Positions 1 through 64,000 of a DNA stretch of 64,000 bases are shown in pieces. Under the pieces are notes generated by a model. It was not told the origin of the DNA. It was given only the letters and a program-made list of their open reading frames with translations, and made no database searches. The position numbers and the translations under genes are program-made. Source of the stretch: Streptomyces camelliae (GTDB lineage: Bacteria; Actinomycetota; Actinomycetes; Streptomycetales; Streptomycetaceae); contig NZ_CP115300.1 of NCBI RefSeq assembly GCF_027625935.1, positions 6,634,001-6,698,000 on the forward strand, given 5' to 3'. Positions within the stretch are counted from its first letter, which is position 1. Every line of letters begins with the position of its first letter.

Positions 1-322
1 GCATGTCGGCCGAATGGAGTACGGAGGAGTGTTCTACGGATGACACGATCAGGTGGCGTCCCACCCGCCGCCGCCCGGCCAACGCCCCCGCGACACCCAT
101 GTGTACGGCCCGTGTCCCGGACGAGGTGAACACCACCTCGTCGGCCCGGCACCCGACCGCCTCGGCAGCCGCCTCCCGGGCGGCGTCCAGCAGCATCCGA
201 GCCTTACGGCCCTCCCGGTAAAGACGCGCGGGATCGGCCCATCCTTCGTCCAGGGAGGCCAACAGAGCCTGACGGGCGACGGGGTGTAGAGGAGCACTGG
301 AGGCAGCGTCGAAGTAGGCCAT
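1..322 (-). CDS. Cysteine desulfurase / class V aminotransferase-like protein (N-terminal part, runs off left edge)
   Basis: The minus strand from an ATG at 322 stays open to the window edge and gives 107 residues. It begins MAYFDAASSAPLHP, continues with ARLYREGRKA and then VGCRADEVVFTSSGTRA and VSSVEHSSVL. This is the start of the NifS/IscS fold: the YFD(N/A)A opening, the GR..R segment and the TSG(T/S) phosphate-binding turn, then the EH.S..H region that stacks on PLP. The family moves sulfur from cysteine to Fe-S or thio-cofactor synthesis. The PLP lysine and catalytic cysteine lie outside the window, so activity cannot be judged. It is divergent from ctaC. Confidence 0.85.
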   Translation of the reverse strand, partial: MAYFDAASSAPLHPVARQALLASLDEGWADPARLYREGRKARMLLDAAREAAAEAVGCRADEVVFTSSGTRAVHMGVAGALAGRRRVGRHLIVSSVEHSSVLHSADM

Positions 323-494
323 ACGGCAACGTTAAGACCCTGGCGGAGGCAGCAAACCCAGGGGCGCGGGGCTGTTTCCATTGCGGCTCCGCCGCGGGGC
401 GCGACCAGCCACAACGGACCCGCGGCCGCCAATCCAGCTAACCAGCCACTCCAGTAGGCCCCCCTCCCCGCGAACCCCCGGAGGGCGTCGGCTA

Positions 495-523
495 GGGTTT
501 GGTCCGCATAAACATCCAAACCC
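495..523. promoter_or_regulatory. Inverted repeat at the probable ctaC promoter
   Basis: GGGTTTGG at 495-502 and CCAAACCC at 516-523 are perfect 8-base inverted arms 13 bases apart. A -10-like TAGGGT (493-498) overlaps the left arm, about 105 bases before the ctaC start. A dimeric regulator or an early hairpin in the ctaCDF transcript could use it. The rest of 323-602 shows no gene. Confidence 0.4.
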
Positions 524-602
524 CTGCCCGACGCAGGGCGGCGACCGACCAGCGAGAAGGCCGCAGCCGACCGCGCGGGCGAGACTCTCGGGAAGGCGCT
601 AC

Positions 603-1562
603 GTGAGTCCCAACGGCTCCGACCGCTCGCCGCGGCGCCCGATGCGGCGGAAGCTGCTGCAGGCACTGACCGCGGGCCTGGTCCTGGCGACCGCAACCGG
701 TTGCACATACAAGGACTTCCCCCGCCTTGGCATGCCCACCCCGACCACGGAAGAGGCTCCGCGGATCCTCTCCCTGTGGCAGGGCTCCTGGGCTGCCGCG
801 CTCGCCGTCGGCGTGCTGGTGTGGGGCCTGATCCTGTGGAGTGCTTTCTTCCACCGGCGCAGCCGCACCAAGGTCGAGGTACCTCCGCAGACCCGGTACA
901 ACATGCCGATCGAGGCCCTGTACACGGTGGTCCCGATCATCATCATCTCGGTGCTCTTCTACTTCACGGCACGGGACGAGTCGAAGCTTCTGGACCTCTC
1001 CAAGAAGCCCGACGTCACCATCAACGTGGTCGGCTACCAGTGGAGCTGGGGCTTCAACTACGTCGAGAACGTCCCCGGTGTCCCCGGCGACGCCAAGACC
1101 GACAAGAACCTGGACGCCATTCCGGACCGGTTCAAGAAGGACTTCCCGGCGAACGCCGGCGGTGTCTACGACGCCGGCACGCCCGCCACGCGGAACCCGC
1201 AGACAGGCAACCCCGGTCCGACGCTCTGGCTCCCCAAGGGCAAGACGGTCCGCTTCGTCCTCACCTCTCGTGACGTCATCCACTCCTTCTGGGTGGTGCC
1301 GTTCCTGATGAAGCAGGACGTCATCCCGGGCCACACCAACGCGTTCCAGGTGACCCCCAACCAGGAGGGCACCTTCCTCGGCAAGTGCGCCGAGCTCTGC
1401 GGCGTCGACCACTCCCGGATGCTGTTCAACGTGAAGGTCGTCTCCCCGGCGGCGTACGAGCAGCACCTCAAGGACCTCGCCAAGAAGGGGCAGACCGGTT
1501 ACATTCCCGCCGGCATCGCGCAGACGAGCCACGAGAAGAACCGGGAGACGAACAACCTGTGA
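603..1562 (+). CDS. ctaC: Cytochrome c oxidase (aa3) subunit II
   Basis: Subunit II of the terminal oxidase; its CuA centre takes electrons from the bc1 complex cytochrome c. The chosen start is GTG at 603, preceded by GGAAGG, giving 319 residues; an upstream ATG at 381 would add a non-conserved basic extension. A signal sequence ends at Cys34 in a weak lipobox (ATGC), so the protein is probably a lipoprotein. Two membrane spans follow at about 62-84 and 100-122. The CuA ligands are visible in [13 protein letters not shown]: Cys262, Glu264, Cys266, His270 and Met273. Its stop overlaps the ctaD start as GTGA, so the two are translationally coupled. Confidence 0.97.
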
Positions 1563-3289
1563 GCATCCTCAACGAACCCCAGGGTGCCGCGGCAGCTGAG
1601 GACTCGTACGAGAACGAGCTGCCGGTCAGGCGCAAGCAGCCCGGCAATGTCGTGGTGAAGTGGCTGACGACCACCGACCACAAGACCATCGGAACGCTGT
1701 ATCTGACGACGTCGTTCGCGTTCTTCCTGATCGGCGGCGTGATGGCGCTCCTCATGCGCGCCGAGCTGGCCCGGCCGGGCCTGCAGATCATGTCGAACGA
1801 GCAGTTCAACCAGGCGTTCACGATGCACGGCACCGTGATGCTGCTGATGTTCGCGACGCCGCTGTTCGCCGGTTTCGCGAACTGGATCATGCCGCTGCAG
1901 ATCGGCGCGCCCGACGTGGCGTTCCCGCGGCTGAACATGTTCGCCTACTGGCTGTACCTGTTCGGCTCGCTCATCGCGGTGGGTGGCTTCCTCACCCCGC
2001 AGGGCGCGGCCGACTTCGGCTGGTTCGCCTACTCCCCGCTGTCGGACGCGGTCCGCTCGCCGGGCGTCGGCGCCGACATGTGGATCATGGGTCTGGCCTT
2101 CTCCGGCTTCGGTACGATCCTCGGCTCGGTCAACTTCATCACCACGATCATCTGCATGCGCGCCCCGGGCATGACCATGTTCCGCATGCCGATCTTCGTG
2201 TGGAACGTGCTGCTGACCGGTGTCCTGGTCCTGCTCGCCTTCCCGGTGCTGGCCGCCGCGCTGTTCGCCCTGGAGGCGGACCGCAAGTTCGGTGCCCATG
2301 TGTTCGACGCGGCAAATGGCGGAGCCTTGCTATGGCAACACCTCTTCTGGTTCTTCGGACATCCAGAGGTGTACATCATCGCGCTGCCATTCTTCGGAAT
2401 CATTTCCGAAGTGATCCCGGTATTCTCCCGTAAGCCGATGTTCGGCTACATGGGTCTGATCGCCGCGACCATCTCGATCGCCGGTCTGTCCGTGACCGTG
2501 TGGGCCCACCACATGTACGTCACCGGCGGTGTGCTCCTGCCGTTCTTCTCCTTCATGACCTTCCTGATCGCCGTACCGACCGGTGTGAAGTTCTTCAACT
2601 GGATCGGCACGATGTGGAAGGGCTCGCTGTCCTTCGAGACGCCGATGCTCTGGGCGACCGGCTTCCTGATCACCTTCACGTTCGGTGGTCTGACCGGTGT
2701 CATCCTGGCCTCGCCCCCGATGGACTTCCACGTCTCCGACTCGTACTTCGTGGTGGCCCACTTCCACTACGTGGTCTTCGGTACGGTCGTCTTCGCGATG
2801 TTCTCCGGCTTCCACTTCTGGTGGCCGAAGATGACCGGCAAGATGCTGGACGAGCGGCTCGGCAAGATCACCTTCTGGACGCTGTTCATCGGCTTCCACG
2901 GCACCTTCCTGGTCCAGCACTGGCTGGGCGCCGAGGGCATGCCCCGTCGTTACGCCGACTACCTGGCGGCCGACGGCTTCACCGCCCTGAACACGGTCTC
3001 GACCATCAGCTCCTTCCTGCTCGGCCTGTCGATCCTGCCGTTCCTCTACAACGTGTGGAAGACGGCCAAGTACGGCAAGAAGGTCGAGGTCGACGACCCG
3101 TGGGGCTACGGCCGCTCGCTGGAGTGGGCGACCTCCTGCCCGCCGCCGCGGCACAACTTCCTCACCCTGCCGCGGATCCGCAGCGAATCCCCGGCGTTCG
3201 ACCTGCACCACCCCGAGATCGCTGCCCTGGAGCAGCTTGAGCACGCCGGCCACGGCGCCATCGCGGGCAGCAAGGAGGCCGGCAAGTGA
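1559..3289 (+). CDS. ctaD: Cytochrome c oxidase (aa3) subunit I
   Basis: Catalytic subunit holding heme a and the heme a3-CuB site that reduces oxygen and pumps protons. The GTG start at 1559 overlaps the ctaC stop by 4 bases; 576 residues is normal for actinobacteria. Visible ligands: His90 in TMHGTVM (heme a), His268 and Tyr272 in GHPEVY (CuB ligand with cross-linked tyrosine), His317-His318 (CuB), and His401 with His403 in HFHY (hemes a3 and a). About 12 membrane spans are expected. Codons at 2313-2424, which encode the GHPEVY loop, are unusually AT-rich for this gene (see findings). The stop overlaps ctaF as GTGA. Confidence 0.98.
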
Positions 3290-3684
3290 AGATCCAGGGC
3301 CGGATGTTCATCTGGCTGAGCGTCTTCATCCTCGTCATGGCGATCGTCTATGGCGTGTGGTCGAAGGAGCCGGCCGGTACCACCGCACTCTTCCTGGCCT
3401 TCGGCCTGAGCGTCATGATCGGCTTCTACCTGGGCTTCACCGCCCGGCGGGTCGACGCGGGCGCCCAGGACGACAAGGAGGCCGACGTCGCGGACGACGC
3501 GGGCGAGCTGGGCTTCTTCAGCCCGCACAGCTGGCAGCCGCTCATGCTGGGCTTCGGCGGTGCGATCGCCTTCCTCAGCATCGCGGTCGGCTGGTGGCTG
3601 ATCTACTTCTCCGCGCCGTTCATCGTGATCGGCCTGTTCGGCTGGGTGTTCGAGTACTACCACGGTGAGAACCGCACCCAGTAG
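3286..3684 (+). CDS. ctaF: Cytochrome c oxidase subunit IV (actinobacterial CtaF type)
   Basis: Small membrane subunit of the actinobacterial aa3 oxidase, 132 residues, with predicted spans near 6-24, 31-51, 84-103 and 105-123. The family stabilises the oxidase within the bc1-aa3 supercomplex and has no catalytic centre of its own. The GTG start overlaps the ctaD stop by 4 bases, and a strong hairpin follows the stop, so ctaC-ctaD-ctaF form one transcription unit. Identification rests on size, membrane pattern and position after ctaD. Confidence 0.95.
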
Positions 3685-3700
3685 CACGTGAGAGCGCACC

Positions 3701-3746
3701 GGAAGCCCGGACACTCCGTCAGGAGAGTCCGGGCTTCCTGTTTTTC
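3701..3746 (+). terminator. Rho-independent terminator after ctaF
   Basis: A 17-base arm beginning GGAAGCCCGGAC pairs with GTCCGGGCTTCC across a GTCA loop (one mismatch), followed by TGTTTTTCC. It closes the ctaCDF operon. Confidence 0.9.
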
Positions 3747-3823
3747 CGCAAGTGGCGCAGTGCCGGTCCCTCGTACGGGTTACGTGGCGCGCAAATGGGA
3801 TCAACGCCTCATAGCGTGATCGT

Positions 3824-5089
3824 ATGAACCACACTCCGCGGACCCGCACCGTCGTCAGCTGCGCGCTGCTGCTGACCGCCCTCGGCACGTGCGTCACCGC
3901 CTGCGGTTCGGACGGCGGCAACCCCCTCGCGGCCAAGCCGTACGACGCGGCGGACCTGATCTCCTTCAACGGCCCCACCGGTGCGGGAAAGCAGGCCGAC
4001 CCGGACAAGCCCCTGGAGATCACCGTCAACGACAGTGACGACCGGATCACCGACGTGACCGTCCAGGACGCCGCAGGGCGCTATGTGGCGGGCGAACTCG
4101 CCGCCGACGGCAGCCGCTGGCACAGCACCTCCCCGCTGGCCGCCAACGCCCACTACACGGTCACGGTGAGCACCGAGGACGGCGACGGCGCGCCCGGCCG
4201 CAAGGTCCTCACGTTCGAGACCGGCAAGCCCACCGCCCAGAAACGGCTGAACATCACGCTCGGCCCGAACTCGGGCCAGTACGGGGTCGGACAGCCCATC
4301 ACCGCCGAACTCGACCAGGCGGTGAAGGACAAGGCGCAGCGCGCCGTCGTGGAGCGCGCCCTCCGGGTGGACTCCACGCCGGCCGTGCAGGGCTCCTGGT
4401 ACTGGGTGAGCGACAAGGAACTCCACTACCGGCCCAAGGAGTACTGGCCCGTCCACGCCACCGTCTCGGTGCACAGCAACCTCGACGGCATCAAGATCGG
4501 CGACCGGCTGTGGGGCGGCGCCTCCAAGCCGCTGAAGCTCACCATCGGCGACCGGATCGAGGCCGTCACGGACGCCGCCGCGCACCGGATGACGGTCTAC
4601 AGGAACGGCCAGGCGATCAACCAGATCCCGGTCACCACCGGCAGGCCCGGATGGGAGACCCGCAACGGTGTCAAGGTCATCATGGACAAGCAGTACTTCG
4701 TACGGATGCGCGGCACCACGGTCGGCATCGCCGAGGGCACCTCGGACTCCTACGACCTGTCGGTCTACTACGCCATCCGGGAGACCTGGTCCGGCGAGTA
4801 CGTCCACGCCGCCCCCTGGTCCGTGGGCTCCCAGGGCTATGCGAACGTCAGCCACGGCTGCATCGGCATGAGTACGGCGAACGCCGAGTGGCTTTTCAAC
4901 ACTGTCCGTCTGGGCGACATCGTCAAGGTCGTCAACTCGGGCGGCCGGCAGATGGAGCCCTTCGGCAACGGCTTCGGCGACTGGAACGTCGACTGGAAGA
5001 AGTGGGGCACCGGCAGCGCCCTGACCAAGGCCACGCCGGACGGCCAGGCGCCCGGACAGGCGGTACGCCTTCAGCCGACGGCACTGTGA
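3824..5089 (+). CDS. Lipoprotein L,D-transpeptidase with Ig-like domains
   Basis: A secreted cell-wall enzyme expected to form 3-3 cross-links in peptidoglycan. The 421-residue protein has a signal peptide ending in lipobox VTAC with Cys27, so it should be anchored outside the membrane. Two Ig-like regions (about 55-260) precede a YkuD catalytic domain. The catalytic segment reads YVHAAPWSVGSQGY then VSHGCIGMS, giving His328, His344 and the nucleophile Cys346. It lies between ctaF and ctaE on the same strand but has its own upstream gap after a terminator, so it is probably separately transcribed. Its position inside the oxidase cluster is a streptomycete arrangement rather than evidence of a respiratory role. 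Confidence 0.93.
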   Translation: MNHTPRTRTVVSCALLLTALGTCVTACGSDGGNPLAAKPYDAADLISFNGPTGAGKQADPDKPLEITVNDSDDRITDVTVQDAAGRYVAGELAADGSRWHSTSPLAANAHYTVTVSTEDGDGAPGRKVLTFETGKPTAQKRLNITLGPNSGQYGVGQPITAELDQAVKDKAQRAVVERALRVDSTPAVQGSWYWVSDKELHYRPKEYWPVHATVSVHSNLDGIKIGDRLWGGASKPLKLTIGDRIEAVTDAAAHRMTVYRNGQAINQIPVTTGRPGWETRNGVKVIMDKQYFVRMRGTTVGIAEGTSDSYDLSVYYAIRETWSGEYVHAAPWSVGSQGYANVSHGCIGMSTANAEWLFNTVRLGDIVKVVNSGGRQMEPFGNGFGDWNVDWKKWGTGSALTKATPDGQAPGQAVRLQPTAL

Positions 5090-5103
5090 GGCGCCCCGAG
5101 CTC

Positions 5104-5505
5104 CTACGCGCTCAACAACCGCTTGTGCCGCAACAGAGAAGCGAGCGAGGCGGCGAACTCGACAGGGTCCACCGGAAGGGTCACCGCGGCATCGGCCCGG
5201 CTCCACGTGGCCAGCCACGCATCCTGAGGGCGGCCCATGAGCAGCAGCACCGGCGGGCAGTTGAACACCTCGTCCTTGATCTGCCGGCACACCCCCATGC
5301 CCCCCATCGGCACGGCCTCACCGTCGAGCACACAGACGTCGATCCCGCCCTTGTCCAGCTCACGCAGCACGGCGTCGGGCGTCGCACACTCCACGAACTC
5401 GACAAAGGGGACGTCGGGAGCCGGCCTGCGGCCGGCGGCCATCCGTACCTGCTCGCGGGTGTTGGAGTCGTCGCTGTAGACCAGCACGGTGGCGGTCGGC
5501 TGCAT
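5104..5505 (-). CDS. Atypical response-regulator receiver protein
   Basis: A stand-alone receiver-like protein of 133 residues with no output domain. The fold signs are strand 1 ending in YSDD (Asp12-Asp13), then VCVLDGEA with a phospho-acceptor-like Asp61. The usual lysine after strand 5 (L.KP motif) is replaced by LPVDP, so phosphorylation may be altered. The ATG at 5505 has a clear GGAGG. It is transcribed toward the L,D-transpeptidase and divergently from ctaE, in the middle of the oxidase genes. No histidine kinase lies beside it. A role in signalling to the oxidase is only an inference from place. Confidence 0.75.
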   Translation of the reverse strand: MQPTATVLVYSDDSNTREQVRMAAGRRPAPDVPFVEFVECATPDAVLRELDKGGIDVCVLDGEAVPMGGMGVCRQIKDEVFNCPPVLLLMGRPQDAWLATWSRADAAVTLPVDPVEFAASLASLLRHKRLLSA

Positions 5506-5621
5506 GGTTCCTCCGGGACGTCAGCGTCGTACGGACGGGACGGACAGGGCCGTTCGGCCGGATGTTACTCCCGTCGAAGTCCCCATGAACACCACGTCAA
5601 CACTGGTTCGGCGGGCAGCAA

Positions 5622-5647
5622 CACTCCGAACGGCACCCCCCGGAGTG
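5622..5647 (+). promoter_or_regulatory. Hairpin upstream of ctaE
   Basis: CACTCCG at 5622-5628 and CGGAGTG at 5641-5647 can pair across a 12-base loop. It sits 24 bases before the ctaE start, next to the larger palindrome. Possible leader structure. Confidence 0.35.
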
Positions 5648-5660
5648 AGGGCGGGATAAG

Positions 5661-5681
5661 CGACCGACATAATGTCGGTCG
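5661..5681. promoter_or_regulatory. Perfect palindrome containing the ctaE start codon
   Basis: CGACCGACAT at 5661-5670 is the exact reverse complement of ATGTCGGTCG at 5672-5681, with a single A between. The ctaE ATG is the first codon of the right arm. It could be a repressor site or an mRNA hairpin that hides the start codon. TAATGT within it (5670-5675) also fits a -10 for a leaderless GTG at 5681. Confidence 0.6.
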
Positions 5682-6292
5682 TGGCGACAGCAACGACAGT
5701 AGAAACCGGGCACGCGCACCCGTCGGTCAATCGACCGAACCTCACCAGCGTCGGAACCATCATCTGGCTGAGTTCCGAGCTGATGTTCTTCGCGGCCCTC
5801 TTCGCGATGTACTTCACCCTGCGATCGGTGACGGGTCCGGCGCACTGGAAGCACATGGCCGACGCGCTCAATGTGCCCTTCTCGGCGACGAACACCACGA
5901 TCCTGGTGCTCTCCTCGCTCACCTGCCAGCTCGGCGTGTTCGCGGCCGAGCGCGGTGACGTGAAGAAGCTCCGCATGTGGTTCATCGTCACCTTCATCAT
6001 GGGTGCGATCTTCATCGGCGGTCAGATCTACGAGTACACGAGCCTGGTGAAGGACGAGGGCATCTCGCTGTCCTCGGACCCGTACGGCTCGGTGTTCTAC
6101 CTGACCACCGGCTTCCACGGCCTGCACGTGACGGGCGGTCTCATCGCCTTCCTGCTGGTCCTCGGCCGCACCTACATGGCCAAGAGGTTCACTCACGAGC
6201 AGGCGACCGCCGCCATCGTCGTGTCCTACTACTGGCACTTCGTCGACGTGGTCTGGATCGGCCTCTTCGCCACGATCTACCTGATCAAGTAG
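5672..6292 (+). CDS. ctaE: Cytochrome c oxidase (aa3) subunit III
   Basis: Membrane subunit III of the aa3 oxidase, 206 residues with about five spans. It carries no metal and stabilises proton uptake in the complex. Recognisable family parts are the N-terminal [17 protein letters not shown] segment and the C-terminal [14 protein letters not shown] segment. ATG at 5672 is chosen because the protein from there (MSVVATATT) fits the family; GTG at 5681 is a possible internal or leaderless start. The start lies inside a 21-bp palindrome. It is followed 62 bases later by qcrC, so ctaE and qcrCAB are probably one operon. Confidence 0.96.
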
Positions 6293-6354
6293 CGGGACCG
6301 GCTCCCGCACATCCAGAAGCATCGACGCAGAAGATCCTGACACCGGGGTAATCC

Positions 6355-7167
6355 GTGAAAAAGCTCTCCGCACGACGACGCCATCCGCTGGCGGCGGTCG
6401 TCGTCCTACTCCTCGCGCTGGCGGCCACTGGGGGGCTGTACGCCGCGTTCGCACCCGCGGGCAAGGCGCAGGCCGATGAAACCTCCCAGTCCCTGACCAT
6501 CAAGGAGGGCAAGAAGCTCTACGAGGTCGGCTGCGCCAGCTGCCACGGCACCGGTGGCCAGGGCTCCTCCGACGGGCCGAGCCTGGTCGGCGTGGGCGCC
6601 GCGGCCGTCGACTTCCAGGTCGGCACGGGCCGTATGCCGGCCGCCACCTCGCAGGGCGCCCAGGTCCCGCGCAAGAAGGTCATCTACAACCAGACGCAGA
6701 TCGACCAGCTCGCCGCGTACGTCGCCTCGCTGGGCGCCGGCCCGAGCATCCCCACCAAGGACCAGTACGGCCCGGACGGGGCGGACATCGCCAAGGGTGG
6801 CGAGCTGTTCCGCACCAACTGCGCGCAGTGCCACAACTTCACCGGCAAGGGCGGTGCCCTGACCAAGGGCAAGTTCGCGCCCAGCCTGGAGGGTGTCGCT
6901 CCGAAGCACATCTACGAGGCCATGCAGACGGGCCCGCAGAACATGCCGTCCTTCCCCGACACCACGATGACGTCGAAGAACAAGAAGGACATCATCGCGT
7001 ACCTGAACGCGGTCAACGGCGACAAGACGGAGAACCCGGGCGGTCTGGAGCTGGGCGGCATCGGGCCGGTCAGTGAGGGTCTGTTCGCCTGGATCTTCGG
7101 CCTCGGCGCGCTGATCGCGGTCGCCGTCTGGGTCGCCGCTCGGACCGCAAAGGCCAAGAAGTCATGA
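6355..7167 (+). CDS. qcrC: Cytochrome bc1 complex diheme cytochrome c subunit
   Basis: Membrane-bound diheme cytochrome that carries electrons from the Rieske centre directly to CuA of the aa3 oxidase, replacing soluble cytochrome c in actinobacteria. The 270-residue protein has an N-terminal span (about 11-33), two CXXCH heme sites at Cys60-His64 (CASCH) and Cys156-His160 (CAQCH), and a C-terminal anchor at about 241-263. The GTG start at 6355 has no close alternative. The stop overlaps qcrA as ATGA. Confidence 0.97.
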   Translation: MKKLSARRRHPLAAVVVLLLALAATGGLYAAFAPAGKAQADETSQSLTIKEGKKLYEVGCASCHGTGGQGSSDGPSLVGVGAAAVDFQVGTGRMPAATSQGAQVPRKKVIYNQTQIDQLAAYVASLGAGPSIPTKDQYGPDGADIAKGGELFRTNCAQCHNFTGKGGALTKGKFAPSLEGVAPKHIYEAMQTGPQNMPSFPDTTMTSKNKKDIIAYLNAVNGDKTENPGGLELGGIGPVSEGLFAWIFGLGALIAVAVWVAARTAKAKKS

Positions 7168-8222
7168 GTAGCCAAGACATTCCAGAAGAGAACCTGCCCG
7201 CTGAGCAGGAGCACGCGCACGGCGCCGTGAGCGTGGCGGACGAGAAGAACCCGTTCGCCGACCCGGGCCTGCCCCCGCACGAGCACCGTATCCAGGACAT
7301 CGACGAGCGGGCCGCCAAGCGGTCCGAGCGCGTCGTCGCCCTGCTGTTCACGGTGTCGATGCTGGCCACCGTCGGCTTCATCGCCTCCTACCTGGCCATC
7401 CCGCACGACAAGTCGATCTTCGTCTTCCCGATCGGGCACATCAGCGCGCTGAACTTCGCGCTGGGTCTGACCCTCGGTGCGGCGCTGTTCTGCATCGGCG
7501 CGGGCGCGGTCCACTGGGCCCGCACCCTGATGTCCGACGTGGAGATGGCCGACGAGCGGCACGCGATCGAGGCCCCGCCGGAGCTCAAGGCGAAGGTCAT
7601 GGCGGACTTCCGCCAGGGTGCCGAGGAGTCCGGTCTCGGCCGGCGCAAGCTGATCCGCAACACGATGTTCGGCGCGCTGACCCTGATGCCGCTCTCCGCC
7701 GTCTTCCTGCTCGGCGGTCTCGGCCCGGCGCCGAAGTCCAAGCTGCGGCACACCATGTGGGCCAAGGGCAAGCGCCTGGTCAACATGAACACGAACCAGC
7801 CGCTGCGTCCCGAGGACGTCATGGTCGGCTCGCTCACCTTCGCCAAGCCCGACGGCCTGGAGGAGACGAACGAGGACTTCCAGAACGAGATCGCCAAGGC
7901 CGCCCTGATGATCGTCCGGCTGCAGCCGGGCAACATCAAGGACAAGCGCGAGCTCGACTGGTCGCACGAGGGCATCGTCGCCTTCTCGAAGATCTGCACC
8001 CACGTCGGCTGCCCGATCTCGCTGTACGAGCAGCAGACGCACCACGTGCTGTGCCCGTGCCACCAGTCCACCTTCGACCTCTCCGACGGTGCCCGAGTGA
8101 TCTTCGGTCCCGCCGGCCACGCCCTGCCGCAGCTGCGCATCGGCGTGGACAGTGACGGTTACCTCCAGGCGCTCGGCGACTTCGAGGAGCCCGTCGGTCC
8201 TGCATTCTGGGAGCGCGGATGA
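7164..8222 (+). CDS. qcrA: Cytochrome bc1 complex Rieske iron-sulfur subunit
   Basis: Rieske 2Fe-2S subunit of the menaquinol-oxidising bc1 complex, 352 residues, larger than proteobacterial forms as usual for actinobacteria. Three membrane spans lie near 55-75, 90-115 and 172-192. Cluster ligands are Cys278 and His280 in CTHVGC and Cys297 and His300 in CPCHQS; Cys283 and Cys299 form the expected disulfide. It overlaps qcrC upstream and qcrB downstream by 4 bases each, so the three subunits are coupled in translation. Confidence 0.97.
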   Translation: MSSQDIPEENLPAEQEHAHGAVSVADEKNPFADPGLPPHEHRIQDIDERAAKRSERVVALLFTVSMLATVGFIASYLAIPHDKSIFVFPIGHISALNFALGLTLGAALFCIGAGAVHWARTLMSDVEMADERHAIEAPPELKAKVMADFRQGAEESGLGRRKLIRNTMFGALTLMPLSAVFLLGGLGPAPKSKLRHTMWAKGKRLVNMNTNQPLRPEDVMVGSLTFAKPDGLEETNEDFQNEIAKAALMIVRLQPGNIKDKRELDWSHEGIVAFSKICTHVGCPISLYEQQTHHVLCPCHQSTFDLSDGARVIFGPAGHALPQLRIGVDSDGYLQALGDFEEPVGPAFWERG

Positions 8223-9880
8223 GCACTAACGCGAACGACACGAACCCATCTGCCGCTGCCGCGGCGGGCCGCTCTCGCGGGAACGCCCCGGCCGGCGAGC
8301 GCGTCGCCGACTGGGTCGACGGCCGCCTGGGGATCTACTCCCTGGCCAAGAGCAACATGCGCAAGATCTTCCCCGACCACTGGTCGTTCATGTTGGGCGA
8401 AGTGTGCATGTACAGCTTCATCATCATCATCCTGACGGGTGTCTATCTGACGCTGTTCTTCCACCCGTCGATGAACGAGGTCGTGTACCACGGCTCGTAT
8501 GTCCCGCTCCAGGGACAGCTGATGTCCGAGGCGTTCAACTCGACCGTGCACATCTCCTTCGACGTGCGTGGTGGTCTGCTCATCCGGCAGATCCACCACT
8601 GGGCCGCGCTGATCTTCCTCGCGGGCATGTTCGTGCACATGATGCGCGTGTTCTTCACCGGCGCGTTCCGCAAGCCGCGTGAGATCAACTGGCTGTTCGG
8701 CTTCCTGCTGTTCGTCCTCGGCATGTTCACCGGCTTCACCGGTTACTCGCTCCCGGACGACCTGCTCTCCGGCACCGGTGTGCGCTTCACCGAGGGTGCG
8801 ATCCTGTCGATCCCGATCGTCGGCACGTACATCTCGATGTTCCTCTTCGGCGGCCAGTTCCCCGGTCACGACTTCGTCGCCCGGTTCTACTCGATCCACA
8901 TCCTGCTGCTGCCGGGCATCATGCTCGGCCTGATGGTGGCGCACCTGATCCTGGTCTTCTACCACAAGCACACGCAGTTCGCGGGCCCCGGAAAGAGCGA
9001 GAAGAACGTCGTCGGCATGCCGCTGCTGCCGGTGTACATGGCCAAGGCCGGAGGCTTCTTCTTCCTGGTCTTCGGTGTCATCGCGGCCATCGCGGCGGTC
9101 GCTCAGATCAACCCGATCTGGGCCATGGGCCCCTACCGTCCGGACCAGGTGTCCACCGGCGCCCAGCCCGACTGGTACATGGGCTTCGCCGAGGGTCTGA
9201 TCCGCTACATGCCGGGCTGGGAGATCAACTTCTGGGGTCACACGCTCGTCCTGGGCGTGTTCATCCCGCTGGTGCTCTTCGGTCTCGTCCTGGCGGCGAT
9301 CGCGGTCTACCCGTTCATCGAGTCCTGGGTCACCGGCGACAAGAGCGAGCACCACATCCTGGACCGCCCCCGCAACGCCCCGACCCGTACCGGCTTCGGT
9401 GTCGCCTGGGTGACGGTCTACATGATCGGCCTGGTCGGCGGTGGCAACGACCTGTGGGCCACCCACTTCCACCTGTCGATCAACGACGTCACCTGGTTCG
9501 TCCGGATCGGCTTCTTCGTCGGCCCGGTCATCGCGTTCATCGTCACCAAGCGGATCTGCATGGGTCTGCAGCGCCGGGACCGCGAGAAGGTGCTGCACGG
9601 TCGCGAGACCGGCATCATCAAGCGCCTGCCGCACGGTGAGTTCATCGAGGTGCACGAGCCGCTCAGCCAGGAGCAGCTGCACACCCTCACGGCTCACCAC
9701 CAGTACGAGCCGGCCCAGGTCGGCCCGGCGGTCGACGAGAACGGTGTCGAGCGCAAGATCCCGGCCTCGGAGAAGCTGCGGGTGAAGCTGTCCAGCGCCT
9801 ACTACGGCGAGGACAACCAGATCCCGAAGGCCACCGTCGAGGAATACAAGGAGATCACGAGCGGCCACGGCCACCACTGA
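8219..9880 (+). CDS. qcrB: Cytochrome bc1 complex cytochrome b subunit
   Basis: Cytochrome b subunit that holds both b hemes and the quinol sites. The 553 residues include the actinobacterial C-terminal extension. Axial histidines are seen in two pairs: His127 (in QIHHWA) and His140 (FVHMM), with His227 (SIHILLL) and His242 (VAHLIL). The PDWY-type quinol-site motif occurs in AQPDWYMGF. It ends the ctaE-qcrCAB unit and is followed by a hairpin. Confidence 0.97.
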   Translation: MSTNANDTNPSAAAAAGRSRGNAPAGERVADWVDGRLGIYSLAKSNMRKIFPDHWSFMLGEVCMYSFIIIILTGVYLTLFFHPSMNEVVYHGSYVPLQGQLMSEAFNSTVHISFDVRGGLLIRQIHHWAALIFLAGMFVHMMRVFFTGAFRKPREINWLFGFLLFVLGMFTGFTGYSLPDDLLSGTGVRFTEGAILSIPIVGTYISMFLFGGQFPGHDFVARFYSIHILLLPGIMLGLMVAHLILVFYHKHTQFAGPGKSEKNVVGMPLLPVYMAKAGGFFFLVFGVIAAIAAVAQINPIWAMGPYRPDQVSTGAQPDWYMGFAEGLIRYMPGWEINFWGHTLVLGVFIPLVLFGLVLAAIAVYPFIESWVTGDKSEHHILDRPRNAPTRTGFGVAWVTVYMIGLVGGGNDLWATHFHLSINDVTWFVRIGFFVGPVIAFIVTKRICMGLQRRDREKVLHGRETGIIKRLPHGEFIEVHEPLSQEQLHTLTAHHQYEPAQVGPAVDENGVERKIPASEKLRVKLSSAYYGEDNQIPKATVEEYKEITSGHGHH

Positions 9881-9903
9881 TCCACGCGTCGCCACGCCAC
9901 GCT

Positions 9904-9938
9904 GAAGGGCCCCGTCCGGCTTGCGGACGGGGCCCTTC
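9904..9938 (+). terminator. Terminator-like hairpin after qcrB
   Basis: GAAGGGCCCCGTCCG pairs perfectly with CGGACGGGGCCCTTC across GCTTG. There is no U tract, which is common for streptomycete terminators. Confidence 0.8.
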
Positions 9939-10007
9939 GCCGTGTGCCGGGGCCGATAGGCTGGGAACAGCCATTGGTTTTACCGGTACGACACCCCAGG
10001 AGCGGCT

Positions 10008-11072
10008 ATGAGCGCTGTGACCCCCGCTGGAGGCGACACCGCGGCGGGCCGCTCCTGGCCCGCCCTGCTGAACGGCCTGCTCGGCGGCCAGGACCTGTCC
10101 GCCGACGACACCGCGTGGGCGATGGACCGGATCATGCGCGGCGAGGCGACCGACGCGCAGATCGCCGGGTTCGCGGTGGCGCTGCGGGCCAAGGGCCAGA
10201 CGGTCGAGGAGATCACCGGTCTGGTCCGCACGATGTACGAGCACGCGAACGTGATCGAGGTGCCGGGCCGCACCGTCGACATCGTCGGCACCGGCGGTGA
10301 CGGGGCGAGGACGGTGAACATCTCCACGATGTCCTCGCTGGTCGTCGCCGGTACGGGCGCCAAGGTGGTCAAGCACGGCAACCGCGCCGCCTCCTCCGCC
10401 TCCGGGGCCTCCGACGTCCTGGAGAGGCTGGGCGTCAACCTCGACCTCACGCCCCGGCGGGTGGCCGAGGTCGCCGACGAGGCCGGCATCACCTTCTGTT
10501 TCGCGGTCAAGTTCCACCCGGCGCTGCGTCATGTGGGCGCCGCCCGCGGTCAGTTGGGCATCCGGACGGTGTTCAACCTGCTCGGTCCGCTGACCAACCC
10601 GGCGAAGGTGCGTTCCCAGGCGGTCGGCGTGGCCGTCGCGCGGGAGGCGCCGATCGTCGCGGGCGTGCTCGCGGAGCGCGGCAACTCCGCGCTGGTCTTC
10701 CGTGGCGACGACGGCCTGGACGAGCTGACGACCACGGCCACCTCCCATGTCTGGGTCGTCAGGGACGGTAAGGTCACCGAGGAGGTCTTCGACCCGCGCG
10801 AGGCGGGCATCGACCTCGTCCCCCTGGAGGCCCTGCGCGGCGGCGACCCGGCCCACAACGCGGAGGTGGCCCGCCGCCTCCTCGACGGCGAGCGGGGCCC
10901 GGTCCGGGACGCCGTGCTGCTGAACTCGGCGGCGGCCCTGGTCGCCCTGAACCCGGTGGACGCCTCGCTGACCGAACAGATCCGGGCCGGCATGGCCCAG
11001 GCCGCCGAGTCGATCGACTCGGGTGCGGCGAAGCAGGCGCTGGAGCGGTGGGTGGCCGCCACGAATCGCTAG
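10008..11072 (+). CDS. trpD: Anthranilate phosphoribosyltransferase
   Basis: Transfers phosphoribosyl from PRPP to anthranilate, the second step from chorismate to tryptophan. The 354-residue protein has the family motifs [14 protein letters not shown] (about 95-108, PRPP/Mg site) and [18 protein letters not shown] (about 123-140). The ATG at 10008 follows AGGAGCGG. A -10-like TAGGCT lies at 9957-9962. It stands alone here; the anthranilate synthase gene is some 28 kb to the right, so trp genes are dispersed. No attenuator is visible ahead of it. Confidence 0.96.
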
Positions 11073-11211
11073 CCGGCCACACATGGGTGACGGCGAGTTC
11101 GGCACCGCCGGACCGCGCCGTCGTGGCTGATCGCCGTCGCGGCGGAGAAACGTGCCCGGCATACGGACACGACTTGCGTGACGGTGATCAGCTCGGCTAG
11201 CTTCCTGATCA

Positions 11212-11325
11212 GGTCATGAGTGACAGCCTTCAGGCCCCGGCCGGCTGTCCGGCAACCCTCCGTCCGTGGCGGGGTGCCCCGGGTGAAGACCAGGTCGTAG
11301 GCAGAGAGGTCTACGGCAAGCGCGG
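11212..11325 (+). ncRNA. SAM-IV-type S-adenosylmethionine riboswitch
   Basis: The core (11212-11291) opens with GGTCATGAGTG and closes with GGGTGAAGACC, forming P1. Inside are the SAM-family conserved pieces CCGGCAACCCTCC and GGGGTGCCCCGGG. A downstream hairpin, CGTAG (11296-11300) with CTACG (11311-11315), fits the extra 3' stem of the SAM-IV class, known from Actinomycetales upstream of sulfur genes. The next full gene is the cysteine desulfurase-like protein at 11470. SAM binding would be expected to lower expression. From 11073 to 11211 nothing else is seen. Confidence 0.85.
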
Positions 11326-11348
11326 ACCCCTCGATCAGCCAGGGGTCC
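11324..11348 (+). promoter_or_regulatory. Hairpin just after the SAM-IV aptamer
   Basis: GGACCCCT (11324-11331) pairs with AGGGGTCC (11341-11348) across a 9-base loop. It may be part of the riboswitch expression platform. No U tract follows, and the ribosome site of a short ORF begins 11 bases later, so control could act on translation. Confidence 0.5.
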
Positions 11349-11368
11349 TGGTCGTCGAGGAGCCTTCC

Positions 11369-11389
11369 GTGAGCAAGCGAATGCGATAG
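11369..11389 (+). CDS. Short upstream ORF (six codons) between riboswitch and coding gene
   Basis: GTG AGC AAG CGA ATG CGA TAG encodes MSKRMR. A GAGGAG-type ribosome site at 11357-11362 sits 6 bases before the GTG. It lies between the aptamer hairpin and the start at 11470. It carries no cysteine codons but has two CGA codons, rare in this genome, before the stop. It could be a leader peptide or a chance ORF. Confidence 0.4.
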   Translation: MSKRMR

Positions 11390-11469
11390 GGCCGCAGAGC
11401 CCCGCCTCCGCACACCCTTTTCTCTTCTCCGTACGCCGTCTCGCCGTACGTTCTCACGGGAGTTCCCCC

Positions 11470-12846
11470 ATGTCTGTCTTCACCGCTGCCGCCGACCAGT
11501 CCGTCTGCTCCCCGTTGCCCGTTCTGGGCCGGGATGTCACGGTCCCGCTCGTCACCGGTGGCGAGGTCACCTACGCGGCCCTCGACTACGCGGCCAGCGC
11601 CCCCGCCCTCCAGCGCGTCTGGGACGACGTCGCCGCCTACGCGCCGTACTACGGCAGCGTCCACCGCGGTGCCGGCTACCTCTCGCAGCTCTCCACCGAC
11701 CTGTTCGAGAACGCCCGCCGGACGGTCGCCGAGTTCCTCGGCTGCCGCGCCGACGACCAGGTGGTCTTCACCCGCTCCACGACCGACTCCCTGAACCTGC
11801 TGGCCCGGGCGATCCCGGCCGGCTGCGAGGTCTTCGTCTTCGAGACCGAGCACCACGCCTCCCTGCTGCCCTGGCAGGACGCGAACGTCACCTACCTCGA
11901 CGCCCCGCGCACCCCGCGGCAGGCCGTGGAGACCCTGGAGCGGGCCCTCGCCGACCGCACTGCATCTGTTCAAGCGGGGCACGGCCCGGCCCTGGTCTGC
12001 GTCACCGGCGCCTCCAATGTCACCGGCGAGCTGTGGCCGGTGCGCGAGCTGACCGCCGCCGCGCACGCCCACGGCGCCCGGATCGTCCTGGACGCCGCCC
12101 AGCTCGCCCCGCACCACCCGGTGGACGTCCGCGACCTGGACGTCGACTGGGTCGCCTTCTCCGGGCACAAGCTGTACGCCCCCTTCGGCTCCGGAGTCCT
12201 CGCGGGCCGCGCCGACTGGCTGCGCGCGGCCGAGCCGTACCTCGCGGGCGGCGGCGCCAGCCGCAAGGTGACCCGGCGCCCGGACGGGGGAGTCGCCGTG
12301 GAGTGGCACGAGAGCGCCGCCCGGCACGAGGCGGGCTCGCCGAACGTCATCGGCGCCTACTCCATCGCGTCGGCCTGCAAGGCGCTCACCGAGGCCGGCT
12401 GGGACACCCTGGTCGCCCGCGAGCAGTACCTGATCGGCAAGGTCCGGGCGGGTCTGGCCGAGGTCCCGCAGGTGAAGGTGCTGTCGCTGTTCGGGGACGA
12501 CGCCCCGCGCGTCGGCGTGATCTCCTTCGTGGTGGAGGGCTGGAACAGCTCCCACTTCGCCGCCGCGCTCTCCGCCGAGTACGGCATCGGCGTCCGCGAC
12601 GGCCTCTTCTGCGCCCACCCCCTGGTCCGCACGCTGCTCGGCAGCGACCCGCAGACCCAGGGCGAGTGCGGCGCCCCCGAGGCGGCGCCGGGGGAGAAGT
12701 CCCTCAACGCCATCCGCGTGAGCTTCGGCGCGGGCACCCCCGACGAGCACGTGGACCGCTTCGTGACCGCGGTGCGGGAACTGGTGACCGAGGGCGCCAA
12801 GTGGACGTACCGCACGGAGGACGGCCGCTGCGTCCCGGCGGTGTGA
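11470..12846 (+). CDS. Cysteine desulfurase-like class V aminotransferase
   Basis: A PLP enzyme of the NifS/CsdA fold, 458 residues, expected to act on cysteine or a related sulfur substrate. Motifs: LDYAASAPAL near 38, VVFTRSTTDSLN near 98, FETEHHASLLPW near 120, and FSGHKLYAPFGSGVL with the PLP lysine Lys234. ATG at 11470 follows GGGAG by 7 bases. The SAM-IV riboswitch upstream indicates a place in sulfur or methionine metabolism. A second gene of this superfamily starts the window. Whether it is a true desulfurase cannot be settled: the sequence near the C-terminal third has candidate cysteines (FCAHPL, GECGAPE), but the catalytic loop is not certain. Confidence 0.88.
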   Translation: MSVFTAAADQSVCSPLPVLGRDVTVPLVTGGEVTYAALDYAASAPALQRVWDDVAAYAPYYGSVHRGAGYLSQLSTDLFENARRTVAEFLGCRADDQVVFTRSTTDSLNLLARAIPAGCEVFVFETEHHASLLPWQDANVTYLDAPRTPRQAVETLERALADRTASVQAGHGPALVCVTGASNVTGELWPVRELTAAAHAHGARIVLDAAQLAPHHPVDVRDLDVDWVAFSGHKLYAPFGSGVLAGRADWLRAAEPYLAGGGASRKVTRRPDGGVAVEWHESAARHEAGSPNVIGAYSIASACKALTEAGWDTLVAREQYLIGKVRAGLAEVPQVKVLSLFGDDAPRVGVISFVVEGWNSSHFAAALSAEYGIGVRDGLFCAHPLVRTLLGSDPQTQGECGAPEAAPGEKSLNAIRVSFGAGTPDEHVDRFVTAVRELVTEGAKWTYRTEDGRCVPAV

Positions 12847-12882
12847 GGGACTGAACCCCCGTTCGAGGCGGCTTTCAGCCGA

Positions 12883-13164
12883 TCAGGAGTCCAGCCCGAT
12901 CGCGAAGGCCGCCTCAAGGTCGTGCTGCGAGTACGTCCGGAACGCCACATGTGTGTCCGTGGCCTCCACGCCGGGGATCTTGCTGATCCGGCCGGGGATG
13001 ACGTCCGCCAGGTCCTCGTGCCGGCGGACCCGGACCATCGCGATCAGGTCATAGGTGCCCGTGACGGAGAAAACCTCGCTCACCGACTCCAGCGAAGCGA
13101 TCTGCTCCGCGATCTCGGGGATCCGGTCCACGCTGGTCTTGATGAGGACGATCGCGGTGATCAC
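12883..13164 (-). CDS. Lrp/AsnC-type RAM-domain protein
   Basis: A 93-residue protein made only of the RAM (ligand-binding) domain of Lrp/AsnC regulators, with no helix-turn-helix. It shows the fold sequence ITAIVLIKTSVDRIPE, VSEVFSVTGTYDLIAMV and TDTHVAFRTY. GTG at 13164 is preferred over a longer start at 13203 because the family begins at this point and GGGAG lies upstream. The start overlaps the rhomboid gene stop by 4 bases, so the two form an operon. Such stand-alone RAM proteins may bind amino acids or modulate full-length Lrp proteins; the ligand is unknown. Confidence 0.85.
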   Translation of the reverse strand: MITAIVLIKTSVDRIPEIAEQIASLESVSEVFSVTGTYDLIAMVRVRRHEDLADVIPGRISKIPGVEATDTHVAFRTYSQHDLEAAFAIGLDS

Positions 13165-13904
13165 GGCTGGTTCTCTCCCTCGGGTGCCGGAGCTGCGGTG
13201 CACTTCACTCTAGTCCCACGCCCGTAACGCACCCACGCGTAGAGGAACCCCAGACCGAACCCCACCAGATGCGCCAGATACGCCACCCCGGGTCCGTCGG
13301 ACGCCTGCTCGGCCGCCGCCCACTGCACCGCCGCCCAGAACGGCAGTACGACCCATGCGGGGAACCGCAGCGGCAGGAAGAGCAGGAACGGCAGAAGGCT
13401 GGTCACCCGGGCCCGGGGGAAGAGATACAGAAAGGCACCGAGGACCGCCGAGATCGCCCCGGAGGCACCCACCAGCGACTGCTCGGAGCCGGCGTTGGCG
13501 ACCGCGTACCCCAGCAGGGCCAGGTAGCCGCAGCCGGTGTAGAAGAGCGTGAACTCGACGCGGCCCATGCGTTCCTCGGTCATCGCCCCGAAGACGAAGA
13601 GGAAGAGCATGTTGCCGAGCAGATGGACCCAGCTGCCGTGCACGAACAGGGCCGTGGCAGGCGTGAGGGCCTCGCGGGCCGGCCTGTGGAACAGCTCGGC
13701 CGGCACCACGCCCCAGTGCCGGAAGTAGGCCCGCTGCGCGGCCGCGAGGGCGTCCCCGGAGCCGTAGGCCGGGGTGAGTCCGGAGGCCGGGCCGAGGACG
13801 AAGAGCAGACAGCACAGGGCGATGAGGCCGTAGGTGAGGGGCGCCGAGGTGCTCCGCACCGCTCTGAGGGTCCGGCCGGCCGCGGTGCTCCACTCGCTGA
13901 TCAT
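13161..13904 (-). CDS. Rhomboid family intramembrane serine protease
   Basis: A 247-residue membrane protein with about six spans. Catalytic parts are visible: HGSWVHLLGNM near 90 (loop and oxyanion region), the nucleophile Ser148 in GASGAIS, and His212 in AHLVGFGLG. The family cuts single transmembrane helices inside the bilayer. ATG at 13904 begins MISEWSTAAG, which lacks a signal peptide. Its 3' end overlaps the RAM-protein start. It is divergent from the zinc-ribbon gene at 14058. Substrate unknown. Confidence 0.9.
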   Translation of the reverse strand: MISEWSTAAGRTLRAVRSTSAPLTYGLIALCCLLFVLGPASGLTPAYGSGDALAAAQRAYFRHWGVVPAELFHRPAREALTPATALFVHGSWVHLLGNMLFLFVFGAMTEERMGRVEFTLFYTGCGYLALLGYAVANAGSEQSLVGASGAISAVLGAFLYLFPRARVTSLLPFLLFLPLRFPAWVVLPFWAAVQWAAAEQASDGPGVAYLAHLVGFGLGFLYAWVRYGRGTRVKCTAAPAPEGENQP

Positions 13905-14057
13905 GAATACAGAGCATGACGTAACGGGACGCATGCCAACAGACCGCCTCGCCGTCATGGACGGACGGGCGGCGAGTACCCGCCAGGCCGTAGGGTTACG
14001 AGCCACACGCGTCGGCCGACGGCGCGGACAGAGACGAGAAGGAAGCGGACTGCCACG

Positions 14058-14297
14058 ATGACGGTTCCCCTGCCGACCGCGACCACCCGGTGGCGCTGCA
14101 CTCTGTGCGGCAACCTGACCCGGTTCGACGTGACCCGTTCGTCGAAGGTCGTCGAGTACGTCCACCTCGATCTGGCCGGAGAGCCCACGGTGGAGGAGCG
14201 CGAGGTGGTCAGTGAGACCATCGAATCGGTGCGCTGCCGCTGGTGCAACGCGGTGGACCAGGTGGAACTCGTGGACAGGCCGGGCGCCGACTCCTGA
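14058..14297 (+). CDS. Small zinc-ribbon-like protein of unknown function
   Basis: A 79-residue protein with two CXXC pairs, Cys14/Cys17 (CTLC) and Cys60/Cys63 (CRWC), which together look like a zinc-ribbon site. Between them is a charged strand-rich segment. I do not recognise a named family beyond conserved actinobacterial hypotheticals. ATG at 14058 has GAAGGAAG upstream. It is followed 42 bases later by the NYN-domain nuclease gene, so both may be expressed together and act on nucleic acid; that is inference. Confidence 0.8.
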   Translation: MTVPLPTATTRWRCTLCGNLTRFDVTRSSKVVEYVHLDLAGEPTVEEREVVSETIESVRCRWCNAVDQVELVDRPGADS

Positions 14298-14338
14298 GCG
14301 GAGCGGTCCCGAAGAAGTGGACTAGTGGGGTGTGACGG

Positions 14339-15682
14339 ATGGTGGAGACCGCAGGCGGGGGGCCGGGCGACGGCACCGCTGAGGTGCTTGACCGTCCGCT
14401 GCCCGACGGTGTGCGCCGCCGGGTCGTGCAGATCGTCTCGGACGGCTTCGGCGGGCTGACCGTGTCCGAACTGCCCGCCCAGTTGCGGCAGTACGCCCGG
14501 TTCACCCCCAGTCGCCGGGCGAAGTTCGCCGGGAACGCGATGGCGGCGGCGCTGGAGACCGATCCGCTGTTCCGGCAGCGGATCGGGGAGAAGCTCAGAG
14601 AGGCGCAGCCGGAACTGACCGGCGCCCTCGACTCCGGTTCCCCGCCCCCGGCCGCGGACCCGCTCGACGTGGCGGCCGCGGCCTACGTACTGCGCCCGGC
14701 GGGCTGGGTGAAGCTGGTCGCCGCGGCCGGCGAGGAGGCCCAGCGCGCGGACGCCGAGCGGGCCGACGAGGAGAGCCGGGCCGAGCTGGAGCGGCTGCGC
14801 GCCGAGCTGGCCCAGGCCCGTGAGCACACCCGCGCCGAGACCGAACGGCTGCGCGCGGAGCTGGAGTCGGCGCGCAGGGAAGCGGAATCGCTGCACCGTA
14901 AGCTCCGTGCCGCCCTCAGCGACGTCAAGCGGGGAGAGGCCGCGCTGCGCAAGGCCCAGGGCGAGATGGACGCCGTACGGGCCGAGGCGCAGGCGCAGGT
15001 GTCGTCCGCCGAGAGCGAGTCCCGCCGGCTCAAGTCCCGGCTCGGTGAGGCCGAGGCGGCGCTGGAGGCCACCCGCCGCGCCGCCCGCGAGGGCCGCAGC
15101 GTGGAGGACATGCGGGTACGGCTGCTGCTGGACACCCTGCTGGACGCCACCCAGGGCCTGCGGCGCGAGCTGGCCCTGCCGCCGGTGTCCGTGCGGCCGG
15201 CGGAGACCGTGGACGCCGTCGAGCCGGGCCGGATGACCCCGAAGGACATCGCGGCGCGCGCCCTGTCCGAGCACGATCCGGCCATCCTCGACCAGCTGCT
15301 CGCGCTGCCGCAGGCACATCTGGTGGTCGACGGCTACAACGTCACCAAGACCGGCTATCCGCAGATGCCGCTGGAGAAGCAGCGTCTGAGGCTGCTCGGC
15401 CAGCTCTCGGCGCTCGCCGCGCAGACCGGCGCCGAGGTGACCTGTGTCTTCGACGGCGCCGAACTGGCCGCGCCGGTGCTGCTCGCGCCGCCGCGCGGGG
15501 TGCGGGTGCTGTTCTCCAAGCCGGGGGTCACGGCCGACGAGCTGATCCGCCAGCTGGTGCGCGCGGAGCCGCCGGGCCGTCCGGTCATCGTCGCCTCCAC
15601 CGACCGTGAGGTGGCCGACGGGGTCGCCAGGGCGGGTGCCCGTCCCGTCGCCTCTGCGGTGCTTCTCAAGCGACTGTCCTGA
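14339..15682 (+). CDS. Coiled-coil protein with C-terminal NYN (PIN-like) nuclease domain
   Basis: A 447-residue protein. The N-terminal 120 residues are an unassigned domain; a long charged heptad-like coiled coil covers about 140-270; the C-terminal part from about 325 is a NYN/YacP-type domain. Nuclease-type acidic residues are seen in LVVDGYNV (Asp331), CVFDGAEL, and IVASTDREVADG. Such proteins are predicted RNases acting on rRNA or tRNA. ATG at 14339 lacks a strong ribosome site. A small hairpin follows the stop. Confidence 0.9.
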   Translation: MVETAGGGPGDGTAEVLDRPLPDGVRRRVVQIVSDGFGGLTVSELPAQLRQYARFTPSRRAKFAGNAMAAALETDPLFRQRIGEKLREAQPELTGALDSGSPPPAADPLDVAAAAYVLRPAGWVKLVAAAGEEAQRADAERADEESRAELERLRAELAQAREHTRAETERLRAELESARREAESLHRKLRAALSDVKRGEAALRKAQGEMDAVRAEAQAQVSSAESESRRLKSRLGEAEAALEATRRAAREGRSVEDMRVRLLLDTLLDATQGLRRELALPPVSVRPAETVDAVEPGRMTPKDIAARALSEHDPAILDQLLALPQAHLVVDGYNVTKTGYPQMPLEKQRLRLLGQLSALAAQTGAEVTCVFDGAELAAPVLLAPPRGVRVLFSKPGVTADELIRQLVRAEPPGRPVIVASTDREVADGVARAGARPVASAVLLKRLS

Positions 15683-15691
15683 AGGCCCAAC

Positions 15692-15710
15692 GGGCATATG
15701 CAATGCCCGA
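15692..15710 (+). terminator. Short hairpin after the NYN gene
   Basis: CGGGCAT and ATGCCCG pair across ATGCA. No U tract. A weak terminator candidate. Confidence 0.45.
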
Positions 15711-15811
15711 ATTGGCCGTATCGTCACGCAACGTAGTGTCGATCGCGGATCACTGCATGTGAGTTCTGTGCAAAGAATGCATTGCGTGATGGGATTTTCT
15801 GGTGTGAGGAT

Positions 15812-15841
15812 TTGAACTGATCACAACTGGGTCACTAAGGT
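15812..15841 (+). promoter_or_regulatory. Vegetative-type promoter for the first NlpC/P60 gene
   Basis: TTGAAC (15812-15817) and TAAGGT (15836-15841) are 18 bases apart, a good fit for the major sigma factor. CTGATCAC (15817-15824) and GTGATCAG (15864-15871) flank the -10 as inverted copies. Confidence 0.65.
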
Positions 15842-15902
15842 CTGGGCTCGAACCTCCGAACGGGTGATCAGTCACTCACTCACACGAAGGAGTTCGTCCC
15901 TC

Positions 15903-16937
15903 GTGGCGTCCCACCGTCGACCCAAGCAGCAGAGTCGCGCCCGCGTGACCGTGCTGACCACCGCAGCAGCCGCCGCTGTCGTGCTGAGCGCGAACGCCGC
16001 CAACGCCGCGCCGAGCCAGAAGCTCAGCAAGGACCAGGTCAAGGCCAAGGTCGACGACCTCTACTCGCAGGCCGAGCAGGCCACCGAGAAGTTCGACGGG
16101 GCGCAGGCCAAGCAGCAGAAGCTGCAGAAGGAAATCTCCACCATCCAGGACAACGTCGCCCGAGGCCAGCAGGACCTCAACAAGCTGCGCGACAGCCTGG
16201 GTTCGCTGGCCACGTCGCAGTACCGCACCGGCGGCATCGACCCCTCGGTCCAGCTGTTCCTGTCCTCCAACCCGGACGACTTCCTCGACAAGGCCTCCAC
16301 GCTGGACCAGCTGAGCGCCCAGCAGGTCGACGCGCTGAAGAAGATCCAGGACAAACAGCGCGAACTGGCCCAGGAGCGCGCGGAGGCCCAGGCGAAGCTC
16401 AAGGACCTCTCCGCCACGCGCGCACAGCTGGCGCAGAACAAGAAGGACGTCCAGGGCAAGCTCGCCGACGCGCAGAAGCTGCTCAACACCCTGACCGCCA
16501 AGGAGAAGGCGGACCTGGCCGCCCAGCAGGCGCGCGCCGACCGCTCCTCCAGCTCGCGCGTCGACCTCGGCAACAGCACCCCGGCCTCCGGCCGCGCCGG
16601 TGCCGCCTTCGCCGCCGCCCAGAGCGTGATCGGCTCGCCGTACGTCTACGGCGCCTCCGGCCCCTCCTCCTTCGACTGCTCGGGCCTGACCTCCTGGGCC
16701 TACGCCCAGGCCGGTGTCTCCATCCCGCGCACCTCGCAGGAGCAGGCGACCATCGGCACCCGGATCAACTCCATCAACGACCTGCAGGTCGGCGACCTGG
16801 TCTTCTTCTACGGCGACATCCACCACGTCGGCCTCTACGCCGGCAACGGCCAGGTGCTGCACGCCCCGCACACCGGCGCCGTGGTCCGCTACGAAGCCAT
16901 CTCCGACATGCCGTTCCAGTTCGGCGTCCGGGTCTGA
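15903..16937 (+). CDS. Secreted NlpC/P60 cell-wall endopeptidase (first of two)
   Basis: A secreted peptidoglycan hydrolase expected to cut stem peptides. GTG at 15903 follows AAGGAG; 344 residues. A signal peptide ends near residue 36 (ANAANAA/PSQ). A long coiled coil (about 45-220) with repeated QQ/KL heptads is followed by the NlpC/P60 domain. Catalytic Cys259 is in FDCSGL, with histidines in HHVGLY (His308) and LHAPHTG. The coiled coil may bind the divisome or keep the enzyme inactive, as in RipA-like proteins. The next gene is a paralogue in the same layout. Confidence 0.94.
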   Translation: MASHRRPKQQSRARVTVLTTAAAAAVVLSANAANAAPSQKLSKDQVKAKVDDLYSQAEQATEKFDGAQAKQQKLQKEISTIQDNVARGQQDLNKLRDSLGSLATSQYRTGGIDPSVQLFLSSNPDDFLDKASTLDQLSAQQVDALKKIQDKQRELAQERAEAQAKLKDLSATRAQLAQNKKDVQGKLADAQKLLNTLTAKEKADLAAQQARADRSSSSRVDLGNSTPASGRAGAAFAAAQSVIGSPYVYGASGPSSFDCSGLTSWAYAQAGVSIPRTSQEQATIGTRINSINDLQVGDLVFFYGDIHHVGLYAGNGQVLHAPHTGAVVRYEAISDMPFQFGVRV

Positions 16938-17197
16938 CCCCACCGGTAGGACCCCCGCGGACCACGCGCGAAACGCGGACACGGGGCGCCCGAACGGGCG
17001 AATCCCGGGAACCGGAACTGACGCCACGCCCCGCCGATGACCTGCGTCAGCGGCGGGGCGTCACTGTGTGTTGCCGTCACGGTCTTTGGTCCGGGCCCTC
17101 GCGGACGGCTACTGTCTGGCCCGCTCCCCCGGCGCCGGGGCCTCCCCGTCCCCAGGCGCCGGGGGAGCGGTATCTGTCCGCCAGCAGAAGGACCGCC

Positions 17198-18217
17198 GTG
17201 GGGTCTCACCGCCGCCTTGCCTCCTTTGGATTCACCGGATTCAACCGGGGCGCCACCGCTTTGTGCGTGCTGTCGGCCGCGGCCGCCGCGCTCGGCGCCG
17301 TACCCGCGCAGGCGGCGCCGCACGACGGCACCCGCGCCGAGGTGGACCGCCTCTACCAGGAGGCCGAGCAGGCGACCCAGGCCTTCGACAAGGCCGAGGA
17401 GCAGGCCGACTCGCTGCGCCGGGAGGTGCAGGGCGCCCAGGACCACATGGCCCGCCAGCAGCAGCGCATCAACACCCTGCGCGAGCACCTCGGTTCGCTG
17501 GCCGGCGCCCAGTACCGGGCCGGCGGCATCGACCCGGCCGTCGCGCTGCTGTTCTCCGACGACCCCGACGACTACCTCGACAAGGCCTCCACCCTCGACC
17601 GCATCACCACCCAACAGGCGGGCCAGTTGCGGGAGTTGAGGTCGGCGCTGCGGGAGCTCGCCCAGGAGCGCTCCGAGGCGGCCGGGAAACTCGCCGAGCT
17701 GGACAAGAGCCGCAAGGCCGTGGCCGTGCACAAGAAGACCGTCGAGCAGAAGCTCGCCAAGGCCCGGCAGCTGATCGACTCCCTGCCGGCCGCCGCCCGC
17801 GCCGCCTACGACCGCGCCTCCCGGGACACCCGCGCCGACCTGCCCGACCTGTCCGGCGTGGTCGCCCCGGACGCCCGTGCCGCGGCCGCCGTGGCCGCCG
17901 CGCAGTCCGCCCTCGGCCGGCCCTACGTCTGGGGTGCGAACGGCCCCTCCGGCTTCGACTGCTCGGGCCTGATGCAGTGGTCGTACGCGCATGCCGGCAT
18001 CCATCTGCCGCGCACCTCGCAGGAACAGCGCTTCGCCGGCCGGCACGTCCCGCTCTCCCAGGCCCGGCCCGGCGACCTCGTGGTCTACCGGTCCGACGCC
18101 AGCCATGTGGCCATGTATGTCGGCAACGGCCAGGTCATCCACGCGCCCTACCCGGGGGCGGCGGTGCGGTACGACCCCGTCGGGATGATGCCGATCTCCT
18201 CGGTGACCCGGCCCTGA
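17198..18217 (+). CDS. Secreted NlpC/P60 cell-wall endopeptidase (second of two)
   Basis: Paralogue of the preceding gene, 339 residues from GTG at 17198 (AAGGA 7 bases upstream). The signal peptide ends near AQAAPHD; a coiled coil covers about 40-215; the NlpC/P60 domain holds Cys255 in FDCSGL and His303 in SHVAMYVGNG. Shared segments with the first copy, such as YRAGGIDP/YRTGGIDP and DDYLDKASTLD/DDFLDKASTLD, show tandem duplication. The second hydrolase has a shorter linker and PDARAAAAV in place of the Ser-rich linker. It is probably also secreted and trimming peptidoglycan. Confidence 0.93.
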   Translation: MGSHRRLASFGFTGFNRGATALCVLSAAAAALGAVPAQAAPHDGTRAEVDRLYQEAEQATQAFDKAEEQADSLRREVQGAQDHMARQQQRINTLREHLGSLAGAQYRAGGIDPAVALLFSDDPDDYLDKASTLDRITTQQAGQLRELRSALRELAQERSEAAGKLAELDKSRKAVAVHKKTVEQKLAKARQLIDSLPAAARAAYDRASRDTRADLPDLSGVVAPDARAAAAVAAAQSALGRPYVWGANGPSGFDCSGLMQWSYAHAGIHLPRTSQEQRFAGRHVPLSQARPGDLVVYRSDASHVAMYVGNGQVIHAPYPGAAVRYDPVGMMPISSVTRP

Positions 18218-18245
18218 CGGTGTCGGCCGCCGTTACGATCGGGAA

Positions 18246-19436
18246 ATGACCGGTCGCGGAAGAGTGGGGTGGCTCGGGGCCGCCGGCCTCGCCCTGCTGC
18301 TGCCCCTGACCGGATGCGCGGGCAGCGGCGCGACGGCCGACACCGCCCGCACCGAGGTGCAGCACCTGCTCGACCAGCGCTCGGCCGCCCTCCTCCGGCA
18401 CGACGAGCCGGCGTACGCGGCCACCGGCACCCGCGCCGAGTACACCCGGCTACGGGCGCTGCCGCTGGCCTCCTGGGCCTATCAGGTCACCGGCGTACGC
18501 CGTACCGCCACCGGCGCCACGGCCGACGCCGAGCTGAACTATCGCGTCGCCGGGTACGACACCGCCCCGGTCGACGCCCAGCGCACCCTCACCCTCGGCC
18601 GTACCGCGGACGGGAAGTGGTACGTCACCGCCGACGAGCCCGCGCGGCAGGCCGGGCAGCAGCTGTGGGACCAGGGTCCGGTGACCGTCGTCCGGGGTGC
18701 GCACAGTCTGGTGCTGGGCACCGGCCGGACGCAGGCCGAGCTGCGTGCCTACGCCGGGCTCGCCGACCGGGCCGTGCCGGCCGTCTCCCGGGCGTGGGGC
18801 GGTGACTGGAGCCGCCGGGTCGTCGTGCTCGTGCCGCGTTCGCTGGCCGGCATGGGTGGGCTGCTCGGCTCGCCCGCCGCGAACTACCGGGGCATCGCGG
18901 CCGTCACCACCGGTGAGGTGGGGGGTTCCGGGAAGGCGCCCGCGGACCGGGTGGTGGTCAACCCGGAGGCGTACGCCGTCCTCGGTGACCTCGGCAAACA
19001 GGTCGTCCTCACGCACGAGACCACCCATGTGGCGACCCGTGCCCACACCACCGCCGCGACCCCGCTGTGGCTCTCCGAGGGGTATGCGGACTGGATCGGC
19101 TACCTCGGCACCGGCCGCACCCCCACCGAGGTCGCGCCGGAACTGACCCGCGCCGTCCGGGACGGTCTCACCCCCGCCGACCTGCCCACCGACAAGGACT
19201 TCGGCTTCACCAGCGACCCGGCCAAGCTGGCCCAGGCCTACGAGAGCGGCTGGCTGGCCTGCCGGATGATCGCCGGTCACTGGGGCACGGCCCGGCTCGA
19301 CGCCTTCTACCGGGCCGTCGGCGACCGTCAGCAGCGGGCGGGCGCGGTCGAGGCGGCGCTGAAGACCGTGCTCGGGACCACCCCGGAGGCGTTCACCGAG
19401 CGGTGGCGGGCGTACGTCAGGAGTCAGCTCGGCTGA
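18246..19436 (+). CDS. Lipoprotein with gluzincin-type metalloprotease domain
   Basis: A 396-residue lipoprotein: lipobox LTGC with Cys24. After an NTF2-like region (about 30-165) comes a peptidase MA-like domain with the zinc motif HETTH (His257, Glu258, His261) and a downstream glutamate in LSEGYADW (Glu278). The family is predicted to be extracellular zinc proteases. It begins 28 bases after the second NlpC/P60 gene, so it may be in that cell-wall transcription unit. Its end overlaps the convergent padR gene by 20 bases. Substrate unknown. Confidence 0.85.
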   Translation: MTGRGRVGWLGAAGLALLLPLTGCAGSGATADTARTEVQHLLDQRSAALLRHDEPAYAATGTRAEYTRLRALPLASWAYQVTGVRRTATGATADAELNYRVAGYDTAPVDAQRTLTLGRTADGKWYVTADEPARQAGQQLWDQGPVTVVRGAHSLVLGTGRTQAELRAYAGLADRAVPAVSRAWGGDWSRRVVVLVPRSLAGMGGLLGSPAANYRGIAAVTTGEVGGSGKAPADRVVVNPEAYAVLGDLGKQVVLTHETTHVATRAHTTAATPLWLSEGYADWIGYLGTGRTPTEVAPELTRAVRDGLTPADLPTDKDFGFTSDPAKLAQAYESGWLACRMIAGHWGTARLDAFYRAVGDRQQRAGAVEAALKTVLGTTPEAFTERWRAYVRSQLG

Positions 19437-19950
19437 GCGTCTCCAGGGCCTCGCGCAGCCAGGCCCGCTCGGCCTGCCCGGTGGCCCGGGCCACCCGCAG
19501 CATCCCCTCCCGGAACAGGTCCCCGGCCTCCTCGGCCCGCACCGGCTCGCCCTGCCGGTAGAAGAAGCTCGCCGGAGTCTGGAGGAAGTCCAGCCGGCGG
19601 CGCAGTACGGCGGCCTGCCCGGCGGGATCGTCCAGGTGCCGCAGGAAGGCCAGCACGGTGTTGAAGCGGACGTGGTCGGTGATCTCCGCCTGCTTGGGGC
19701 TGCGCAGGCGCTCCAGCAGCTCCGCGCGTCCCTTCCCGGTCAGGGACAGCACCCGGCGCGGGGCGGCGCTCGCGCCCTCCTCGGTGTGCTGGTCCAGCAG
19801 TCCGGCGGCGACCAGCCGGTTGATGGCCGGGTAGAGCGCACCGTCGCTGACCGGGCGGACATGCCCGCTCAGCGCCTTGATCCGCTCCTTCAGCTCATAG
19901 CCGTGCAGCGGCTCCTCGGCGAGAAACCCCAGGATCGACAACTCCAGCAC
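19417..19950 (-). CDS. PadR family transcriptional regulator
   Basis: A 177-residue regulator. The N-terminal winged helix shows the PadR start LELSILGFLAEEPLHGYEL and the recognition region GALYPAINRL; the C-terminal half is the helical dimer domain of the Vir type. GTG at 19950 has AGGAG upstream. It is divergent from the MATE exporter, and the space between holds a perfect inverted repeat. By family habit it should repress the exporter and itself until a ligand, often a phenolic or drug, binds. Confidence 0.92.
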   Translation of the reverse strand: MLELSILGFLAEEPLHGYELKERIKALSGHVRPVSDGALYPAINRLVAAGLLDQHTEEGASAAPRRVLSLTGKGRAELLERLRSPKQAEITDHVRFNTVLAFLRHLDDPAGQAAVLRRRLDFLQTPASFFYRQGEPVRAEEAGDLFREGMLRVARATGQAERAWLREALETLSRADS

Positions 19951-20011
19951 CGGTTCTCCTCAGCGTGTGGCGACCCCTTGCGGCGGCCTCGGACGCCATG
20001 TTACCTCTTAT

Positions 20012-20038
20012 CGAGCTACCTCGATTCGTGGTAGCTCG
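20012..20038. promoter_or_regulatory. Inverted-repeat operator between padR and the MATE gene
   Basis: CGAGCTACC (20012-20020) and GGTAGCTCG (20030-20038) are perfect 9-base inverted arms with a 9-base spacer. Placed between divergent genes, it is the probable PadR site. Confidence 0.65.
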
Positions 20039-20055
20039 CTACGAGGGGGAATCTC

Positions 20056-21378
20056 GTGAACGCCCACCGCAGACAGCTCATAGCGCTCGCCCACCCCGTC
20101 TACCTCTCGCTGCTCGCCTCGGTCGCGTCCGGGATCATCAACACCGTCTGGGTCTCCCGGCTCGGCGGAGCCGCCGTCGCCGCCGTGGCCGTCGCCACCA
20201 ACACCGAGAACGTGCTGCTCGGGGTCGCGCTGGTCTTCGCCTCCGGTACGACGGTGCTGGTCGCGCATGCCCGGGGCGCCCGGGACCCGGCTGTCGTACG
20301 GGCCGCCGTACGCGGGGGCTGGGCGCTGTGCGCGCTGGTCACCCCCGTGGTCGCGGCCGGCGGCTTCCTGCTGCGCGGGCCGCTGGCCGGGCTGGTCCTC
20401 GGCGGCGACGACAGCGCGGCCCTGCGCCTGGCCGGCGCCTACTTCGCGATCTCCCTGCCCGGCATGGCCGTCTTCTTCGCCCAGCAGCTCGTCGACGGCA
20501 TCCTCAAGGGCGCCGGCGACACCCGCACGCCGATGCGGCTCGCGCTGCTGGCGAACGGCCTGATCCTGGTGTGCGACCCGGTCCTCATCCACGCCTACGG
20601 CGTCCCGGGCGCCGCCGCCTCCACCGTGCTGTGCCGCTGCGCCGCCCTCACCGTGGGCCTGCGCGCCCTGCGCCGTGACGCCCTGCTGCGGACGGCGGCC
20701 GGGGCCCCGCCCACCGGACCGGTCACGGGCGCCCTGCGCCGCACCCTCGCCACCGGTCTGCCCATGTCCGCCGACTTCACCGTGCGCCAGGGCGGAGCGC
20801 TGGTCCTGGTCGCGATCGTGGCCCGGCTCGGGGTGACCGTGGTGGCCGCCTACGCCATCGCCTACAAGGTCATGTATGTCGCCACCATGGCTTTCTACGC
20901 CGTACGCCAGGCCGCCGCGATCCACACCGCGCACACCCGGGGCGCCGGCACGGACGCGCGGCGGGAGATCGGCCGGCAGGCGGTGCTGCTCGCCGGGCTC
21001 CTGGGGCTCACCGCCACCGCCCTGTTCGCCGTCTCGGCCCCCTGGATCATGGCCGCCTTCGGCGCCGGACCCGAAGTCGCCCGCCAGGGCGTGCTGTTCC
21101 TGCGCTGCATCGGCCCCTACCTGCTGCTGATGGCCTGCTTCATCGCGCTCGGCGGGGTCTTCGAGGGCAGCGGGGGAGCGCCCGCCCTGCTCCGGGTCAC
21201 CCTGCTCGGCACGGCCGTCCAGCTGCCGCTGGCGTACGCCCTGACCGGGCTCGGACTGCCCGGCGTCTGCCTGGCGCTGGCGCTCGCGATGGGCGTGCAG
21301 TGCGCGGCCGTGACAGCGCTGCTGCGCAGGGCCGGCCACCGCGAGAAGGCCGGGATGTCCCTGGCCCGCGCCGGATGA
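20056..21378 (+). CDS. MATE family multidrug exporter
   Basis: A 440-residue membrane protein with about 12 spans in two homologous halves. It resembles the DinF/NorM MATE group, opening with LIALAHPVYLSLLASVASGIINTVW, and exports drugs or metabolites using an ion gradient. GTG at 20056 follows a GAGGGGG site. Divergent from padR with a shared operator, so ligand-induced export is likely. The substrate is unknown. Confidence 0.92.
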   Translation: MNAHRRQLIALAHPVYLSLLASVASGIINTVWVSRLGGAAVAAVAVATNTENVLLGVALVFASGTTVLVAHARGARDPAVVRAAVRGGWALCALVTPVVAAGGFLLRGPLAGLVLGGDDSAALRLAGAYFAISLPGMAVFFAQQLVDGILKGAGDTRTPMRLALLANGLILVCDPVLIHAYGVPGAAASTVLCRCAALTVGLRALRRDALLRTAAGAPPTGPVTGALRRTLATGLPMSADFTVRQGGALVLVAIVARLGVTVVAAYAIAYKVMYVATMAFYAVRQAAAIHTAHTRGAGTDARREIGRQAVLLAGLLGLTATALFAVSAPWIMAAFGAGPEVARQGVLFLRCIGPYLLLMACFIALGGVFEGSGGAPALLRVTLLGTAVQLPLAYALTGLGLPGVCLALALAMGVQCAAVTALLRRAGHREKAGMSLARAG

Positions 21379-21513
21379 GCCGGGAGGGACCGGGGCCGCG
21401 TCGCGGTCGGTCCGGTGTGCTGCGGCGGCCGAGGTCTCCCCGGCGGCCGCGGGCTGCCGCGGTCTGCCGGGTGTCGTGGGCCGGCCGTCATCTCCCGGCG
21501 TGGGCCGGCCGGG

Positions 21514-22749
21514 TCAGGACGAGACCGGGGTCTCCCGGGGCCGGGCCGGTTCGGGCGGCAGTGGTGCGGCGGGGGCCGGGGGGACGGTCGCGCGCCACAG
21601 GCGGCGGGCCGCCATGACGGAGGCGGCGACCAGCAGGCCGTTGCGGACCGCCAGCAGCAGCACGCCGTACCGGTCGCTCGTCACCACGTGCACGAAGCCG
21701 AGCGGGAACTCCAGGACCGTCACGAAGGACGCGAGCACGACCAGCAGCGCGGGCGCGCCCATCCGGCTCGCCCGGAACGTCAGGCAGACCGCGGCCAGTC
21801 CGACCAGCCACACCAGGTACTGCGGGCTGATCACCCGGCTGGTCACCGTGAACACCAGCACCGCCGTGAACGCCGCGTCCGCGAGGGTGTGCGGCGGCCG
21901 GCGCGTCACCCGCAGCCGCCACAGCAGCAGCCAGCCGAACGCGGCCCCGGTGAGCGCGAGCGCCGCCGTGCTGACCTGCTCCACATGCGGGCCGACGAAC
22001 TCGACCGAGCCGTAGTTCAGCAGCACCTGTCCGTCCCAGCCGAAGTGCCGGGCCACATGGAAGACCAGGGCGCCCAGCGACTCCACCTCGGTGCCCCGGT
22101 CCCGCTGGAAGGTCAGGAAGGCGAAGGCGCCCGGCATGGACACCGCGAACAGCGCGGCGAGCCCGGCCGCGGTCACCGCCGCCGACGCCCACGCCCGGCG
22201 CCGGAAGCAGCCCACCAGCAGCAGCGCCGGCCACACCTTCAGCAGTGCCCCGAACGCCGTCAGCGCGCCCATCACCCGCGGATGGCGGACGCCCGCGAGC
22301 AGCGCCGCCACGGCCACCGCGGTCACCATCACGTCGTAGCGGGCGAACACCGTCGGGCCGAGCAGCGGCACGCCCGCCACCCACACCCAGGCCCCGCGCA
22401 GCGACCGGCCGCTGCGCCCCGCCGGGTACAGCAGCAGCTGGAGCACGACCGCGTCGGCGAGGAACGCCAGCATGAAGAAGGCGTGCGCGTACGACAGGAA
22501 GGGCAGGGCGGCGGGGGCGAGGACCGGCAGGGCCGCGGCGGGCGGGTACTGCCAGGTCACGTCGTCCAGCGGAAACGTTCCGTGCCGCAGGACCTCGTAC
22601 CAGCCGCGGTAGATCACCGACACGTCGGAGGTGACGTCCGGGCCCGGGAAGACCCACACCTGGAAGACGAACAGCAGGAGGACCAGACGGGTGACGCCCC
22701 AGACCGTGAGCAGCCATGCCAGGGACCGCCCGGCACCCTTCGTCTCCAC
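21514..22749 (-). CDS. GT87-type polyprenol-phosphate mannosyltransferase (membrane)
   Basis: A 411-residue membrane protein with about 10 spans, of the DUF2029/GT87 group (PimE-like GT-C enzymes). An acidic pair occurs early (FPGPDVTSDVSVIYRGW, around 40), as in GT-C catalytic loops. GTG at 22749 is chosen because AGGGG lies 6 bases before it; an ATG at 22770 is the alternative. The neighbour on the opposite strand is a PimB-like mannosyltransferase, so both may work in phosphatidylinositol mannoside or glycolipid synthesis; that link is inferred from families and position. Confidence 0.85.
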   Translation of the reverse strand: METKGAGRSLAWLLTVWGVTRLVLLLFVFQVWVFPGPDVTSDVSVIYRGWYEVLRHGTFPLDDVTWQYPPAAALPVLAPAALPFLSYAHAFFMLAFLADAVVLQLLLYPAGRSGRSLRGAWVWVAGVPLLGPTVFARYDVMVTAVAVAALLAGVRHPRVMGALTAFGALLKVWPALLLVGCFRRRAWASAAVTAAGLAALFAVSMPGAFAFLTFQRDRGTEVESLGALVFHVARHFGWDGQVLLNYGSVEFVGPHVEQVSTAALALTGAAFGWLLLWRLRVTRRPPHTLADAAFTAVLVFTVTSRVISPQYLVWLVGLAAVCLTFRASRMGAPALLVVLASFVTVLEFPLGFVHVVTSDRYGVLLLAVRNGLLVAASVMAARRLWRATVPPAPAAPLPPEPARPRETPVSS

Positions 22750-22863
22750 GTGATCCCCTGCCGTTCGCATTCAGGTCGGTCACCATGATGTCGTGTCTGG
22801 CTGTGTACCTGCCACAGACTCGGCCGTACCCGGCTCCGGACGGCCGATTCGGTAGGGTCGGCG

Positions 22864-24009
22864 GTGATGCGCAAGACCCTGATCGTCACGAACGACTTCC
22901 CGCCCCGGCCGGGCGGCATCCAGGCCTTCCTGCACAACATGGCCCTGCGCCTGGAGCCCGGCCGGCTGGTCGTCTACGCCTCCACCTGGAAGCGCGGCCG
23001 GGAGGGTGCCGAGGCCACGGCTGCCTTCGACGCCGAGCAGCCCTTCACCGTCGTACGCGACCGGGCGACCATGTTGCTGCCCACCCCGCGGACCACCCGG
23101 CGGGCGGCCGGGCTGCTGCGCGAACACGGCTGTACGTCGGTGTGGTTCGGGGCGGCGGCCCCGCTCGGCCTCATGGCACCCGCGCTGCGCAAGGCCGGCG
23201 CCGAGCGGCTGGCGGCCACCACCCACGGGCACGAGGCCGGCTGGGCCCAGCTGCCCGCCGCCCGGCAGCTGCTGCGCCGGATCGGGGAGTCCACGGACAC
23301 GATCACCTATCTGGGTGACTACACGCGGTCGAGGATCGCCACCGCCCTCACCCCGGCGGCCGCCCGGCGCATGGTCCAGCTGCCGCCCGGGGTCGACGAG
23401 AAGACCTTCCACCCCGGCTCCGGCGGGGACGAGGTCCGCGCCCGCCTCGGCCTCACCGACCGCCCGGTCGTGGTCTGCGTCTCCCGGCTGGTCCCGCGCA
23501 AGGGCCAGGACACCCTGATCCAGGCCATGCCCCGCATCCTCGCCGCCGAGCCCGACACCGTGCTCCTCGTCGTCGGCGGCGGCCCCTACGAGCAGGACCT
23601 GCGCCGTCTGGCCCGGGAGACCGGCGTCGCGGACTCGGTCCGCTTCACCGGCGCGGTCCCCTGGTCCGAGCTGCCCGCCCACTACGGCGCCGGCGACGTC
23701 TTCGCCATGCCCTGCCGCACCCGGCGCGGCGGCCTGGACGTGGAGGGCCTGGGCATCGTGTACCTGGAGGCCTCCGCCACCGGCCTCCCGGTCGTGGCGG
23801 GCGACTCCGGCGGCGCCCCGGACGCGGTCCTGGACGGCGAGACCGGCTGGGTGGTCCGGGGCGGCGACCCGGCCGCGACGGCCGACCGCATCGTCCCCCT
23901 GCTCCAGGACCCGGAGCTGCGGCGCAGGATGGGGGAGCGGGGCCGGCGGTGGGTGGAGGAGAAGTGGCGCTGGGACCTGCTCGCGGAGAAGCTCAAAGCC
24001 CTCCTCTAA
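22864..24009 (+). CDS. pimB: GT4 mannosyltransferase, PimB-like
   Basis: A GT-B glycosyltransferase of 381 residues. The N-terminal glycine-rich loop reads TNDFPPRPGGIQAF, and the sugar-nucleotide side has VSRLVPRKGQD and the EX7E motif EGLGIVYLE (Glu294, Glu302). It matches the PimB' group, which adds the second mannose to phosphatidyl-myo-inositol using GDP-mannose. The start could be GTG 22864 or ATG 22867. It is divergent from the GT87 gene. Substrate assignment comes from family only. Confidence 0.85.
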   Translation: MMRKTLIVTNDFPPRPGGIQAFLHNMALRLEPGRLVVYASTWKRGREGAEATAAFDAEQPFTVVRDRATMLLPTPRTTRRAAGLLREHGCTSVWFGAAAPLGLMAPALRKAGAERLAATTHGHEAGWAQLPAARQLLRRIGESTDTITYLGDYTRSRIATALTPAAARRMVQLPPGVDEKTFHPGSGGDEVRARLGLTDRPVVVCVSRLVPRKGQDTLIQAMPRILAAEPDTVLLVVGGGPYEQDLRRLARETGVADSVRFTGAVPWSELPAHYGAGDVFAMPCRTRRGGLDVEGLGIVYLEASATGLPVVAGDSGGAPDAVLDGETGWVVRGGDPAATADRIVPLLQDPELRRRMGERGRRWVEEKWRWDLLAEKLKALL

Positions 24010-25698
<1,689 letters not shown>

Positions 25699-25711
25699 GA
25701 CAACTGCCTGG

Positions 25712-27508
25712 CTATTTGGCGTAGATGGCCTCGATCTCGTTCGCGTAGTCCTTCGCCACCACGTTCCGCTTGAGCTTCAGCGACGGGGTGAGGTGGCCCG
25801 ACTCCTCCGTGAACTGGGAGGACAGAATGCGGAACTTCCGCACCGATTCCGCCTTCGACACCGCGGCGTTGCCGTCGTCGACCGCCGCCTGGATCGCCGC
25901 GTTCAGATCCGGGTCGTCCTTCAGCGACGCCGCGGTGGAGCCCGCCGGCTTGCCGTGCTCCTCGGCCCAACGGCCCAGGAACTCCTCGTCGATGGTCACC
26001 AGCGCGCCCACGAACGGCCGCCCGTCGCCCACCACCATGCACTCCGCGACCAGCGCGTGCGCCCGGATCCGGTCCTCGATCACCGCCGGGGCCACGTTCT
26101 TGCCGCCCGCCGTGACGATGATCTCCTTCTTGCGGCCGGTGATCCTGAGGTAGCCGTCCTCGTCCAGGGTGCCGATGTCACCGGTGTGGAACCAGCCGTC
26201 GGCCAGCGCCTCGGCCGTCGCGCCCGGGTTGTTCCAGTACTCCTTGAACAGGTGCTCGCCGTGCAGCAGCACCTCGCCGTCGTCCGCTATCCGCACCACC
26301 GAACCCGGCAGCGGCTGGCCGACCGTGCCGATCTTCTGCCGGTCCCACGGGTTGAACGCCGTCGCCGCACAGGACTCGGTCAGGCCGTAGCCCTCCAGCA
26401 CCGTGAAGCCGATGCCCCGGAAGAAGTGGCCGAGCCGCTCGCCGAGCGGGGCGCCGCCGGAGATGGCGTACTCGCCCCGGCCGCCGAGCACCGCGCGCAG
26501 CTTGCTGTAGACCAGCTTGTCGAAGACCTTGTGCTTGACCTTCAGGCCGAACGACGGGCCGGAGGCGCTGTCCAGCGCCTTGCTGTAGGCGATCGCGGTG
26601 TCCGCCGCCTTGTCGAAGATCGCGCCCTTGCCGTCCGCCTGCGCCTTGGCGCGCGCGGAGTTGTAGACCTTCTCGAAGACGCGCGGGACACCGAGGATCA
26701 GCGTCGGCCGGAACGCGGCCAGTTCGTCCGTGAGGTTCTTGATGTCCGGGACACAGCCCAGCTTGATCGGCGCCATCATCGGCGCGACCTGCACCAGCCG
26801 CCCGAAGACGTGCGCGAGCGGCAGGAAGAGCAGCACCGAGCACTCGCCGGTACGGAAGAGGGGGCGCAGCCGCTCGACGACGTTGCCGCACTCGGCGAAG
26901 AAGCTGCGGTGGGTGAGCACACAGCCCTTGGGGCGGCCCGTCGTACCGCTCGTGTAGACGATGGTCGCCGGGTCGTCGGCGCGGGCGAGCGAGCTGCGCT
27001 CCTCCACCGTCTGGTCGGAGACGTCCTGCCCGAGCCGGCCCAGCTCCTCCACACCGCCGGCGTCGATCTGCCAGACGTGCTTGAGGGCGGGCAGCGACTC
27101 GCGCACCGACTCCACGGCCGCCGCGTGACCCGCCTGCTCCACGATGCACGCGGTCGCGCCCGAGTCGGACAGGATCCACCCCACCTGCTCCGGCGAGCTG
27201 GTCTCGTACACCGGCACGGTGACCGCGCCCGCACTCCAGATCGCGAAGTCCAGCAGTGTCCACTCGTACCGGGTGCGGGACATCAGGCCCACCCGGTCGC
27301 CCGGCTGCACCCCGGCGGCGATGAGGCCCTTGGCGGCGGTGTGCACCTCGGCCAGGAACTGCCGGGCCGTCACGTCCTGCCAGGCACCGCCGGTCTTGCG
27401 GGCGATGACGGCGACGTCGGGATGCTGCGCGGCGTTTCTGCGGACGATATCGGTCAGATTGCCGTCCGCAGGGACCTCGTACAAAGCCGGAAGGCTGAAC
27501 TCGCGCAA
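25712..27508 (-). CDS. Long-chain fatty acid-CoA ligase
   Basis: AMP-forming acyl-CoA synthetase, 598 residues. The P-loop YTSGTTGRPKG lies near 185-195, the adenylate motif GYGLTE near 373, and TGD plus the ITGRKKEII hinge near 440-460. It activates fatty acids with ATP and CoA. The start is TTG at 27508 with GAGGAG 8 bases upstream. It is convergent with cholesterol oxidase. The 297-base gap to the next gene contains promoter-like sequence but no other gene. Confidence 0.93.
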   Translation of the reverse strand: MREFSLPALYEVPADGNLTDIVRRNAAQHPDVAVIARKTGGAWQDVTARQFLAEVHTAAKGLIAAGVQPGDRVGLMSRTRYEWTLLDFAIWSAGAVTVPVYETSSPEQVGWILSDSGATACIVEQAGHAAAVESVRESLPALKHVWQIDAGGVEELGRLGQDVSDQTVEERSSLARADDPATIVYTSGTTGRPKGCVLTHRSFFAECGNVVERLRPLFRTGECSVLLFLPLAHVFGRLVQVAPMMAPIKLGCVPDIKNLTDELAAFRPTLILGVPRVFEKVYNSARAKAQADGKGAIFDKAADTAIAYSKALDSASGPSFGLKVKHKVFDKLVYSKLRAVLGGRGEYAISGGAPLGERLGHFFRGIGFTVLEGYGLTESCAATAFNPWDRQKIGTVGQPLPGSVVRIADDGEVLLHGEHLFKEYWNNPGATAEALADGWFHTGDIGTLDEDGYLRITGRKKEIIVTAGGKNVAPAVIEDRIRAHALVAECMVVGDGRPFVGALVTIDEEFLGRWAEEHGKPAGSTAASLKDDPDLNAAIQAAVDDGNAAVSKAESVRKFRILSSQFTEESGHLTPSLKLKRNVVAKDYANEIEAIYAK

Positions 27509-27805
27509 GACTGCTGCTCCTCATAGGGCGCCGGCGCCACGACACTGTGTGATGCGACGGTGTGGTCCAAGGCTCGGGCTGATGCTCGGGCTTTCGGTGG
27601 CTGAAATCCGGAGCACGACTGGACTGCCCGGACGTTACCCGCCGGTATGGCGTTCCCGACAGGGGGTTCGAGCCAGATGTTCGCTGCGTCACACACGTTG
27701 GCGTTCCTTTTGCGCACAGTAGTCCACGGCTGAACCGACCGGCGAGTAACCCCAGGCCGGACCGGCACTGTTCACGCACATCGCACACGCCTACGCTTGA
27801 TCGCC

Positions 27806-28633
27806 ATGGCATCCACACCGCCCGCAGAACCGCCCGCCGCAGACCGAGCCGCCCCGGGCCGCAGGACCCGCGTCCACGTGGTCAGCGACGTGCACGGCAA
27901 CGCCCGGGACCTGGCCCGGGCCGGCGAGGGTGCCGACGCCCTGATCTGCCTGGGCGACCTCGTCCTCTTCCTCGACTACGCCGACCACTCGCGCGGCATC
28001 TTCCCCGACCTGTTCGGCAAGGAGAACGCCGACCGCATCGTCGAGCTGCGCACCGCCCGCCGCTTCGAGGAGGCCCGGGAGTTCGGCGCCCGGCTGTGGG
28101 GCGGCATCGGCACCGACCGGGCCGCCGCCATCGAGAAGGCCGTGCGCAAGCAGTACGCCGAGATGTTCGCCGCGTTCCCCACCCCGACGTACGCCACGTA
28201 CGGCAATGTCGACATGCCGCCGCTGTGGAGCGAGTACGCCCGCCCCGGCACCACGATCCTCGACGGCCAGCGGGCGGAGATCGGCGGCCGCGTCTTCGGC
28301 TTCGTCGGAGGTGGCCTGAAGACACCCATGCGGACGCCGTACGAGATCGACGACGAGGAGTACGCGGCGAAGATCGAGGCGGTCGGCGAGGTCGACGTGC
28401 TGTGCACGCACATCCCGCCGGAGGTCCCCGAACTGGTCTACGACACCGTCGCCCGCCGCTTCGAACGCGGCAGCCGCGCCCTGCTGGCCGCCATCCGCCG
28501 CACGAAACCCCGGTACGCGCTCTTCGGGCACGTCCATCAGCCGCTCGCCCGCCGGATGCGGATCGGCTCCACGGAATGCGTGAACGTGGGCCACTTCGCC
28601 GGGACGGGCAAGCCCTGGGCGCTCGAATGGTGA
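27806..28633 (+). CDS. Metallophosphoesterase
   Basis: A calcineurin-like phosphoesterase of 275 residues. The metal-site motifs run in order: SDVHGN, GDLVLF, YGNVD, CTHIPPE and FGHVHQ. ATG at 27806 is used; TACGCT at 27792-27797 lies 8 bases upstream and suggests a leaderless transcript. A TTG at 27797 is an alternative. The substrate (nucleotide, phosphoprotein or other) cannot be read from sequence. It precedes an SRPBCC gene and an ArsA-like ATPase on the same strand. Confidence 0.9.
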   Translation: MASTPPAEPPAADRAAPGRRTRVHVVSDVHGNARDLARAGEGADALICLGDLVLFLDYADHSRGIFPDLFGKENADRIVELRTARRFEEAREFGARLWGGIGTDRAAAIEKAVRKQYAEMFAAFPTPTYATYGNVDMPPLWSEYARPGTTILDGQRAEIGGRVFGFVGGGLKTPMRTPYEIDDEEYAAKIEAVGEVDVLCTHIPPEVPELVYDTVARRFERGSRALLAAIRRTKPRYALFGHVHQPLARRMRIGSTECVNVGHFAGTGKPWALEW

Positions 28634-28764
28634 CGGGGCGACGACCGGTGTCCCGGGGCGCGGGACGGGGTGAAGGCTGCGGACCGGTGGCGCGGTAGCC
28701 TTCACGCTGCACACACGTGCGCACGACTACCTCAGTACGGCCCGCATCTGGAGGAGCCACGGCG

Positions 28765-29232
28765 ATGGCGGAACACACCAGCTCGACCATCACGATCGAG
28801 GCGGCCCCGGCCGACGTCATGGCGGTGATCGCCGACTTCGCCCGCTACCCGGACTGGACCGGTGAGGTGAAGGAGGCGGAGGTCCTCAAGACCGACGACC
28901 AGGGCCGCGCCGAGCAGGTCCGCCTCGTCATGGACGCCGGCGCCATCAAGGACGACCAGACCCTCGCCTACACCTGGACCGGCGGTGGCGAGGTCTCCTG
29001 GAGCCTGGTGAAGTCCCAGATGCTCCGCTCCCTGGACGGCTCCTACGTGCTGAAGCCGGCCGGTCAGGGCGCCACTGAGGTCACCTACCGGCTCACCGTC
29101 GACGTCAAGATCCCCATGCTCGGCATGATCAAGCGCAAGGCGGAGAAGGTCATCATCGACCGGGCGCTGGCCGGTCTGAAGAAGAGGGTGGAGTCGGGAG
29201 AGGCGTCAGGGGAGGCGTCGGGGGAGAAGTAG
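28765..29232 (+). CDS. SRPBCC (START-like) ligand-binding protein
   Basis: A 155-residue polyketide cyclase/dehydrase-type START domain. Family features: ITIEAAPADVMAVIADFARYPDW near 10-32, and a central strand pattern with YTWTGGGEVSW. ATG at 28765 follows GGAGGAG. The C-terminus ends in a repeated SGEASGEASGEK tail. Such proteins carry hydrophobic ligands. It lies 43 bases before the ArsA-like ATPase, a pairing that suggests a shared task, but none is proven. Confidence 0.88.
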   Translation: MAEHTSSTITIEAAPADVMAVIADFARYPDWTGEVKEAEVLKTDDQGRAEQVRLVMDAGAIKDDQTLAYTWTGGGEVSWSLVKSQMLRSLDGSYVLKPAGQGATEVTYRLTVDVKIPMLGMIKRKAEKVIIDRALAGLKKRVESGEASGEASGEK

Positions 29233-29275
29233 TCGCCCCGTACACCACCCGCGCACGACGGTACCGTTCACCCTC

Positions 29276-30451
29276 ATGCGCACCATCCTGATCATGGGCC
29301 CCGGCGGCAGCGGTCGTACCACCATCGCGGCCGCGACCGCACAGCGCGCGGCGCGTGCGGGCACCCGCACGCTGCTGCTCAGCGCCGACCGCACCGACAC
29401 CCCCGGCGCGGCCCTGGGCTCCCCGACAGGACCGGCCCCGCACGAGGCGGCGCCGCAGCTCACCGTCTGGCGGCCCGACGCGGCCGACCGCTTCCGCGAC
29501 GATCTCACCGCCTTCCAGACCCGCGCCGCGAACGTCCTCGACCTGCTCGGCGCGTCCCGGCTGGACGCCGAGGAGGTCACCCCGCTGCCCGGCGCCGAGG
29601 AGCTGTCCTTTCTGCGCGCCCTGCGGGACGCCGCCCTCTGCGAACGCTACGACGTCCTCGTCGTCGACCTCCCGCCCCTCCCGCAGGCCCTCGCCCTGCT
29701 CGGCCTGCCCGAGGAGCTGCGCCGCTACCTGCGCCGCCTGCTCCCGCCCGAGCGGCAGGCGGCCCGCGCCCTGCGGCCGGTCCTCGGCCGGCTGGCCGGG
29801 GTGCCCATGCCCGCCGACTGGCTGTACGAGACGGCGGCCCGCTGGGACGTCGAGCTGGCCGCCGTCGAGGCCGTCCTCACCGACCGCGCGACCGCCGTAC
29901 GCCTGGTCGCCGAGCCCGGTCCGGCCGGCGCCGACGCCGTCCGCACCGCCGGCCTCGGCCTCGCCCTGCGCGGCCTGCCCGTCGAGGCCCTGATCGCCCA
30001 CCGCACCCTGCCCGAGACCGCGCCCGACAGCTGGCTCGCGGGACTGCTCGCCCAGCAGCGCAAGACCCTCGCCGACTGGCAGGAGCTGCCGTACGACGTC
30101 CACCCCGTCCCCCACCTGGGCCGCGACCCCCGCGGCGAGGACGACCTCGCCGCCCTCGCCGTACCGCCCGTCAACCCGGCGCCCGCCCCGGTCGGGTGGC
30201 CCGTCGGCGACCGGATCGCCGAGGACGGCGTGCTGGTCTGGCACATCCCGCTGCCCGGCGCGATACGGGACGAGCTGGACCTCATCCGGCGCGGCGACGA
30301 ACTCGTGATCACCGTGGGCCCGTTCCGCCGCATCGTCCCGCTGCCCTCTGCGCTGCGCCGCTGCACCGTCGCCGGGGCCGCTCTGCGCGAGGGCGAACTG
30401 CGCATCCGGTTCGCCCCGGACCCCGACCTGTGGCCCGTCGCCGGACGGTGA
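29276..30451 (+). CDS. ArsA/GET3-like ATPase
   Basis: A 391-residue P-loop ATPase of the ArsA group with Walker A GPGGSGRTT near 9-17 and a VVDLPPLPQA segment. The last 75 residues form an Hsp20-like domain (LVITVGPFRRIVPLP), as in many actinobacterial ArsA homologues. No arsenic genes are nearby, so anion export is unlikely; membrane-protein or cofactor handling is an alternative. The ATG has no strong ribosome site. It sits between the SRPBCC gene and a DUF5304-type gene on the same strand. Confidence 0.85.
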   Translation: MRTILIMGPGGSGRTTIAAATAQRAARAGTRTLLLSADRTDTPGAALGSPTGPAPHEAAPQLTVWRPDAADRFRDDLTAFQTRAANVLDLLGASRLDAEEVTPLPGAEELSFLRALRDAALCERYDVLVVDLPPLPQALALLGLPEELRRYLRRLLPPERQAARALRPVLGRLAGVPMPADWLYETAARWDVELAAVEAVLTDRATAVRLVAEPGPAGADAVRTAGLGLALRGLPVEALIAHRTLPETAPDSWLAGLLAQQRKTLADWQELPYDVHPVPHLGRDPRGEDDLAALAVPPVNPAPAPVGWPVGDRIAEDGVLVWHIPLPGAIRDELDLIRRGDELVITVGPFRRIVPLPSALRRCTVAGAALREGELRIRFAPDPDLWPVAGR

Positions 30452-30507
30452 ACGGGCACGCCCGTTCGGGTAACGTCGTACGGGCGAACCGTAGTCAGGA
30501 GTCCGCC

Positions 30508-31008
30508 ATGAGCGAAGAGCGCCCCGTAAGCGATCCGTACGAGGAGCCGGCGAGGGCGACCGACGCCGACGCCTGGGCCACGGCCTGCGCCGAGGACCTC
30601 GCCGCCGAGAAGGCCCGCCGCCGCGCCGAGTACGGCCCGCGGCCGGGCTCGGCCGCCGAGGAACTGAAGAAGTTCGTGGACACGGTCGCCGACAAGCTGT
30701 CCGGCCTCCAGTCCCCCCTGCTCGGCGGCCTCGCCGGACCCGGCGCCCAGCAGGTGGTACGGCAGGTCGTCCAGCAGGCCAAGGCCGCCGTCGAGCCCGT
30801 CATAGAGCGCAACCCGGACGTCTTCGACCACCTGGCCGCGGCCGGCGGCGAGCTGCTGGCCGCCTACCGCTCCGCCGTCCAGGCCCAGGAACAGCGCTGG
30901 ACCGCCCGCACGGCCGAGGACCTGACCCGTGAGGGGCGCGAGGACCGCGACGGCCGGCGCGACGGGGGCGAGGGCACGGGTCCCGGGGAGCGGATCGACC
31001 TGGACTGA
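30508..31008 (+). CDS. DUF5304-type conserved protein
   Basis: A soluble protein of 166 residues, mostly helical and very charged, with a middle region (AAEELKKFVDTVADKLSG, AQQVVRQVVQQAKAAVE) that is the conserved actinobacterial domain. No catalytic motif is seen. ATG at 30508 follows AGGAG by 7 bases. It lies between the ArsA-like ATPase and glucokinase in a conserved order. Function unknown. Confidence 0.85.
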   Translation: MSEERPVSDPYEEPARATDADAWATACAEDLAAEKARRRAEYGPRPGSAAEELKKFVDTVADKLSGLQSPLLGGLAGPGAQQVVRQVVQQAKAAVEPVIERNPDVFDHLAAAGGELLAAYRSAVQAQEQRWTARTAEDLTREGREDRDGRRDGGEGTGPGERIDLD

Positions 31009-31075
31009 AGCGCTTTCCCGGCAGGGCCTCGGGTACGGTTGGCCGTAGCGGGGCTCGACCGAAACTGAGGGATTC

Positions 31076-32029
31076 ATGGGACTCACCATCGGCGTCGACA
31101 TCGGCGGCACCAAGATCGCGGCCGGCGTGGTCGACGAGGAAGGCAACATCCTCTCGACCCACAAGGTGCCGACCCCGGGCACGCCCGAGGCGATCGTGGA
31201 CGCCATCGCCTCGGCCGTGGAGGGCGCGCGCGCCGGGCACGAGATCGTCGGCGTGGGCATCGGCGCGGCCGGTTACGTGAACCGGCAGCGCTCGACGGTG
31301 TACTTCGCGCCGAACATCGACTGGCGCCAGGAACCGCTGAAGGAGAAGGTCGAGGCTCGCGTGGGCCTCCCGGTCGTGGTCGAGAACGACGCCAACGCCG
31401 CCGCCTGGGGCGAGTACAAGTTCGGCGCCGGCAAGGGCCACCGCAACGTCATCTGCATCACGCTCGGCACCGGCCTCGGCGGCGGCATCATCATCGGCAA
31501 CAAGCTGCGCCGCGGCCACTTCGGCGTGGCCGCCGAGTTCGGCCACATCCGGATGGTCCCGGACGGCCTGCTGTGCGGCTGCGGCTCGCAGGGCTGCTGG
31601 GAGCAGTACGCCTCCGGCCGCGCCCTGGTGCGCTACGCCAAGCAGCGCGCCAACGCCACCCCGGAGAACGCGGAGCTGCTGCTCTCGCTCGGCGACGGCA
31701 CCCCCGACGGCATCGAGGGCAAGCACATCTCCATGGCCGCCCGCCAGGGCGACCCGGTCGCCGTCGACTCCTACCGCGAGCTGGCCCGCTGGGCCGGCGC
31801 GGGCCTCGCCGACCTGGCCTCCCTCTTCGACCCGTCCGCCTTCATCGTCGGCGGCGGTCTCTCCGACGAGGGCGAACTGGTCCTCGACCCGATCCGCAAG
31901 TCCTACAAGCGCTGGCTGGTCGGCGGCAACTGGCGCCCGGTGGCCGACGTGATCGCGGCCCAGCTGGGCAACAAGGCGGGCCTGGTGGGCGCGGCGGACC
32001 TGGCGCGGGAGCCCGACCCGATCATGTAG
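31076..32029 (+). CDS. glkA: Glucokinase (ROK family)
   Basis: Phosphorylates glucose with ATP; in Streptomyces this enzyme is also needed for carbon catabolite repression. The 317-residue protein has the ATP loop DIGGTKIAAG near 7-16, the sugar motif ENDANAAAWGEY near 104, and the ROK zinc site His157 with Cys167, Cys169 and Cys174 (CGCGSQGC). ATG at 31076 has TGAGGG upstream, and a -10-like TACGGT lies at 31032-31037. A hairpin follows the stop. Confidence 0.97.
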   Translation: MGLTIGVDIGGTKIAAGVVDEEGNILSTHKVPTPGTPEAIVDAIASAVEGARAGHEIVGVGIGAAGYVNRQRSTVYFAPNIDWRQEPLKEKVEARVGLPVVVENDANAAAWGEYKFGAGKGHRNVICITLGTGLGGGIIIGNKLRRGHFGVAAEFGHIRMVPDGLLCGCGSQGCWEQYASGRALVRYAKQRANATPENAELLLSLGDGTPDGIEGKHISMAARQGDPVAVDSYRELARWAGAGLADLASLFDPSAFIVGGGLSDEGELVLDPIRKSYKRWLVGGNWRPVADVIAAQLGNKAGLVGAADLAREPDPIM

Positions 32030-32047
32030 CGAGGTCGTACGACTGTG

Positions 32048-32082
32048 TGCCCGCCGCGTCCGGTCCCGGGACGGGCGGGCAT
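32048..32082 (+). terminator. Hairpin after glkA
   Basis: TGCCCGCC and GGCGGGCA arms enclose a second small stem. It lies within 20 bases of the stop and is a terminator candidate without a U tract. Confidence 0.5.
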
Positions 32083-32100
32083 CGTCGTATGTTGATCGGT

Positions 32101-32856
32101 ATGGCGACCAGCACGCTGCTTCCCAACTCCCGTACGGAATCCGACGGTTCCGCCGTCATCCGCGTCCTGAGCTACAACATCCGCTCGATGCGCGACGACA
32201 CCGACGCCCTGGCCAGGATCATCACCGCCTGCGCCCCCGACCTGGTCCTCGTCCAGGAGGCGCCCCGCTTCTTCCGCTGGCGCAAGAAGCTCGCCCGGCT
32301 GGCCGCCGCTTCCGGCCAGGTCATCCTCACCGGCGGAGCCACCGCCGCCGGCCCGGCGATCCTCTGCTCGCTCCGGGCCACCGTCGAGCGCACGGAAGAC
32401 GTCCTCCTCCCGCTCACCCCCGGCCGGCACCGGCGCGGCTTCGCCACGGCGGTGGTCCGTATCGGCAGGGCCCGCCTGGGAGTGATCAGCTGCCATCTGA
32501 GCCTGGACAAGGACGAGCGGTACGAGCAGGGCGGCATGCTCCTCGACCGCGTCGCCGGACTCGGCGTGGAGCACGCCATCGCGGGCGGTGATCTGAACGA
32601 GGGCCCGGACGGCCGCACGTTCCGCCTGCTCTCCGGCACCCTCCAGGACTGCCGGGCCGTCGCCCCCTGGGGCGGCGAGGAGACCTGGCGGTACAGCGAG
32701 CCGCACCGCCGTATCGACGCCGTCCTCGCCACGAAGGGCATCGAGGTGCTCGGCTGCGGCGTGCCCCTGGACCAGCCGGGCGTCTCCCGCGCCGACCTGA
32801 TCGCGGCCACGGACCACCTCCCGGTCCTGGCCGCCCTCAGGATCCCGGCCGGCTGA
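32101..32856 (+). CDS. Endonuclease/exonuclease/phosphatase family hydrolase
   Basis: A 251-residue EEP-fold metal hydrolase. Motifs: LSYNIRSM near 23, LVLVQEA near 49 (metal Glu), GGDLNE near 164 (Asp, Asn) and ATDHLP near the end (Asp-His). The family spans DNA repair nucleases and lipid or nucleotide phosphatases; nothing here decides between them. No signal peptide is evident. ATG at 32101 is used; ATG 32089 is possible. It follows glkA on the same strand. Confidence 0.88.
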   Translation: MATSTLLPNSRTESDGSAVIRVLSYNIRSMRDDTDALARIITACAPDLVLVQEAPRFFRWRKKLARLAAASGQVILTGGATAAGPAILCSLRATVERTEDVLLPLTPGRHRRGFATAVVRIGRARLGVISCHLSLDKDERYEQGGMLLDRVAGLGVEHAIAGGDLNEGPDGRTFRLLSGTLQDCRAVAPWGGEETWRYSEPHRRIDAVLATKGIEVLGCGVPLDQPGVSRADLIAATDHLPVLAALRIPAG

Positions 32857-32863
32857 AGCCCCG

Positions 32864-33472
32864 CTAGACGACGGCTCCGCGCCCCGGGTCGTCGTTCTCG
32901 TCGTCGTCCGTGCGCATCCGCATCACCAGCGTGGCGAAACCGCCGAGGAAGCCGCCGATGCCCAGGGTGGTCAGCCACCACGTCATGTCCCAGCCGAGCA
33001 GCACGGCCAGCAGGAGCAGGACCGGGCCGCCGACGACGCCCAGCCAGGCGAACTTGGCGGTGGTGTCCGCGGTCGGCAGCGGGGGCGGCTCCGGCGGGAC
33101 GAAGTGGCCCTCGTCGTCCTCGTCGAAGTCGTCCTCTGTGGGCTCGGGCGCCGTGTAGTCGCGCGGGCCGATGCCGGGCGCGAAGGAGACCGAACTGCCC
33201 AGCGGGCGCACGGGCGGCGCCCCCGCCGACTCGTCCCGCTCGGCCGTACCGTCCTTCGCCGCGTCCTTCGCCGTGTCCTTGGCGATGTCCGGCCCGGCGT
33301 CCGTCGCCGGCAGCGCGAGGTCCTGCACCGGTTTGAAGGGCTTCGCGCCCGGCGGGTCCGGCGGCTCCTCGCCGTACCCGGCGACGATGGCCCGCCAGGC
33401 GGCGTCCTCGTCGAAGGGCACCCCCTGCTCGTCCGGCTCGCGACCCTCGCGGTCCGAGTCGTGCTCAGCCAA
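32864..33472 (-). CDS. Conserved membrane protein with acidic N-terminal region
   Basis: A 202-residue protein. The first 130 residues are charged and proline-rich with low-complexity repeats (DIAKDTAKDAAKDG); two membrane spans lie near 145-165 and 168-188, and the tail is acidic. TTG at 33472 is the likely start, overlapping the stop of the esterase gene upstream by 8 bases with GAAGGGA before it. That overlap indicates co-transcription with the esterase. No catalytic motif is seen; function unknown. Confidence 0.75.
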   Translation of the reverse strand: MAEHDSDREGREPDEQGVPFDEDAAWRAIVAGYGEEPPDPPGAKPFKPVQDLALPATDAGPDIAKDTAKDAAKDGTAERDESAGAPPVRPLGSSVSFAPGIGPRDYTAPEPTEDDFDEDDEGHFVPPEPPPLPTADTTAKFAWLGVVGGPVLLLLAVLLGWDMTWWLTTLGIGGFLGGFATLVMRMRTDDDENDDPGRGAVV

Positions 33473-34268
33473 CTGAGGCCGTCCCTTCCTCGCTGTCCTG
33501 CCCGGCGCCGTCCTGGCCGGCACCGGGTGCGAGCCGGCCGATGAAGGCGAGGCTCTCCTCGAAGATCCGGTCCGCATCCTCGTCCAACGTCGCCACGTGG
33601 TAGCTGTGTTCCAGCACGATCTCCGATACGTCCCTGGACGACACCCGGCTCAGCACCCGGGCCGAGTCGGCCGCCGGGACGACGTGGTCCTGGGCGCTGC
33701 GCAGCAGCAGCAACGGCTGGGTGACCTGGGGCAGCTCGCCGTCCAGCCGGCGCAGGAACACCCGCAGCGAGTGCGCCGCGTGCAGCGGCACCCGGTCGTA
33801 ACCCAGCTCCGCCGCGCCCTCCTTGGCGATGTCGCTGGCGATGCCCCGCGTCGTCCGCACGAGATGCCGGGCCACCGGAAGGGCGTACGCCGACAGGCCG
33901 TGCACCTTGTTCGCCGGGTTGACGACCACCGCGCCCGTGACCCGCGCGCCGTGCCGGGCCGCGAGCCGCAGGGCCAGCGCACCGCCCATCGACAGGCCCG
34001 CGACGAACACCCGGGAGCAGCGCTCGGAGAGCAGACGCAGCTCGCGGTCCACCTCCGCGTACCAGTCGTGCCAGCCGGTGACCTGCATGTCCTCCCAGCG
34101 GGTGCCGTGGCCGGGCAGCAGCGGCAGCGACACGGTCAGACCGTGGGCCGCGTGGTGCTCCGCCCAGGGGCGCAGCGACTGTGGCGAGCCGGTGAAGCCG
34201 TGGCAGAGGAGAACCCCCACCTCCCCGCCCTCGTGGCGGTACGGCTCAGCTCCGGGGAGAAGTGGCAT
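33465..34268 (-). CDS. Alpha/beta hydrolase (carboxylesterase/lipase type)
   Basis: A 267-residue serine hydrolase. The nucleophile elbow is GLSMGG, the oxyanion loop CHGFTG, and the acid and base lie in SAQDHVVP and EHSYHVATLD. It resembles the Est30/monoacylglycerol lipase group. ATG at 34268 with GGTGA just upstream is used. It overlaps the downstream membrane protein gene. It is divergent from an acyltransferase gene, so a lipid substrate is plausible but not shown. Confidence 0.9.
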   Translation of the reverse strand: MPLLPGAEPYRHEGGEVGVLLCHGFTGSPQSLRPWAEHHAAHGLTVSLPLLPGHGTRWEDMQVTGWHDWYAEVDRELRLLSERCSRVFVAGLSMGGALALRLAARHGARVTGAVVVNPANKVHGLSAYALPVARHLVRTTRGIASDIAKEGAAELGYDRVPLHAAHSLRVFLRRLDGELPQVTQPLLLLRSAQDHVVPAADSARVLSRVSSRDVSEIVLEHSYHVATLDEDADRIFEESLAFIGRLAPGAGQDGAGQDSEEGTASVG

Positions 34269-34371
34269 GTGCTTCACCGTACGCGACCGCACTGACACCG
34301 ACCAGGGTCGTCGGGCTCTTTGACGGTCCTGAAGGGTTAAGGTCTGTTCGACGGAAACGGGAGGCACACGG

Positions 34372-35160
34372 GTGTTGTACGGCACGATGAAGGTCGCCAT
34401 CGGAGGACCGCTGAAGGTCGCCTTCAGGCCCTGGGTGGAGGGGCTGGAGAACATCCCGGCCGAGGGGCCGGCCATCCTGGCGAGCAACCACCTGTCCTTC
34501 TCGGACTCGTTCTTCCTGCCCGCGGTCCTGGACCGCAAGGTCACCTTCATCGCCAAGGCCGAGTACTTCACCACCCCGGGCGTGAAGGGCCGGCTGACGG
34601 CGGCCTTCTTCAAGGGCGTCGGCCAGCTCCCGGTGGACCGCTCCGGGGCGCGCGGCGCCGGCGAGGCCGCGATCAAGAGCGGCATAGAGGTGCTGGAGCG
34701 CGGCGAGCTCTTCGGCATCTACCCCGAGGGCACGCGTTCGCCCGACGGCCGGCTCTACCGGGGCAAGCCCGGCGGCCTCGCGCGCGTGGCGCTGGCCACC
34801 GGCGCGCCGGTCATCCCGGTCGCCATGATCGACACGGAGAAGATCCAGCCGCCCGGCAAGGTGATGCCGAAGCTGATGCGGCCCGGCATCCGGATCGGCA
34901 AGCCGCTGGACTTCAGCCGCTATGCCGGCATGGAGCACGACCGCTTCGTACTGCGCGCCCTGACCGACGAGGTCATGTACGAGATCATGAAGCTCTCCGG
35001 CCAGGAGTACGTCGACATGTACGCGACCGCCGCCAAGCGGCAGATCGCGGAGGCGGCGAAGGCGGCCAAGGAGGCCGACAAGGCGGAGAAGGCCGAGAAG
35101 GCCGACAAGGCGGAGAAGGCCGAGAAGGCCGAGAAGAAGCCGGAGTCTCAAGGGGCTTAG
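34372..35160 (+). CDS. 1-acyl-sn-glycerol-3-phosphate acyltransferase (PlsC-like)
   Basis: Makes phosphatidic acid from lysophosphatidate. The 262-residue protein has the acyltransferase motifs NHLSFSD near 38 (NHX4D) and YPEGTRS near 121, plus a later VPV-like segment APVIPVAM. GTG at 34372 follows GGGAGG. The C-terminal 45 residues are a Lys/Glu/Ala repeat built from DNA repeats (KAEKAEKADKAEKAEKAEKK), not part of the fold. It is followed by a dispersed structured repeat and then macS. Confidence 0.93.
   Translation: MLYGTMKVAIGGPLKVAFRPWVEGLENIPAEGPAILASNHLSFSDSFFLPAVLDRKVTFIAKAEYFTTPGVKGRLTAAFFKGVGQLPVDRSGARGAGEAAIKSGIEVLERGELFGIYPEGTRSPDGRLYRGKPGGLARVALATGAPVIPVAMIDTEKIQPPGKVMPKLMRPGIRIGKPLDFSRYAGMEHDRFVLRALTDEVMYEIMKLSGQEYVDMYATAAKRQIAEAAKAAKEADKAEKAEKADKAEKAEKAEKKPESQGA
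35080..35139 (+). repeat. Tandem GAGAAGGCC-type repeat in the acyltransferase tail
   Basis: Nine-base units of the form GAGAAGGCC / GACAAGGCG repeat about six times and encode EKA/DKA triplets at the C-terminus. Such repeats vary in number by slippage. Confidence 0.7.
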
Positions 35161-35220
35161 CAGAGGGGCTGTGGGGGGACCGGGGGAGATGCCCAAGCGT
35201 GAACGCGAGGGAGCCGCAGG

Positions 35221-35315
35221 GCGCGCCGGTGGCGAGAGCCCGGGCGCGCGGAGGCCCGAAGGGTTGAGCACGGTCGGGCTCTCGCCAATGGCTGGAGCGC
35301 CCGGAGGCGGACGAG
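35221..35315 (+). repeat. Dispersed structured repeat, copy A (before macS)
   Basis: About 88% identical to copy B at 59675-59770 in the same orientation, with a 39-base core identical (35246-35284). GGCGAGAGCCCG (35231-35242) pairs perfectly with CGGGCTCTCGCC (35275-35286); an inner CCCGAAGGG and a 3' CGCC-GGCG hairpin (35298-35309) follow. It lies 18 bases before the macS start. I do not recognise it as a named RNA family. Confidence 0.75.
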
Positions 35316-35332
35316 CCAGGCAAAGGGGCGTC

Positions 35333-36520
35333 ATGCGGATGTCGGTCGAGCTGCCGCTGTGGCGCGCGCTCGCCGGTTACCGCGTCCTGACCATGCTGTA
35401 CGCCATCGGCCTGTGCGCGACCGCGTACTCCCACTTCGTGCGCCCCTGGGTCGCCGTCGCCTACTACGCCGTCCTGGTCGTGTGGACCCTCGCCACCCTG
35501 CCCAGGGTGGCGAACGAGGCCGCCTGCACCAAGCGCTTCCTCGCCGCCGACCTGGCCGTCGCCCTCACCGGCATCCTGCTCACCCCGCTCGCCGACAACC
35601 ACGAGCGGATCGCGACCGGCGGCCCCACCCTGCCGTCGATATGGACCGCCGGCTCGGTGCTGGCCTTCGCCATCAAGGGCGGCTGGCGCTGGGCCGCCGT
35701 CGCATCCACCGCCGTCGCCGCCGTCAACCTGGTCGAGCGCGGCCGGCCCGCCCGGGACACCGTGCACAACGTGATCCTCGTCTGGGTCGCCTCCATCGCC
35801 ATCGGCTACGTCGTCGAGGTCGCCCGCGCCTCCGAGCGCACCCTGGCCCGCGCCCTGGAGATCGAGGCCGCGACCCGGGAGCGGGAGCGGCTCGCCCGGG
35901 ACATCCACGACGGCGTGCTCCAGGTGCTGGCGATGGTGAAGCGCCGGGGCACGGCCCTCGGTGGCGAGGCGGCCGAGCTGGGCCGGCTGGCCGGGGAGCA
36001 GGAGGTGGCGCTGCGCACGCTGGTCTCCGGCGGCCTGGTGCCGGTGTCCCGGGTGTCGCAGGACGCGGCCGCCGGAGCCGTCGTACGGGCAGTCGAGGAG
36101 CCGGAGGACGACGGTCCCGTCGATCTGCGCTCCCTGCTCGCCCCCTATGCGTCCGGGCGGGTCAGCCTCGCCGAGCCCGGCGCCCCGGTGCCGCTGCCGG
36201 CCCTGGTGGCGCGGGAGCTGGCCGCGGCGGTCGGCGCCGCCCTGGACAATGTCCGGGTGCACGCGGGCGAGGAGGCGCGGGCCTGGATCCTGGTCGAGGA
36301 CGAGCCGGACGGGATCATCGTGAGCGTCCGGGACGACGGCCCCGGCATCCCCGCGGGCCGGCTCGCCGAGGCCGAGGGCGAGGGGCGGCTCGGGGTCGCC
36401 CAGTCGATCCGGGGCCGGCTGCGCGACCTGGGCGGCAGCGCCGAGCTGAGCTCCGTCCCCGGGCAGGGCACGGAAGTCGAACTGAAGGTACCGAAGAAGG
36501 CGAAGGCAGGGCGTCGATGA
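35333..36520 (+). CDS. macS: MacS-type sensor histidine kinase
   Basis: Sensor kinase of the MacRS two-component system, known in Streptomyces coelicolor to affect morphology and actinorhodin. The 395-residue protein has about five N-terminal membrane spans (about 12-165) forming the MacS sensor region, then a HisKA_3-type dimer domain with His192 in ARDIHDG and an ATPase domain with DDGPGIP and GEGRLGVAQSI. ATG at 35333 follows AAAGGGG. It overlaps macR by 4 bases. A structured repeat sits in its upstream region. Confidence 0.92.
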   Translation: MRMSVELPLWRALAGYRVLTMLYAIGLCATAYSHFVRPWVAVAYYAVLVVWTLATLPRVANEAACTKRFLAADLAVALTGILLTPLADNHERIATGGPTLPSIWTAGSVLAFAIKGGWRWAAVASTAVAAVNLVERGRPARDTVHNVILVWVASIAIGYVVEVARASERTLARALEIEAATRERERLARDIHDGVLQVLAMVKRRGTALGGEAAELGRLAGEQEVALRTLVSGGLVPVSRVSQDAAAGAVVRAVEEPEDDGPVDLRSLLAPYASGRVSLAEPGAPVPLPALVARELAAAVGAALDNVRVHAGEEARAWILVEDEPDGIIVSVRDDGPGIPAGRLAEAEGEGRLGVAQSIRGRLRDLGGSAELSSVPGQGTEVELKVPKKAKAGRR

Positions 36521-37194
36521 GCGAGCGGCAGGACCCGATCAAGGTCATGGTGGTGGACGACCACCCCATGTGGCGCGACGCGGTCGCCCGGGACCTGGCC
36601 GAGTCCGGCTTCGAGGTGGTCGCCACCGCCGGTGACGGCGAGCAGGCCGTGCGCCGCGCCAGGGCCACCGCCCCCGACGTCCTCGTGCTGGACCTGAACC
36701 TGCCGGCCAAGCCCGGCGTCCAGGTGTGCAAGGAACTGGTCGGCCACAACCCGGCGTTGCGCGTCCTCGTGCTGTCCGCGAGCGGCGAGCACGCCGACGT
36801 CCTGGAGGCGGTGAAGTCCGGCGCGACCGGCTATCTGCTGAAGTCGGCCTCCACCGAGGAACTGCTGGACGCCGTGCGCCGTACCGCCGTCGGTGACCCG
36901 GTGTTCACGCCGGGCCTCGCCGGACTGGTCCTCGGCGAGTACCGCCGCCTGGCCTCCGAACCGGCCCCCGCCCCGGACACCGACGAACCCGGCGCACCCC
37001 GGCTGACCGACCGGGAGACCGAGGTGCTGCGGCTGGTCGCCAAGGGACTGAGCTACAAGCAGATCGCCGAACGCCTCGTCATCTCGCACCGCACGGTGCA
37101 GAACCACGTCCAGAACACCCTCGGCAAGCTCCAGCTGCACAACCGGGTCGAGCTGGTGCGCTACGCCATCGAGCGCGGCCTCGACGACGAGTGA
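36517..37194 (+). CDS. macR: MacR-type NarL/LuxR response regulator
   Basis: Response regulator partner of MacS, 225 residues. The receiver domain has VVDDHP, phospho-acceptor Asp59 in VLDLNLPA, and a lysine in YLLKSAS. A LuxR helix-turn-helix at about 160-220 reads LTDRETEVLRLVAKGLSYKQ. ATG at 36517 overlaps macS (ATGA). It is expected to bind DNA when phosphorylated by MacS. Confidence 0.95.
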   Translation: MSERQDPIKVMVVDDHPMWRDAVARDLAESGFEVVATAGDGEQAVRRARATAPDVLVLDLNLPAKPGVQVCKELVGHNPALRVLVLSASGEHADVLEAVKSGATGYLLKSASTEELLDAVRRTAVGDPVFTPGLAGLVLGEYRRLASEPAPAPDTDEPGAPRLTDRETEVLRLVAKGLSYKQIAERLVISHRTVQNHVQNTLGKLQLHNRVELVRYAIERGLDDE

Positions 37195-37256
37195 GCCCGA
37201 ACGCGGCCTGAAGTCCCCGCGAATGCCCCGGAATCACCCGTCCCGCCCCTCCCGGT

Positions 37257-37270
37257 GTGACCTGGGTCAC
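37257..37270. promoter_or_regulatory. Crp-type palindrome upstream of pfkA
   Basis: GTGACC, TG, GGTCAC: a perfect 6-2-6 palindrome 48 bases before the pfkA start. It fits the Streptomyces Crp pattern GTG-N6-GNCAC exactly. Confidence 0.55.
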
Positions 37271-37317
37271 CGTTAGCGTGACCAAATGTCAGGAAACCGC
37301 GGCGAAGGGACTTTTCC

Positions 37318-38346
37318 ATGCGGGTCGGAGTACTGACCGGAGGCGGCGACTGCCCCGGGCTCAACGCCGTCATCCGGGGCATCGTCCGCAAGGGCGTGCA
37401 GGAGTACGGCTATGACTTCACCGGCTTCCGGGACGGCTGGCGGGGTCCACTGGAGGGCCGCACCGTTCACCTCGACATCCCCGCGGTGCGCGGCATCCTG
37501 CCCCGCGGCGGCACCATCCTCGGCTCCTCGCGCACCAACCCCCTCAAGGCGGAGAACGGCATCCGCCGGATCAAGGACAACCTGGCCAAGCTGGACGTCC
37601 AGGCCCTCATCGCGATCGGCGGCGAGGACACCCTGGGCGTCGCCGCGCGCCTGTCCGACGAGTACGGCGTCCCCTGCGTCGGCGTACCGAAGACCATCGA
37701 CAACGACCTGTCGGCCACCGACTACACCTTCGGCTTCGACACCGCCGTCAACATCGCCACCGAGGCCATCGACCGGCTGCACACCACCGCCGAGTCCCAT
37801 ATGCGGGTCCTGGTCGTGGAGGTGATGGGCCGGCACGCCGGCTGGATCGCCCTGCACTCGGGCCTCGCCGGCGGCGCCAACGTCATCCTCATCCCCGAGC
37901 AGCGCTTCGACATCGAGCAGGTCTGCGCCTGGGTCACCTCGCGCTTCCGGGCGTCGTACGCGCCGATCGTGGTCGTCGCCGAGGGGGCCATGCCGAAGGA
38001 CGGCGACCTGGTGCTCAAGGACGGCTCGCTGGACTCCTTCGGGCACGTCCGGCTCTCCGGGATCGGGGAGTGGCTGGCCAAGGAGATCGAGCGGCGCACC
38101 GGCAAGGAGGCACGCACCACGGTCCTCGGCCATGTCCAGCGGGGCGGCACGCCCAGCGCCTTCGACCGCTGGCTCGCCACCCGCTTCGGCCTGCACGCCA
38201 TCGACTGCGTCCACGACGGCGACTTCGGCACGATGGTCGCCCTGCGCGCCACCGACATCGTCCGCGTCCCCCTCGCCGACGCCACGGCCAGACTGAAGAC
38301 GGTGGACCCGAAGCGGTACGAGGAGGTCGGGGTCTTCTTCGGCTGA
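37318..38346 (+). CDS. pfkA: 6-phosphofructokinase (group III, ATP or PPi dependent)
   Basis: Phosphorylates fructose 6-phosphate, the committed step of glycolysis. The 342-residue protein has GGGDCPGLN near 8, catalytic TIDND, MGRHAGW and HVQRGG segments. Donor-site residues are GGED with Asp104, and PKTIDND with Lys125. Asp and Lys at these places mark PPi-type enzymes, while ATP enzymes have Gly. Actinomycete group III enzymes include both kinds, so the donor should be tested. ATG at 37318 has GAAGGGA upstream, with a Crp-type palindrome before it. Confidence 0.95.
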   Translation: MRVGVLTGGGDCPGLNAVIRGIVRKGVQEYGYDFTGFRDGWRGPLEGRTVHLDIPAVRGILPRGGTILGSSRTNPLKAENGIRRIKDNLAKLDVQALIAIGGEDTLGVAARLSDEYGVPCVGVPKTIDNDLSATDYTFGFDTAVNIATEAIDRLHTTAESHMRVLVVEVMGRHAGWIALHSGLAGGANVILIPEQRFDIEQVCAWVTSRFRASYAPIVVVAEGAMPKDGDLVLKDGSLDSFGHVRLSGIGEWLAKEIERRTGKEARTTVLGHVQRGGTPSAFDRWLATRFGLHAIDCVHDGDFGTMVALRATDIVRVPLADATARLKTVDPKRYEEVGVFFG

Positions 38347-38357
38347 ACGGCGCCGGA

Positions 38358-38385
38358 GCTGTGGGCCGGACGCCCGGCCCACAGC
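38358..38385. terminator. Terminator hairpin between pfkA and trpEG
   Basis: GCTGTGGGCCGG and CCGGCCCACAGC pair perfectly across ACGC. It lies between convergent genes and can serve both. Confidence 0.85.
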
Positions 38386-38390
38386 AGGCG

Positions 38391-40262
38391 TCACGGCTGC
38401 TGGAGAAGTGCTCCCTTCAGCAGTTCCGCCACGATCGCCCGGCCGTTCAGCGTCAGCACGGACTCCGGGTGGAACTGCACCGATGCGAAACGATCCGCGC
38501 GCAGCCCGTGCACCTCCCCGTTCGCCGCCCGGCTCACCTCGATCCCGTGCGCGGCCAGCTCCCGGGCCGCCTCGTCGTCGCACCGGGCCACGAAGCTGTT
38601 GTAGAACCCGACGGTCTCCTCCCGCCCGAACAGGTCCACGGTCGTCTGCGCCCCCTGGTACGGCACTTCCTTGCGGACGATCTCCAGCCCCAGCTCGGCC
38701 GCGATCAGCTCATGCCCGAGGCACACCCCGAGCACCCCGTGCCGGTGCTCCCGGAGCACGGACGCCGTCAGCTCCCGCAGGAACCGCATCTTCGGATCGG
38801 CCAGGTCGGACGGGTTGCCGGGCCCGGGGCCCAGCACGAGCGGCCCCTCGTGCGCGAGCACCGCGTCCCGCAGCCCCGGCTCGTCGTACCGCCGGACGGT
38901 CACGTCGAGGCCGCCGGAGCGCAGTACGTGCGCCAGCATCGCCGTGAAGGTGTCCTCGCCGTCGACGACCAGGGCGTGTCCGTCGAGCTCCGCGGACCGT
39001 TCCTGCATCCGCAGCCAGAAGGGGGCGAGGGCGGCCCGGCGCCCGTCGAGCGCGGCACGCACGCGTGGGTCGTCGGCGAGACGCACGCGCGCGTGCTCCT
39101 CACGCGGCCGGGACGGCCGTACCCCGAGAGCCGCCAGCACACCCGCCGCCTTCGCGTGTGTCTCCGCGACCTCGCCCGCCGGGTCCGAGCCGCGGACGAG
39201 GGTTGCGCCGACCGGGACGCGGAGCCGGCCGTCGGCATCGATGTCGGCGGTGCGGATGAGGATGGGGGAGTCGAGGGTCTGCGCGCCGCCCGAGTCCCGG
39301 CCGAGCAGCGCCAGCGCGCCCGCGTAGTACCCCCGCCCGACACCGTCCCGCCCGAGGGGCTCATACCGCTCGATCACCCGGCACGCGTTCTGCACCGGCG
39401 AGCCGGTGACGGTCGCCGCGAACATGGTCTCCCTCAGCACCTCGCGCACGTCCAGGGACGACTTCCCGCGCAGCTCGTACTCGGTGTGCGCGAGGTGGGC
39501 CATCTCCTTCAGCCGCGGTCCGACGACGACCCCGCCCATGTCGCCGACGGTGCACATCATCTTCAGCTCCTCGTCGACGACCATCGACAGCTCCTCGATC
39601 TCCTTGCCGTCGGCGAGGAAATCCAGCAGGTGCTCGGGCGTCGGGCCCTCAGCCGGATACCGGTACGTCCCGCTGATCGGGTTCATGACGACGGTCCCGC
39701 CGGACATCCGTACGTGCACCTCAGGGCTCGCGCCGACCAGCGTGCGCTCCTTGGTATGCATGACGAACGTCCAGTACGCCCCCCGCTCACCCGCCAGCAG
39801 CCGCCGGAACAGCGCGAGCGCGTCGGCCCGGCTGAACCCGGGGATCTCGCCCTCGTAGGTGCGCCGGATCACGAAGTTCGCGCCCTCGCCCCGGCCGATC
39901 TCCTCGCGCAGTACACGGCCGACGATCTCGCCGTACTCCTCGTCGTCGACGTCGAAGCCGCCGCCCTCGACCCGCACGGCGTGCGCGGGGAGCTGGGACA
40001 GCGCCCTGTCGAGCGGGATCTCGTACGACTCCTCGGGGGTGAGGACCAGCAGCGGGGTGCCGTCGTCCCGGACGTCGAAGCCGCGCTCGCGGATCTGCCG
40101 GAACGGGATGAGCGCGAGCCCCTCGTCGGGCAGGTCCGCCAGGCGGTCGCGGCGCGTGACCGGGCCGAGCAGGACCTCCACCGTGCTCTCGTCGTGGCCG
40201 GGCGTGCGGCGGCGGAGCAGGGCGAAGGGGCGATCGTCGTGGAGCAGCTGTGTCAGGTCCAT
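38391..40262 (-). CDS. trpE: Anthranilate synthase, fused TrpE-TrpG
   Basis: Converts chorismate and glutamine to anthranilate, opening the tryptophan pathway. The 623-residue fusion has a TrpE half (about 1-420) with NPISGTYRYPAEG and MVVDEELKMMCTVGD, and a TrpG glutamine amidotransferase half with Cys514 in GVCLGHE and His598/Glu600 in FHPES. The ATG is at 40262. Upstream lies a leader peptide with three Trp codons and an attenuator, so tryptophan supply should control it. The fused form is seen in actinomycetes for both primary and secondary metabolism; the Trp leader favours a primary role. Confidence 0.94.
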   Translation of the reverse strand: MDLTQLLHDDRPFALLRRRTPGHDESTVEVLLGPVTRRDRLADLPDEGLALIPFRQIRERGFDVRDDGTPLLVLTPEESYEIPLDRALSQLPAHAVRVEGGGFDVDDEEYGEIVGRVLREEIGRGEGANFVIRRTYEGEIPGFSRADALALFRRLLAGERGAYWTFVMHTKERTLVGASPEVHVRMSGGTVVMNPISGTYRYPAEGPTPEHLLDFLADGKEIEELSMVVDEELKMMCTVGDMGGVVVGPRLKEMAHLAHTEYELRGKSSLDVREVLRETMFAATVTGSPVQNACRVIERYEPLGRDGVGRGYYAGALALLGRDSGGAQTLDSPILIRTADIDADGRLRVPVGATLVRGSDPAGEVAETHAKAAGVLAALGVRPSRPREEHARVRLADDPRVRAALDGRRAALAPFWLRMQERSAELDGHALVVDGEDTFTAMLAHVLRSGGLDVTVRRYDEPGLRDAVLAHEGPLVLGPGPGNPSDLADPKMRFLRELTASVLREHRHGVLGVCLGHELIAAELGLEIVRKEVPYQGAQTTVDLFGREETVGFYNSFVARCDDEAARELAAHGIEVSRAANGEVHGLRADRFASVQFHPESVLTLNGRAIVAELLKGALLQQP

Positions 40263-40303
40263 GGTTCCTCTGCCAGGTACGGGAGGAACGGCCCCGGAAA
40301 CAC

Positions 40304-40330
40304 CGAAGGCCGCCCCTCGGGCGGCCTTCG
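40304..40330 (-). terminator. trp attenuator terminator hairpin
   Basis: On the minus strand CGAAGGCCGCC pairs with GGCGGCCTTCG, followed by GTGTTTCC. It sits between the leader peptide stop and the trpE start, as in transcription attenuation. Confidence 0.88.
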
Positions 40331-40350
40331 CGAAGTCTGGGTACGCGCAG

Positions 40351-40407
40351 TCAGTGGGCCGCCGAAGGAGCGGTCCACCACCAGTTCTGGTGGGAAAGCG
40401 CGAACAT
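40351..40407 (-). CDS. trpL: trp leader peptide
   Basis: An 18-codon ORF reading MFALSHQNWWWTAPSAAH, with three consecutive tryptophan codons. Ribosome stalling there when Trp-tRNA is scarce would prevent the downstream terminator from forming. A -10-like TAGGGT at 40413-40418 lies 5 bases before the ATG, so the leader is probably read from a nearly leaderless transcript. This arrangement is known for Streptomyces trp genes. Confidence 0.93.
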   Translation of the reverse strand: MFALSHQNWWWTAPSAAH

Positions 40408-40513
40408 GCGAGGAACCCTACCGCACCCGCCGCCCGTCCAGGGGGCAAACCGTGCGTCTCACCCTTCGAGCCGGAAACAACCCCATGCCGCACGACCCCG
40501 TAATGTTTACGAG

Positions 40514-41866
40514 GTGACCGTGAACGCTAAGACCAGCGCGAGCGCTGGCAACACCTGGCGAAACCTGCCCGCGGCGCAGCAGCCCGAGTACCCCGACCCC
40601 GAGGCTCTGCGCGCAGTGATCGCGGACCTTGAGTCGTATCCGCCGCTCGTCTTCGCGGGCGAGTGCGACCAGCTGCGCGCCCGGATGGCTGCCGTCGCCA
40701 AGGGAGAGGCGTTCCTCCTCCAGGGCGGCGACTGCGCCGAGGCCTTCGACGCGGTGTCCGCCGACCACATCCGCAACAAGCTCAAGACGCTGCTCCAGAT
40801 GGGTGCCGTCCTCACCTACGCGGCCGCCGTGCCCGTGGTGAAGGTGGGCCGCATCGCGGGGCAGTACTCCAAGCCGCGCTCCAAGCCGACCGAGACCCGC
40901 GACGGCGTAACGCTTCCGGTGTACCGGGGCGACTCCGTCAACGGCTTCGACTTCACCGAGGCGTCCCGGATCCCGGACCCCGAGCGGCTGAAGCGCATGT
41001 ACAACGCCTCGGCGTCCACGCTGAACCTGGTGCGCGCCTTCACCACCGGCGGCTACGCCGACCTGCGCCAGGTGCACGCCTGGAACCAGGACTTCGTGCG
41101 GACCTCGCCGTCGGGCCAGCGCTACGAGCAGCTCGCGCGGGAGATCGACAACGCGCTGAACTTCATGCGGGCCTGCGGCACGGACCCGGAGGAGTTCAAG
41201 ACCGTCGAGCTGTTCTCCTCGCACGAGGCGCTGCTGCTGGACTACGAGTCCGCCCTGACCCGGGTCGACTCGCGCACCGGCAAGCTGTACGACGTCTCCG
41301 CGCACATGGTGTGGATCGGTGAGCGCACCCGGCAGCTGGACCACGCGCACATCGAGTTCGCCTCGCAGATCCGCAACCCGATCGGCATCAAGCTCGGCCC
41401 GACCACGACGGCCGAGGAGGCGCTGAAGTACATCGACCGCCTCGACCCCGAGCGGGAGCCGGGCCGGCTGACCTTCATCGTCCGCATGGGCGCCGACAAG
41501 ATCCGCGACAAGCTGCCCGAGCTGGTCGAGAAGGTCACGGCGTCCGGTGCGACGGTGGCCTGGGTGACCGACCCGATGCACGGCAACACCTTCAAGGCGG
41601 CCTCCGGGCACAAGACCCGCCGCTTCAACGACGTGCTCGACGAGGTCAAGGGCTTCTTCGAGGTCCACAAGGCCCTCGGCACCCACCCGGGCGGCATCCA
41701 CGTGGAGCTGACCGGCGACGACGTCACCGAGTGCGTGGGCGGCGGCGACGAGATCTTCGTCGACGATCTGCACCAGCGCTACGAGACGGCCTGCGACCCC
41801 CGGCTGAACCGCAGCCAGTCGCTCGACCTGGCCTTCCTCGTGGCGGAGATGTACCGGGACCAGTAA
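40514..41866 (+). CDS. Class II DAHP synthase
   Basis: 3-deoxy-D-arabino-heptulosonate 7-phosphate synthase, first step of the shikimate pathway. The 450-residue plant-type protein has the family motifs LQGGDCAEAF near 77, KVGRIAGQYSKPRS near 113, and WVTDPMHGNT near 350. Metal ligands sit in the GGDC and conserved His/Glu segments. GTG at 40514 is used (a second GTG is at 40520); TAATGT at 40501-40506 suggests a leaderless transcript. It is divergent from the trp leader, so two aromatic-pathway genes share one intergenic region. Confidence 0.96.
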   Translation: MTVNAKTSASAGNTWRNLPAAQQPEYPDPEALRAVIADLESYPPLVFAGECDQLRARMAAVAKGEAFLLQGGDCAEAFDAVSADHIRNKLKTLLQMGAVLTYAAAVPVVKVGRIAGQYSKPRSKPTETRDGVTLPVYRGDSVNGFDFTEASRIPDPERLKRMYNASASTLNLVRAFTTGGYADLRQVHAWNQDFVRTSPSGQRYEQLAREIDNALNFMRACGTDPEEFKTVELFSSHEALLLDYESALTRVDSRTGKLYDVSAHMVWIGERTRQLDHAHIEFASQIRNPIGIKLGPTTTAEEALKYIDRLDPEREPGRLTFIVRMGADKIRDKLPELVEKVTASGATVAWVTDPMHGNTFKAASGHKTRRFNDVLDEVKGFFEVHKALGTHPGGIHVELTGDDVTECVGGGDEIFVDDLHQRYETACDPRLNRSQSLDLAFLVAEMYRDQ

Positions 41867-41884
41867 GCGCCCCTGGGCCGATCT

Positions 41885-41928
41885 GGGGCGCGGATCACAC
41901 CCGATCCGCGCCCCTCGCCCCTTTTACG
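41885..41928 (+). terminator. Terminator after DAHP synthase
   Basis: GGGGCGCGGATC and GATCCGCGCCCC pair perfectly across ACACCC; CCCCTTTTAC follows. Confidence 0.88.
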
Positions 41929-41949
41929 GGCCCCGTGCGGCGGGTAAGG

Positions 41950-41968
41950 TTAGGTTTGCCTCACCGAT
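41950..41968. promoter_or_regulatory. Iron box (DmdR/IdeR type) upstream of bfd
   Basis: TTAGGTTTGCCTCACCGAT agrees at 15 of 19 places with the DmdR1/IdeR consensus TTAGGTTAGGCTCACCTAA. It lies 48 bases before bfd. Iron-replete repression of bfd is expected. Confidence 0.7.
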
Positions 41969-42015
41969 CAAGGGGATGGCGCTCATACGGCAATCCCGTC
42001 GGGAGGTGAATCCGC

Positions 42016-42267
42016 GTGTACGTCTGCAGCTGCTTCGGCATCACCGAGGCCCAGGTCAAGCAGCACGCGGAGGACGGTGCCTGCACCCCCCGCCAGATAG
42101 CCTCCGCCTGCAAGGCGGGCACGGACTGCGGTTCGTGCGTCCGCCGTATCCAGGCCCTCCTCGGCCGCGGCGCCTGCCCCCGCCGCGAGCTGGCTGACCA
42201 GGGCCGGCCGGTGCTGGCGGAGCTGCCCGGGGAATCCGAGGCGCCCGGCATCCCGAGGGCGGCCTAG
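42016..42267 (+). CDS. bfd: Bacterioferritin-associated ferredoxin
   Basis: Small 2Fe-2S protein that reduces bacterioferritin so stored iron can leave. The 83-residue protein has the Bfd cysteine pattern Cys4, Cys6, Cys38 and Cys41 (CSC and CGSC). The tail after residue 60 is longer than in the enterobacterial protein and proline-rich. GTG at 42016 follows GGGAGGTGA. An iron box lies upstream, and its stop overlaps the convergent bfr stop by 4 bases. Confidence 0.93.
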   Translation: MYVCSCFGITEAQVKQHAEDGACTPRQIASACKAGTDCGSCVRRIQALLGRGACPRRELADQGRPVLAELPGESEAPGIPRAA

Positions 42268-42743
42268 GTCTCCGGCTGCTCGATGACCTGGGCGAGGTAG
42301 AGCGCCTCGCCGAGCTTCTCCAGCAGCTCCAGCTGGGTGTCGAGGTAGTCGATGTGGTGCTCCTCGTCGGCGAGGATGTCCTCGAAGATGTTCGCGGACG
42401 TGATGTCGCCCTTCTCGCGCATCACCTTGATGCCCCGCCTGAGCCGGTCGATCGCCTCCACCTCGATCTGCCGGTCCGCCTCGAACATCTCCTTCACGGT
42501 CTGCCCGACCCGGACGTGGAAGAGCCGCTGGTAGTTCGGCAGCCCCTCCAGGAACAGGATCCGGTCGGTGAGCACCTCCGCGTGCTTCATCTCGTCGAAC
42601 GACTCGTGGCGCGTGTACTTGGCGAGCTTGTACCAGCCGGAGTTCTCCTGCATCTTCGCGTGCAGGAAGTACTGGTTGATCGCGGTCAGCTCGCCGGTGA
42701 GCTGCTCGTTGAGGAATTCGATGACCTCGGGGTCGCCCTGCAT
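42264..42743 (-). CDS. bfr: Bacterioferritin
   Basis: Iron-storage 24-mer subunit, 159 residues. The ferroxidase ligands are all present by position: Glu18, Glu51, His54, Glu94, Glu127 and His130. Met52, the heme ligand shared by two subunits, is in DEMKHAE. ATG at 42743 has AAGGAG upstream. It is convergent with bfd, its reductant, with overlapping stops, which could also give antisense control. Confidence 0.97.
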   Translation of the reverse strand: MQGDPEVIEFLNEQLTGELTAINQYFLHAKMQENSGWYKLAKYTRHESFDEMKHAEVLTDRILFLEGLPNYQRLFHVRVGQTVKEMFEADRQIEVEAIDRLRRGIKVMREKGDITSANIFEDILADEEHHIDYLDTQLELLEKLGEALYLAQVIEQPET

Positions 42744-42830
42744 CGAAACGGCTCCTTCCGGACGGGAAGACGGGGAAAAGACAGGGAGGCGTGCGGCGGC
42801 ATGATTGCACCGGTGGGGAAGATCGTCCAG

Positions 42831-42852
42831 TAAGTGCGTACTTAGTAGGTAC
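42831..42852. promoter_or_regulatory. Overlapping palindromes between bfr and the sulfite-oxidase-like gene
   Basis: TAAGT-GCGT-ACTTA (42831-42844) overlaps GTAC-N7-GTAC (42838-42852). The latter has the shape of HxlR-type operators. Regulator unknown. Confidence 0.4.
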
Positions 42853-42868
42853 GGGCAGAGTTGATATG

Positions 42869-42890
42869 CCTTGTCCGTTTCGGGACAAGG
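42869..42890. promoter_or_regulatory. Inverted repeat upstream of the sulfite-oxidase-like gene
   Basis: CCTTGTCC and GGACAAGG are perfect 8-base arms with a 6-base spacer, 40 bases before the start. It is a possible operator or a leader hairpin. Confidence 0.45.
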
Positions 42891-42929
42891 TGGTCAAGGG
42901 CACTGCCCGAGGTCTGTCAGGATGGATAC

Positions 42930-43562
42930 ATGGGTCATCCGGTGGAGCGAGAGTCTGGAGCGTCGGCAGGGTCCGAGCTTCCGCCGGGTCAGCGGCTCCA
43001 GCGTGGCTGGCCGGTCACGCACTACGGGCCGGTGCCGAAGTTCCGCCCCGAGCGCTGGGACTTCCGGGTCTTCGGCGCCACCGCCGACGGCGACAAGCAC
43101 ACCTGGGGTCACGAGGAGTTCACGGCGCTGCCGTACACCACCGTGGTGGCCGATCTGCACTGCGTGACGAAGTTCAGCATGATCGGCGCCGAGTGGGGCG
43201 GTGTCCCGGCCGCCGCGATCCTGGACCTGGCCCCGCCGGCCCCGGACGTCACCCATGTGATGGTCTGGGCGGAGTACGGCTTCAGCTCCAACCTCCGCCT
43301 GTCGGACTTCGCCTCCGACCGCACGATCTTCGCGACCCACAAGGACGGCGAACTCCTCACCGCCGAGCACGGCTTCCCGGTCCGCCTGATCGTGCCCCAC
43401 CTCTACGCCTGGAAGGGCCCGAAGTGGGTCCGCGGCGTGGAGTACATGACCGCCGACCGCCGCGGCTTCTGGGAGGAACGCGGCTACCACAACGTCGGCG
43501 ACCCCTGGAAGGAACAGCGGTACTCCTACCAGGAGGAACCGGGGGAGGGACCGGAGCTGTAG
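42930..43562 (+). CDS. Sulfite-oxidase-like molybdopterin protein
   Basis: A 210-residue protein with the oxidoreductase molybdopterin-binding fold. Cys78 in LHCVTKFS is the place of the Mo-ligating cysteine, and WGGVPAAAIL and LIVPHLYAWKGPKWV match the family. No Tat signal and no dimerisation domain, so it resembles the short cytosolic form, unlike YedY. ATG at 42930 has no strong ribosome site. Two inverted repeats lie in the promoter region. Substrate is unknown. Confidence 0.88.
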   Translation: MGHPVERESGASAGSELPPGQRLQRGWPVTHYGPVPKFRPERWDFRVFGATADGDKHTWGHEEFTALPYTTVVADLHCVTKFSMIGAEWGGVPAAAILDLAPPAPDVTHVMVWAEYGFSSNLRLSDFASDRTIFATHKDGELLTAEHGFPVRLIVPHLYAWKGPKWVRGVEYMTADRRGFWEERGYHNVGDPWKEQRYSYQEEPGEGPEL

Positions 43563-43582
43563 CTCTCCGGTCACCCCGCCGG

Positions 43583-44497
43583 TCAGCCGTTCCGCAGCTT
43601 CTTCAGCCGCTCCACGTCCGCCGCGTGCCCGGCCTGCCCGCCCGGCGTCTCGATGATCAGCGGGACGCCCTCGGTCGCGGGGTGGGTCATCAGGGCGCGG
43701 AACGGGTCCTCGCCGATGTGGCCGGCGCCGATGTTCTCGTGCCGGTCCTTGTGGGCGCCGACCACGTCCTTGGAGTCGTTGGCGTGGATCAGCTTCAGCC
43801 GGCCCTCGCCGACGGTGTCCACCAGCAGATCGAGGGTCTGGTGCATGCCGCTCGGGCCGGTGAGATCGTGCCCGGCGGCGAAGATGTGGCAGGTGTCCAG
43901 GCACACGCCCAGCTTCGGATGGGCGTCCAGCGCCGCGAAGTACGGTCCGAAGTCCCAGGTCCGGGAGCAGAGCGAGGCCCCTTGCCCCGCGGTCGACTCC
44001 AGCAGCAGGAACGGATCGTCGTCGTGGGTCAGCTCGTCCAGCAGCGGCAGCACGTGCTCCCGTACCTGCCGCAGCGCCACCGACCGCTCGCGTCCGCCGG
44101 TCGCGCTGCCCGTGTGGACGACGACACCCAGCGCGCCGATCTCCCGCCCGCGCCGCAGGGAGTGCCGCAGCGACTCCACCGACCGCTCCACGGTCGCCTC
44201 GGTGTGGGAGCCGAAGTTGATCAGGTAGGGCGCGTGGACGTACGCCGGGATCGACTCCTCGGCGCAGGCCGTGCGGAACGCCTCGTCCTGCTTCGGGTTC
44301 CCGGCCGGGGTGGCCCAGCCGCGCGGGTTGGCCACGAAGACCTGCACGGTCTCCGCCCGCAGCGCACGGGCGTACGACAGCCCGACCGAGTGCAGACCGC
44401 CGGCCACGGGCACATGGCCGCCGACGGGATTGCGGGGGAGGGACGACCGGGGGGACGGCCGGGAGGACGACTGAGGGGACGGCTGAACGGGGCTCAC
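43583..44497 (-). CDS. nfo: Deoxyribonuclease IV (endonuclease IV)
   Basis: AP endonuclease that repairs abasic sites. The 304-residue TIM-barrel protein has metal-site motifs HAPYLINFGS, VVHTGSATG, LLESTAGQG, LDTCHIFAAGHD, HANDSKD and a terminal IETPGG. GTG at 44497 gives an N-terminal 25 residues rich in Ser/Pro that are not family-like, so the true start may be further in (near GGHVPVAGGL). It follows the kinase gene on the same strand, 57 bases downstream of it. Confidence 0.92.
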   Translation of the reverse strand: MSPVQPSPQSSSRPSPRSSLPRNPVGGHVPVAGGLHSVGLSYARALRAETVQVFVANPRGWATPAGNPKQDEAFRTACAEESIPAYVHAPYLINFGSHTEATVERSVESLRHSLRRGREIGALGVVVHTGSATGGRERSVALRQVREHVLPLLDELTHDDDPFLLLESTAGQGASLCSRTWDFGPYFAALDAHPKLGVCLDTCHIFAAGHDLTGPSGMHQTLDLLVDTVGEGRLKLIHANDSKDVVGAHKDRHENIGAGHIGEDPFRALMTHPATEGVPLIIETPGGQAGHAADVERLKKLRNG

Positions 44498-44540
44498 CCG
44501 TTCAGGGTGTCATGTCCGCCCCTGCCGCCGAGCACGCTCC

Positions 44541-44560
44541 CCGGTGACCCCGGTCACCGG
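44541..44560. promoter_or_regulatory. Perfect palindrome at the kinase stop codon
   Basis: CCGGTGACC and GGTCACCGG are 9-base inverted arms separated by CC. It includes the kinase stop. It also fits the GTG-N6-GNCAC Crp pattern; it may instead be a weak terminator. Confidence 0.35.
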
Positions 44561-46470
44561 ATGGTGATCGTGATCGTCGAACCCTTGGTCGCCATGTCGC
44601 CGCCCTTCACCGACTGCTTCTTCACGGTGTCCCCGAACAGCCCGAGGATCCCGCGGTCGTCGCTCACCTTGAAGCCCGCGCCCTCCAGCGCCTTGTGGGC
44701 GTCGTCCACGCTGTCGCCGGTCACGTCCGGCACCTGGACCATCTGCGGACCCTTGGACAGCGTCAGCGTCACCGTGTCGCCCGCGGCGGCCTGGCTGCCG
44801 TTGCCCGGGCTCTGCTGGGCCACCTTGCCCTTGTCGTACTCGGAATTGACCTGGTCCGGGGCGATGACCACCTTCAGCCCGGCGTCCGTCAGCGTCTGCT
44901 GGGCGTCGGCCGGATCGTCTCCGGTGACGTCCGGGACGTCGATCGGGCTGCCCTTGCTGACGGTCAGCGCGATCGCCGAGCCCGCGTGCCGCTTGGTGCC
45001 CGCCTGCGGGGTCGTGCCGATCACGGAGCCCGCGCCGACGTCCTCGCTGAACTCCCGGGTCACCATGCCCGGTTCCAGCCCGTCCGCCCTCAGCAGCCTG
45101 CGCGCCTCGGCCAGCGGCTTGCCCGCCACATCCGGCACGTTCACCGTCTCGGGGCCCAGCGACACGGTCAGCGTCACCGCGTCATGGCCGCGGATGCGGG
45201 CGCCGGGCGCCGGGTCGGTGCCGATGACCGTGCCGCGCCTGACGGTGTCGTTGTACTCGCGCTTGATCTGGCCGACGTCGAGCCCGGCCGCCCGCAGCCG
45301 CTCGCGCGCCTGCGCCTCCGTCTTCGACAGCAGCGGCGGGACCTTTGTGAACTGGCCGGAGTTGATGTACCAGACCCCCGCGCCGACGCCGAATATGACG
45401 AGGACGGCGGCGACGACCGTCAGCACCAGCCGCTTCGGCCGCCGGGGCGGCACCGGCGGGGCCTGGAGCCGGCTGGTGTGCCGGACGGCGCCCCCGTCGG
45501 ACTCGTCCTCGTTGACGGGCAGCGGCCGGGGCACGGTGAGCGAGCGCGGTATCACGCTCGTACGGTCGCCGGCGTTGTCGTGCTCGGCGGACAGCGCCTG
45601 CGGCGGCATCGCGTCCAGCTGTGCATCGCTCAGTCCCTGGTGCGCCTCCCGCACCCGGGCGAGCAGCGCCACGGCGTCCTCCGGCCGGCCCTCCGGGGTG
45701 CGCGCGGTGGCCACCGCGACCAGCCCGTCCAGTTCTCGCGCCAGCCCCGGCACCAGTGCCGAGGGTGGCGGCACGTCCTCGTGGATGTGCTTGTAGAGCA
45801 CCTGCGCGGGGCTGTCCCCGGAGTGCGGCTTGCCGCCCGTCAGCATCTCGTAGAGCACGACACCGCACGCGTAGACGTCGACGCGCGGGTCGGCGGTGCC
45901 CTGCTCGATCTGCTCGGGCGCGAGATACGACACGGTCCCGAGCACGGCACCGGTGGTGCTGGTCACGGTGTCCACGGACCGCACGAGTCCGAAGTCGGCG
46001 ACCTTGACCCGCCCGTCGTCGCCTATCAGCACGTTCTCGGGCTTCATGTCCCGGTGCACGAACCCGGCCCGGTGCGCGGCGCCGAGCGCGGCGAGGACGG
46101 GCTCCAGGATGTCGAGGGCCGCGCGGGGCTGCAGTGCCCCGCGCTCGCGCAGCACGTCCCGCAGGGTGCACCCGGCGACGTACTCCATCGCCAGGTACAC
46201 GTACGACCCGTCGGCCCCCTGGTCGAAGACCTGCACCACATTCGGGTGCGCCAGCCGGGCGACCGACTTCGCCTCCCGGATGAACCGCTCGACGAAGGAA
46301 CCGTCGGCCGCGAGCGTCGGGTGCATCACCTTCAGCGCGAGAACGCGGTCCAGCCGGGTGTCCAGGGCCCGGTAGACCGTGGCCATCCCGCCGACGGCGA
46401 TCCGCGCGTCGACGCGATAACGGCCGTCGAGCACCTGCCCGACGAGGGGGTCCTGAAGGGTCGTATCCAC
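44554..46470 (-). CDS. PASTA-domain serine/threonine protein kinase
   Basis: A PknB-type membrane kinase of 638 residues. The kinase domain (about 18-280) has GGMATVY, Lys47 in LALKVM, HRDMKPEN with catalytic Asp141, and the DFG Asp159. A membrane span lies near 355-377, followed by four extracellular PASTA repeats of about 65 residues, which bind peptidoglycan fragments or lipid II. The start is GTG at 46470; no ribosome site is seen, but TAGACT lies 8 bases upstream, so a leaderless transcript is likely. The kinase is expected to link wall state to growth. Confidence 0.95.
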   Translation of the reverse strand: MDTTLQDPLVGQVLDGRYRVDARIAVGGMATVYRALDTRLDRVLALKVMHPTLAADGSFVERFIREAKSVARLAHPNVVQVFDQGADGSYVYLAMEYVAGCTLRDVLRERGALQPRAALDILEPVLAALGAAHRAGFVHRDMKPENVLIGDDGRVKVADFGLVRSVDTVTSTTGAVLGTVSYLAPEQIEQGTADPRVDVYACGVVLYEMLTGGKPHSGDSPAQVLYKHIHEDVPPPSALVPGLARELDGLVAVATARTPEGRPEDAVALLARVREAHQGLSDAQLDAMPPQALSAEHDNAGDRTSVIPRSLTVPRPLPVNEDESDGGAVRHTSRLQAPPVPPRRPKRLVLTVVAAVLVIFGVGAGVWYINSGQFTKVPPLLSKTEAQARERLRAAGLDVGQIKREYNDTVRRGTVIGTDPAPGARIRGHDAVTLTVSLGPETVNVPDVAGKPLAEARRLLRADGLEPGMVTREFSEDVGAGSVIGTTPQAGTKRHAGSAIALTVSKGSPIDVPDVTGDDPADAQQTLTDAGLKVVIAPDQVNSEYDKGKVAQQSPGNGSQAAAGDTVTLTLSKGPQMVQVPDVTGDSVDDAHKALEGAGFKVSDDRGILGLFGDTVKKQSVKGGDMATKGSTITITIR

Positions 46471-46560
46471 GAAAGGGGAGTCTACGAGGACCGACCGACA
46501 GTGCCGCACGGTGCGCTGATTCCGGCGACGGAATGCAGCACAGCTGTGACGCGCGCGCGA

Positions 46561-47358
<798 letters not shown>

Positions 47359-47577
47359 TCAGCCTCCCTGCACTGCGGTGAGGACCTCGACCCGGTCGCC
47401 CTCGGCCAGCGCGGTGGCCGCCCACTGCGCGCGCGGGACGACGGTCTCGTTGACGGCCGCGGCCACCCCGGCGGGCGCGGCGACCAGGGAGCGTACGACG
47501 GAGTTGAGCGCGGTACCCGCGGCGACCTCCCGGCGCTCACCGTTGACGGAGATGGAGACGGTGACGGAGGTGCTCAT
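47359..47577 (-). CDS. thiS: Sulfur carrier protein ThiS
   Basis: Ubiquitin-like sulfur carrier, 72 residues, with the obligatory C-terminal Gly-Gly (VQGG). The C-terminal thiocarboxylate donates sulfur to ThiG. The family signature ISVNGERREV opens the protein. It overlaps thiO by 4 bases and is directly followed by thiG. Confidence 0.97.
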   Translation of the reverse strand: MSTSVTVSISVNGERREVAAGTALNSVVRSLVAAPAGVAAAVNETVVPRAQWAATALAEGDRVEVLTAVQGG

Positions 47578-48740
47578 GCGGACTGCTCCTGGAGGACGGC
47601 GTCGGCGCCGAAGCGCTGCGGGGTGAACGGACGGGCCTCTTCCGGCAGTTCGCCGTCGGCCAGCAGCTGTGCCATGACATCGCCGGTGACCGGCGTGAGC
47701 AGCACCCCGTTGCGGTAGTGCCCGGTGGCCAGCAGCAGCCCGTCGAGCCCGGACGGGCCGAGCAGCGGCGCGTTGTCGGGCGAACCGGGCCGCAGCCCGG
47801 CGCGGGTCTCGGTGAGCGGCAGCTCGGTGATGCCCGGCACCAGCTCATGGGCGTCGCGCAGCAGCTCGTACACGCCACCGGCGGTGACCGTCGTGTCCCA
47901 GCCCAGCTCCTCGCTGGTCGCGCCGACGACCAGCTCGCCGTTCTCCCGGGGCACCAGATACACATGGCCGCCGCGGACCATGGCCCGCACGGTCCGGCTC
48001 AGGAACGGCGCGTACCGGCGCGGCACCGTCAGCCGCAGCACCTCTCCCTTGACCGGCCGCACCGGCGGCAGCAGCCCCTCGGGCACTCCGGCGAGCCGGC
48101 CGCTCAGGCTCCCGGCCGCGAGCACCACCCGCCCCGCGCGCAGCTGTGTGCCGTCCGCCGTGGTGACCCCGGCGGCCCGGCCGCCCACGACGTCCAGCCG
48201 CTCGGCCCACGCGCGGTGGAACACCACCCCCGCCCGCTCGCACGCGACCACGAGGGCCGCGGCCAGCCGCCGCGGGTCGATCTGGTGGTCGCCGTCGACC
48301 CGCAGCCCGCCGCGCACCCCGGGCGCCAGCATCGGCTCCAGACGCCGGCACTCCCGCCCGGACAGCCACTCCGACTCCAGGCCGGAGCGCTGCTGCAGGG
48401 CGTGCAGTTCGCGCAGGTGGGCGCGGTCGTCGGCGTCGAGCGCGACCTGGAGGGTGCCGCAGCGGCGGTAGCCGAGGTCGTGGCCGGTCAGTTCGGTCAG
48501 CTCCGCCGCGAAGGCCGGATAGCGGCGGGCCGACTCCAGGTTCAGGGCGAGCAGGGTCTCCTCGCCGTAGTGCAGTTCGGTGACCGCGGCCAGCATCCCG
48601 GCCGCGACCCGCGCGGCCCCGCCGCCGGGTTCGGGGTCCACCACGGCCGGGGTGAGCCCGCGCTGCGCCGCGCGCCAGGCCGTGACCAGGCCGATGATTC
48701 CGCCCCCGATGACGAGGACGTCGGACGTACGTGACGACAT
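47574..48740 (-). CDS. thiO: Glycine oxidase
   Basis: FAD enzyme that oxidises glycine to the iminoglycine used by ThiG in aerobic bacteria. The 388-residue protein has the dinucleotide loop VIGGGIIGLVTAW at the N-terminus and C-terminal RPGSPDNAPLLGP with ATGHYRNGV. ATG at 48740 is preceded by AGGGAGGGG within the TPP riboswitch tail. First gene of thiOSG. Confidence 0.95.
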   Translation of the reverse strand: MSSRTSDVLVIGGGIIGLVTAWRAAQRGLTPAVVDPEPGGGAARVAAGMLAAVTELHYGEETLLALNLESARRYPAFAAELTELTGHDLGYRRCGTLQVALDADDRAHLRELHALQQRSGLESEWLSGRECRRLEPMLAPGVRGGLRVDGDHQIDPRRLAAALVVACERAGVVFHRAWAERLDVVGGRAAGVTTADGTQLRAGRVVLAAGSLSGRLAGVPEGLLPPVRPVKGEVLRLTVPRRYAPFLSRTVRAMVRGGHVYLVPRENGELVVGATSEELGWDTTVTAGGVYELLRDAHELVPGITELPLTETRAGLRPGSPDNAPLLGPSGLDGLLLATGHYRNGVLLTPVTGDVMAQLLADGELPEEARPFTPQRFGADAVLQEQSA

Positions 48741-48752
48741 GGGCGTCCAGCC

Positions 48753-48841
48753 CCTCCCTTCGCCGGCATGACCCGGATCAGGTTCGTACGGTCGGAGGCC
48801 GCCAGCCTCCCTCTCAGCCCGGTGCGCCGGGCTCCCGCGAG
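48753..48841 (-). ncRNA. TPP riboswitch
   Basis: On the minus strand the THI box reads CTGAGAGGGAGG, then CTGATCCGGGTCATGCCGGC and GAAGGGAGG close to the thiO start. A GGAGCCCGG/CCGGGCT stem opens it. These are the two conserved TPP-binding halves. The element should shut off thiOSG when thiamine pyrophosphate is plentiful. Confidence 0.96.
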
Positions 48842-48949
48842 TGCGTGTACGGGGGCCACCCTAGCCCGCCGCGCCCGCCACCCGTAAGAGAGCCCCCGCC
48901 CGCCGCCCGGCGTACGGGCGGTGTGGAGCAGGTCACCGAGTACGCCCGG

Positions 48950-48978
48950 TGACTCACCCTGCGTCACGTGTCTATGGT
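48950..48978 (+). promoter_or_regulatory. Promoter of the ferredoxin-reductase-like gene
   Basis: TGACTC (48950-48955), 17 bases, TATGGT (48973-48978). The GTG start codon is 6 bases after the -10, so the mRNA is probably leaderless. Confidence 0.65.
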
Positions 48979-48984
48979 GATCAG

Positions 48985-50217
48985 GTGAGCGAGCACACAG
49001 CCCAGGAGGGCACGGCACAGGGGCGGCGCGTGGTCGTCGTCGGCGCGGGCATGGCCGGGGTGCAGACCGCGGTCGCGCTGCGGGAACAGGGCTTCAAGGG
49101 CGCCGTCACCCTGCTCGGCGCCGAGCCGCACCAGCCGTACGACCGGCCGCCGCTGTCCAAGGCCGTGCTGCTCGGCAAGGCCGAGGACTCCGCCTTCGAG
49201 GTGGACTTCGACTCGCTCGGCGTCGAGCTGAGGCTCGGCTGCGAGGTGCTGGGCGTGCGCACCGACGAGCACGAGCTGGACACCGAGGCGGGCCCGGTGC
49301 CGTACGACGTCCTGGTCCTCGCCACCGGCGCCGAACCGATCACCCTGCCCGGCACCGAGGGCGTGCCCGGCGTGCATCTGCTGCGCACCCTGGACGACGC
49401 CGAACGGCTGCGGCCGGTGCTCGCCCGGCAGCACGAGATCGTGGTCGTCGGCGCCGGCTGGATCGGCGCCGAGTTCGCCACGGCCGCGCGCGAGGCGGGC
49501 TGCGCGGTCACCGTCGTCGAGGCCGCCGACCGGCCGCTCGCCGGCGCCCTGCCCGCCGAGGTCGCGGCCCCCATGGCCGCCTGGTACGCCGACGCGGGTG
49601 CCGAACTGCGCACCCACGCGCGCGTGGAGCGCGTCGAGCCCGGCGCGGTGGTGCTCGCCGACGGCACACGGCTGCCCGCGGGCGCCGTCGTCGTCGGCAT
49701 CGGCGCCCGCCCCGCCACCGGCTGGCTGGCCGGCTCCGGCATCGAGCTGGGCCCGCACGGGGACGTCCTCGCCGACGCCCACCTGCGCACCGGTGTGGCG
49801 GACGTGTACGCGGTCGGCGACTGCGCCTCCTTCCCCTCGGCCCGCTACGGCGAACGGCTGCTCGTCCACCACTGGGACAACGCCCTGCAGGGCCCGCGCA
49901 CGGTCGCCGCGAACATCCTGGGGGAGACCCCGCGGGTGTACGACCCGGTGCCGTACTTCTGGTCCGAGCAGTTCGGCCGCTTCGTGCAGTACGCCGGGCA
50001 TCACGCCGCCGCCGACCGGCTGGTCTGGCGCGGCGACCCGGCGGGCCCCGCCTGGACGGTGTGCTGGCTGCGCGAGGACCGCCTCGTGGCCGTGCTGGCC
50101 GTCGGCCGGCCGCGCGATCTGGCCCAGGGCCGGAAGCTGATCGAGGCGGGCCGCGCCATGGACGCGCAGGCGCTGGCGGACCCGGGCAAACCCCTGAAGG
50201 ACGCAACCGCCGACTAG
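48985..50217 (+). CDS. FAD-dependent ferredoxin reductase-like oxidoreductase
   Basis: A 410-residue pyridine-nucleotide flavoprotein of the putidaredoxin/rhodocoxin reductase type. FAD loop VVVVGAGMAGVQTA near 16, NAD loop VVVGAGWIGAEFA near 155, the ATG and GD motifs (LATGAEP, VYAVGDCASF), and a C-terminal dimer region. It should reduce a ferredoxin for a P450 or dioxygenase; no such partner is adjacent. GTG at 48985 is used because of the leaderless promoter. Confidence 0.9.
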   Translation: MSEHTAQEGTAQGRRVVVVGAGMAGVQTAVALREQGFKGAVTLLGAEPHQPYDRPPLSKAVLLGKAEDSAFEVDFDSLGVELRLGCEVLGVRTDEHELDTEAGPVPYDVLVLATGAEPITLPGTEGVPGVHLLRTLDDAERLRPVLARQHEIVVVGAGWIGAEFATAAREAGCAVTVVEAADRPLAGALPAEVAAPMAAWYADAGAELRTHARVERVEPGAVVLADGTRLPAGAVVVGIGARPATGWLAGSGIELGPHGDVLADAHLRTGVADVYAVGDCASFPSARYGERLLVHHWDNALQGPRTVAANILGETPRVYDPVPYFWSEQFGRFVQYAGHHAAADRLVWRGDPAGPAWTVCWLREDRLVAVLAVGRPRDLAQGRKLIEAGRAMDAQALADPGKPLKDATAD

Positions 50218-50281
50218 CACACCCTCCCAGCTGGACCTGCCTGACTTCCGACTGTCAGTGAGGGATGGCAGGCTTGTCCCT

Positions 50282-50647
50282 GTGACCGAGATTGACGCAA
50301 AGATCGATGCTCTCGTCCCCGCCTGGCTCACCCTCCCCGACATCGCAGAGATGCTCGACGTCGAGGTGACGCGTGTGCGGCAGCTGGTCAAGGAGGGCCA
50401 GCTCATCGCCGTACGCCGAGGTGAGAACCGGGCGCTGCACGTCCCCGCCGCCTTCATCGACGGGGACAAGGTCGTCAAGGGCCTGTCCGGGACCCTGACG
50501 CTGCTGCGGGACGACGGCTTCACGGACGAAGAGATGATCGAGTGGCTCTTCACCCCCGATCCGACCCTGCCGGGCACCCCCGCGCAGGCCCTGAGCGAGA
50601 ATCGCGGCACGGAGGTGAAGCGCCGCGCCCAGGCGCTCGCCGTCTGA
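50282..50647 (+). CDS. Rv2175c-family DNA-binding protein
   Basis: A 121-residue protein with an excisionase/MerR-like winged helix: LTLPDIAEMLDVEVTRVRQL near 14-33, and a C-terminal helical domain EEMIEWLFTPDPTLPG. It belongs to the Rv2175c family, which in mycobacteria is a kinase (PknL) substrate. GTG at 50282 starts VTEIDAKID; TTG-like promoter parts are weak. A PASTA kinase is about 4 kb away. Targets are unknown. Confidence 0.9.
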   Translation: MTEIDAKIDALVPAWLTLPDIAEMLDVEVTRVRQLVKEGQLIAVRRGENRALHVPAAFIDGDKVVKGLSGTLTLLRDDGFTDEEMIEWLFTPDPTLPGTPAQALSENRGTEVKRRAQALAV

Positions 50648-50666
50648 GCCGACCCGCACCACGAGG

Positions 50667-50710
50667 GGTGGCGTACGGGCCACAGCCACAGCAGGAGCCC
50701 GTACGCCGCC
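50667..50710 (+). terminator. Hairpin between the Rv2175c-like gene and thiE
   Basis: GGCGTACGGGC (50670-50680) pairs perfectly with GCCCGTACGCC (50697-50707); wobble and GC pairs extend it by three. It may end the upstream transcript or act as a thiE leader. Confidence 0.6.
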
Positions 50711-50752
50711 CGCGAAAGCCGCCAGCGACACCCACCCCGGGGGGACCCACGC

Positions 50753-51400
50753 ATGTCCGACACCGCACGCACCGCGCTCGCCGGCGCCCGTCTGTACCTG
50801 TGCACGGACGCGCGCAGGCGCCAGGGCGACCTGCCCGAGTTCCTGGACGCGGTGCTGGCCGGCGGTGTCGACATCGTGCAGTTGCGGGACAAGGGCATGG
50901 AGGCCGCCGAGGAGCTGGCGCACCTGGAGGTCTTCGCCGACGCCTGCGCCCGGCACGGCAAGCTGCTCGCGGTCAACGACCGCGCGGACGTCGCCCACGC
51001 CGCCCGCGCCGATGTGCTCCACCTCGGGCAGGGCGACCTGCCGGTCCCGGCGGCCCGCGCCATCCTCGGCGACGAGGTGCTGGTCGGCCGTTCCACGCAC
51101 GCCGAGTCCGAGGCCGCGGCGGCCGCCGTGCAGGACGGCGTGGACTACTTCTGCACCGGCCCCTGCTGGCCCACCCCCACCAAGCCCGGCCGCCACGCCC
51201 CCGGCCTGGACCTGGTGCGGTACACGGCGGGCCTGGGCACCGAGCGCCCCTGGTTCGCCATCGGCGGCATCGACCTCGCCAACCTCGACGAGGTGCTGGA
51301 CGCGGGCGCCCGCCGGGTGGTCGTGGTCCGCGCGATCACCGAGGCCGACGACCCGGGAGCGGCCGCCGTCGAGTTCGCGAAGCGGCTGCGACAGGCGTAG
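50753..51400 (+). CDS. thiE: Thiamine-phosphate synthase
   Basis: Joins HMP-PP with thiazole phosphate to make thiamine phosphate. The 215-residue TIM-barrel protein shows [10 protein letters not shown] near 40, VNDRADVAH near 75, LHLGQGDLP near 90, and AIGGIDLAN near 165. ATG at 50753 with GGGGGGA upstream. It is about 5 kb from thiOSG on the other strand and has no TPP riboswitch of its own in the 105 bases upstream. Confidence 0.96.
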
Positions 51401-51488
51401 CGACACGCCGTCGCCCGGGTTTCCGTCCGGGGTTCTGTCCAAGGGGTGGACATCAAGCCGACAATTCGGGCAAATTCCCGGCATCCGG

Positions 51489-52447
<959 letters not shown>

Positions 52448-52503
52448 ACCGGCCGCACCGTGATACGACACACTGCGTAGCGGTCACTGGGAGAGGGGCG
52501 TAC

Positions 52504-53454
52504 ATGGGCTGGACGGTCCTCTACATCGCGTTCGGCATCGTCGCGCTGTGGTTGCTGGGCGAGGTGCTGCTTCAGTACAAGGCGCGGCTGCGCTGGCGGC
52601 TGCTCGCCTTCGCCGGGTTCCTCGGTGTCGTGATCGGTGTGCTGTTGCCGTCCGTGATCGTCATCGGCATCGGCGCCATCGCCTTCGCCGTCGGCCAGAC
52701 CTACGTCACCCTGTCGTTCCGCCGCGGCTTCGCCGCCGGCTGGGCGGTCAAGCGCCCCGACGACGAGAGCGGCGCCGACCCCGGAGCGGGCGGCGGGGGC
52801 AGCAAGCGCCGTCGCGGCAAGGCGGAGCGGCAGGACCCGGCACTGGAGGCGGCCGACCCGGAGCCCACCGGCCCCGAGGAGGACGGGCAGCCCGAACAGC
52901 CCGTCTACGCCCAGGGCCATGAGGACTACGACGACTACGACCGCGACGACGTCTTCACCCCGGCCCGCCCCGTCGAGCCCACCACCGTCTACGAGCCCCA
53001 GCCGCTGCCCGAGGACACCGGCTCCTACGGCGTCTACGGCGACACCGCCACCCACGCGACCGCGGCCCAGCCCCAGGGGGCCGGGCAGCAGGCCTACGCC
53101 TACGACTACTCCGGCTACGGCCAGCAGGGCTACGGCTACGACGCCGGGGGCCAGCAGGGCTACGCCAACTACTCCGACCCGTACATCGGCACCCAGTCCT
53201 ACGGCGGCGGCGCGTACGACACCGGCTACGCGGGGCAGTACGGCCAGCAGGGCTACGCACAGGAGCCGTACGCCGGCGGCTACGGCGAGACCCCGCCCGG
53301 CGGGGTGTGGGTGCCGCAGCAGCGCACCGACGAGACCTACGGCGGCGAACTCCCGCCCGAGCAGCCGTACCCCTACCCGTACCAGGGCCAGGAGCACGGC
53401 CAGGCGCAGCAGGCGCAGCCCGGCGCCGGGTACGACGAGCAGTACCGTTTCTGA
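52504..53454 (+). CDS. Membrane protein with tyrosine/glycine/glutamine-rich low-complexity tail
   Basis: A 316-residue protein with an N-terminal membrane region: spans near 3-19, 36-52 and 54-72. A basic and acidic linker follows (about 80-150), then a tail (about 155-316) rich in Tyr, Gly, Gln and Asp with repeats such as GYGQQGYGYD, GGQQGYANY and YGQQGYAQ. I do not recognise a catalytic motif. The conserved part is only the membrane portion. ATG at 52504. It follows metF by 56 bases and may be co-transcribed. The tail looks like a prion-like, phase-separating sequence; function unknown. Confidence 0.8.
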   Translation: MGWTVLYIAFGIVALWLLGEVLLQYKARLRWRLLAFAGFLGVVIGVLLPSVIVIGIGAIAFAVGQTYVTLSFRRGFAAGWAVKRPDDESGADPGAGGGGSKRRRGKAERQDPALEAADPEPTGPEEDGQPEQPVYAQGHEDYDDYDRDDVFTPARPVEPTTVYEPQPLPEDTGSYGVYGDTATHATAAQPQGAGQQAYAYDYSGYGQQGYGYDAGGQQGYANYSDPYIGTQSYGGGAYDTGYAGQYGQQGYAQEPYAGGYGETPPGGVWVPQQRTDETYGGELPPEQPYPYPYQGQEHGQAQQAQPGAGYDEQYRF

Positions 53455-53464
53455 CGGACTCCCG

Positions 53465-54976
53465 TCACTGGGAGCCGCGGAACTCCGGGCCCTCCACGAT
53501 CAGCCCCGCCACCAGCGCGCCCGACATGCCCGCGTGCGGCAGACCGCCGCCGGGGTGGGACCAGCCGCCCACCCGGTACAGACCGGGCAGCCGCGTGGTG
53601 TTCGCCGGGTGCAGGAACCTGCCTCGGCCGGCGGCCAGGGCAGGCGCGGGCACCGCTCCGAAGCGCGCGCCCGTCTCGTCCTCGACGTGCTCCGGTGTGC
53701 GCACCTCGTGCCACAGCAGGCGCTCGGCCAGTCCGGGTATTGCGGGCCGGGCGGCTTCCAGGAGCAGATCCGTGTAGCGCCGGACCGTGCCCTCGTCCTC
53801 CCAGCCGACCTCGCTCGACACCACGGCGGAGACCACCACGGACTCGTGCTCCTCGTCCGGTTTGAGAGCGGGGTCGTCGGGGCGCAGCACCGTCACCGTG
53901 GGCAACGGCGGCTCGTCACCGCCGGGAGAGACCAGGAAGTCCAGCTCCGACTCGGGGGCGGGCGGGTGCACGACCGTGCGGTGTGCGGCCCCGGCCCCGC
54001 GTCCGCCGCGCAGGGCCAGCAGGAGGGTGAACCGACCGGGCAGGGGTTGGACCAGGTCGGCCCGTACATCGCCGTCCTCGTCCAGCGGATGCTCCGTCAG
54101 GGCTCGCAGCCGTACCGGGTCCACGTCCGCCACGACATGGTCCGCCTCCGCCACCGTCCCGTCGGTCAGCTCCACCCCGGCCGCCCGGCCGTCCTTCTCC
54201 AGGACCCGGGCGACCTCGGCGCCGAAGACGAACTCGACCCTGCGCCGCACACACCGCTCGTACACCGCGCGCGCCAACTCCCTCATGCCGCCGCGCACAT
54301 ACCAGGTGCCGAAGGCGTGCTCCATGTACGGCAGCACGGCCGCGCTCGCCGGAGCGGTCCGCGGATCGAGGCCGTGAGCGAGGGCGTGGCTCTCCAGCAG
54401 GGCCGTCAGCCGCTCGTCCCGCAGTTCCCAGTCACCCACCTCGGCCAGCGTGCTCGCGCGCCGGGTGCGCAGCAGACGCTTGTGCGGGACGCCCGGATAC
54501 GGCTCCTTGTCGGCCAGCACCCGCCAGTTGGGCCACAGCGGCTCCTCCAGCAGCGGTCTGCGGGTGCGGTCCCAGGCCTCCCGGGCCCGCACCAGGAACT
54601 CGCCCCAGCGCTCGCCCGCGCTCGCACCCAGCGCCTCGTCCAGGGCCGCGACCACGCCCGCGCGCGAGGCGTTCGGCACCGACACCTCGGTGCCGTCCGC
54701 GAAGACATGCCGCGAGGACGGGTCGACCTGCACCAGCTCGACGCAGTCCTCCAGCGGCTCCTTGCCGGTCTTGACGAACAGATCGCGGTACACGGCGGGC
54801 AGCGTCAGCAGGCCGGGACCGGTGTCGAACGCGAACCCGTCCCGCTCGAACCGGCGCACCGCACCGCCGTACGTGTCCGTCCGCTCGTACACCGTCACCC
54901 GGTGGCCCGCGACGGCCAGCCGGGCGGCGGCCGCCATCGCGCCCATCCCGGCGCCGATCACCACAATCCGTGCCAT
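53465..54976 (-). CDS. CrtI/phytoene desaturase-like FAD oxidoreductase
   Basis: A 503-residue flavoprotein. The FAD loop IVVIGAGMGAMAAAARLAVAG opens the protein, followed by ERTDTYGG and GFAFDTGPGLLTLP, and the C-terminal GGWSHPGGGLPHAGMSG segment typical of CrtI/CrtN desaturases. No other carotenoid gene is adjacent, so the substrate is uncertain; polyprenyl or lipid substrates are possible. ATG at 54976; the stop is 10 bases after the convergent membrane protein stop. Confidence 0.88.
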   Translation of the reverse strand: MARIVVIGAGMGAMAAAARLAVAGHRVTVYERTDTYGGAVRRFERDGFAFDTGPGLLTLPAVYRDLFVKTGKEPLEDCVELVQVDPSSRHVFADGTEVSVPNASRAGVVAALDEALGASAGERWGEFLVRAREAWDRTRRPLLEEPLWPNWRVLADKEPYPGVPHKRLLRTRRASTLAEVGDWELRDERLTALLESHALAHGLDPRTAPASAAVLPYMEHAFGTWYVRGGMRELARAVYERCVRRRVEFVFGAEVARVLEKDGRAAGVELTDGTVAEADHVVADVDPVRLRALTEHPLDEDGDVRADLVQPLPGRFTLLLALRGGRGAGAAHRTVVHPPAPESELDFLVSPGGDEPPLPTVTVLRPDDPALKPDEEHESVVVSAVVSSEVGWEDEGTVRRYTDLLLEAARPAIPGLAERLLWHEVRTPEHVEDETGARFGAVPAPALAAGRGRFLHPANTTRLPGLYRVGGWSHPGGGLPHAGMSGALVAGLIVEGPEFRGSQ

Positions 54977-55377
54977 GCCTGCGACTTTATCGACCGCCAC
55001 TGACAACCGGAGCCGGGGGCGGGTCCGTGCGACCGTGCGGAGCGCTGTGGGGGCACACGTGCGCAGGACTGAGTATCCGTACCTAGGCGGCGAGATGAGT
55101 ACGCGCGCGGATGGGGCGCGACCCGCGCGGACGGGAGAGTGGAGGCACGGCAAGGGGGCGCGGCCCGGCACCGCCGACACGGGGCGGCGGAACGGCGCCC
55201 GCCACCTGGCCGCTCCTTCCGCCGATCCGTCGGCGGAAGCGAGACGGGGGACCCGGGGGAACGACCACCCACGGGGGACCAACGGGGGAGAACCGTACAG
55301 GGGAGTACGGGGATGCACGGGGAGCACGGGGAGGGGGAGGGCGCCGGTCCACAGCGGGCCGGCGCCCTCCTCGTGTC
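54977..55377. other. Intergenic region with a nine-run G-tract array
   Basis: No convincing gene is seen in these 400 bases. From 55246 to 55337 the plus strand has nine runs of four or five G, spaced 4 to 13 bases apart, so the strand could form G-quadruplexes. The remainder is GC-rich spacer; a terminator hairpin closes it at the right. Confidence 0.7.
55336..55370 (-). terminator. Terminator downstream of tetR
   Basis: GGAGGGCGCCGG and CCGGCGCCCTCC pair perfectly across an 11-base loop, 8 bases after the tetR stop. Confidence 0.8.
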
Positions 55378-56007
55378 TCAGCCCCTTCCGCTGACCCGCC
55401 CCTGGAGCAGCCGTGACAGGGCCGCGTGGACGTCGTCCAGGGAGCGCTCCGGCTGGAAGGACTTCCAGTCCAGCGCGGCCACCAGGACCATGCCGACCAG
55501 CGCGGCCGCTGTCAGCTGCACATCGATCTCGTCGCTGAACTCCCCGGCCGCCACGCCCTCGCGCAGCACCCCCTCGACCACCGCGACGGCCTCCTGCCGG
55601 ACCACCATCAGCGTGGACTGCCAGGCCCGGTTGGTGCGCCAGAGCTCGGCCACGTACAGCTGGGTGAAGGCGGGGTAGCGGTCGATGAAGACCAGGCCCG
55701 CGCGGACCATCGCGTCCAGCGCGTCCACCTTGCTGCCGCCCTCGCGCGCGGTGCGCTCCGCGGCCTCCTTCAGGGAGGCGGTGAGCAGGCCCACCCCGTG
55801 TCGCAGCAGCTCCTCGAAGAGGACCGACTTGCTCGCGAAGTTGTAGTAGACCGTGCCTTTCGCGACCCCGGCCCGCTCGGCGATCTCGTCCACCGTCGTC
55901 GCGGAGAAGCCCTGCTCGGCGATGAGTGTGACGGCCGCCTCGTAGAGCTTCTGCCGGGTGGCCTCGCGGCGCGTGCTGCCGCCGGACCTGGCGCTGCTGC
56001 TTTCCAT
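55378..56007 (-). CDS. TetR family transcriptional regulator
   Basis: A 209-residue repressor. The N-terminal helix-turn-helix reads LIAEQGFSATTVDEIAERAG and GTVYYNFASKSVLFEE near 26-64. The C-terminal domain binds an unknown ligand. ATG at 56007 is used; a GTG 15 bases upstream is possible. It is the last gene of the ABC-YhgE-tetR unit, and the TetR-type palindrome upstream of the ABC gene is its probable operator. Confidence 0.93.
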   Translation of the reverse strand: MESSSARSGGSTRREATRQKLYEAAVTLIAEQGFSATTVDEIAERAGVAKGTVYYNFASKSVLFEELLRHGVGLLTASLKEAAERTAREGGSKVDALDAMVRAGLVFIDRYPAFTQLYVAELWRTNRAWQSTLMVVRQEAVAVVEGVLREGVAAGEFSDEIDVQLTAAALVGMVLVAALDWKSFQPERSLDDVHAALSRLLQGRVSGRG

Positions 56008-56054
56008 GGCCCCGATTCTCACAGGTACGCGCGCGTGCCGGGTCTTCTGCCGGA

Positions 56055-58139
56055 TCACAGGCTCAGCTCCGGGTGCAGCCGGTCCAGGGTCCACACCTGG
56101 CGGCGCCGGGCCGCGAGGGCGGTCAGGGTGAGCGCCCCCGCCGTGAACGCGGCCAGCACGGCGCACGCCTGCCAGACCGGGCCGAGGCCGCCGCCGGTGA
56201 TCAGCCGGCGCAGCGCCTCGACGATGTAGCTCATCGGCAGGAACGGGTGGATCGCGGTGAAGAAACCCGGGCTGGTCTGCACGGGGTACGTGCCGCCCGC
56301 CGAGGTCAGCTGGAGCATCAGCAAGGCCAGCACCAGGATCCTGCCCGCCGCGCCGAAGCGGGCGTTCAGCCACTGGACGATCGCCCCGAAGCACGCGGTG
56401 ACCAGGAACAGGAAGCCGATCGTGCCGGCCGCACGCAGCATCTGCAGGCCGATCGCCCAGTGCAGTACGGCCATCAGCGCCGCCACCTGGAGCACGCCCA
56501 CGGCGACCACCGGCAGCCAGCCGGCGAGCGCGATCCGCCAGGCCGGCGAACCGGCCGCCAGGGCGCGCCGGTTGAGCGGCTGGATCAGCATGTAGGCCAC
56601 CATCGCGCCGACCCAGAGGGACAGCGGGATGAAGTACGGGGCGAACCCGGTGCCGTAGTTCGGCGCCTTGTGCAGGTCATGGGAGGCCAGCTGGACCGGG
56701 TCGGCCATCACGCCGGTGCGCGCGTCCCGCTCCCGCTTGTCGTAGTCCGGGATCCGCTTCGCGCCGTCGTGCAGCCCGCCGGCGAGCTTCCCGGAGCCGT
56801 CGGACAGCTTGTACAGGCCGCCGTTCAGGGTCTGGGCGCCCGTGGCCGCCGTACCGATGCCCTGGTCCAGGGTGTCGGCGCCGGTCCGGGCGGTGCCCAG
56901 CCCGGCGTGCAGCTCTTTCGCCCCGGCCGCGACCTTCTGGGCGCCGGCGTTCAGTTTGTCGATCTTCTTGACGGCGTCGTCGACGTCCTCGGCGAGGTGC
57001 GGTGCGCTCGCGGCGAGGGCGTCGGCCTGCTTCTGGAGCGTGCCGAGGTTGGCTCTCATCGTCCTCAGGTCGCCGTTCTGGTCGGCGACCAGCGTGCCGA
57101 GGTCGTCGGCGACGCCGGCCACCTCGGCGGCGGCGGTCCTGGCGCGCTTCAGGTCCGCGCAGGCCGGGTCGGGGAGCGTCGCGGTCTCGCAGCGTGCCCG
57201 GTAGACCGCGTCCAGGACGGCGGAGGAGCCGTGCGCGGTCCGGTCGGCGGCGGGCGCGAGCTTCATCAGGACGTCGAGGTTGTCCTTGACGGTCTTCGCC
57301 GAGTCGGAGAGCAGGCGCGCGGTGTCCCCGATGGTCCTGCCGTTGTCCCTCAGGAACGGTCCGGCCTTGTCGTGGACGCCGTCGACCTTGTCGGCGAGTG
57401 CCTGTGTGCCGTCGGCGACCTGCCGGGACCCGTCCTGGAGGTCACCGGCGCCCGTGTCCAGCTTCTTCAGGCCCTTGGCCAGCCTGCCGCTGCCGCTCTT
57501 GGCGTCCTTCAGCCCGTCGGCGAGGTCCTTGGAGCCCTTCTCGGCCTTCCCGATGCCGGTGTTCAGCCGGTCGGCGCCCTCGGCGGCGGTGACGGTCCTG
57601 CCGTGGATGTCGGTGAACGAGACGAAGATCTTGTCCAGGAAGGTGCGGGAGGCCTTGCTGGAGGCGGCCGAGCGCACCTCGTTGAAGACGGTCCGGGAGA
57701 TCTGGCCGACGATGTAGTTGTTCGCGTCGTTGGTGCGCACCTGAAGGGCGCCGGTCTCGGGGGCGTCGCCGGAACTGGACGCGATCCGCCTGCTGAGGTC
57801 GGCCGGCATGGTCAGCGACAGGTAGTACGTGCCGTTCTCCACGCCCGCGCGCGCCTGCGCGTCGCTCACCTCGTGCCAGTCGAAGGTCCGGCTGTCGCGC
57901 AGCCCGGCGACGATGTCGTCCCCGGCACTGATCTTCTTCCCGCCTGCCGTGGCGCCCTTGTCGTCGTTCACCAGGGCCACCGGGATGCGGTCCAGGCGGC
58001 CGTACGGGTCCCAGAACGACCACAGGTACAGGGCGCCGTAGAGCAACGGCAGCACGAGCAGCGCGACCAGGGCGGCCCGGGGCAGCTTCCCGCGCCCGAA
58101 GCGGCGCAGTTCGAGGGCGGCCAGCCTAGGCGAGCGCAT
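56055..58139 (-). CDS. YhgE/Pip-domain membrane protein (ABC-2 permease-like)
   Basis: A 694-residue membrane protein. It has one N-terminal span (about 22-44), a large extracytoplasmic domain with repeated LADGLKDAKSGSGRLAKGL-type heptads (about 170-480), and six C-terminal spans that match ABC-2 permeases (about 520-690). It resembles YhgE/Pip and the ESX-linked YukE-type export proteins of Gram-positives. ATG at 58139 overlaps the ABC ATPase stop by 14 bases. Together with the ATPase it probably forms a lipid or drug exporter; the substrate is unknown. Confidence 0.9.
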   Translation of the reverse strand: MRSPRLAALELRRFGRGKLPRAALVALLVLPLLYGALYLWSFWDPYGRLDRIPVALVNDDKGATAGGKKISAGDDIVAGLRDSRTFDWHEVSDAQARAGVENGTYYLSLTMPADLSRRIASSSGDAPETGALQVRTNDANNYIVGQISRTVFNEVRSAASSKASRTFLDKIFVSFTDIHGRTVTAAEGADRLNTGIGKAEKGSKDLADGLKDAKSGSGRLAKGLKKLDTGAGDLQDGSRQVADGTQALADKVDGVHDKAGPFLRDNGRTIGDTARLLSDSAKTVKDNLDVLMKLAPAADRTAHGSSAVLDAVYRARCETATLPDPACADLKRARTAAAEVAGVADDLGTLVADQNGDLRTMRANLGTLQKQADALAASAPHLAEDVDDAVKKIDKLNAGAQKVAAGAKELHAGLGTARTGADTLDQGIGTAATGAQTLNGGLYKLSDGSGKLAGGLHDGAKRIPDYDKRERDARTGVMADPVQLASHDLHKAPNYGTGFAPYFIPLSLWVGAMVAYMLIQPLNRRALAAGSPAWRIALAGWLPVVAVGVLQVAALMAVLHWAIGLQMLRAAGTIGFLFLVTACFGAIVQWLNARFGAAGRILVLALLMLQLTSAGGTYPVQTSPGFFTAIHPFLPMSYIVEALRRLITGGGLGPVWQACAVLAAFTAGALTLTALAARRRQVWTLDRLHPELSL

Positions 58140-58908
58140 CGGCGTCCTCCTTCGGGCCGCTCCGCTCGGCACTGGTCCCGTCCGTCCCGCCCATGCGTAC
58201 GGCCAGGCAGTCCGCGGGCGCGGTGCGGCAGACGGCCGCCACCGTCGTCCCCGCGCGCGTGAGGGAGCGCAGCAGGTCCCAGGCCTCGGCGCGTTCGGCG
58301 TCCGAGAGCCCGAGATCGATGTCGTCGACACCGATCAGGCCGGGCCGGCCGAGCAGGGCCAGCGCGATGGACAGGCGCAGTTCCTGGAGCCGCTCCAGGT
58401 CGCGTACGGCCGTGCGGGAGCCCTTGGGCAGCGTCTCCAGGTCGAGCCCGGCGGCGGCCAGGGCGGCGTCGACGCGCAGCCGCGCCTCGTGCACGCGCTG
58501 GGTGCGGGGGCGCAGCAGATCGCGCAGGGAGTCGCCGAACCGGCTCTGCAGCAGCGCGCGTTCACGCAGATGCTCGCCGACGGTCAGGGCCGGCTCCAGG
58601 TCCGTCACCCCGGCCACGTTGGCCACGGCGCTGGTCCGGCGCAGAGCGGCCATGCGCCTCGGGAGGGCGAGCCCGCCGACGGCGGCCGTGCCCTCGGTGG
58701 GCTTCATCCGCCCGGTGAGTGCGAGCAGCAGGCTCGTGCGGCCGGAGCCGGACGGTCCCTCGATCGCGATGAGCGAGCCGGGCCTCGCGCCGAGGGTGAT
58801 ACCGCGGAAGGCCCACCCCCGCGGTCCCCTGAGCCCGAGGCCCTCGACCGTGACGTCCACGCCGTGCGCGCCGTCCATGCCGTCCGCCATGCCTTTCATG
58901 CCGTCCAC
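58126..58908 (-). CDS. ABC transporter ATP-binding protein with degenerate motifs
   Basis: A 260-residue ABC-type ATPase. Walker A is GPSGSGRTS near 51-59. The usual LSGGQ signature is not recognisable (the region reads VRDLERLQELRLSIALAL) and Walker B ends LIGVDDID, lacking the catalytic Glu after Asp. It may therefore hydrolyse ATP poorly or work as a regulatory subunit. It starts the operon with the YhgE-like permease and tetR. The N-terminal Met/Gly-rich run may include an over-called start. Confidence 0.8.
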   Translation of the reverse strand: MDGMKGMADGMDGAHGVDVTVEGLGLRGPRGWAFRGITLGARPGSLIAIEGPSGSGRTSLLLALTGRMKPTEGTAAVGGLALPRRMAALRRTSAVANVAGVTDLEPALTVGEHLRERALLQSRFGDSLRDLLRPRTQRVHEARLRVDAALAAAGLDLETLPKGSRTAVRDLERLQELRLSIALALLGRPGLIGVDDIDLGLSDAERAEAWDLLRSLTRAGTTVAAVCRTAPADCLAVRMGGTDGTSAERSGPKEDADALA

Positions 58909-58932
58909 AGGCCCCCTGCCTGATCCCCGTGT

Positions 58933-58958
58933 TTTTGAACTGACTGGTCAGTGCAAAA
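58933..58958. promoter_or_regulatory. TetR-type operator upstream of the ABC-YhgE-tetR operon
   Basis: ACTGAC (58939-58944), TG, GTCAGT (58947-58952) is perfect; with TTTTG and CAAAA flanks and one unpaired position each side it makes a 26-bp imperfect palindrome. It is about 25 bases from the ABC gene start. Confidence 0.7.
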
Positions 58959-59088
58959 GTACGCCCGAACCTACGAGCGAGGCAAAACCGCAGGTCAGAT
59001 CGGATTGTCAGTGGCATACCGCACGATGAGCACATACGGCACACCCCGTGTGAGGGCGTGCCGTCACCCAGACGACAGGAGGTTCGTC

Positions 59089-59649
59089 ATGGCCAACCCG
59101 TCCGCCGCCGCCCGCCGGCGCCGCGCCACCGGCCCTGCCCCCTCACTGACCGGCCCGGCGAGCGACGTGCACCCCGTGCTCCGCCGGACCACGGCCCCGC
59201 CCGCCGCCCTCGACCTGCTCGCCCAGGCCCGCGCCGGACTGGCGGAGGCCGCCGTGCTGGACACGCCGAACGAGCGCTATGCCACGGCCCACCTCGCCGC
59301 CCTGCGCACCGCCGCCGCCGTGCTCGCCGCCCGGGGCCGGCCCGAGACCAACCCGCGCCGCCGTGCCCGGATCCGCAGCGCCTGGGAAGTACTGCCCGAG
59401 ATCGCCCCCGAACTGACCGAGTGGAGCGCCCTGTTCGCCGCCGGGGCCGCCCGCCGCGCCCGCGCGGAGGCCGGCATCCAGGGCGCGGCGGGACAGCGCG
59501 ACGCCGACGACCTGATACGCGACGTCGAGATGTTCCTGCGCATCGTGGAGCGGCTGCTCGTCCTCCAGCCCGTCCTGCCCCAGCCCCGCAGGGACACGGG
59601 GGAACCGCCGGGTGCGAATGCCCCGGGTGACCTTCCGGACGCGGGCTGA
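59089..59649 (+). CDS. SAV_6107-family HEPN domain protein
   Basis: A 186-residue protein with an all-helical HEPN-like domain (LDLLAQARAGLAEAAVLDTPNERYATAHLAALRTAAAV, about 40-80) and a basic N-terminus (RRRRATGP). HEPN domains are common in RNases and toxin-like proteins, but the RXXXH catalytic motif is not evident here. ATG at 59089 follows AGGAGG. Its stop lies 25 bases before copy B of the structured repeat. Function unknown. Confidence 0.85.
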   Translation: MANPSAAARRRRATGPAPSLTGPASDVHPVLRRTTAPPAALDLLAQARAGLAEAAVLDTPNERYATAHLAALRTAAAVLAARGRPETNPRRRARIRSAWEVLPEIAPELTEWSALFAAGAARRARAEAGIQGAAGQRDADDLIRDVEMFLRIVERLLVLQPVLPQPRRDTGEPPGANAPGDLPDAG

Positions 59650-59674
59650 CCACGGGCCGGAGTGAGCCGGAGGG

Positions 59675-59770
59675 GTGCGCCGGTGCCGAGAGCGCGAGTG
59701 CGCGGAGGCCCGAAGGGTTGAGCACGGTCGGGCTCTCGACACCGGCTGAGAGCGCCCCGGAGGCGAACGA
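59675..59770 (+). repeat. Dispersed structured repeat, copy B (before the methyltransferase gene)
   Basis: Second copy of the element at 35221-35315 in the same orientation. An outer GCCGGTG/CACCGGC stem (59679-59685 with 59740-59746) is perfect in this copy, and the inner CGAGAGC/GCTCTCG stem is kept, while copy A keeps a longer inner stem; changes on both arms suggest selection for pairing. It ends 51 bases before the promoter at 59821. Confidence 0.72.
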
Positions 59771-59820
59771 TCCAAAGGGCTGCCCGGCGGGCGAGACGTA
59801 CCGCGACCTACCCGGCCACG

Positions 59821-59851
59821 GTGACCGGCAGGGCGCCGGAGGCAATAGGGT
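59821..59851 (+). promoter_or_regulatory. Promoter of the methyltransferase gene
   Basis: GTGACC (59821-59826), 19 bases, TAGGGT (59846-59851). The start chosen is 44 bases downstream with its own ribosome site. Confidence 0.5.
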
Positions 59852-59894
59852 GGAGATGCCTGAAGCCTTCCGTCCCGCCGAGGAGTCAACTGCC

Positions 59895-60665
59895 GTGTCG
59901 GACCCCTTGCGCCCCCGCGCCTCTCTCCGTACCGCCGTGGTCTGGGAGGTCCTCCAGGACGCCCTCGACCGCCGGGTCAAGGCCACGGGACGGGAGTCGC
60001 TGGACGTCCTCGACACCGGGGGCGGCAGCGGCAACTTCGCCGTGCCCCTCGCGAGGCTCGGCCACCACGTCACCGTGGTCGACCCCAGCCCCAACGCGCT
60101 GTTCGCACTGGAGCGCCGGACCGCCGAGGCCGGCGTCGCCGACCGGGTCCGGGGCGTCCAGGGCGACGCGCACGGCCTGTTCGACGTGGTGGAGCGCGGC
60201 GGCTACGACGTCGTGCTGTGCCACGGCGTCCTGGAGTACGTCGACGACCCGGCCGAGGGCGTGCGCAACGCGGTCGCCGCACTGCGCTCCGAGGGCGTCC
60301 TCAGCCTGCTCGCCGCCGGCCTCGGCGGCGCCGTGCTCGCCCGCGCCCTCGCCGGGCACTTCACGGAGGCCCGGCAGGCGCTGCAGGACCCCGACGGCCG
60401 CTGGGGCACCGGCGACCCGATGCCGCGCCGGTTCACCGCCGAGCAGCTCACCGCGCTGGTCGAGGGCGCGGGCCTGACCGTCGGCGCCGTGCACGGCGTG
60501 CGGGTCTTCGCCGACCTCGTGCCCGGCGTCCTGGTGGACACCGAGCCCAGCGCCCTCGACGCCCTCCTCAAGCTGGAGGCCGCCGCGGCCGAGCTGCCCG
60601 CGTTCCACTCCGTCGCCACCCAGCTCCATGTGCTCGGCGAGACACCGGGTGCCGCCAGGGCCTGA
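59895..60665 (+). CDS. Class I SAM-dependent methyltransferase
   Basis: A 256-residue methyltransferase of Rossmann type. SAM motif I is LDTGGGSGNFAVPL near 40-53, with a second acidic strand VTVVDPSPNA and motif VVLCHGVLEYV. GTG at 59895 has GAGGAG 10 bases upstream and is preferred; ATG at 59856 lies too close to its purine run. Substrate is unknown. A hairpin follows the stop, and the structured repeat precedes the promoter. Confidence 0.87.
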   Translation: MSDPLRPRASLRTAVVWEVLQDALDRRVKATGRESLDVLDTGGGSGNFAVPLARLGHHVTVVDPSPNALFALERRTAEAGVADRVRGVQGDAHGLFDVVERGGYDVVLCHGVLEYVDDPAEGVRNAVAALRSEGVLSLLAAGLGGAVLARALAGHFTEARQALQDPDGRWGTGDPMPRRFTAEQLTALVEGAGLTVGAVHGVRVFADLVPGVLVDTEPSALDALLKLEAAAAELPAFHSVATQLHVLGETPGAARA

Positions 60666-60723
60666 ACACACGGCCGGGATCCGCCGCTGATCAGGGCATC
60701 GACGGCGGATGGAGTACGACACA

Positions 60724-60745
60724 AGACCCCCCGATCGAGGGGTTT
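60724..60745 (+). terminator. Terminator-like hairpin after the methyltransferase gene
   Basis: A short CCCC/GGGG stem (extended by AAGA with TTT) with TTTGCG after it. Confidence 0.5.
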
Positions 60746-60865
60746 GCGCCGTATGATCGAGGTGCACCACCCGGCATGACGGGTCGGCCGCAGGGGAATG
60801 GAAGCCTCAGCGAGCCGGGACGGCCATGACGGACTCCGGTTGGCCAACTGGCGTAGAGGGGCGGG

Positions 60866-60894
60866 TTTCACGGGGGCGATTCCCTGCCTATCCT
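60866..60894 (+). promoter_or_regulatory. Promoter of the DUF3040 gene
   Basis: TTTCAC (60866-60871), 17 bases, TATCCT (60889-60894), 49 bases before the start. The rest of 60746-60943 shows no gene. Confidence 0.5.
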
Positions 60895-60943
60895 GAAGGG
60901 ACCCCCCGGGTCGCCCCGGCGACTGCACGATGAGGAGGACTCC

Positions 60944-61327
60944 GTGCCGCTCTCGGAGCACGAGCAGCGAATGCTTGAGCAGATGGAGCGAGCGCTGTAC
61001 GCCGAAGATCCCAAGTTCGCGTCGGCGCTTGAGGGAAGCGGGCTGCGGACGTATACCCGGCGTCGGGTCTACCAGGCGGTCGCAGGCTTCCTCGTGGGTA
61101 TCGCGCTCCTCATGGCCGGAATGGTCGCGCAGCTGATCTGGGTCAGTGTGGTGGGTTTCCTCGTCATGCTGGGCTGCGCCGTACTCGCCGTCACCGGCTG
61201 GCGCAAGGCGCCGAAGCCGGGCGAGCAGCCCGCGGGCGCCGTTCGCCGGCAGGCGCGTCCGAAGCGCTCCATGATGGACCGGATCGAGGAGCGCTGGCAG
61301 CGCCGCCGCGACGAACAGGGCCACTAG
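60944..61327 (+). CDS. DUF3040 membrane protein
   Basis: A 127-residue actinobacterial membrane protein. It begins MPLSEHEQRMLEQMERALYAEDPKF, the DUF3040 N-terminal signature, followed by two spans (about 44-66 and 70-88) and a basic C-terminal tail. GTG at 60944 follows GAGGAGG. Members are common near the division/cell-wall cluster of streptomycetes; the exact job is unknown. Confidence 0.9.
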   Translation: MPLSEHEQRMLEQMERALYAEDPKFASALEGSGLRTYTRRRVYQAVAGFLVGIALLMAGMVAQLIWVSVVGFLVMLGCAVLAVTGWRKAPKPGEQPAGAVRRQARPKRSMMDRIEERWQRRRDEQGH

Positions 61328-61360
61328 CGCCGTCCGGCGGATTTCCGCCGACACCGACAG

Positions 61361-61409
61361 ACAACGTGTGAGGGGCGACCACCCGAAGTGGTCGCCCCTC
61401 ACACGTTGT
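61361..61409. terminator. Bidirectional terminator with 22-bp arms
   Basis: The 22-base arms at 61361-61382 and 61388-61409 are perfectly complementary around CCGAA. It lies between the convergent DUF3040 and transglutaminase genes. Confidence 0.9.
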
Positions 61410-61415
61410 CGCGTC

Positions 61416-63800
61416 TCAGCTCTGCTGCTCGGACGGCCGCCGCAGGCTTGGCCTCGCCGACGCCACCCGGGACCGCAGCGCCGACCAGCGGGCCGACAGC
61501 GCCCACAGCACCCGCACCGACGAGCGGGGCAGGAACAGCGCCCGCAGCCGCGCCCCCGTACCGACCGCGCCGCGCAGCCCCTCGATCACCCGGCGCACAT
61601 CCTCCGCCGCACCCGCCGCCGGGCGCGGTCGCGGTGCGTACAGCACCTGCTCCACCGCGTCCGCCACCCGGTGCACCGCGGCACCGGCGGCCGGATCCAG
61701 CTCGCCGAGCCGGACGATCCGGTCGGCCGCTCTGCGCGGAGTCAGCGACTCGTCCGGCACGATGCCGTGGTCCCAGGCACTGTCCGTCAGCTCCTGCCAG
61801 GCGGCCAGGGTGTGCGCCGCCGCGCCCTCCTCGGTCCGGGCGTGCGCCCCCAGCCGCACCGAGCGTACCCGCGCCCGCCACAGCAGCGGCGACAGGGGAA
61901 GGGCCGGCACCACGAGGGCGGCCAGCCCGATCAGCACGGCCCACCAGGGGCCCGTGCCCCCGCCGCCGCTGTGCGGGGCAGCCGCTGCGGACGCGGTGTC
62001 GCAGCCGGCCGGCTCGGCCGGCTGGGCCGTGCAGCTCTGGCTCGGGGAGGCCGCCGCCGAGGGCGCCGTGGACGTCTGGTGTGACGGCAGTTCCTGGTCC
62101 GGCAGCGAGGTGCCCGGCGTGTCCGACACCGTGTACGACGGGGTGGTGCCCCGGGTCGGGGTCGGCTCGAAGCGGGTCCAGCCCACCCCCTCGAAGTACA
62201 GCTCGGGCCAGGCGTGCGCGTCCTTCTGGTTCACCGTGACCGTGCCGTCGCCCTGCGGGGTGCCCGGGGCGAAGCCCACCGCGACGCGGGCCGGGATGCC
62301 GAGGGTGCGGGCCATCGCCGCCATGGCGAACGAGAAGTGGACGCAGAAGCCCTGCTTCTTCTTCAGGAAGGTCGCGATGGCGCCCGGCCCGCGGCCGACC
62401 TCGACCCGGGTGTCGTACTGGAAGCCGCCCGTGACCGCGAAGTAGTCCTGGAGCTTGACCGCTTCCTCGTAGTGGTTGCGGGCGCCCGCGGTGATCTGCC
62501 GGGCGGTCTGGGCCACGACCTTCGGCACCGCGGACGGCACCTGGGTGTACGCGCGCTTCAGGTCCGCCGGCGGCTCCGGCGCCGAGGCCAGCTGCTCGGC
62601 CGTCGGCTGCACGTTCAGGCTGGTCACCTGGTACGTCTCACCGCGCGTGGTCTGGCCGTGGTCGCCCACGAGGGTCATGCCCACGGGCTCGTAGCGCCAG
62701 CGGCCGGCGATGTTGACACCGCTCGGCGGGTACGGCATCGGCAGCCAGTCCTGGGCGTAGTCGTCCGCCGCCGAGATCGTCGTCGTCACCGTGTCCCGCC
62801 TGACGTCCTGGCTCAGGCCGAGGGGCGAGGGGAACGTGTCCGGCACGCCGACGATGCGCCGCTGGGTCGGCTTCCAGGTGGTCCCGTCGAAGTCGTCCAG
62901 GGAGACGATCCGCAGATACAGGTCCGAGACGTCGTTCGAGCTGGTCTTCAGGGACAGCACCTGGCGGTCGTTGTTCGTGTTCAGGCTGTCGCGCAGCGAC
63001 ACCAGCGGGTTGACCGCGGAGATCGTGCCCCCGTTGCCGTCGCCCCTGCCGATTCCGGTGCCGGCGACGCCCAGCAGGCCGCCGCTCATCGCGGGCAGGG
63101 CGAGCGGCACCAGCAGGGCCACCCCGAGCGCGACCGCGCCGATCCGGCGTCCGGTGCGCACCGGGGCCACCGCGCCGCCGTCCGGGGCGCCGGGTGAGCC
63201 GGGCCCGGCGGCGAAGACCCGGCCCCACTGCGCCAGCCGGTCCCGGCCCTCGGCGAGCAGCAGCATCAGATAGCCGGCCGCTGCCACCAGGAACCACAGC
63301 CAGTCGGCCCCGCCGTCGGACAGCCCGGCGGCCACCGAGTACAGCGCGAGCAGCGGCAGACCGGCCGGGGCCGCGCTGCGGAAGGTCACCGCGAGCGTGT
63401 CCACCAGCAGCCCGATACCCAGGACGCCGCCGATCAGCATCAGCTTGATGCCCTCGGTGAGCGGCGCCGGTATCGCGTACTCGCTGACGTCGGTGGAGCC
63501 CTGCTGGAGCAGGTCGGTCAGATGCCGGAAGGCCCCCGGGCCGGGGATCAGCCCGAGGACCGCCTGCTGCCGTGCGAAGACCAGGGTCAGCAGGACCACG
63601 GTGACCAGCACCTGCGCGATCACGGTCAGCGGCCGGCCGAGCGGCACCCGGCGGGCCGCCGCGCCCACCCCGGTCTGCACGGCGATCAGCGGGATCAGCT
63701 GCAGCAGCCAGGTCGGCTCGGCCACCAGCGGCAGCAGCGCGCAGGAGGTCATCAGCGTGGCCGCGGCGGCGCACAGCGCCAGTCGTGCCCGCCCGCTCAT
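61416..63800 (-). CDS. Transglutaminase-domain membrane protein (DUF3488/DUF4129 type)
   Basis: A 794-residue membrane protein with about six N-terminal spans (about 5-205), an extracytoplasmic transglutaminase-like domain (about 420-545), one more span near 617-637 and a DUF4129 C-terminal domain. The Cys-His pair is visible: Cys486 in GFCVHFSFAM and His529 in DAHAWPEL; the place of the usual Asp (W..FDPT) is Glu in WTRFEPT. It overlaps the DUF58 gene as ATGA. Such pairs with MoxR ATPases are widespread in actinobacteria; no MoxR gene is in the window. Confidence 0.92.
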   Translation of the reverse strand: MSGRARLALCAAAATLMTSCALLPLVAEPTWLLQLIPLIAVQTGVGAAARRVPLGRPLTVIAQVLVTVVLLTLVFARQQAVLGLIPGPGAFRHLTDLLQQGSTDVSEYAIPAPLTEGIKLMLIGGVLGIGLLVDTLAVTFRSAAPAGLPLLALYSVAAGLSDGGADWLWFLVAAAGYLMLLLAEGRDRLAQWGRVFAAGPGSPGAPDGGAVAPVRTGRRIGAVALGVALLVPLALPAMSGGLLGVAGTGIGRGDGNGGTISAVNPLVSLRDSLNTNNDRQVLSLKTSSNDVSDLYLRIVSLDDFDGTTWKPTQRRIVGVPDTFPSPLGLSQDVRRDTVTTTISAADDYAQDWLPMPYPPSGVNIAGRWRYEPVGMTLVGDHGQTTRGETYQVTSLNVQPTAEQLASAPEPPADLKRAYTQVPSAVPKVVAQTARQITAGARNHYEEAVKLQDYFAVTGGFQYDTRVEVGRGPGAIATFLKKKQGFCVHFSFAMAAMARTLGIPARVAVGFAPGTPQGDGTVTVNQKDAHAWPELYFEGVGWTRFEPTPTRGTTPSYTVSDTPGTSLPDQELPSHQTSTAPSAAASPSQSCTAQPAEPAGCDTASAAAAPHSGGGGTGPWWAVLIGLAALVVPALPLSPLLWRARVRSVRLGAHARTEEGAAAHTLAAWQELTDSAWDHGIVPDESLTPRRAADRIVRLGELDPAAGAAVHRVADAVEQVLYAPRPRPAAGAAEDVRRVIEGLRGAVGTGARLRALFLPRSSVRVLWALSARWSALRSRVASARPSLRRPSEQQS

Positions 63801-64000
63801 GCCGTCGCCTCCCCGCTCACCCCGGCCAGACCCGAACGCTCCCGGTCCGCCTGCTGCCACAGCGCGTTCAGCGCGCCGCCGCGCGGCACGCTCAGCGCCG
63901 TCCAGCCCGCCTCGCGCAGCAGCCGCAGCCGCTCCGCGTGCCGGTCACCGGGCCGTGGCACGGCGGTCGCCTCCCGTGTCCAGGTGTCCGGGTCGAGGAC
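63797..64000 (-). CDS. DUF58 protein, C-terminal end (runs off right edge)
   Basis: The last 67 codons of a minus-strand gene, read from 64000 to a TGA at 63797. The sequence (LRLLREAGWTALSVPRGGAL, LWQQADRE) fits the end of a DUF58 protein. It overlaps the transglutaminase start by 4 bases. The rest lies outside the window. Confidence 0.85.
   Translation of the reverse strand, partial: VLDPDTWTREATAVPRPGDRHAERLRLLREAGWTALSVPRGGALNALWQQADRERSGLAGVSGEATA

Follow-up and report, generated by a model that had tools for sequence, protein, structure and literature searches.

Among the described systems closest to the element studied here, the Rickettsia palindromic elements (RPEs) appear, in excerpts of the papers cited, as stem-loops of 105-146 bp that lie between genes and are also fused in frame within genes (PMC2229807; PMC10969869), and one of these fusions, in guanylate kinase, has been shown there to be translated and active (PMC2229807); coding palindromes of Wolbachia are known here from a reference title alone (PMC10969869). 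The excerpted text on REPs describes repeats that measure 20-40 bp and carry GTAG or CGTC as a tag, some of them inside genes, and CGTC repeats without known transposase (PMC3733652), while the bacterial MITEs (Correia/NEMIS, ERIC, RUP) are presented, likewise in excerpt, as small, non-autonomous elements with strongly folding transcripts (PMC2229807). Our searches of the open-licence literature found no description of an element such as the one below in Streptomyces, and no Rfam curated family matched above its gathering score at the element, the two matches of the window lying elsewhere; the initial annotation, which had no family name for it, agrees with both. Matches to Rfam at a permissive threshold (microRNA and C4) had scores at chance level only and were rejected. 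Rfam also places a SAM-IV riboswitch (11212-11328, plus strand) and a TPP riboswitch (48738-48848, minus strand) in the window.

The window, i.e. the whole stretch of 64,000 nucleotides that was analysed, carries two similar copies of this element, A and B, as had been noticed at the outset, with a longest identical stretch of 39 bases (35246-35284 and 59700-59738). The features to which we refer are:

34372 to 35160, plus strand: open reading frame upstream of macS, by its sequence a probable acyltransferase-like gene
35189 to 36520, plus strand: macS, 443 amino acids, with DUF5931, HisKA_3 and HATPase_c; codons 7-47 are the element, the start is kept among orthologs and the reading frame is open through the element
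35206 to 35328, plus strand: copy A, complete inserted element (empty site GAGCG^CGTCATG in relatives vs. filled site GAACG[123 bp]CGTCATG)
35213 to 35308, plus strand: hairpin, with pairs 35213-35215/35306-35308 and 35219-35224/35297-35302, a variable long arm from 35226 and an apical hairpin 35253-35257/35261-35265; same structure on 79 copies
35246 to 35284, plus strand: 39-base core common to copies A and B (exact sequence comparison)
35318 to 35328, plus strand: 3' purine-rich tail of copy A, AGGCAAAGGGG, inside the insert according to the empty-site comparison; such tails were counted across copies
36517 to 37194, plus strand: response-regulator-like open reading frame overlapping the end of macS, presumably macR by its position
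59089 to 59649, plus strand: gene upstream of copy B, 186 amino acids
59659 to 59779 (right boundary approximate), plus strand: copy B, intergenic (model match, 112.6 bits)

Comparison of filled and empty sites in relatives defined the inserted unit of copy A as 35206-35328, comprising 123 bp or 41 codons, which corrects the bounds of 35221-35315 in the initial annotation; the covariance-model match on this copy covers 35206-35323 with 95.2 bits. At the macS insertion, the only precise site, no target-site duplication was seen, with ends that are ambiguous by 1-2 bases (CG^CG), and copy A has no TA ends. From ATG 35189, macS of the window reads MPKRER, followed by 41 element-derived residues and then VMRMSVE, and the N-terminus of MacS in relatives is mostly M[A/P]KRERV(M)RMSVE, beginning a few bases 3' of a G-rich ribosome-binding site. 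Given that all 30 fetched macS loci have an in-frame start farther upstream, preceded by a G-rich ribosome-binding site and mostly giving M[A/P]KRERV or something very similar, and that the codon at ATG 35333 is ATG in 15 of these 30 loci but GTG, CTG, GTA, GTC or ATC in the other 15, the true start of macS is most likely ATG 35189, thus positioning the element within the gene. This comparison shows that copy A entered macS, as counted from the inferred N-terminus, between codons 6 and 7, in frame and with the frame left open, so that only copy B conforms to the earlier description of both copies as lying between co-directional genes, copy A being inside the macS frame. We retain the earlier name MacS for the protein, whose domains are in keeping with a sensor kinase. 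It is predicted to have 41 additional residues ahead of its DUF5931 sensor domain, and the predicted peptide of the insert includes EGAAGRAGGESPGARR.

With a macS match in 60 of 61 genomes and 30 loci fetched for comparison, the covariance model identified the full element in one fetched locus, that of the window itself; G024 gave 15 bits where the element would be expected, and its sequence there looks like an in-frame insert that has become shorter. For copy B, the match of which begins 9 bases past the stop of the gene before it, a strong model match was present in one of 30 fetched loci (gene present in 37/41 genomes; region displayed for 20 of those 30). A nuclease-like gene, matched in 58 of 61 genomes, harbors a full in-frame copy in one of 30 fetched loci (G009) and shortened in-frame remnants in the window's own genome (G000) and in G028, the former located at G000:C1:5819355-5820377 (L188). 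Since the full copy is absent from the orthologous sites compared at these three loci, and occupies different places in different genomes, we surmise, with a probability of roughly 85%, that copy A represents one insertion of a ~120-bp non-autonomous mobile palindromic element of Streptomyces and that no switch has evolved here for macS.

The long arms and small loop visible at first sight were confirmed, the small hairpin being CCC-GAA-GGG. Over 131 nt, the RNA folds at -79.3 (copy A) and -76.9 kcal/mol (copy B), with z of -4.3 and -4.4, and 0/200 dinucleotide shuffles matched this stability for either copy. Among 79 copies, 97.7% of cells pair and two-sided changes are found in 20 of 38 pairs; the covariation score is 0.197 vs. 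0.088 in shuffles, with 0/500 shuffles (which ignore relatedness) reaching any of five measures, and sliding the partners by 1-3 columns lowers pairing to 31-39%. Because the 32-base search pattern fixes the apical part (columns 45-76) of the named-copy alignment, apical conservation carries no weight as evidence. In the 12 copies that were obtained free of this pattern, two-sided changes occur in 15 of 38 pairs, and the proposal that changes between copies fall in paired arms of a conserved fold is therefore strongly supported by covariation in both sets. As for the strand, G-U cells outnumber A-C cells both in the 26 pairs that the pattern does not touch (61 to 11) and in the 12 copies obtained free of it (25 to 6), which identifies the sense strand as the one that folds; this asymmetry points away from mere palindrome repair of DNA and fits RNA and single-stranded DNA alike. 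As DNA, too, the sense strand is well folded (z -4.2 and -3.9, vs. -3.3 and -2.5 for the other strand).

Two further features recur across copies: 1) a basal loop with G-N-A opposite G-N-A, with G in 76/79 and A in 75/79 on one side and G in 73/79 and A in 74/79 on the other; 2) an A-rich and then G-rich tail 3' of the hairpin, in which an A-run of at least 4 is seen in 29/73 copies vs. 1/73 control stretches and motifs resembling a ribosome site in 27/73 vs. 6/73. The U-run of an intrinsic terminator does not follow the hairpin in these 73 copies, where A- and G-rich sequence is found instead (T at most 0.26 at positions 9-24).

Copies within genes are not confined to macS. The named set comprised 121 copies in at least 120 loci, of which 17 copies were too near an edge and 104 were usable; among the matches listed, 10 of these 104 were fused to open reading frames as called by a home-made caller, supplemented by homolog comparison for some of the in-gene cases, and all ten lay in sense orientation, in two of the three sense frames, with two of the fused frames terminating within the element. 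A phosphotransferase-like (APH-like) protein has 46 residues where the solved structure 9o56 has 5, i.e. exactly 41 extra; the alignment of an EgtC-like protein falls into two parts flanking the element (85 residues vs. 28 in 4zfj, which is not exact), and Hen1_L was also matched in two stretches, split at the element. Counter to strict sense use, a gene on the minus strand at L163 runs antisense into a copy and terminates there, and the final bases of the element are touched by a few genes on that strand. When 110 copies were grouped by flank similarity into 80 loci, sense exceeded antisense by 29 to 10 in co-directional intergenic settings (p 0.003), the remainder being divergent (17), convergent (13), in open reading frames (9) or unusable (2). 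Replication strand showed no bias, at 19 vs. 22 among 41 stronger copies of nine genomes, with the origin assumed to be mid-chromosome and weaker copies (e.g. 5 of 9 rows in G063) excluded. At L071 and L276, the element starts at the stop codon of a gene that, by its sequence, we take to be tpiA-like (triosephosphate isomerase-like), the element's own TGA serving as the stop. At L051 (G000:C1:6294100-6301100), a metallopeptidase-like gene carries, fused close to its C-terminus, a remnant of 46 bases in which just the two element ends are left.

By blastn, the element was found in 9 of 21 genomes including its own, all of one genus, which we infer from named records to be Streptomyces; the matches in two of the nine (G001 and G005) are weak and not element-like in appearance. 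Weak blastn matches (L008, L009 and L016) were left out of the alignments, and L007 was taken out after alignment A1, before A2. A covariance-model search of Streptomyces genomes, as the initial annotation had advised, was run with a model made from 12 copies: 30 of 61 genomes of the genus carry the element, some table rows being opposite-strand shadows of true copies. Across the order, the element was matched in 37 of the 84 genomes belonging to the genus and in none of 15 from four other genera; across the phylum, 4 of 149 match, namely two of the genus and two with weak partial matches (G206 and G227, 28-30 bits). In named genomes, the sequence pattern matched at least 120 stretches, and the 80 titles listed are all Streptomyces except for one 'Actinobacteria bacterium'; one step of the comparison drew on 77 of the 120 named loci. 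No match was found in phages with copy A or in plasmids with copy B as query. The copies have a G+C content of 67-79%, and some lineages contain longer composite units. The highest copy number, without shadow rows, is 17 in G066, in which mosaic arrays combining full copies with 5' and 3' parts (L084, L147, L150 and L154) suggest nested or tandem amplification; G042 has a tandem array with a period of 129. At L060, L168, L181 and L182, the middle of the element holds a further palindrome (GGGGGTCCCCCCGCTCGAGCGAAGCCGAGAGTGGGGGAG and variants) within the long arm.

The initial annotation saw the element as standing before macS, in position to control the kinase. An attenuator, riboswitch or protein-binding leader would accord with the strong conserved fold, with a complete copy that in Streptomyces canus (L229) was inserted independently shortly before the macS start, within ~20 bp of the site in the window genome, and with a 3' half of the element upstream of macS in G030; however, the element lies within the macS frame, the full copy is absent from the other 29 fetched loci, copies flank or enter unrelated genes and Rfam offers no match, so that cis-regulation of macS is largely refuted and in our judgment very improbable. 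Even less credible is an unchanged protein, produced by removal of the insert from the macS transcript or by ribosomes that bypass it, for although the hairpin is very stable and the in-ORF copies are sense-only, removal does not require that the frame be kept, yet both the 123-nt length and the openness are kept, remnants shrink in frame in two genes and copies in other genes are read in two different frames. We thus return to a mobile palindromic element, the insert of which would be translated as part of MacS, and which in this strain may alter MacS or its expression. Such an element might persist selfishly by virtue of a stop-free sense strand, with sense insertions surviving in tolerant places of genes, and between genes it might be tolerated owing to the missing U-run after the hairpin together with the purine-rich, ribosome-binding-site-like tail. 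We speculate that a putative enzyme acting in trans recognizes the folded strand, as single-stranded DNA or RNA, and moves the element.

As to what that enzyme might be, Y1_Tnp is found in 14 of 61 genomes and RVT_1 in 24 of 61, both being somewhat commoner in carriers, without significance: the element occurs in 9/14 genomes with Y1_Tnp vs. 21/47 without (Fisher p 0.24), and in 15/24 with RVT_1 vs. 15/37 without (p 0.12). Neither a Y1 transposase nor a reverse transcriptase qualifies as an obligatory partner, each lacking a match in several carrier genomes, and because neither is found in every carrier we assign no partner enzyme. A REP-type element, recognized as single-stranded DNA by a RAYT/Y1 (HUH) transposase, would be in keeping with a dispersed palindrome, mosaic arrays, a sense strand that folds well as DNA and CTAC (reverse complement GTAG) at the 5' end in 8/73 copies vs. 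7 hits in 146 control stretches (p 0.10), but we consider it doubtful, as G000, G066, G040 and G042 have 7, 17, 7 and 8 copies (opposite-strand rows removed) and no Y1_Tnp match, the size is ~3x that of REPs and a clear tag is absent, with CTAC/GTAG or CGTC seen in at most 8/73 copies near the 5' end and at most 5/73 near the 3' end. A retro-element, in which a reverse transcriptase in trans copies the sense RNA (SINE-like), seems to us similarly unlikely. The excess of G-U over A-C, the tail of A- and G-runs with its A-runs of at least 4, a sense bias that follows transcription and not replication, and some solitary 3' halves with tail (L092 and L031) are all in line with copying from RNA, as is an excess of 3'-half over 5'-half matches (87 vs. 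63 in six genomes), but this excess is smaller in G066 (35 vs. 29), is swollen by nested and tandem copies, was counted on at most 40 candidates in several genomes with a 5' query that opened with a lineage-specific stretch, and includes G063 copies split into two 3' pieces; G040, G042 and G057 (7, 8 and 4 copies) have no RVT_1 match, and a target-site duplication was not seen. A wider possibility, which we hold only tentatively and rate as improbable, is that the element spreads via sense-strand RNA or a transcription-coupled single strand, by a SINE-like or otherwise new mobilization system in Streptomyces. Spread through RNA would be consistent with a strand-selected structure, a homopolymer A/G tail and insertions oriented along transcription, and a portable readable frame with a ribosome-binding tail would suit operons and proteins.

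The mobile palindromic element favored here would extend in-frame, structure-conserving mobile palindromes beyond Rickettsia and Wolbachia to the large genomes of antibiotic producers. Judged from sequence, it is predicted to alter conserved proteins, including the MacS kinase, an EgtC-like amidohydrolase and an APH-like kinase, and it misleads the annotation of gene starts; in addition, the strand-specific fold and the sense bias render its mode of movement directly testable in genetically tractable hosts. Compared with the known systems as presented in the excerpts cited above, it resembles the Correia/NEMIS, ERIC and RUP MITEs in being small, non-autonomous and strongly folding (PMC2229807), but these are mostly A+T-rich with TA ends and target-site duplications, whereas copy A is G+C-rich and shows neither. 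With REP/RAYT systems it shares dispersed palindromes, some within genes (PMC3733652), in contrast to which it is ~120 bp long, has no clear tag and is carried by genomes that include those without a Y1_Tnp match. The RPEs come closest, having in common a length of ~105-150 bp, a long stem-loop and dispersal both between genes and in frame within unrelated genes (PMC2229807; PMC10969869): the Streptomyces element measures 123 bp, occurs in 30 of 61 genomes and is fused in frame in macS, the nuclease-like gene and the genes of the APH-like, EgtC-like and Hen1_L proteins. It differs from RPEs in its Streptomyces host, its G+C content of 67-79%, its GNA/GNA basal loop and its purine-rich 3' tail, and the two are likened by description only. 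By this analogy, a likeness in kind, the family may work as RPEs do, and it appears to constitute an undescribed Streptomyces family of RPE-like palindromes.
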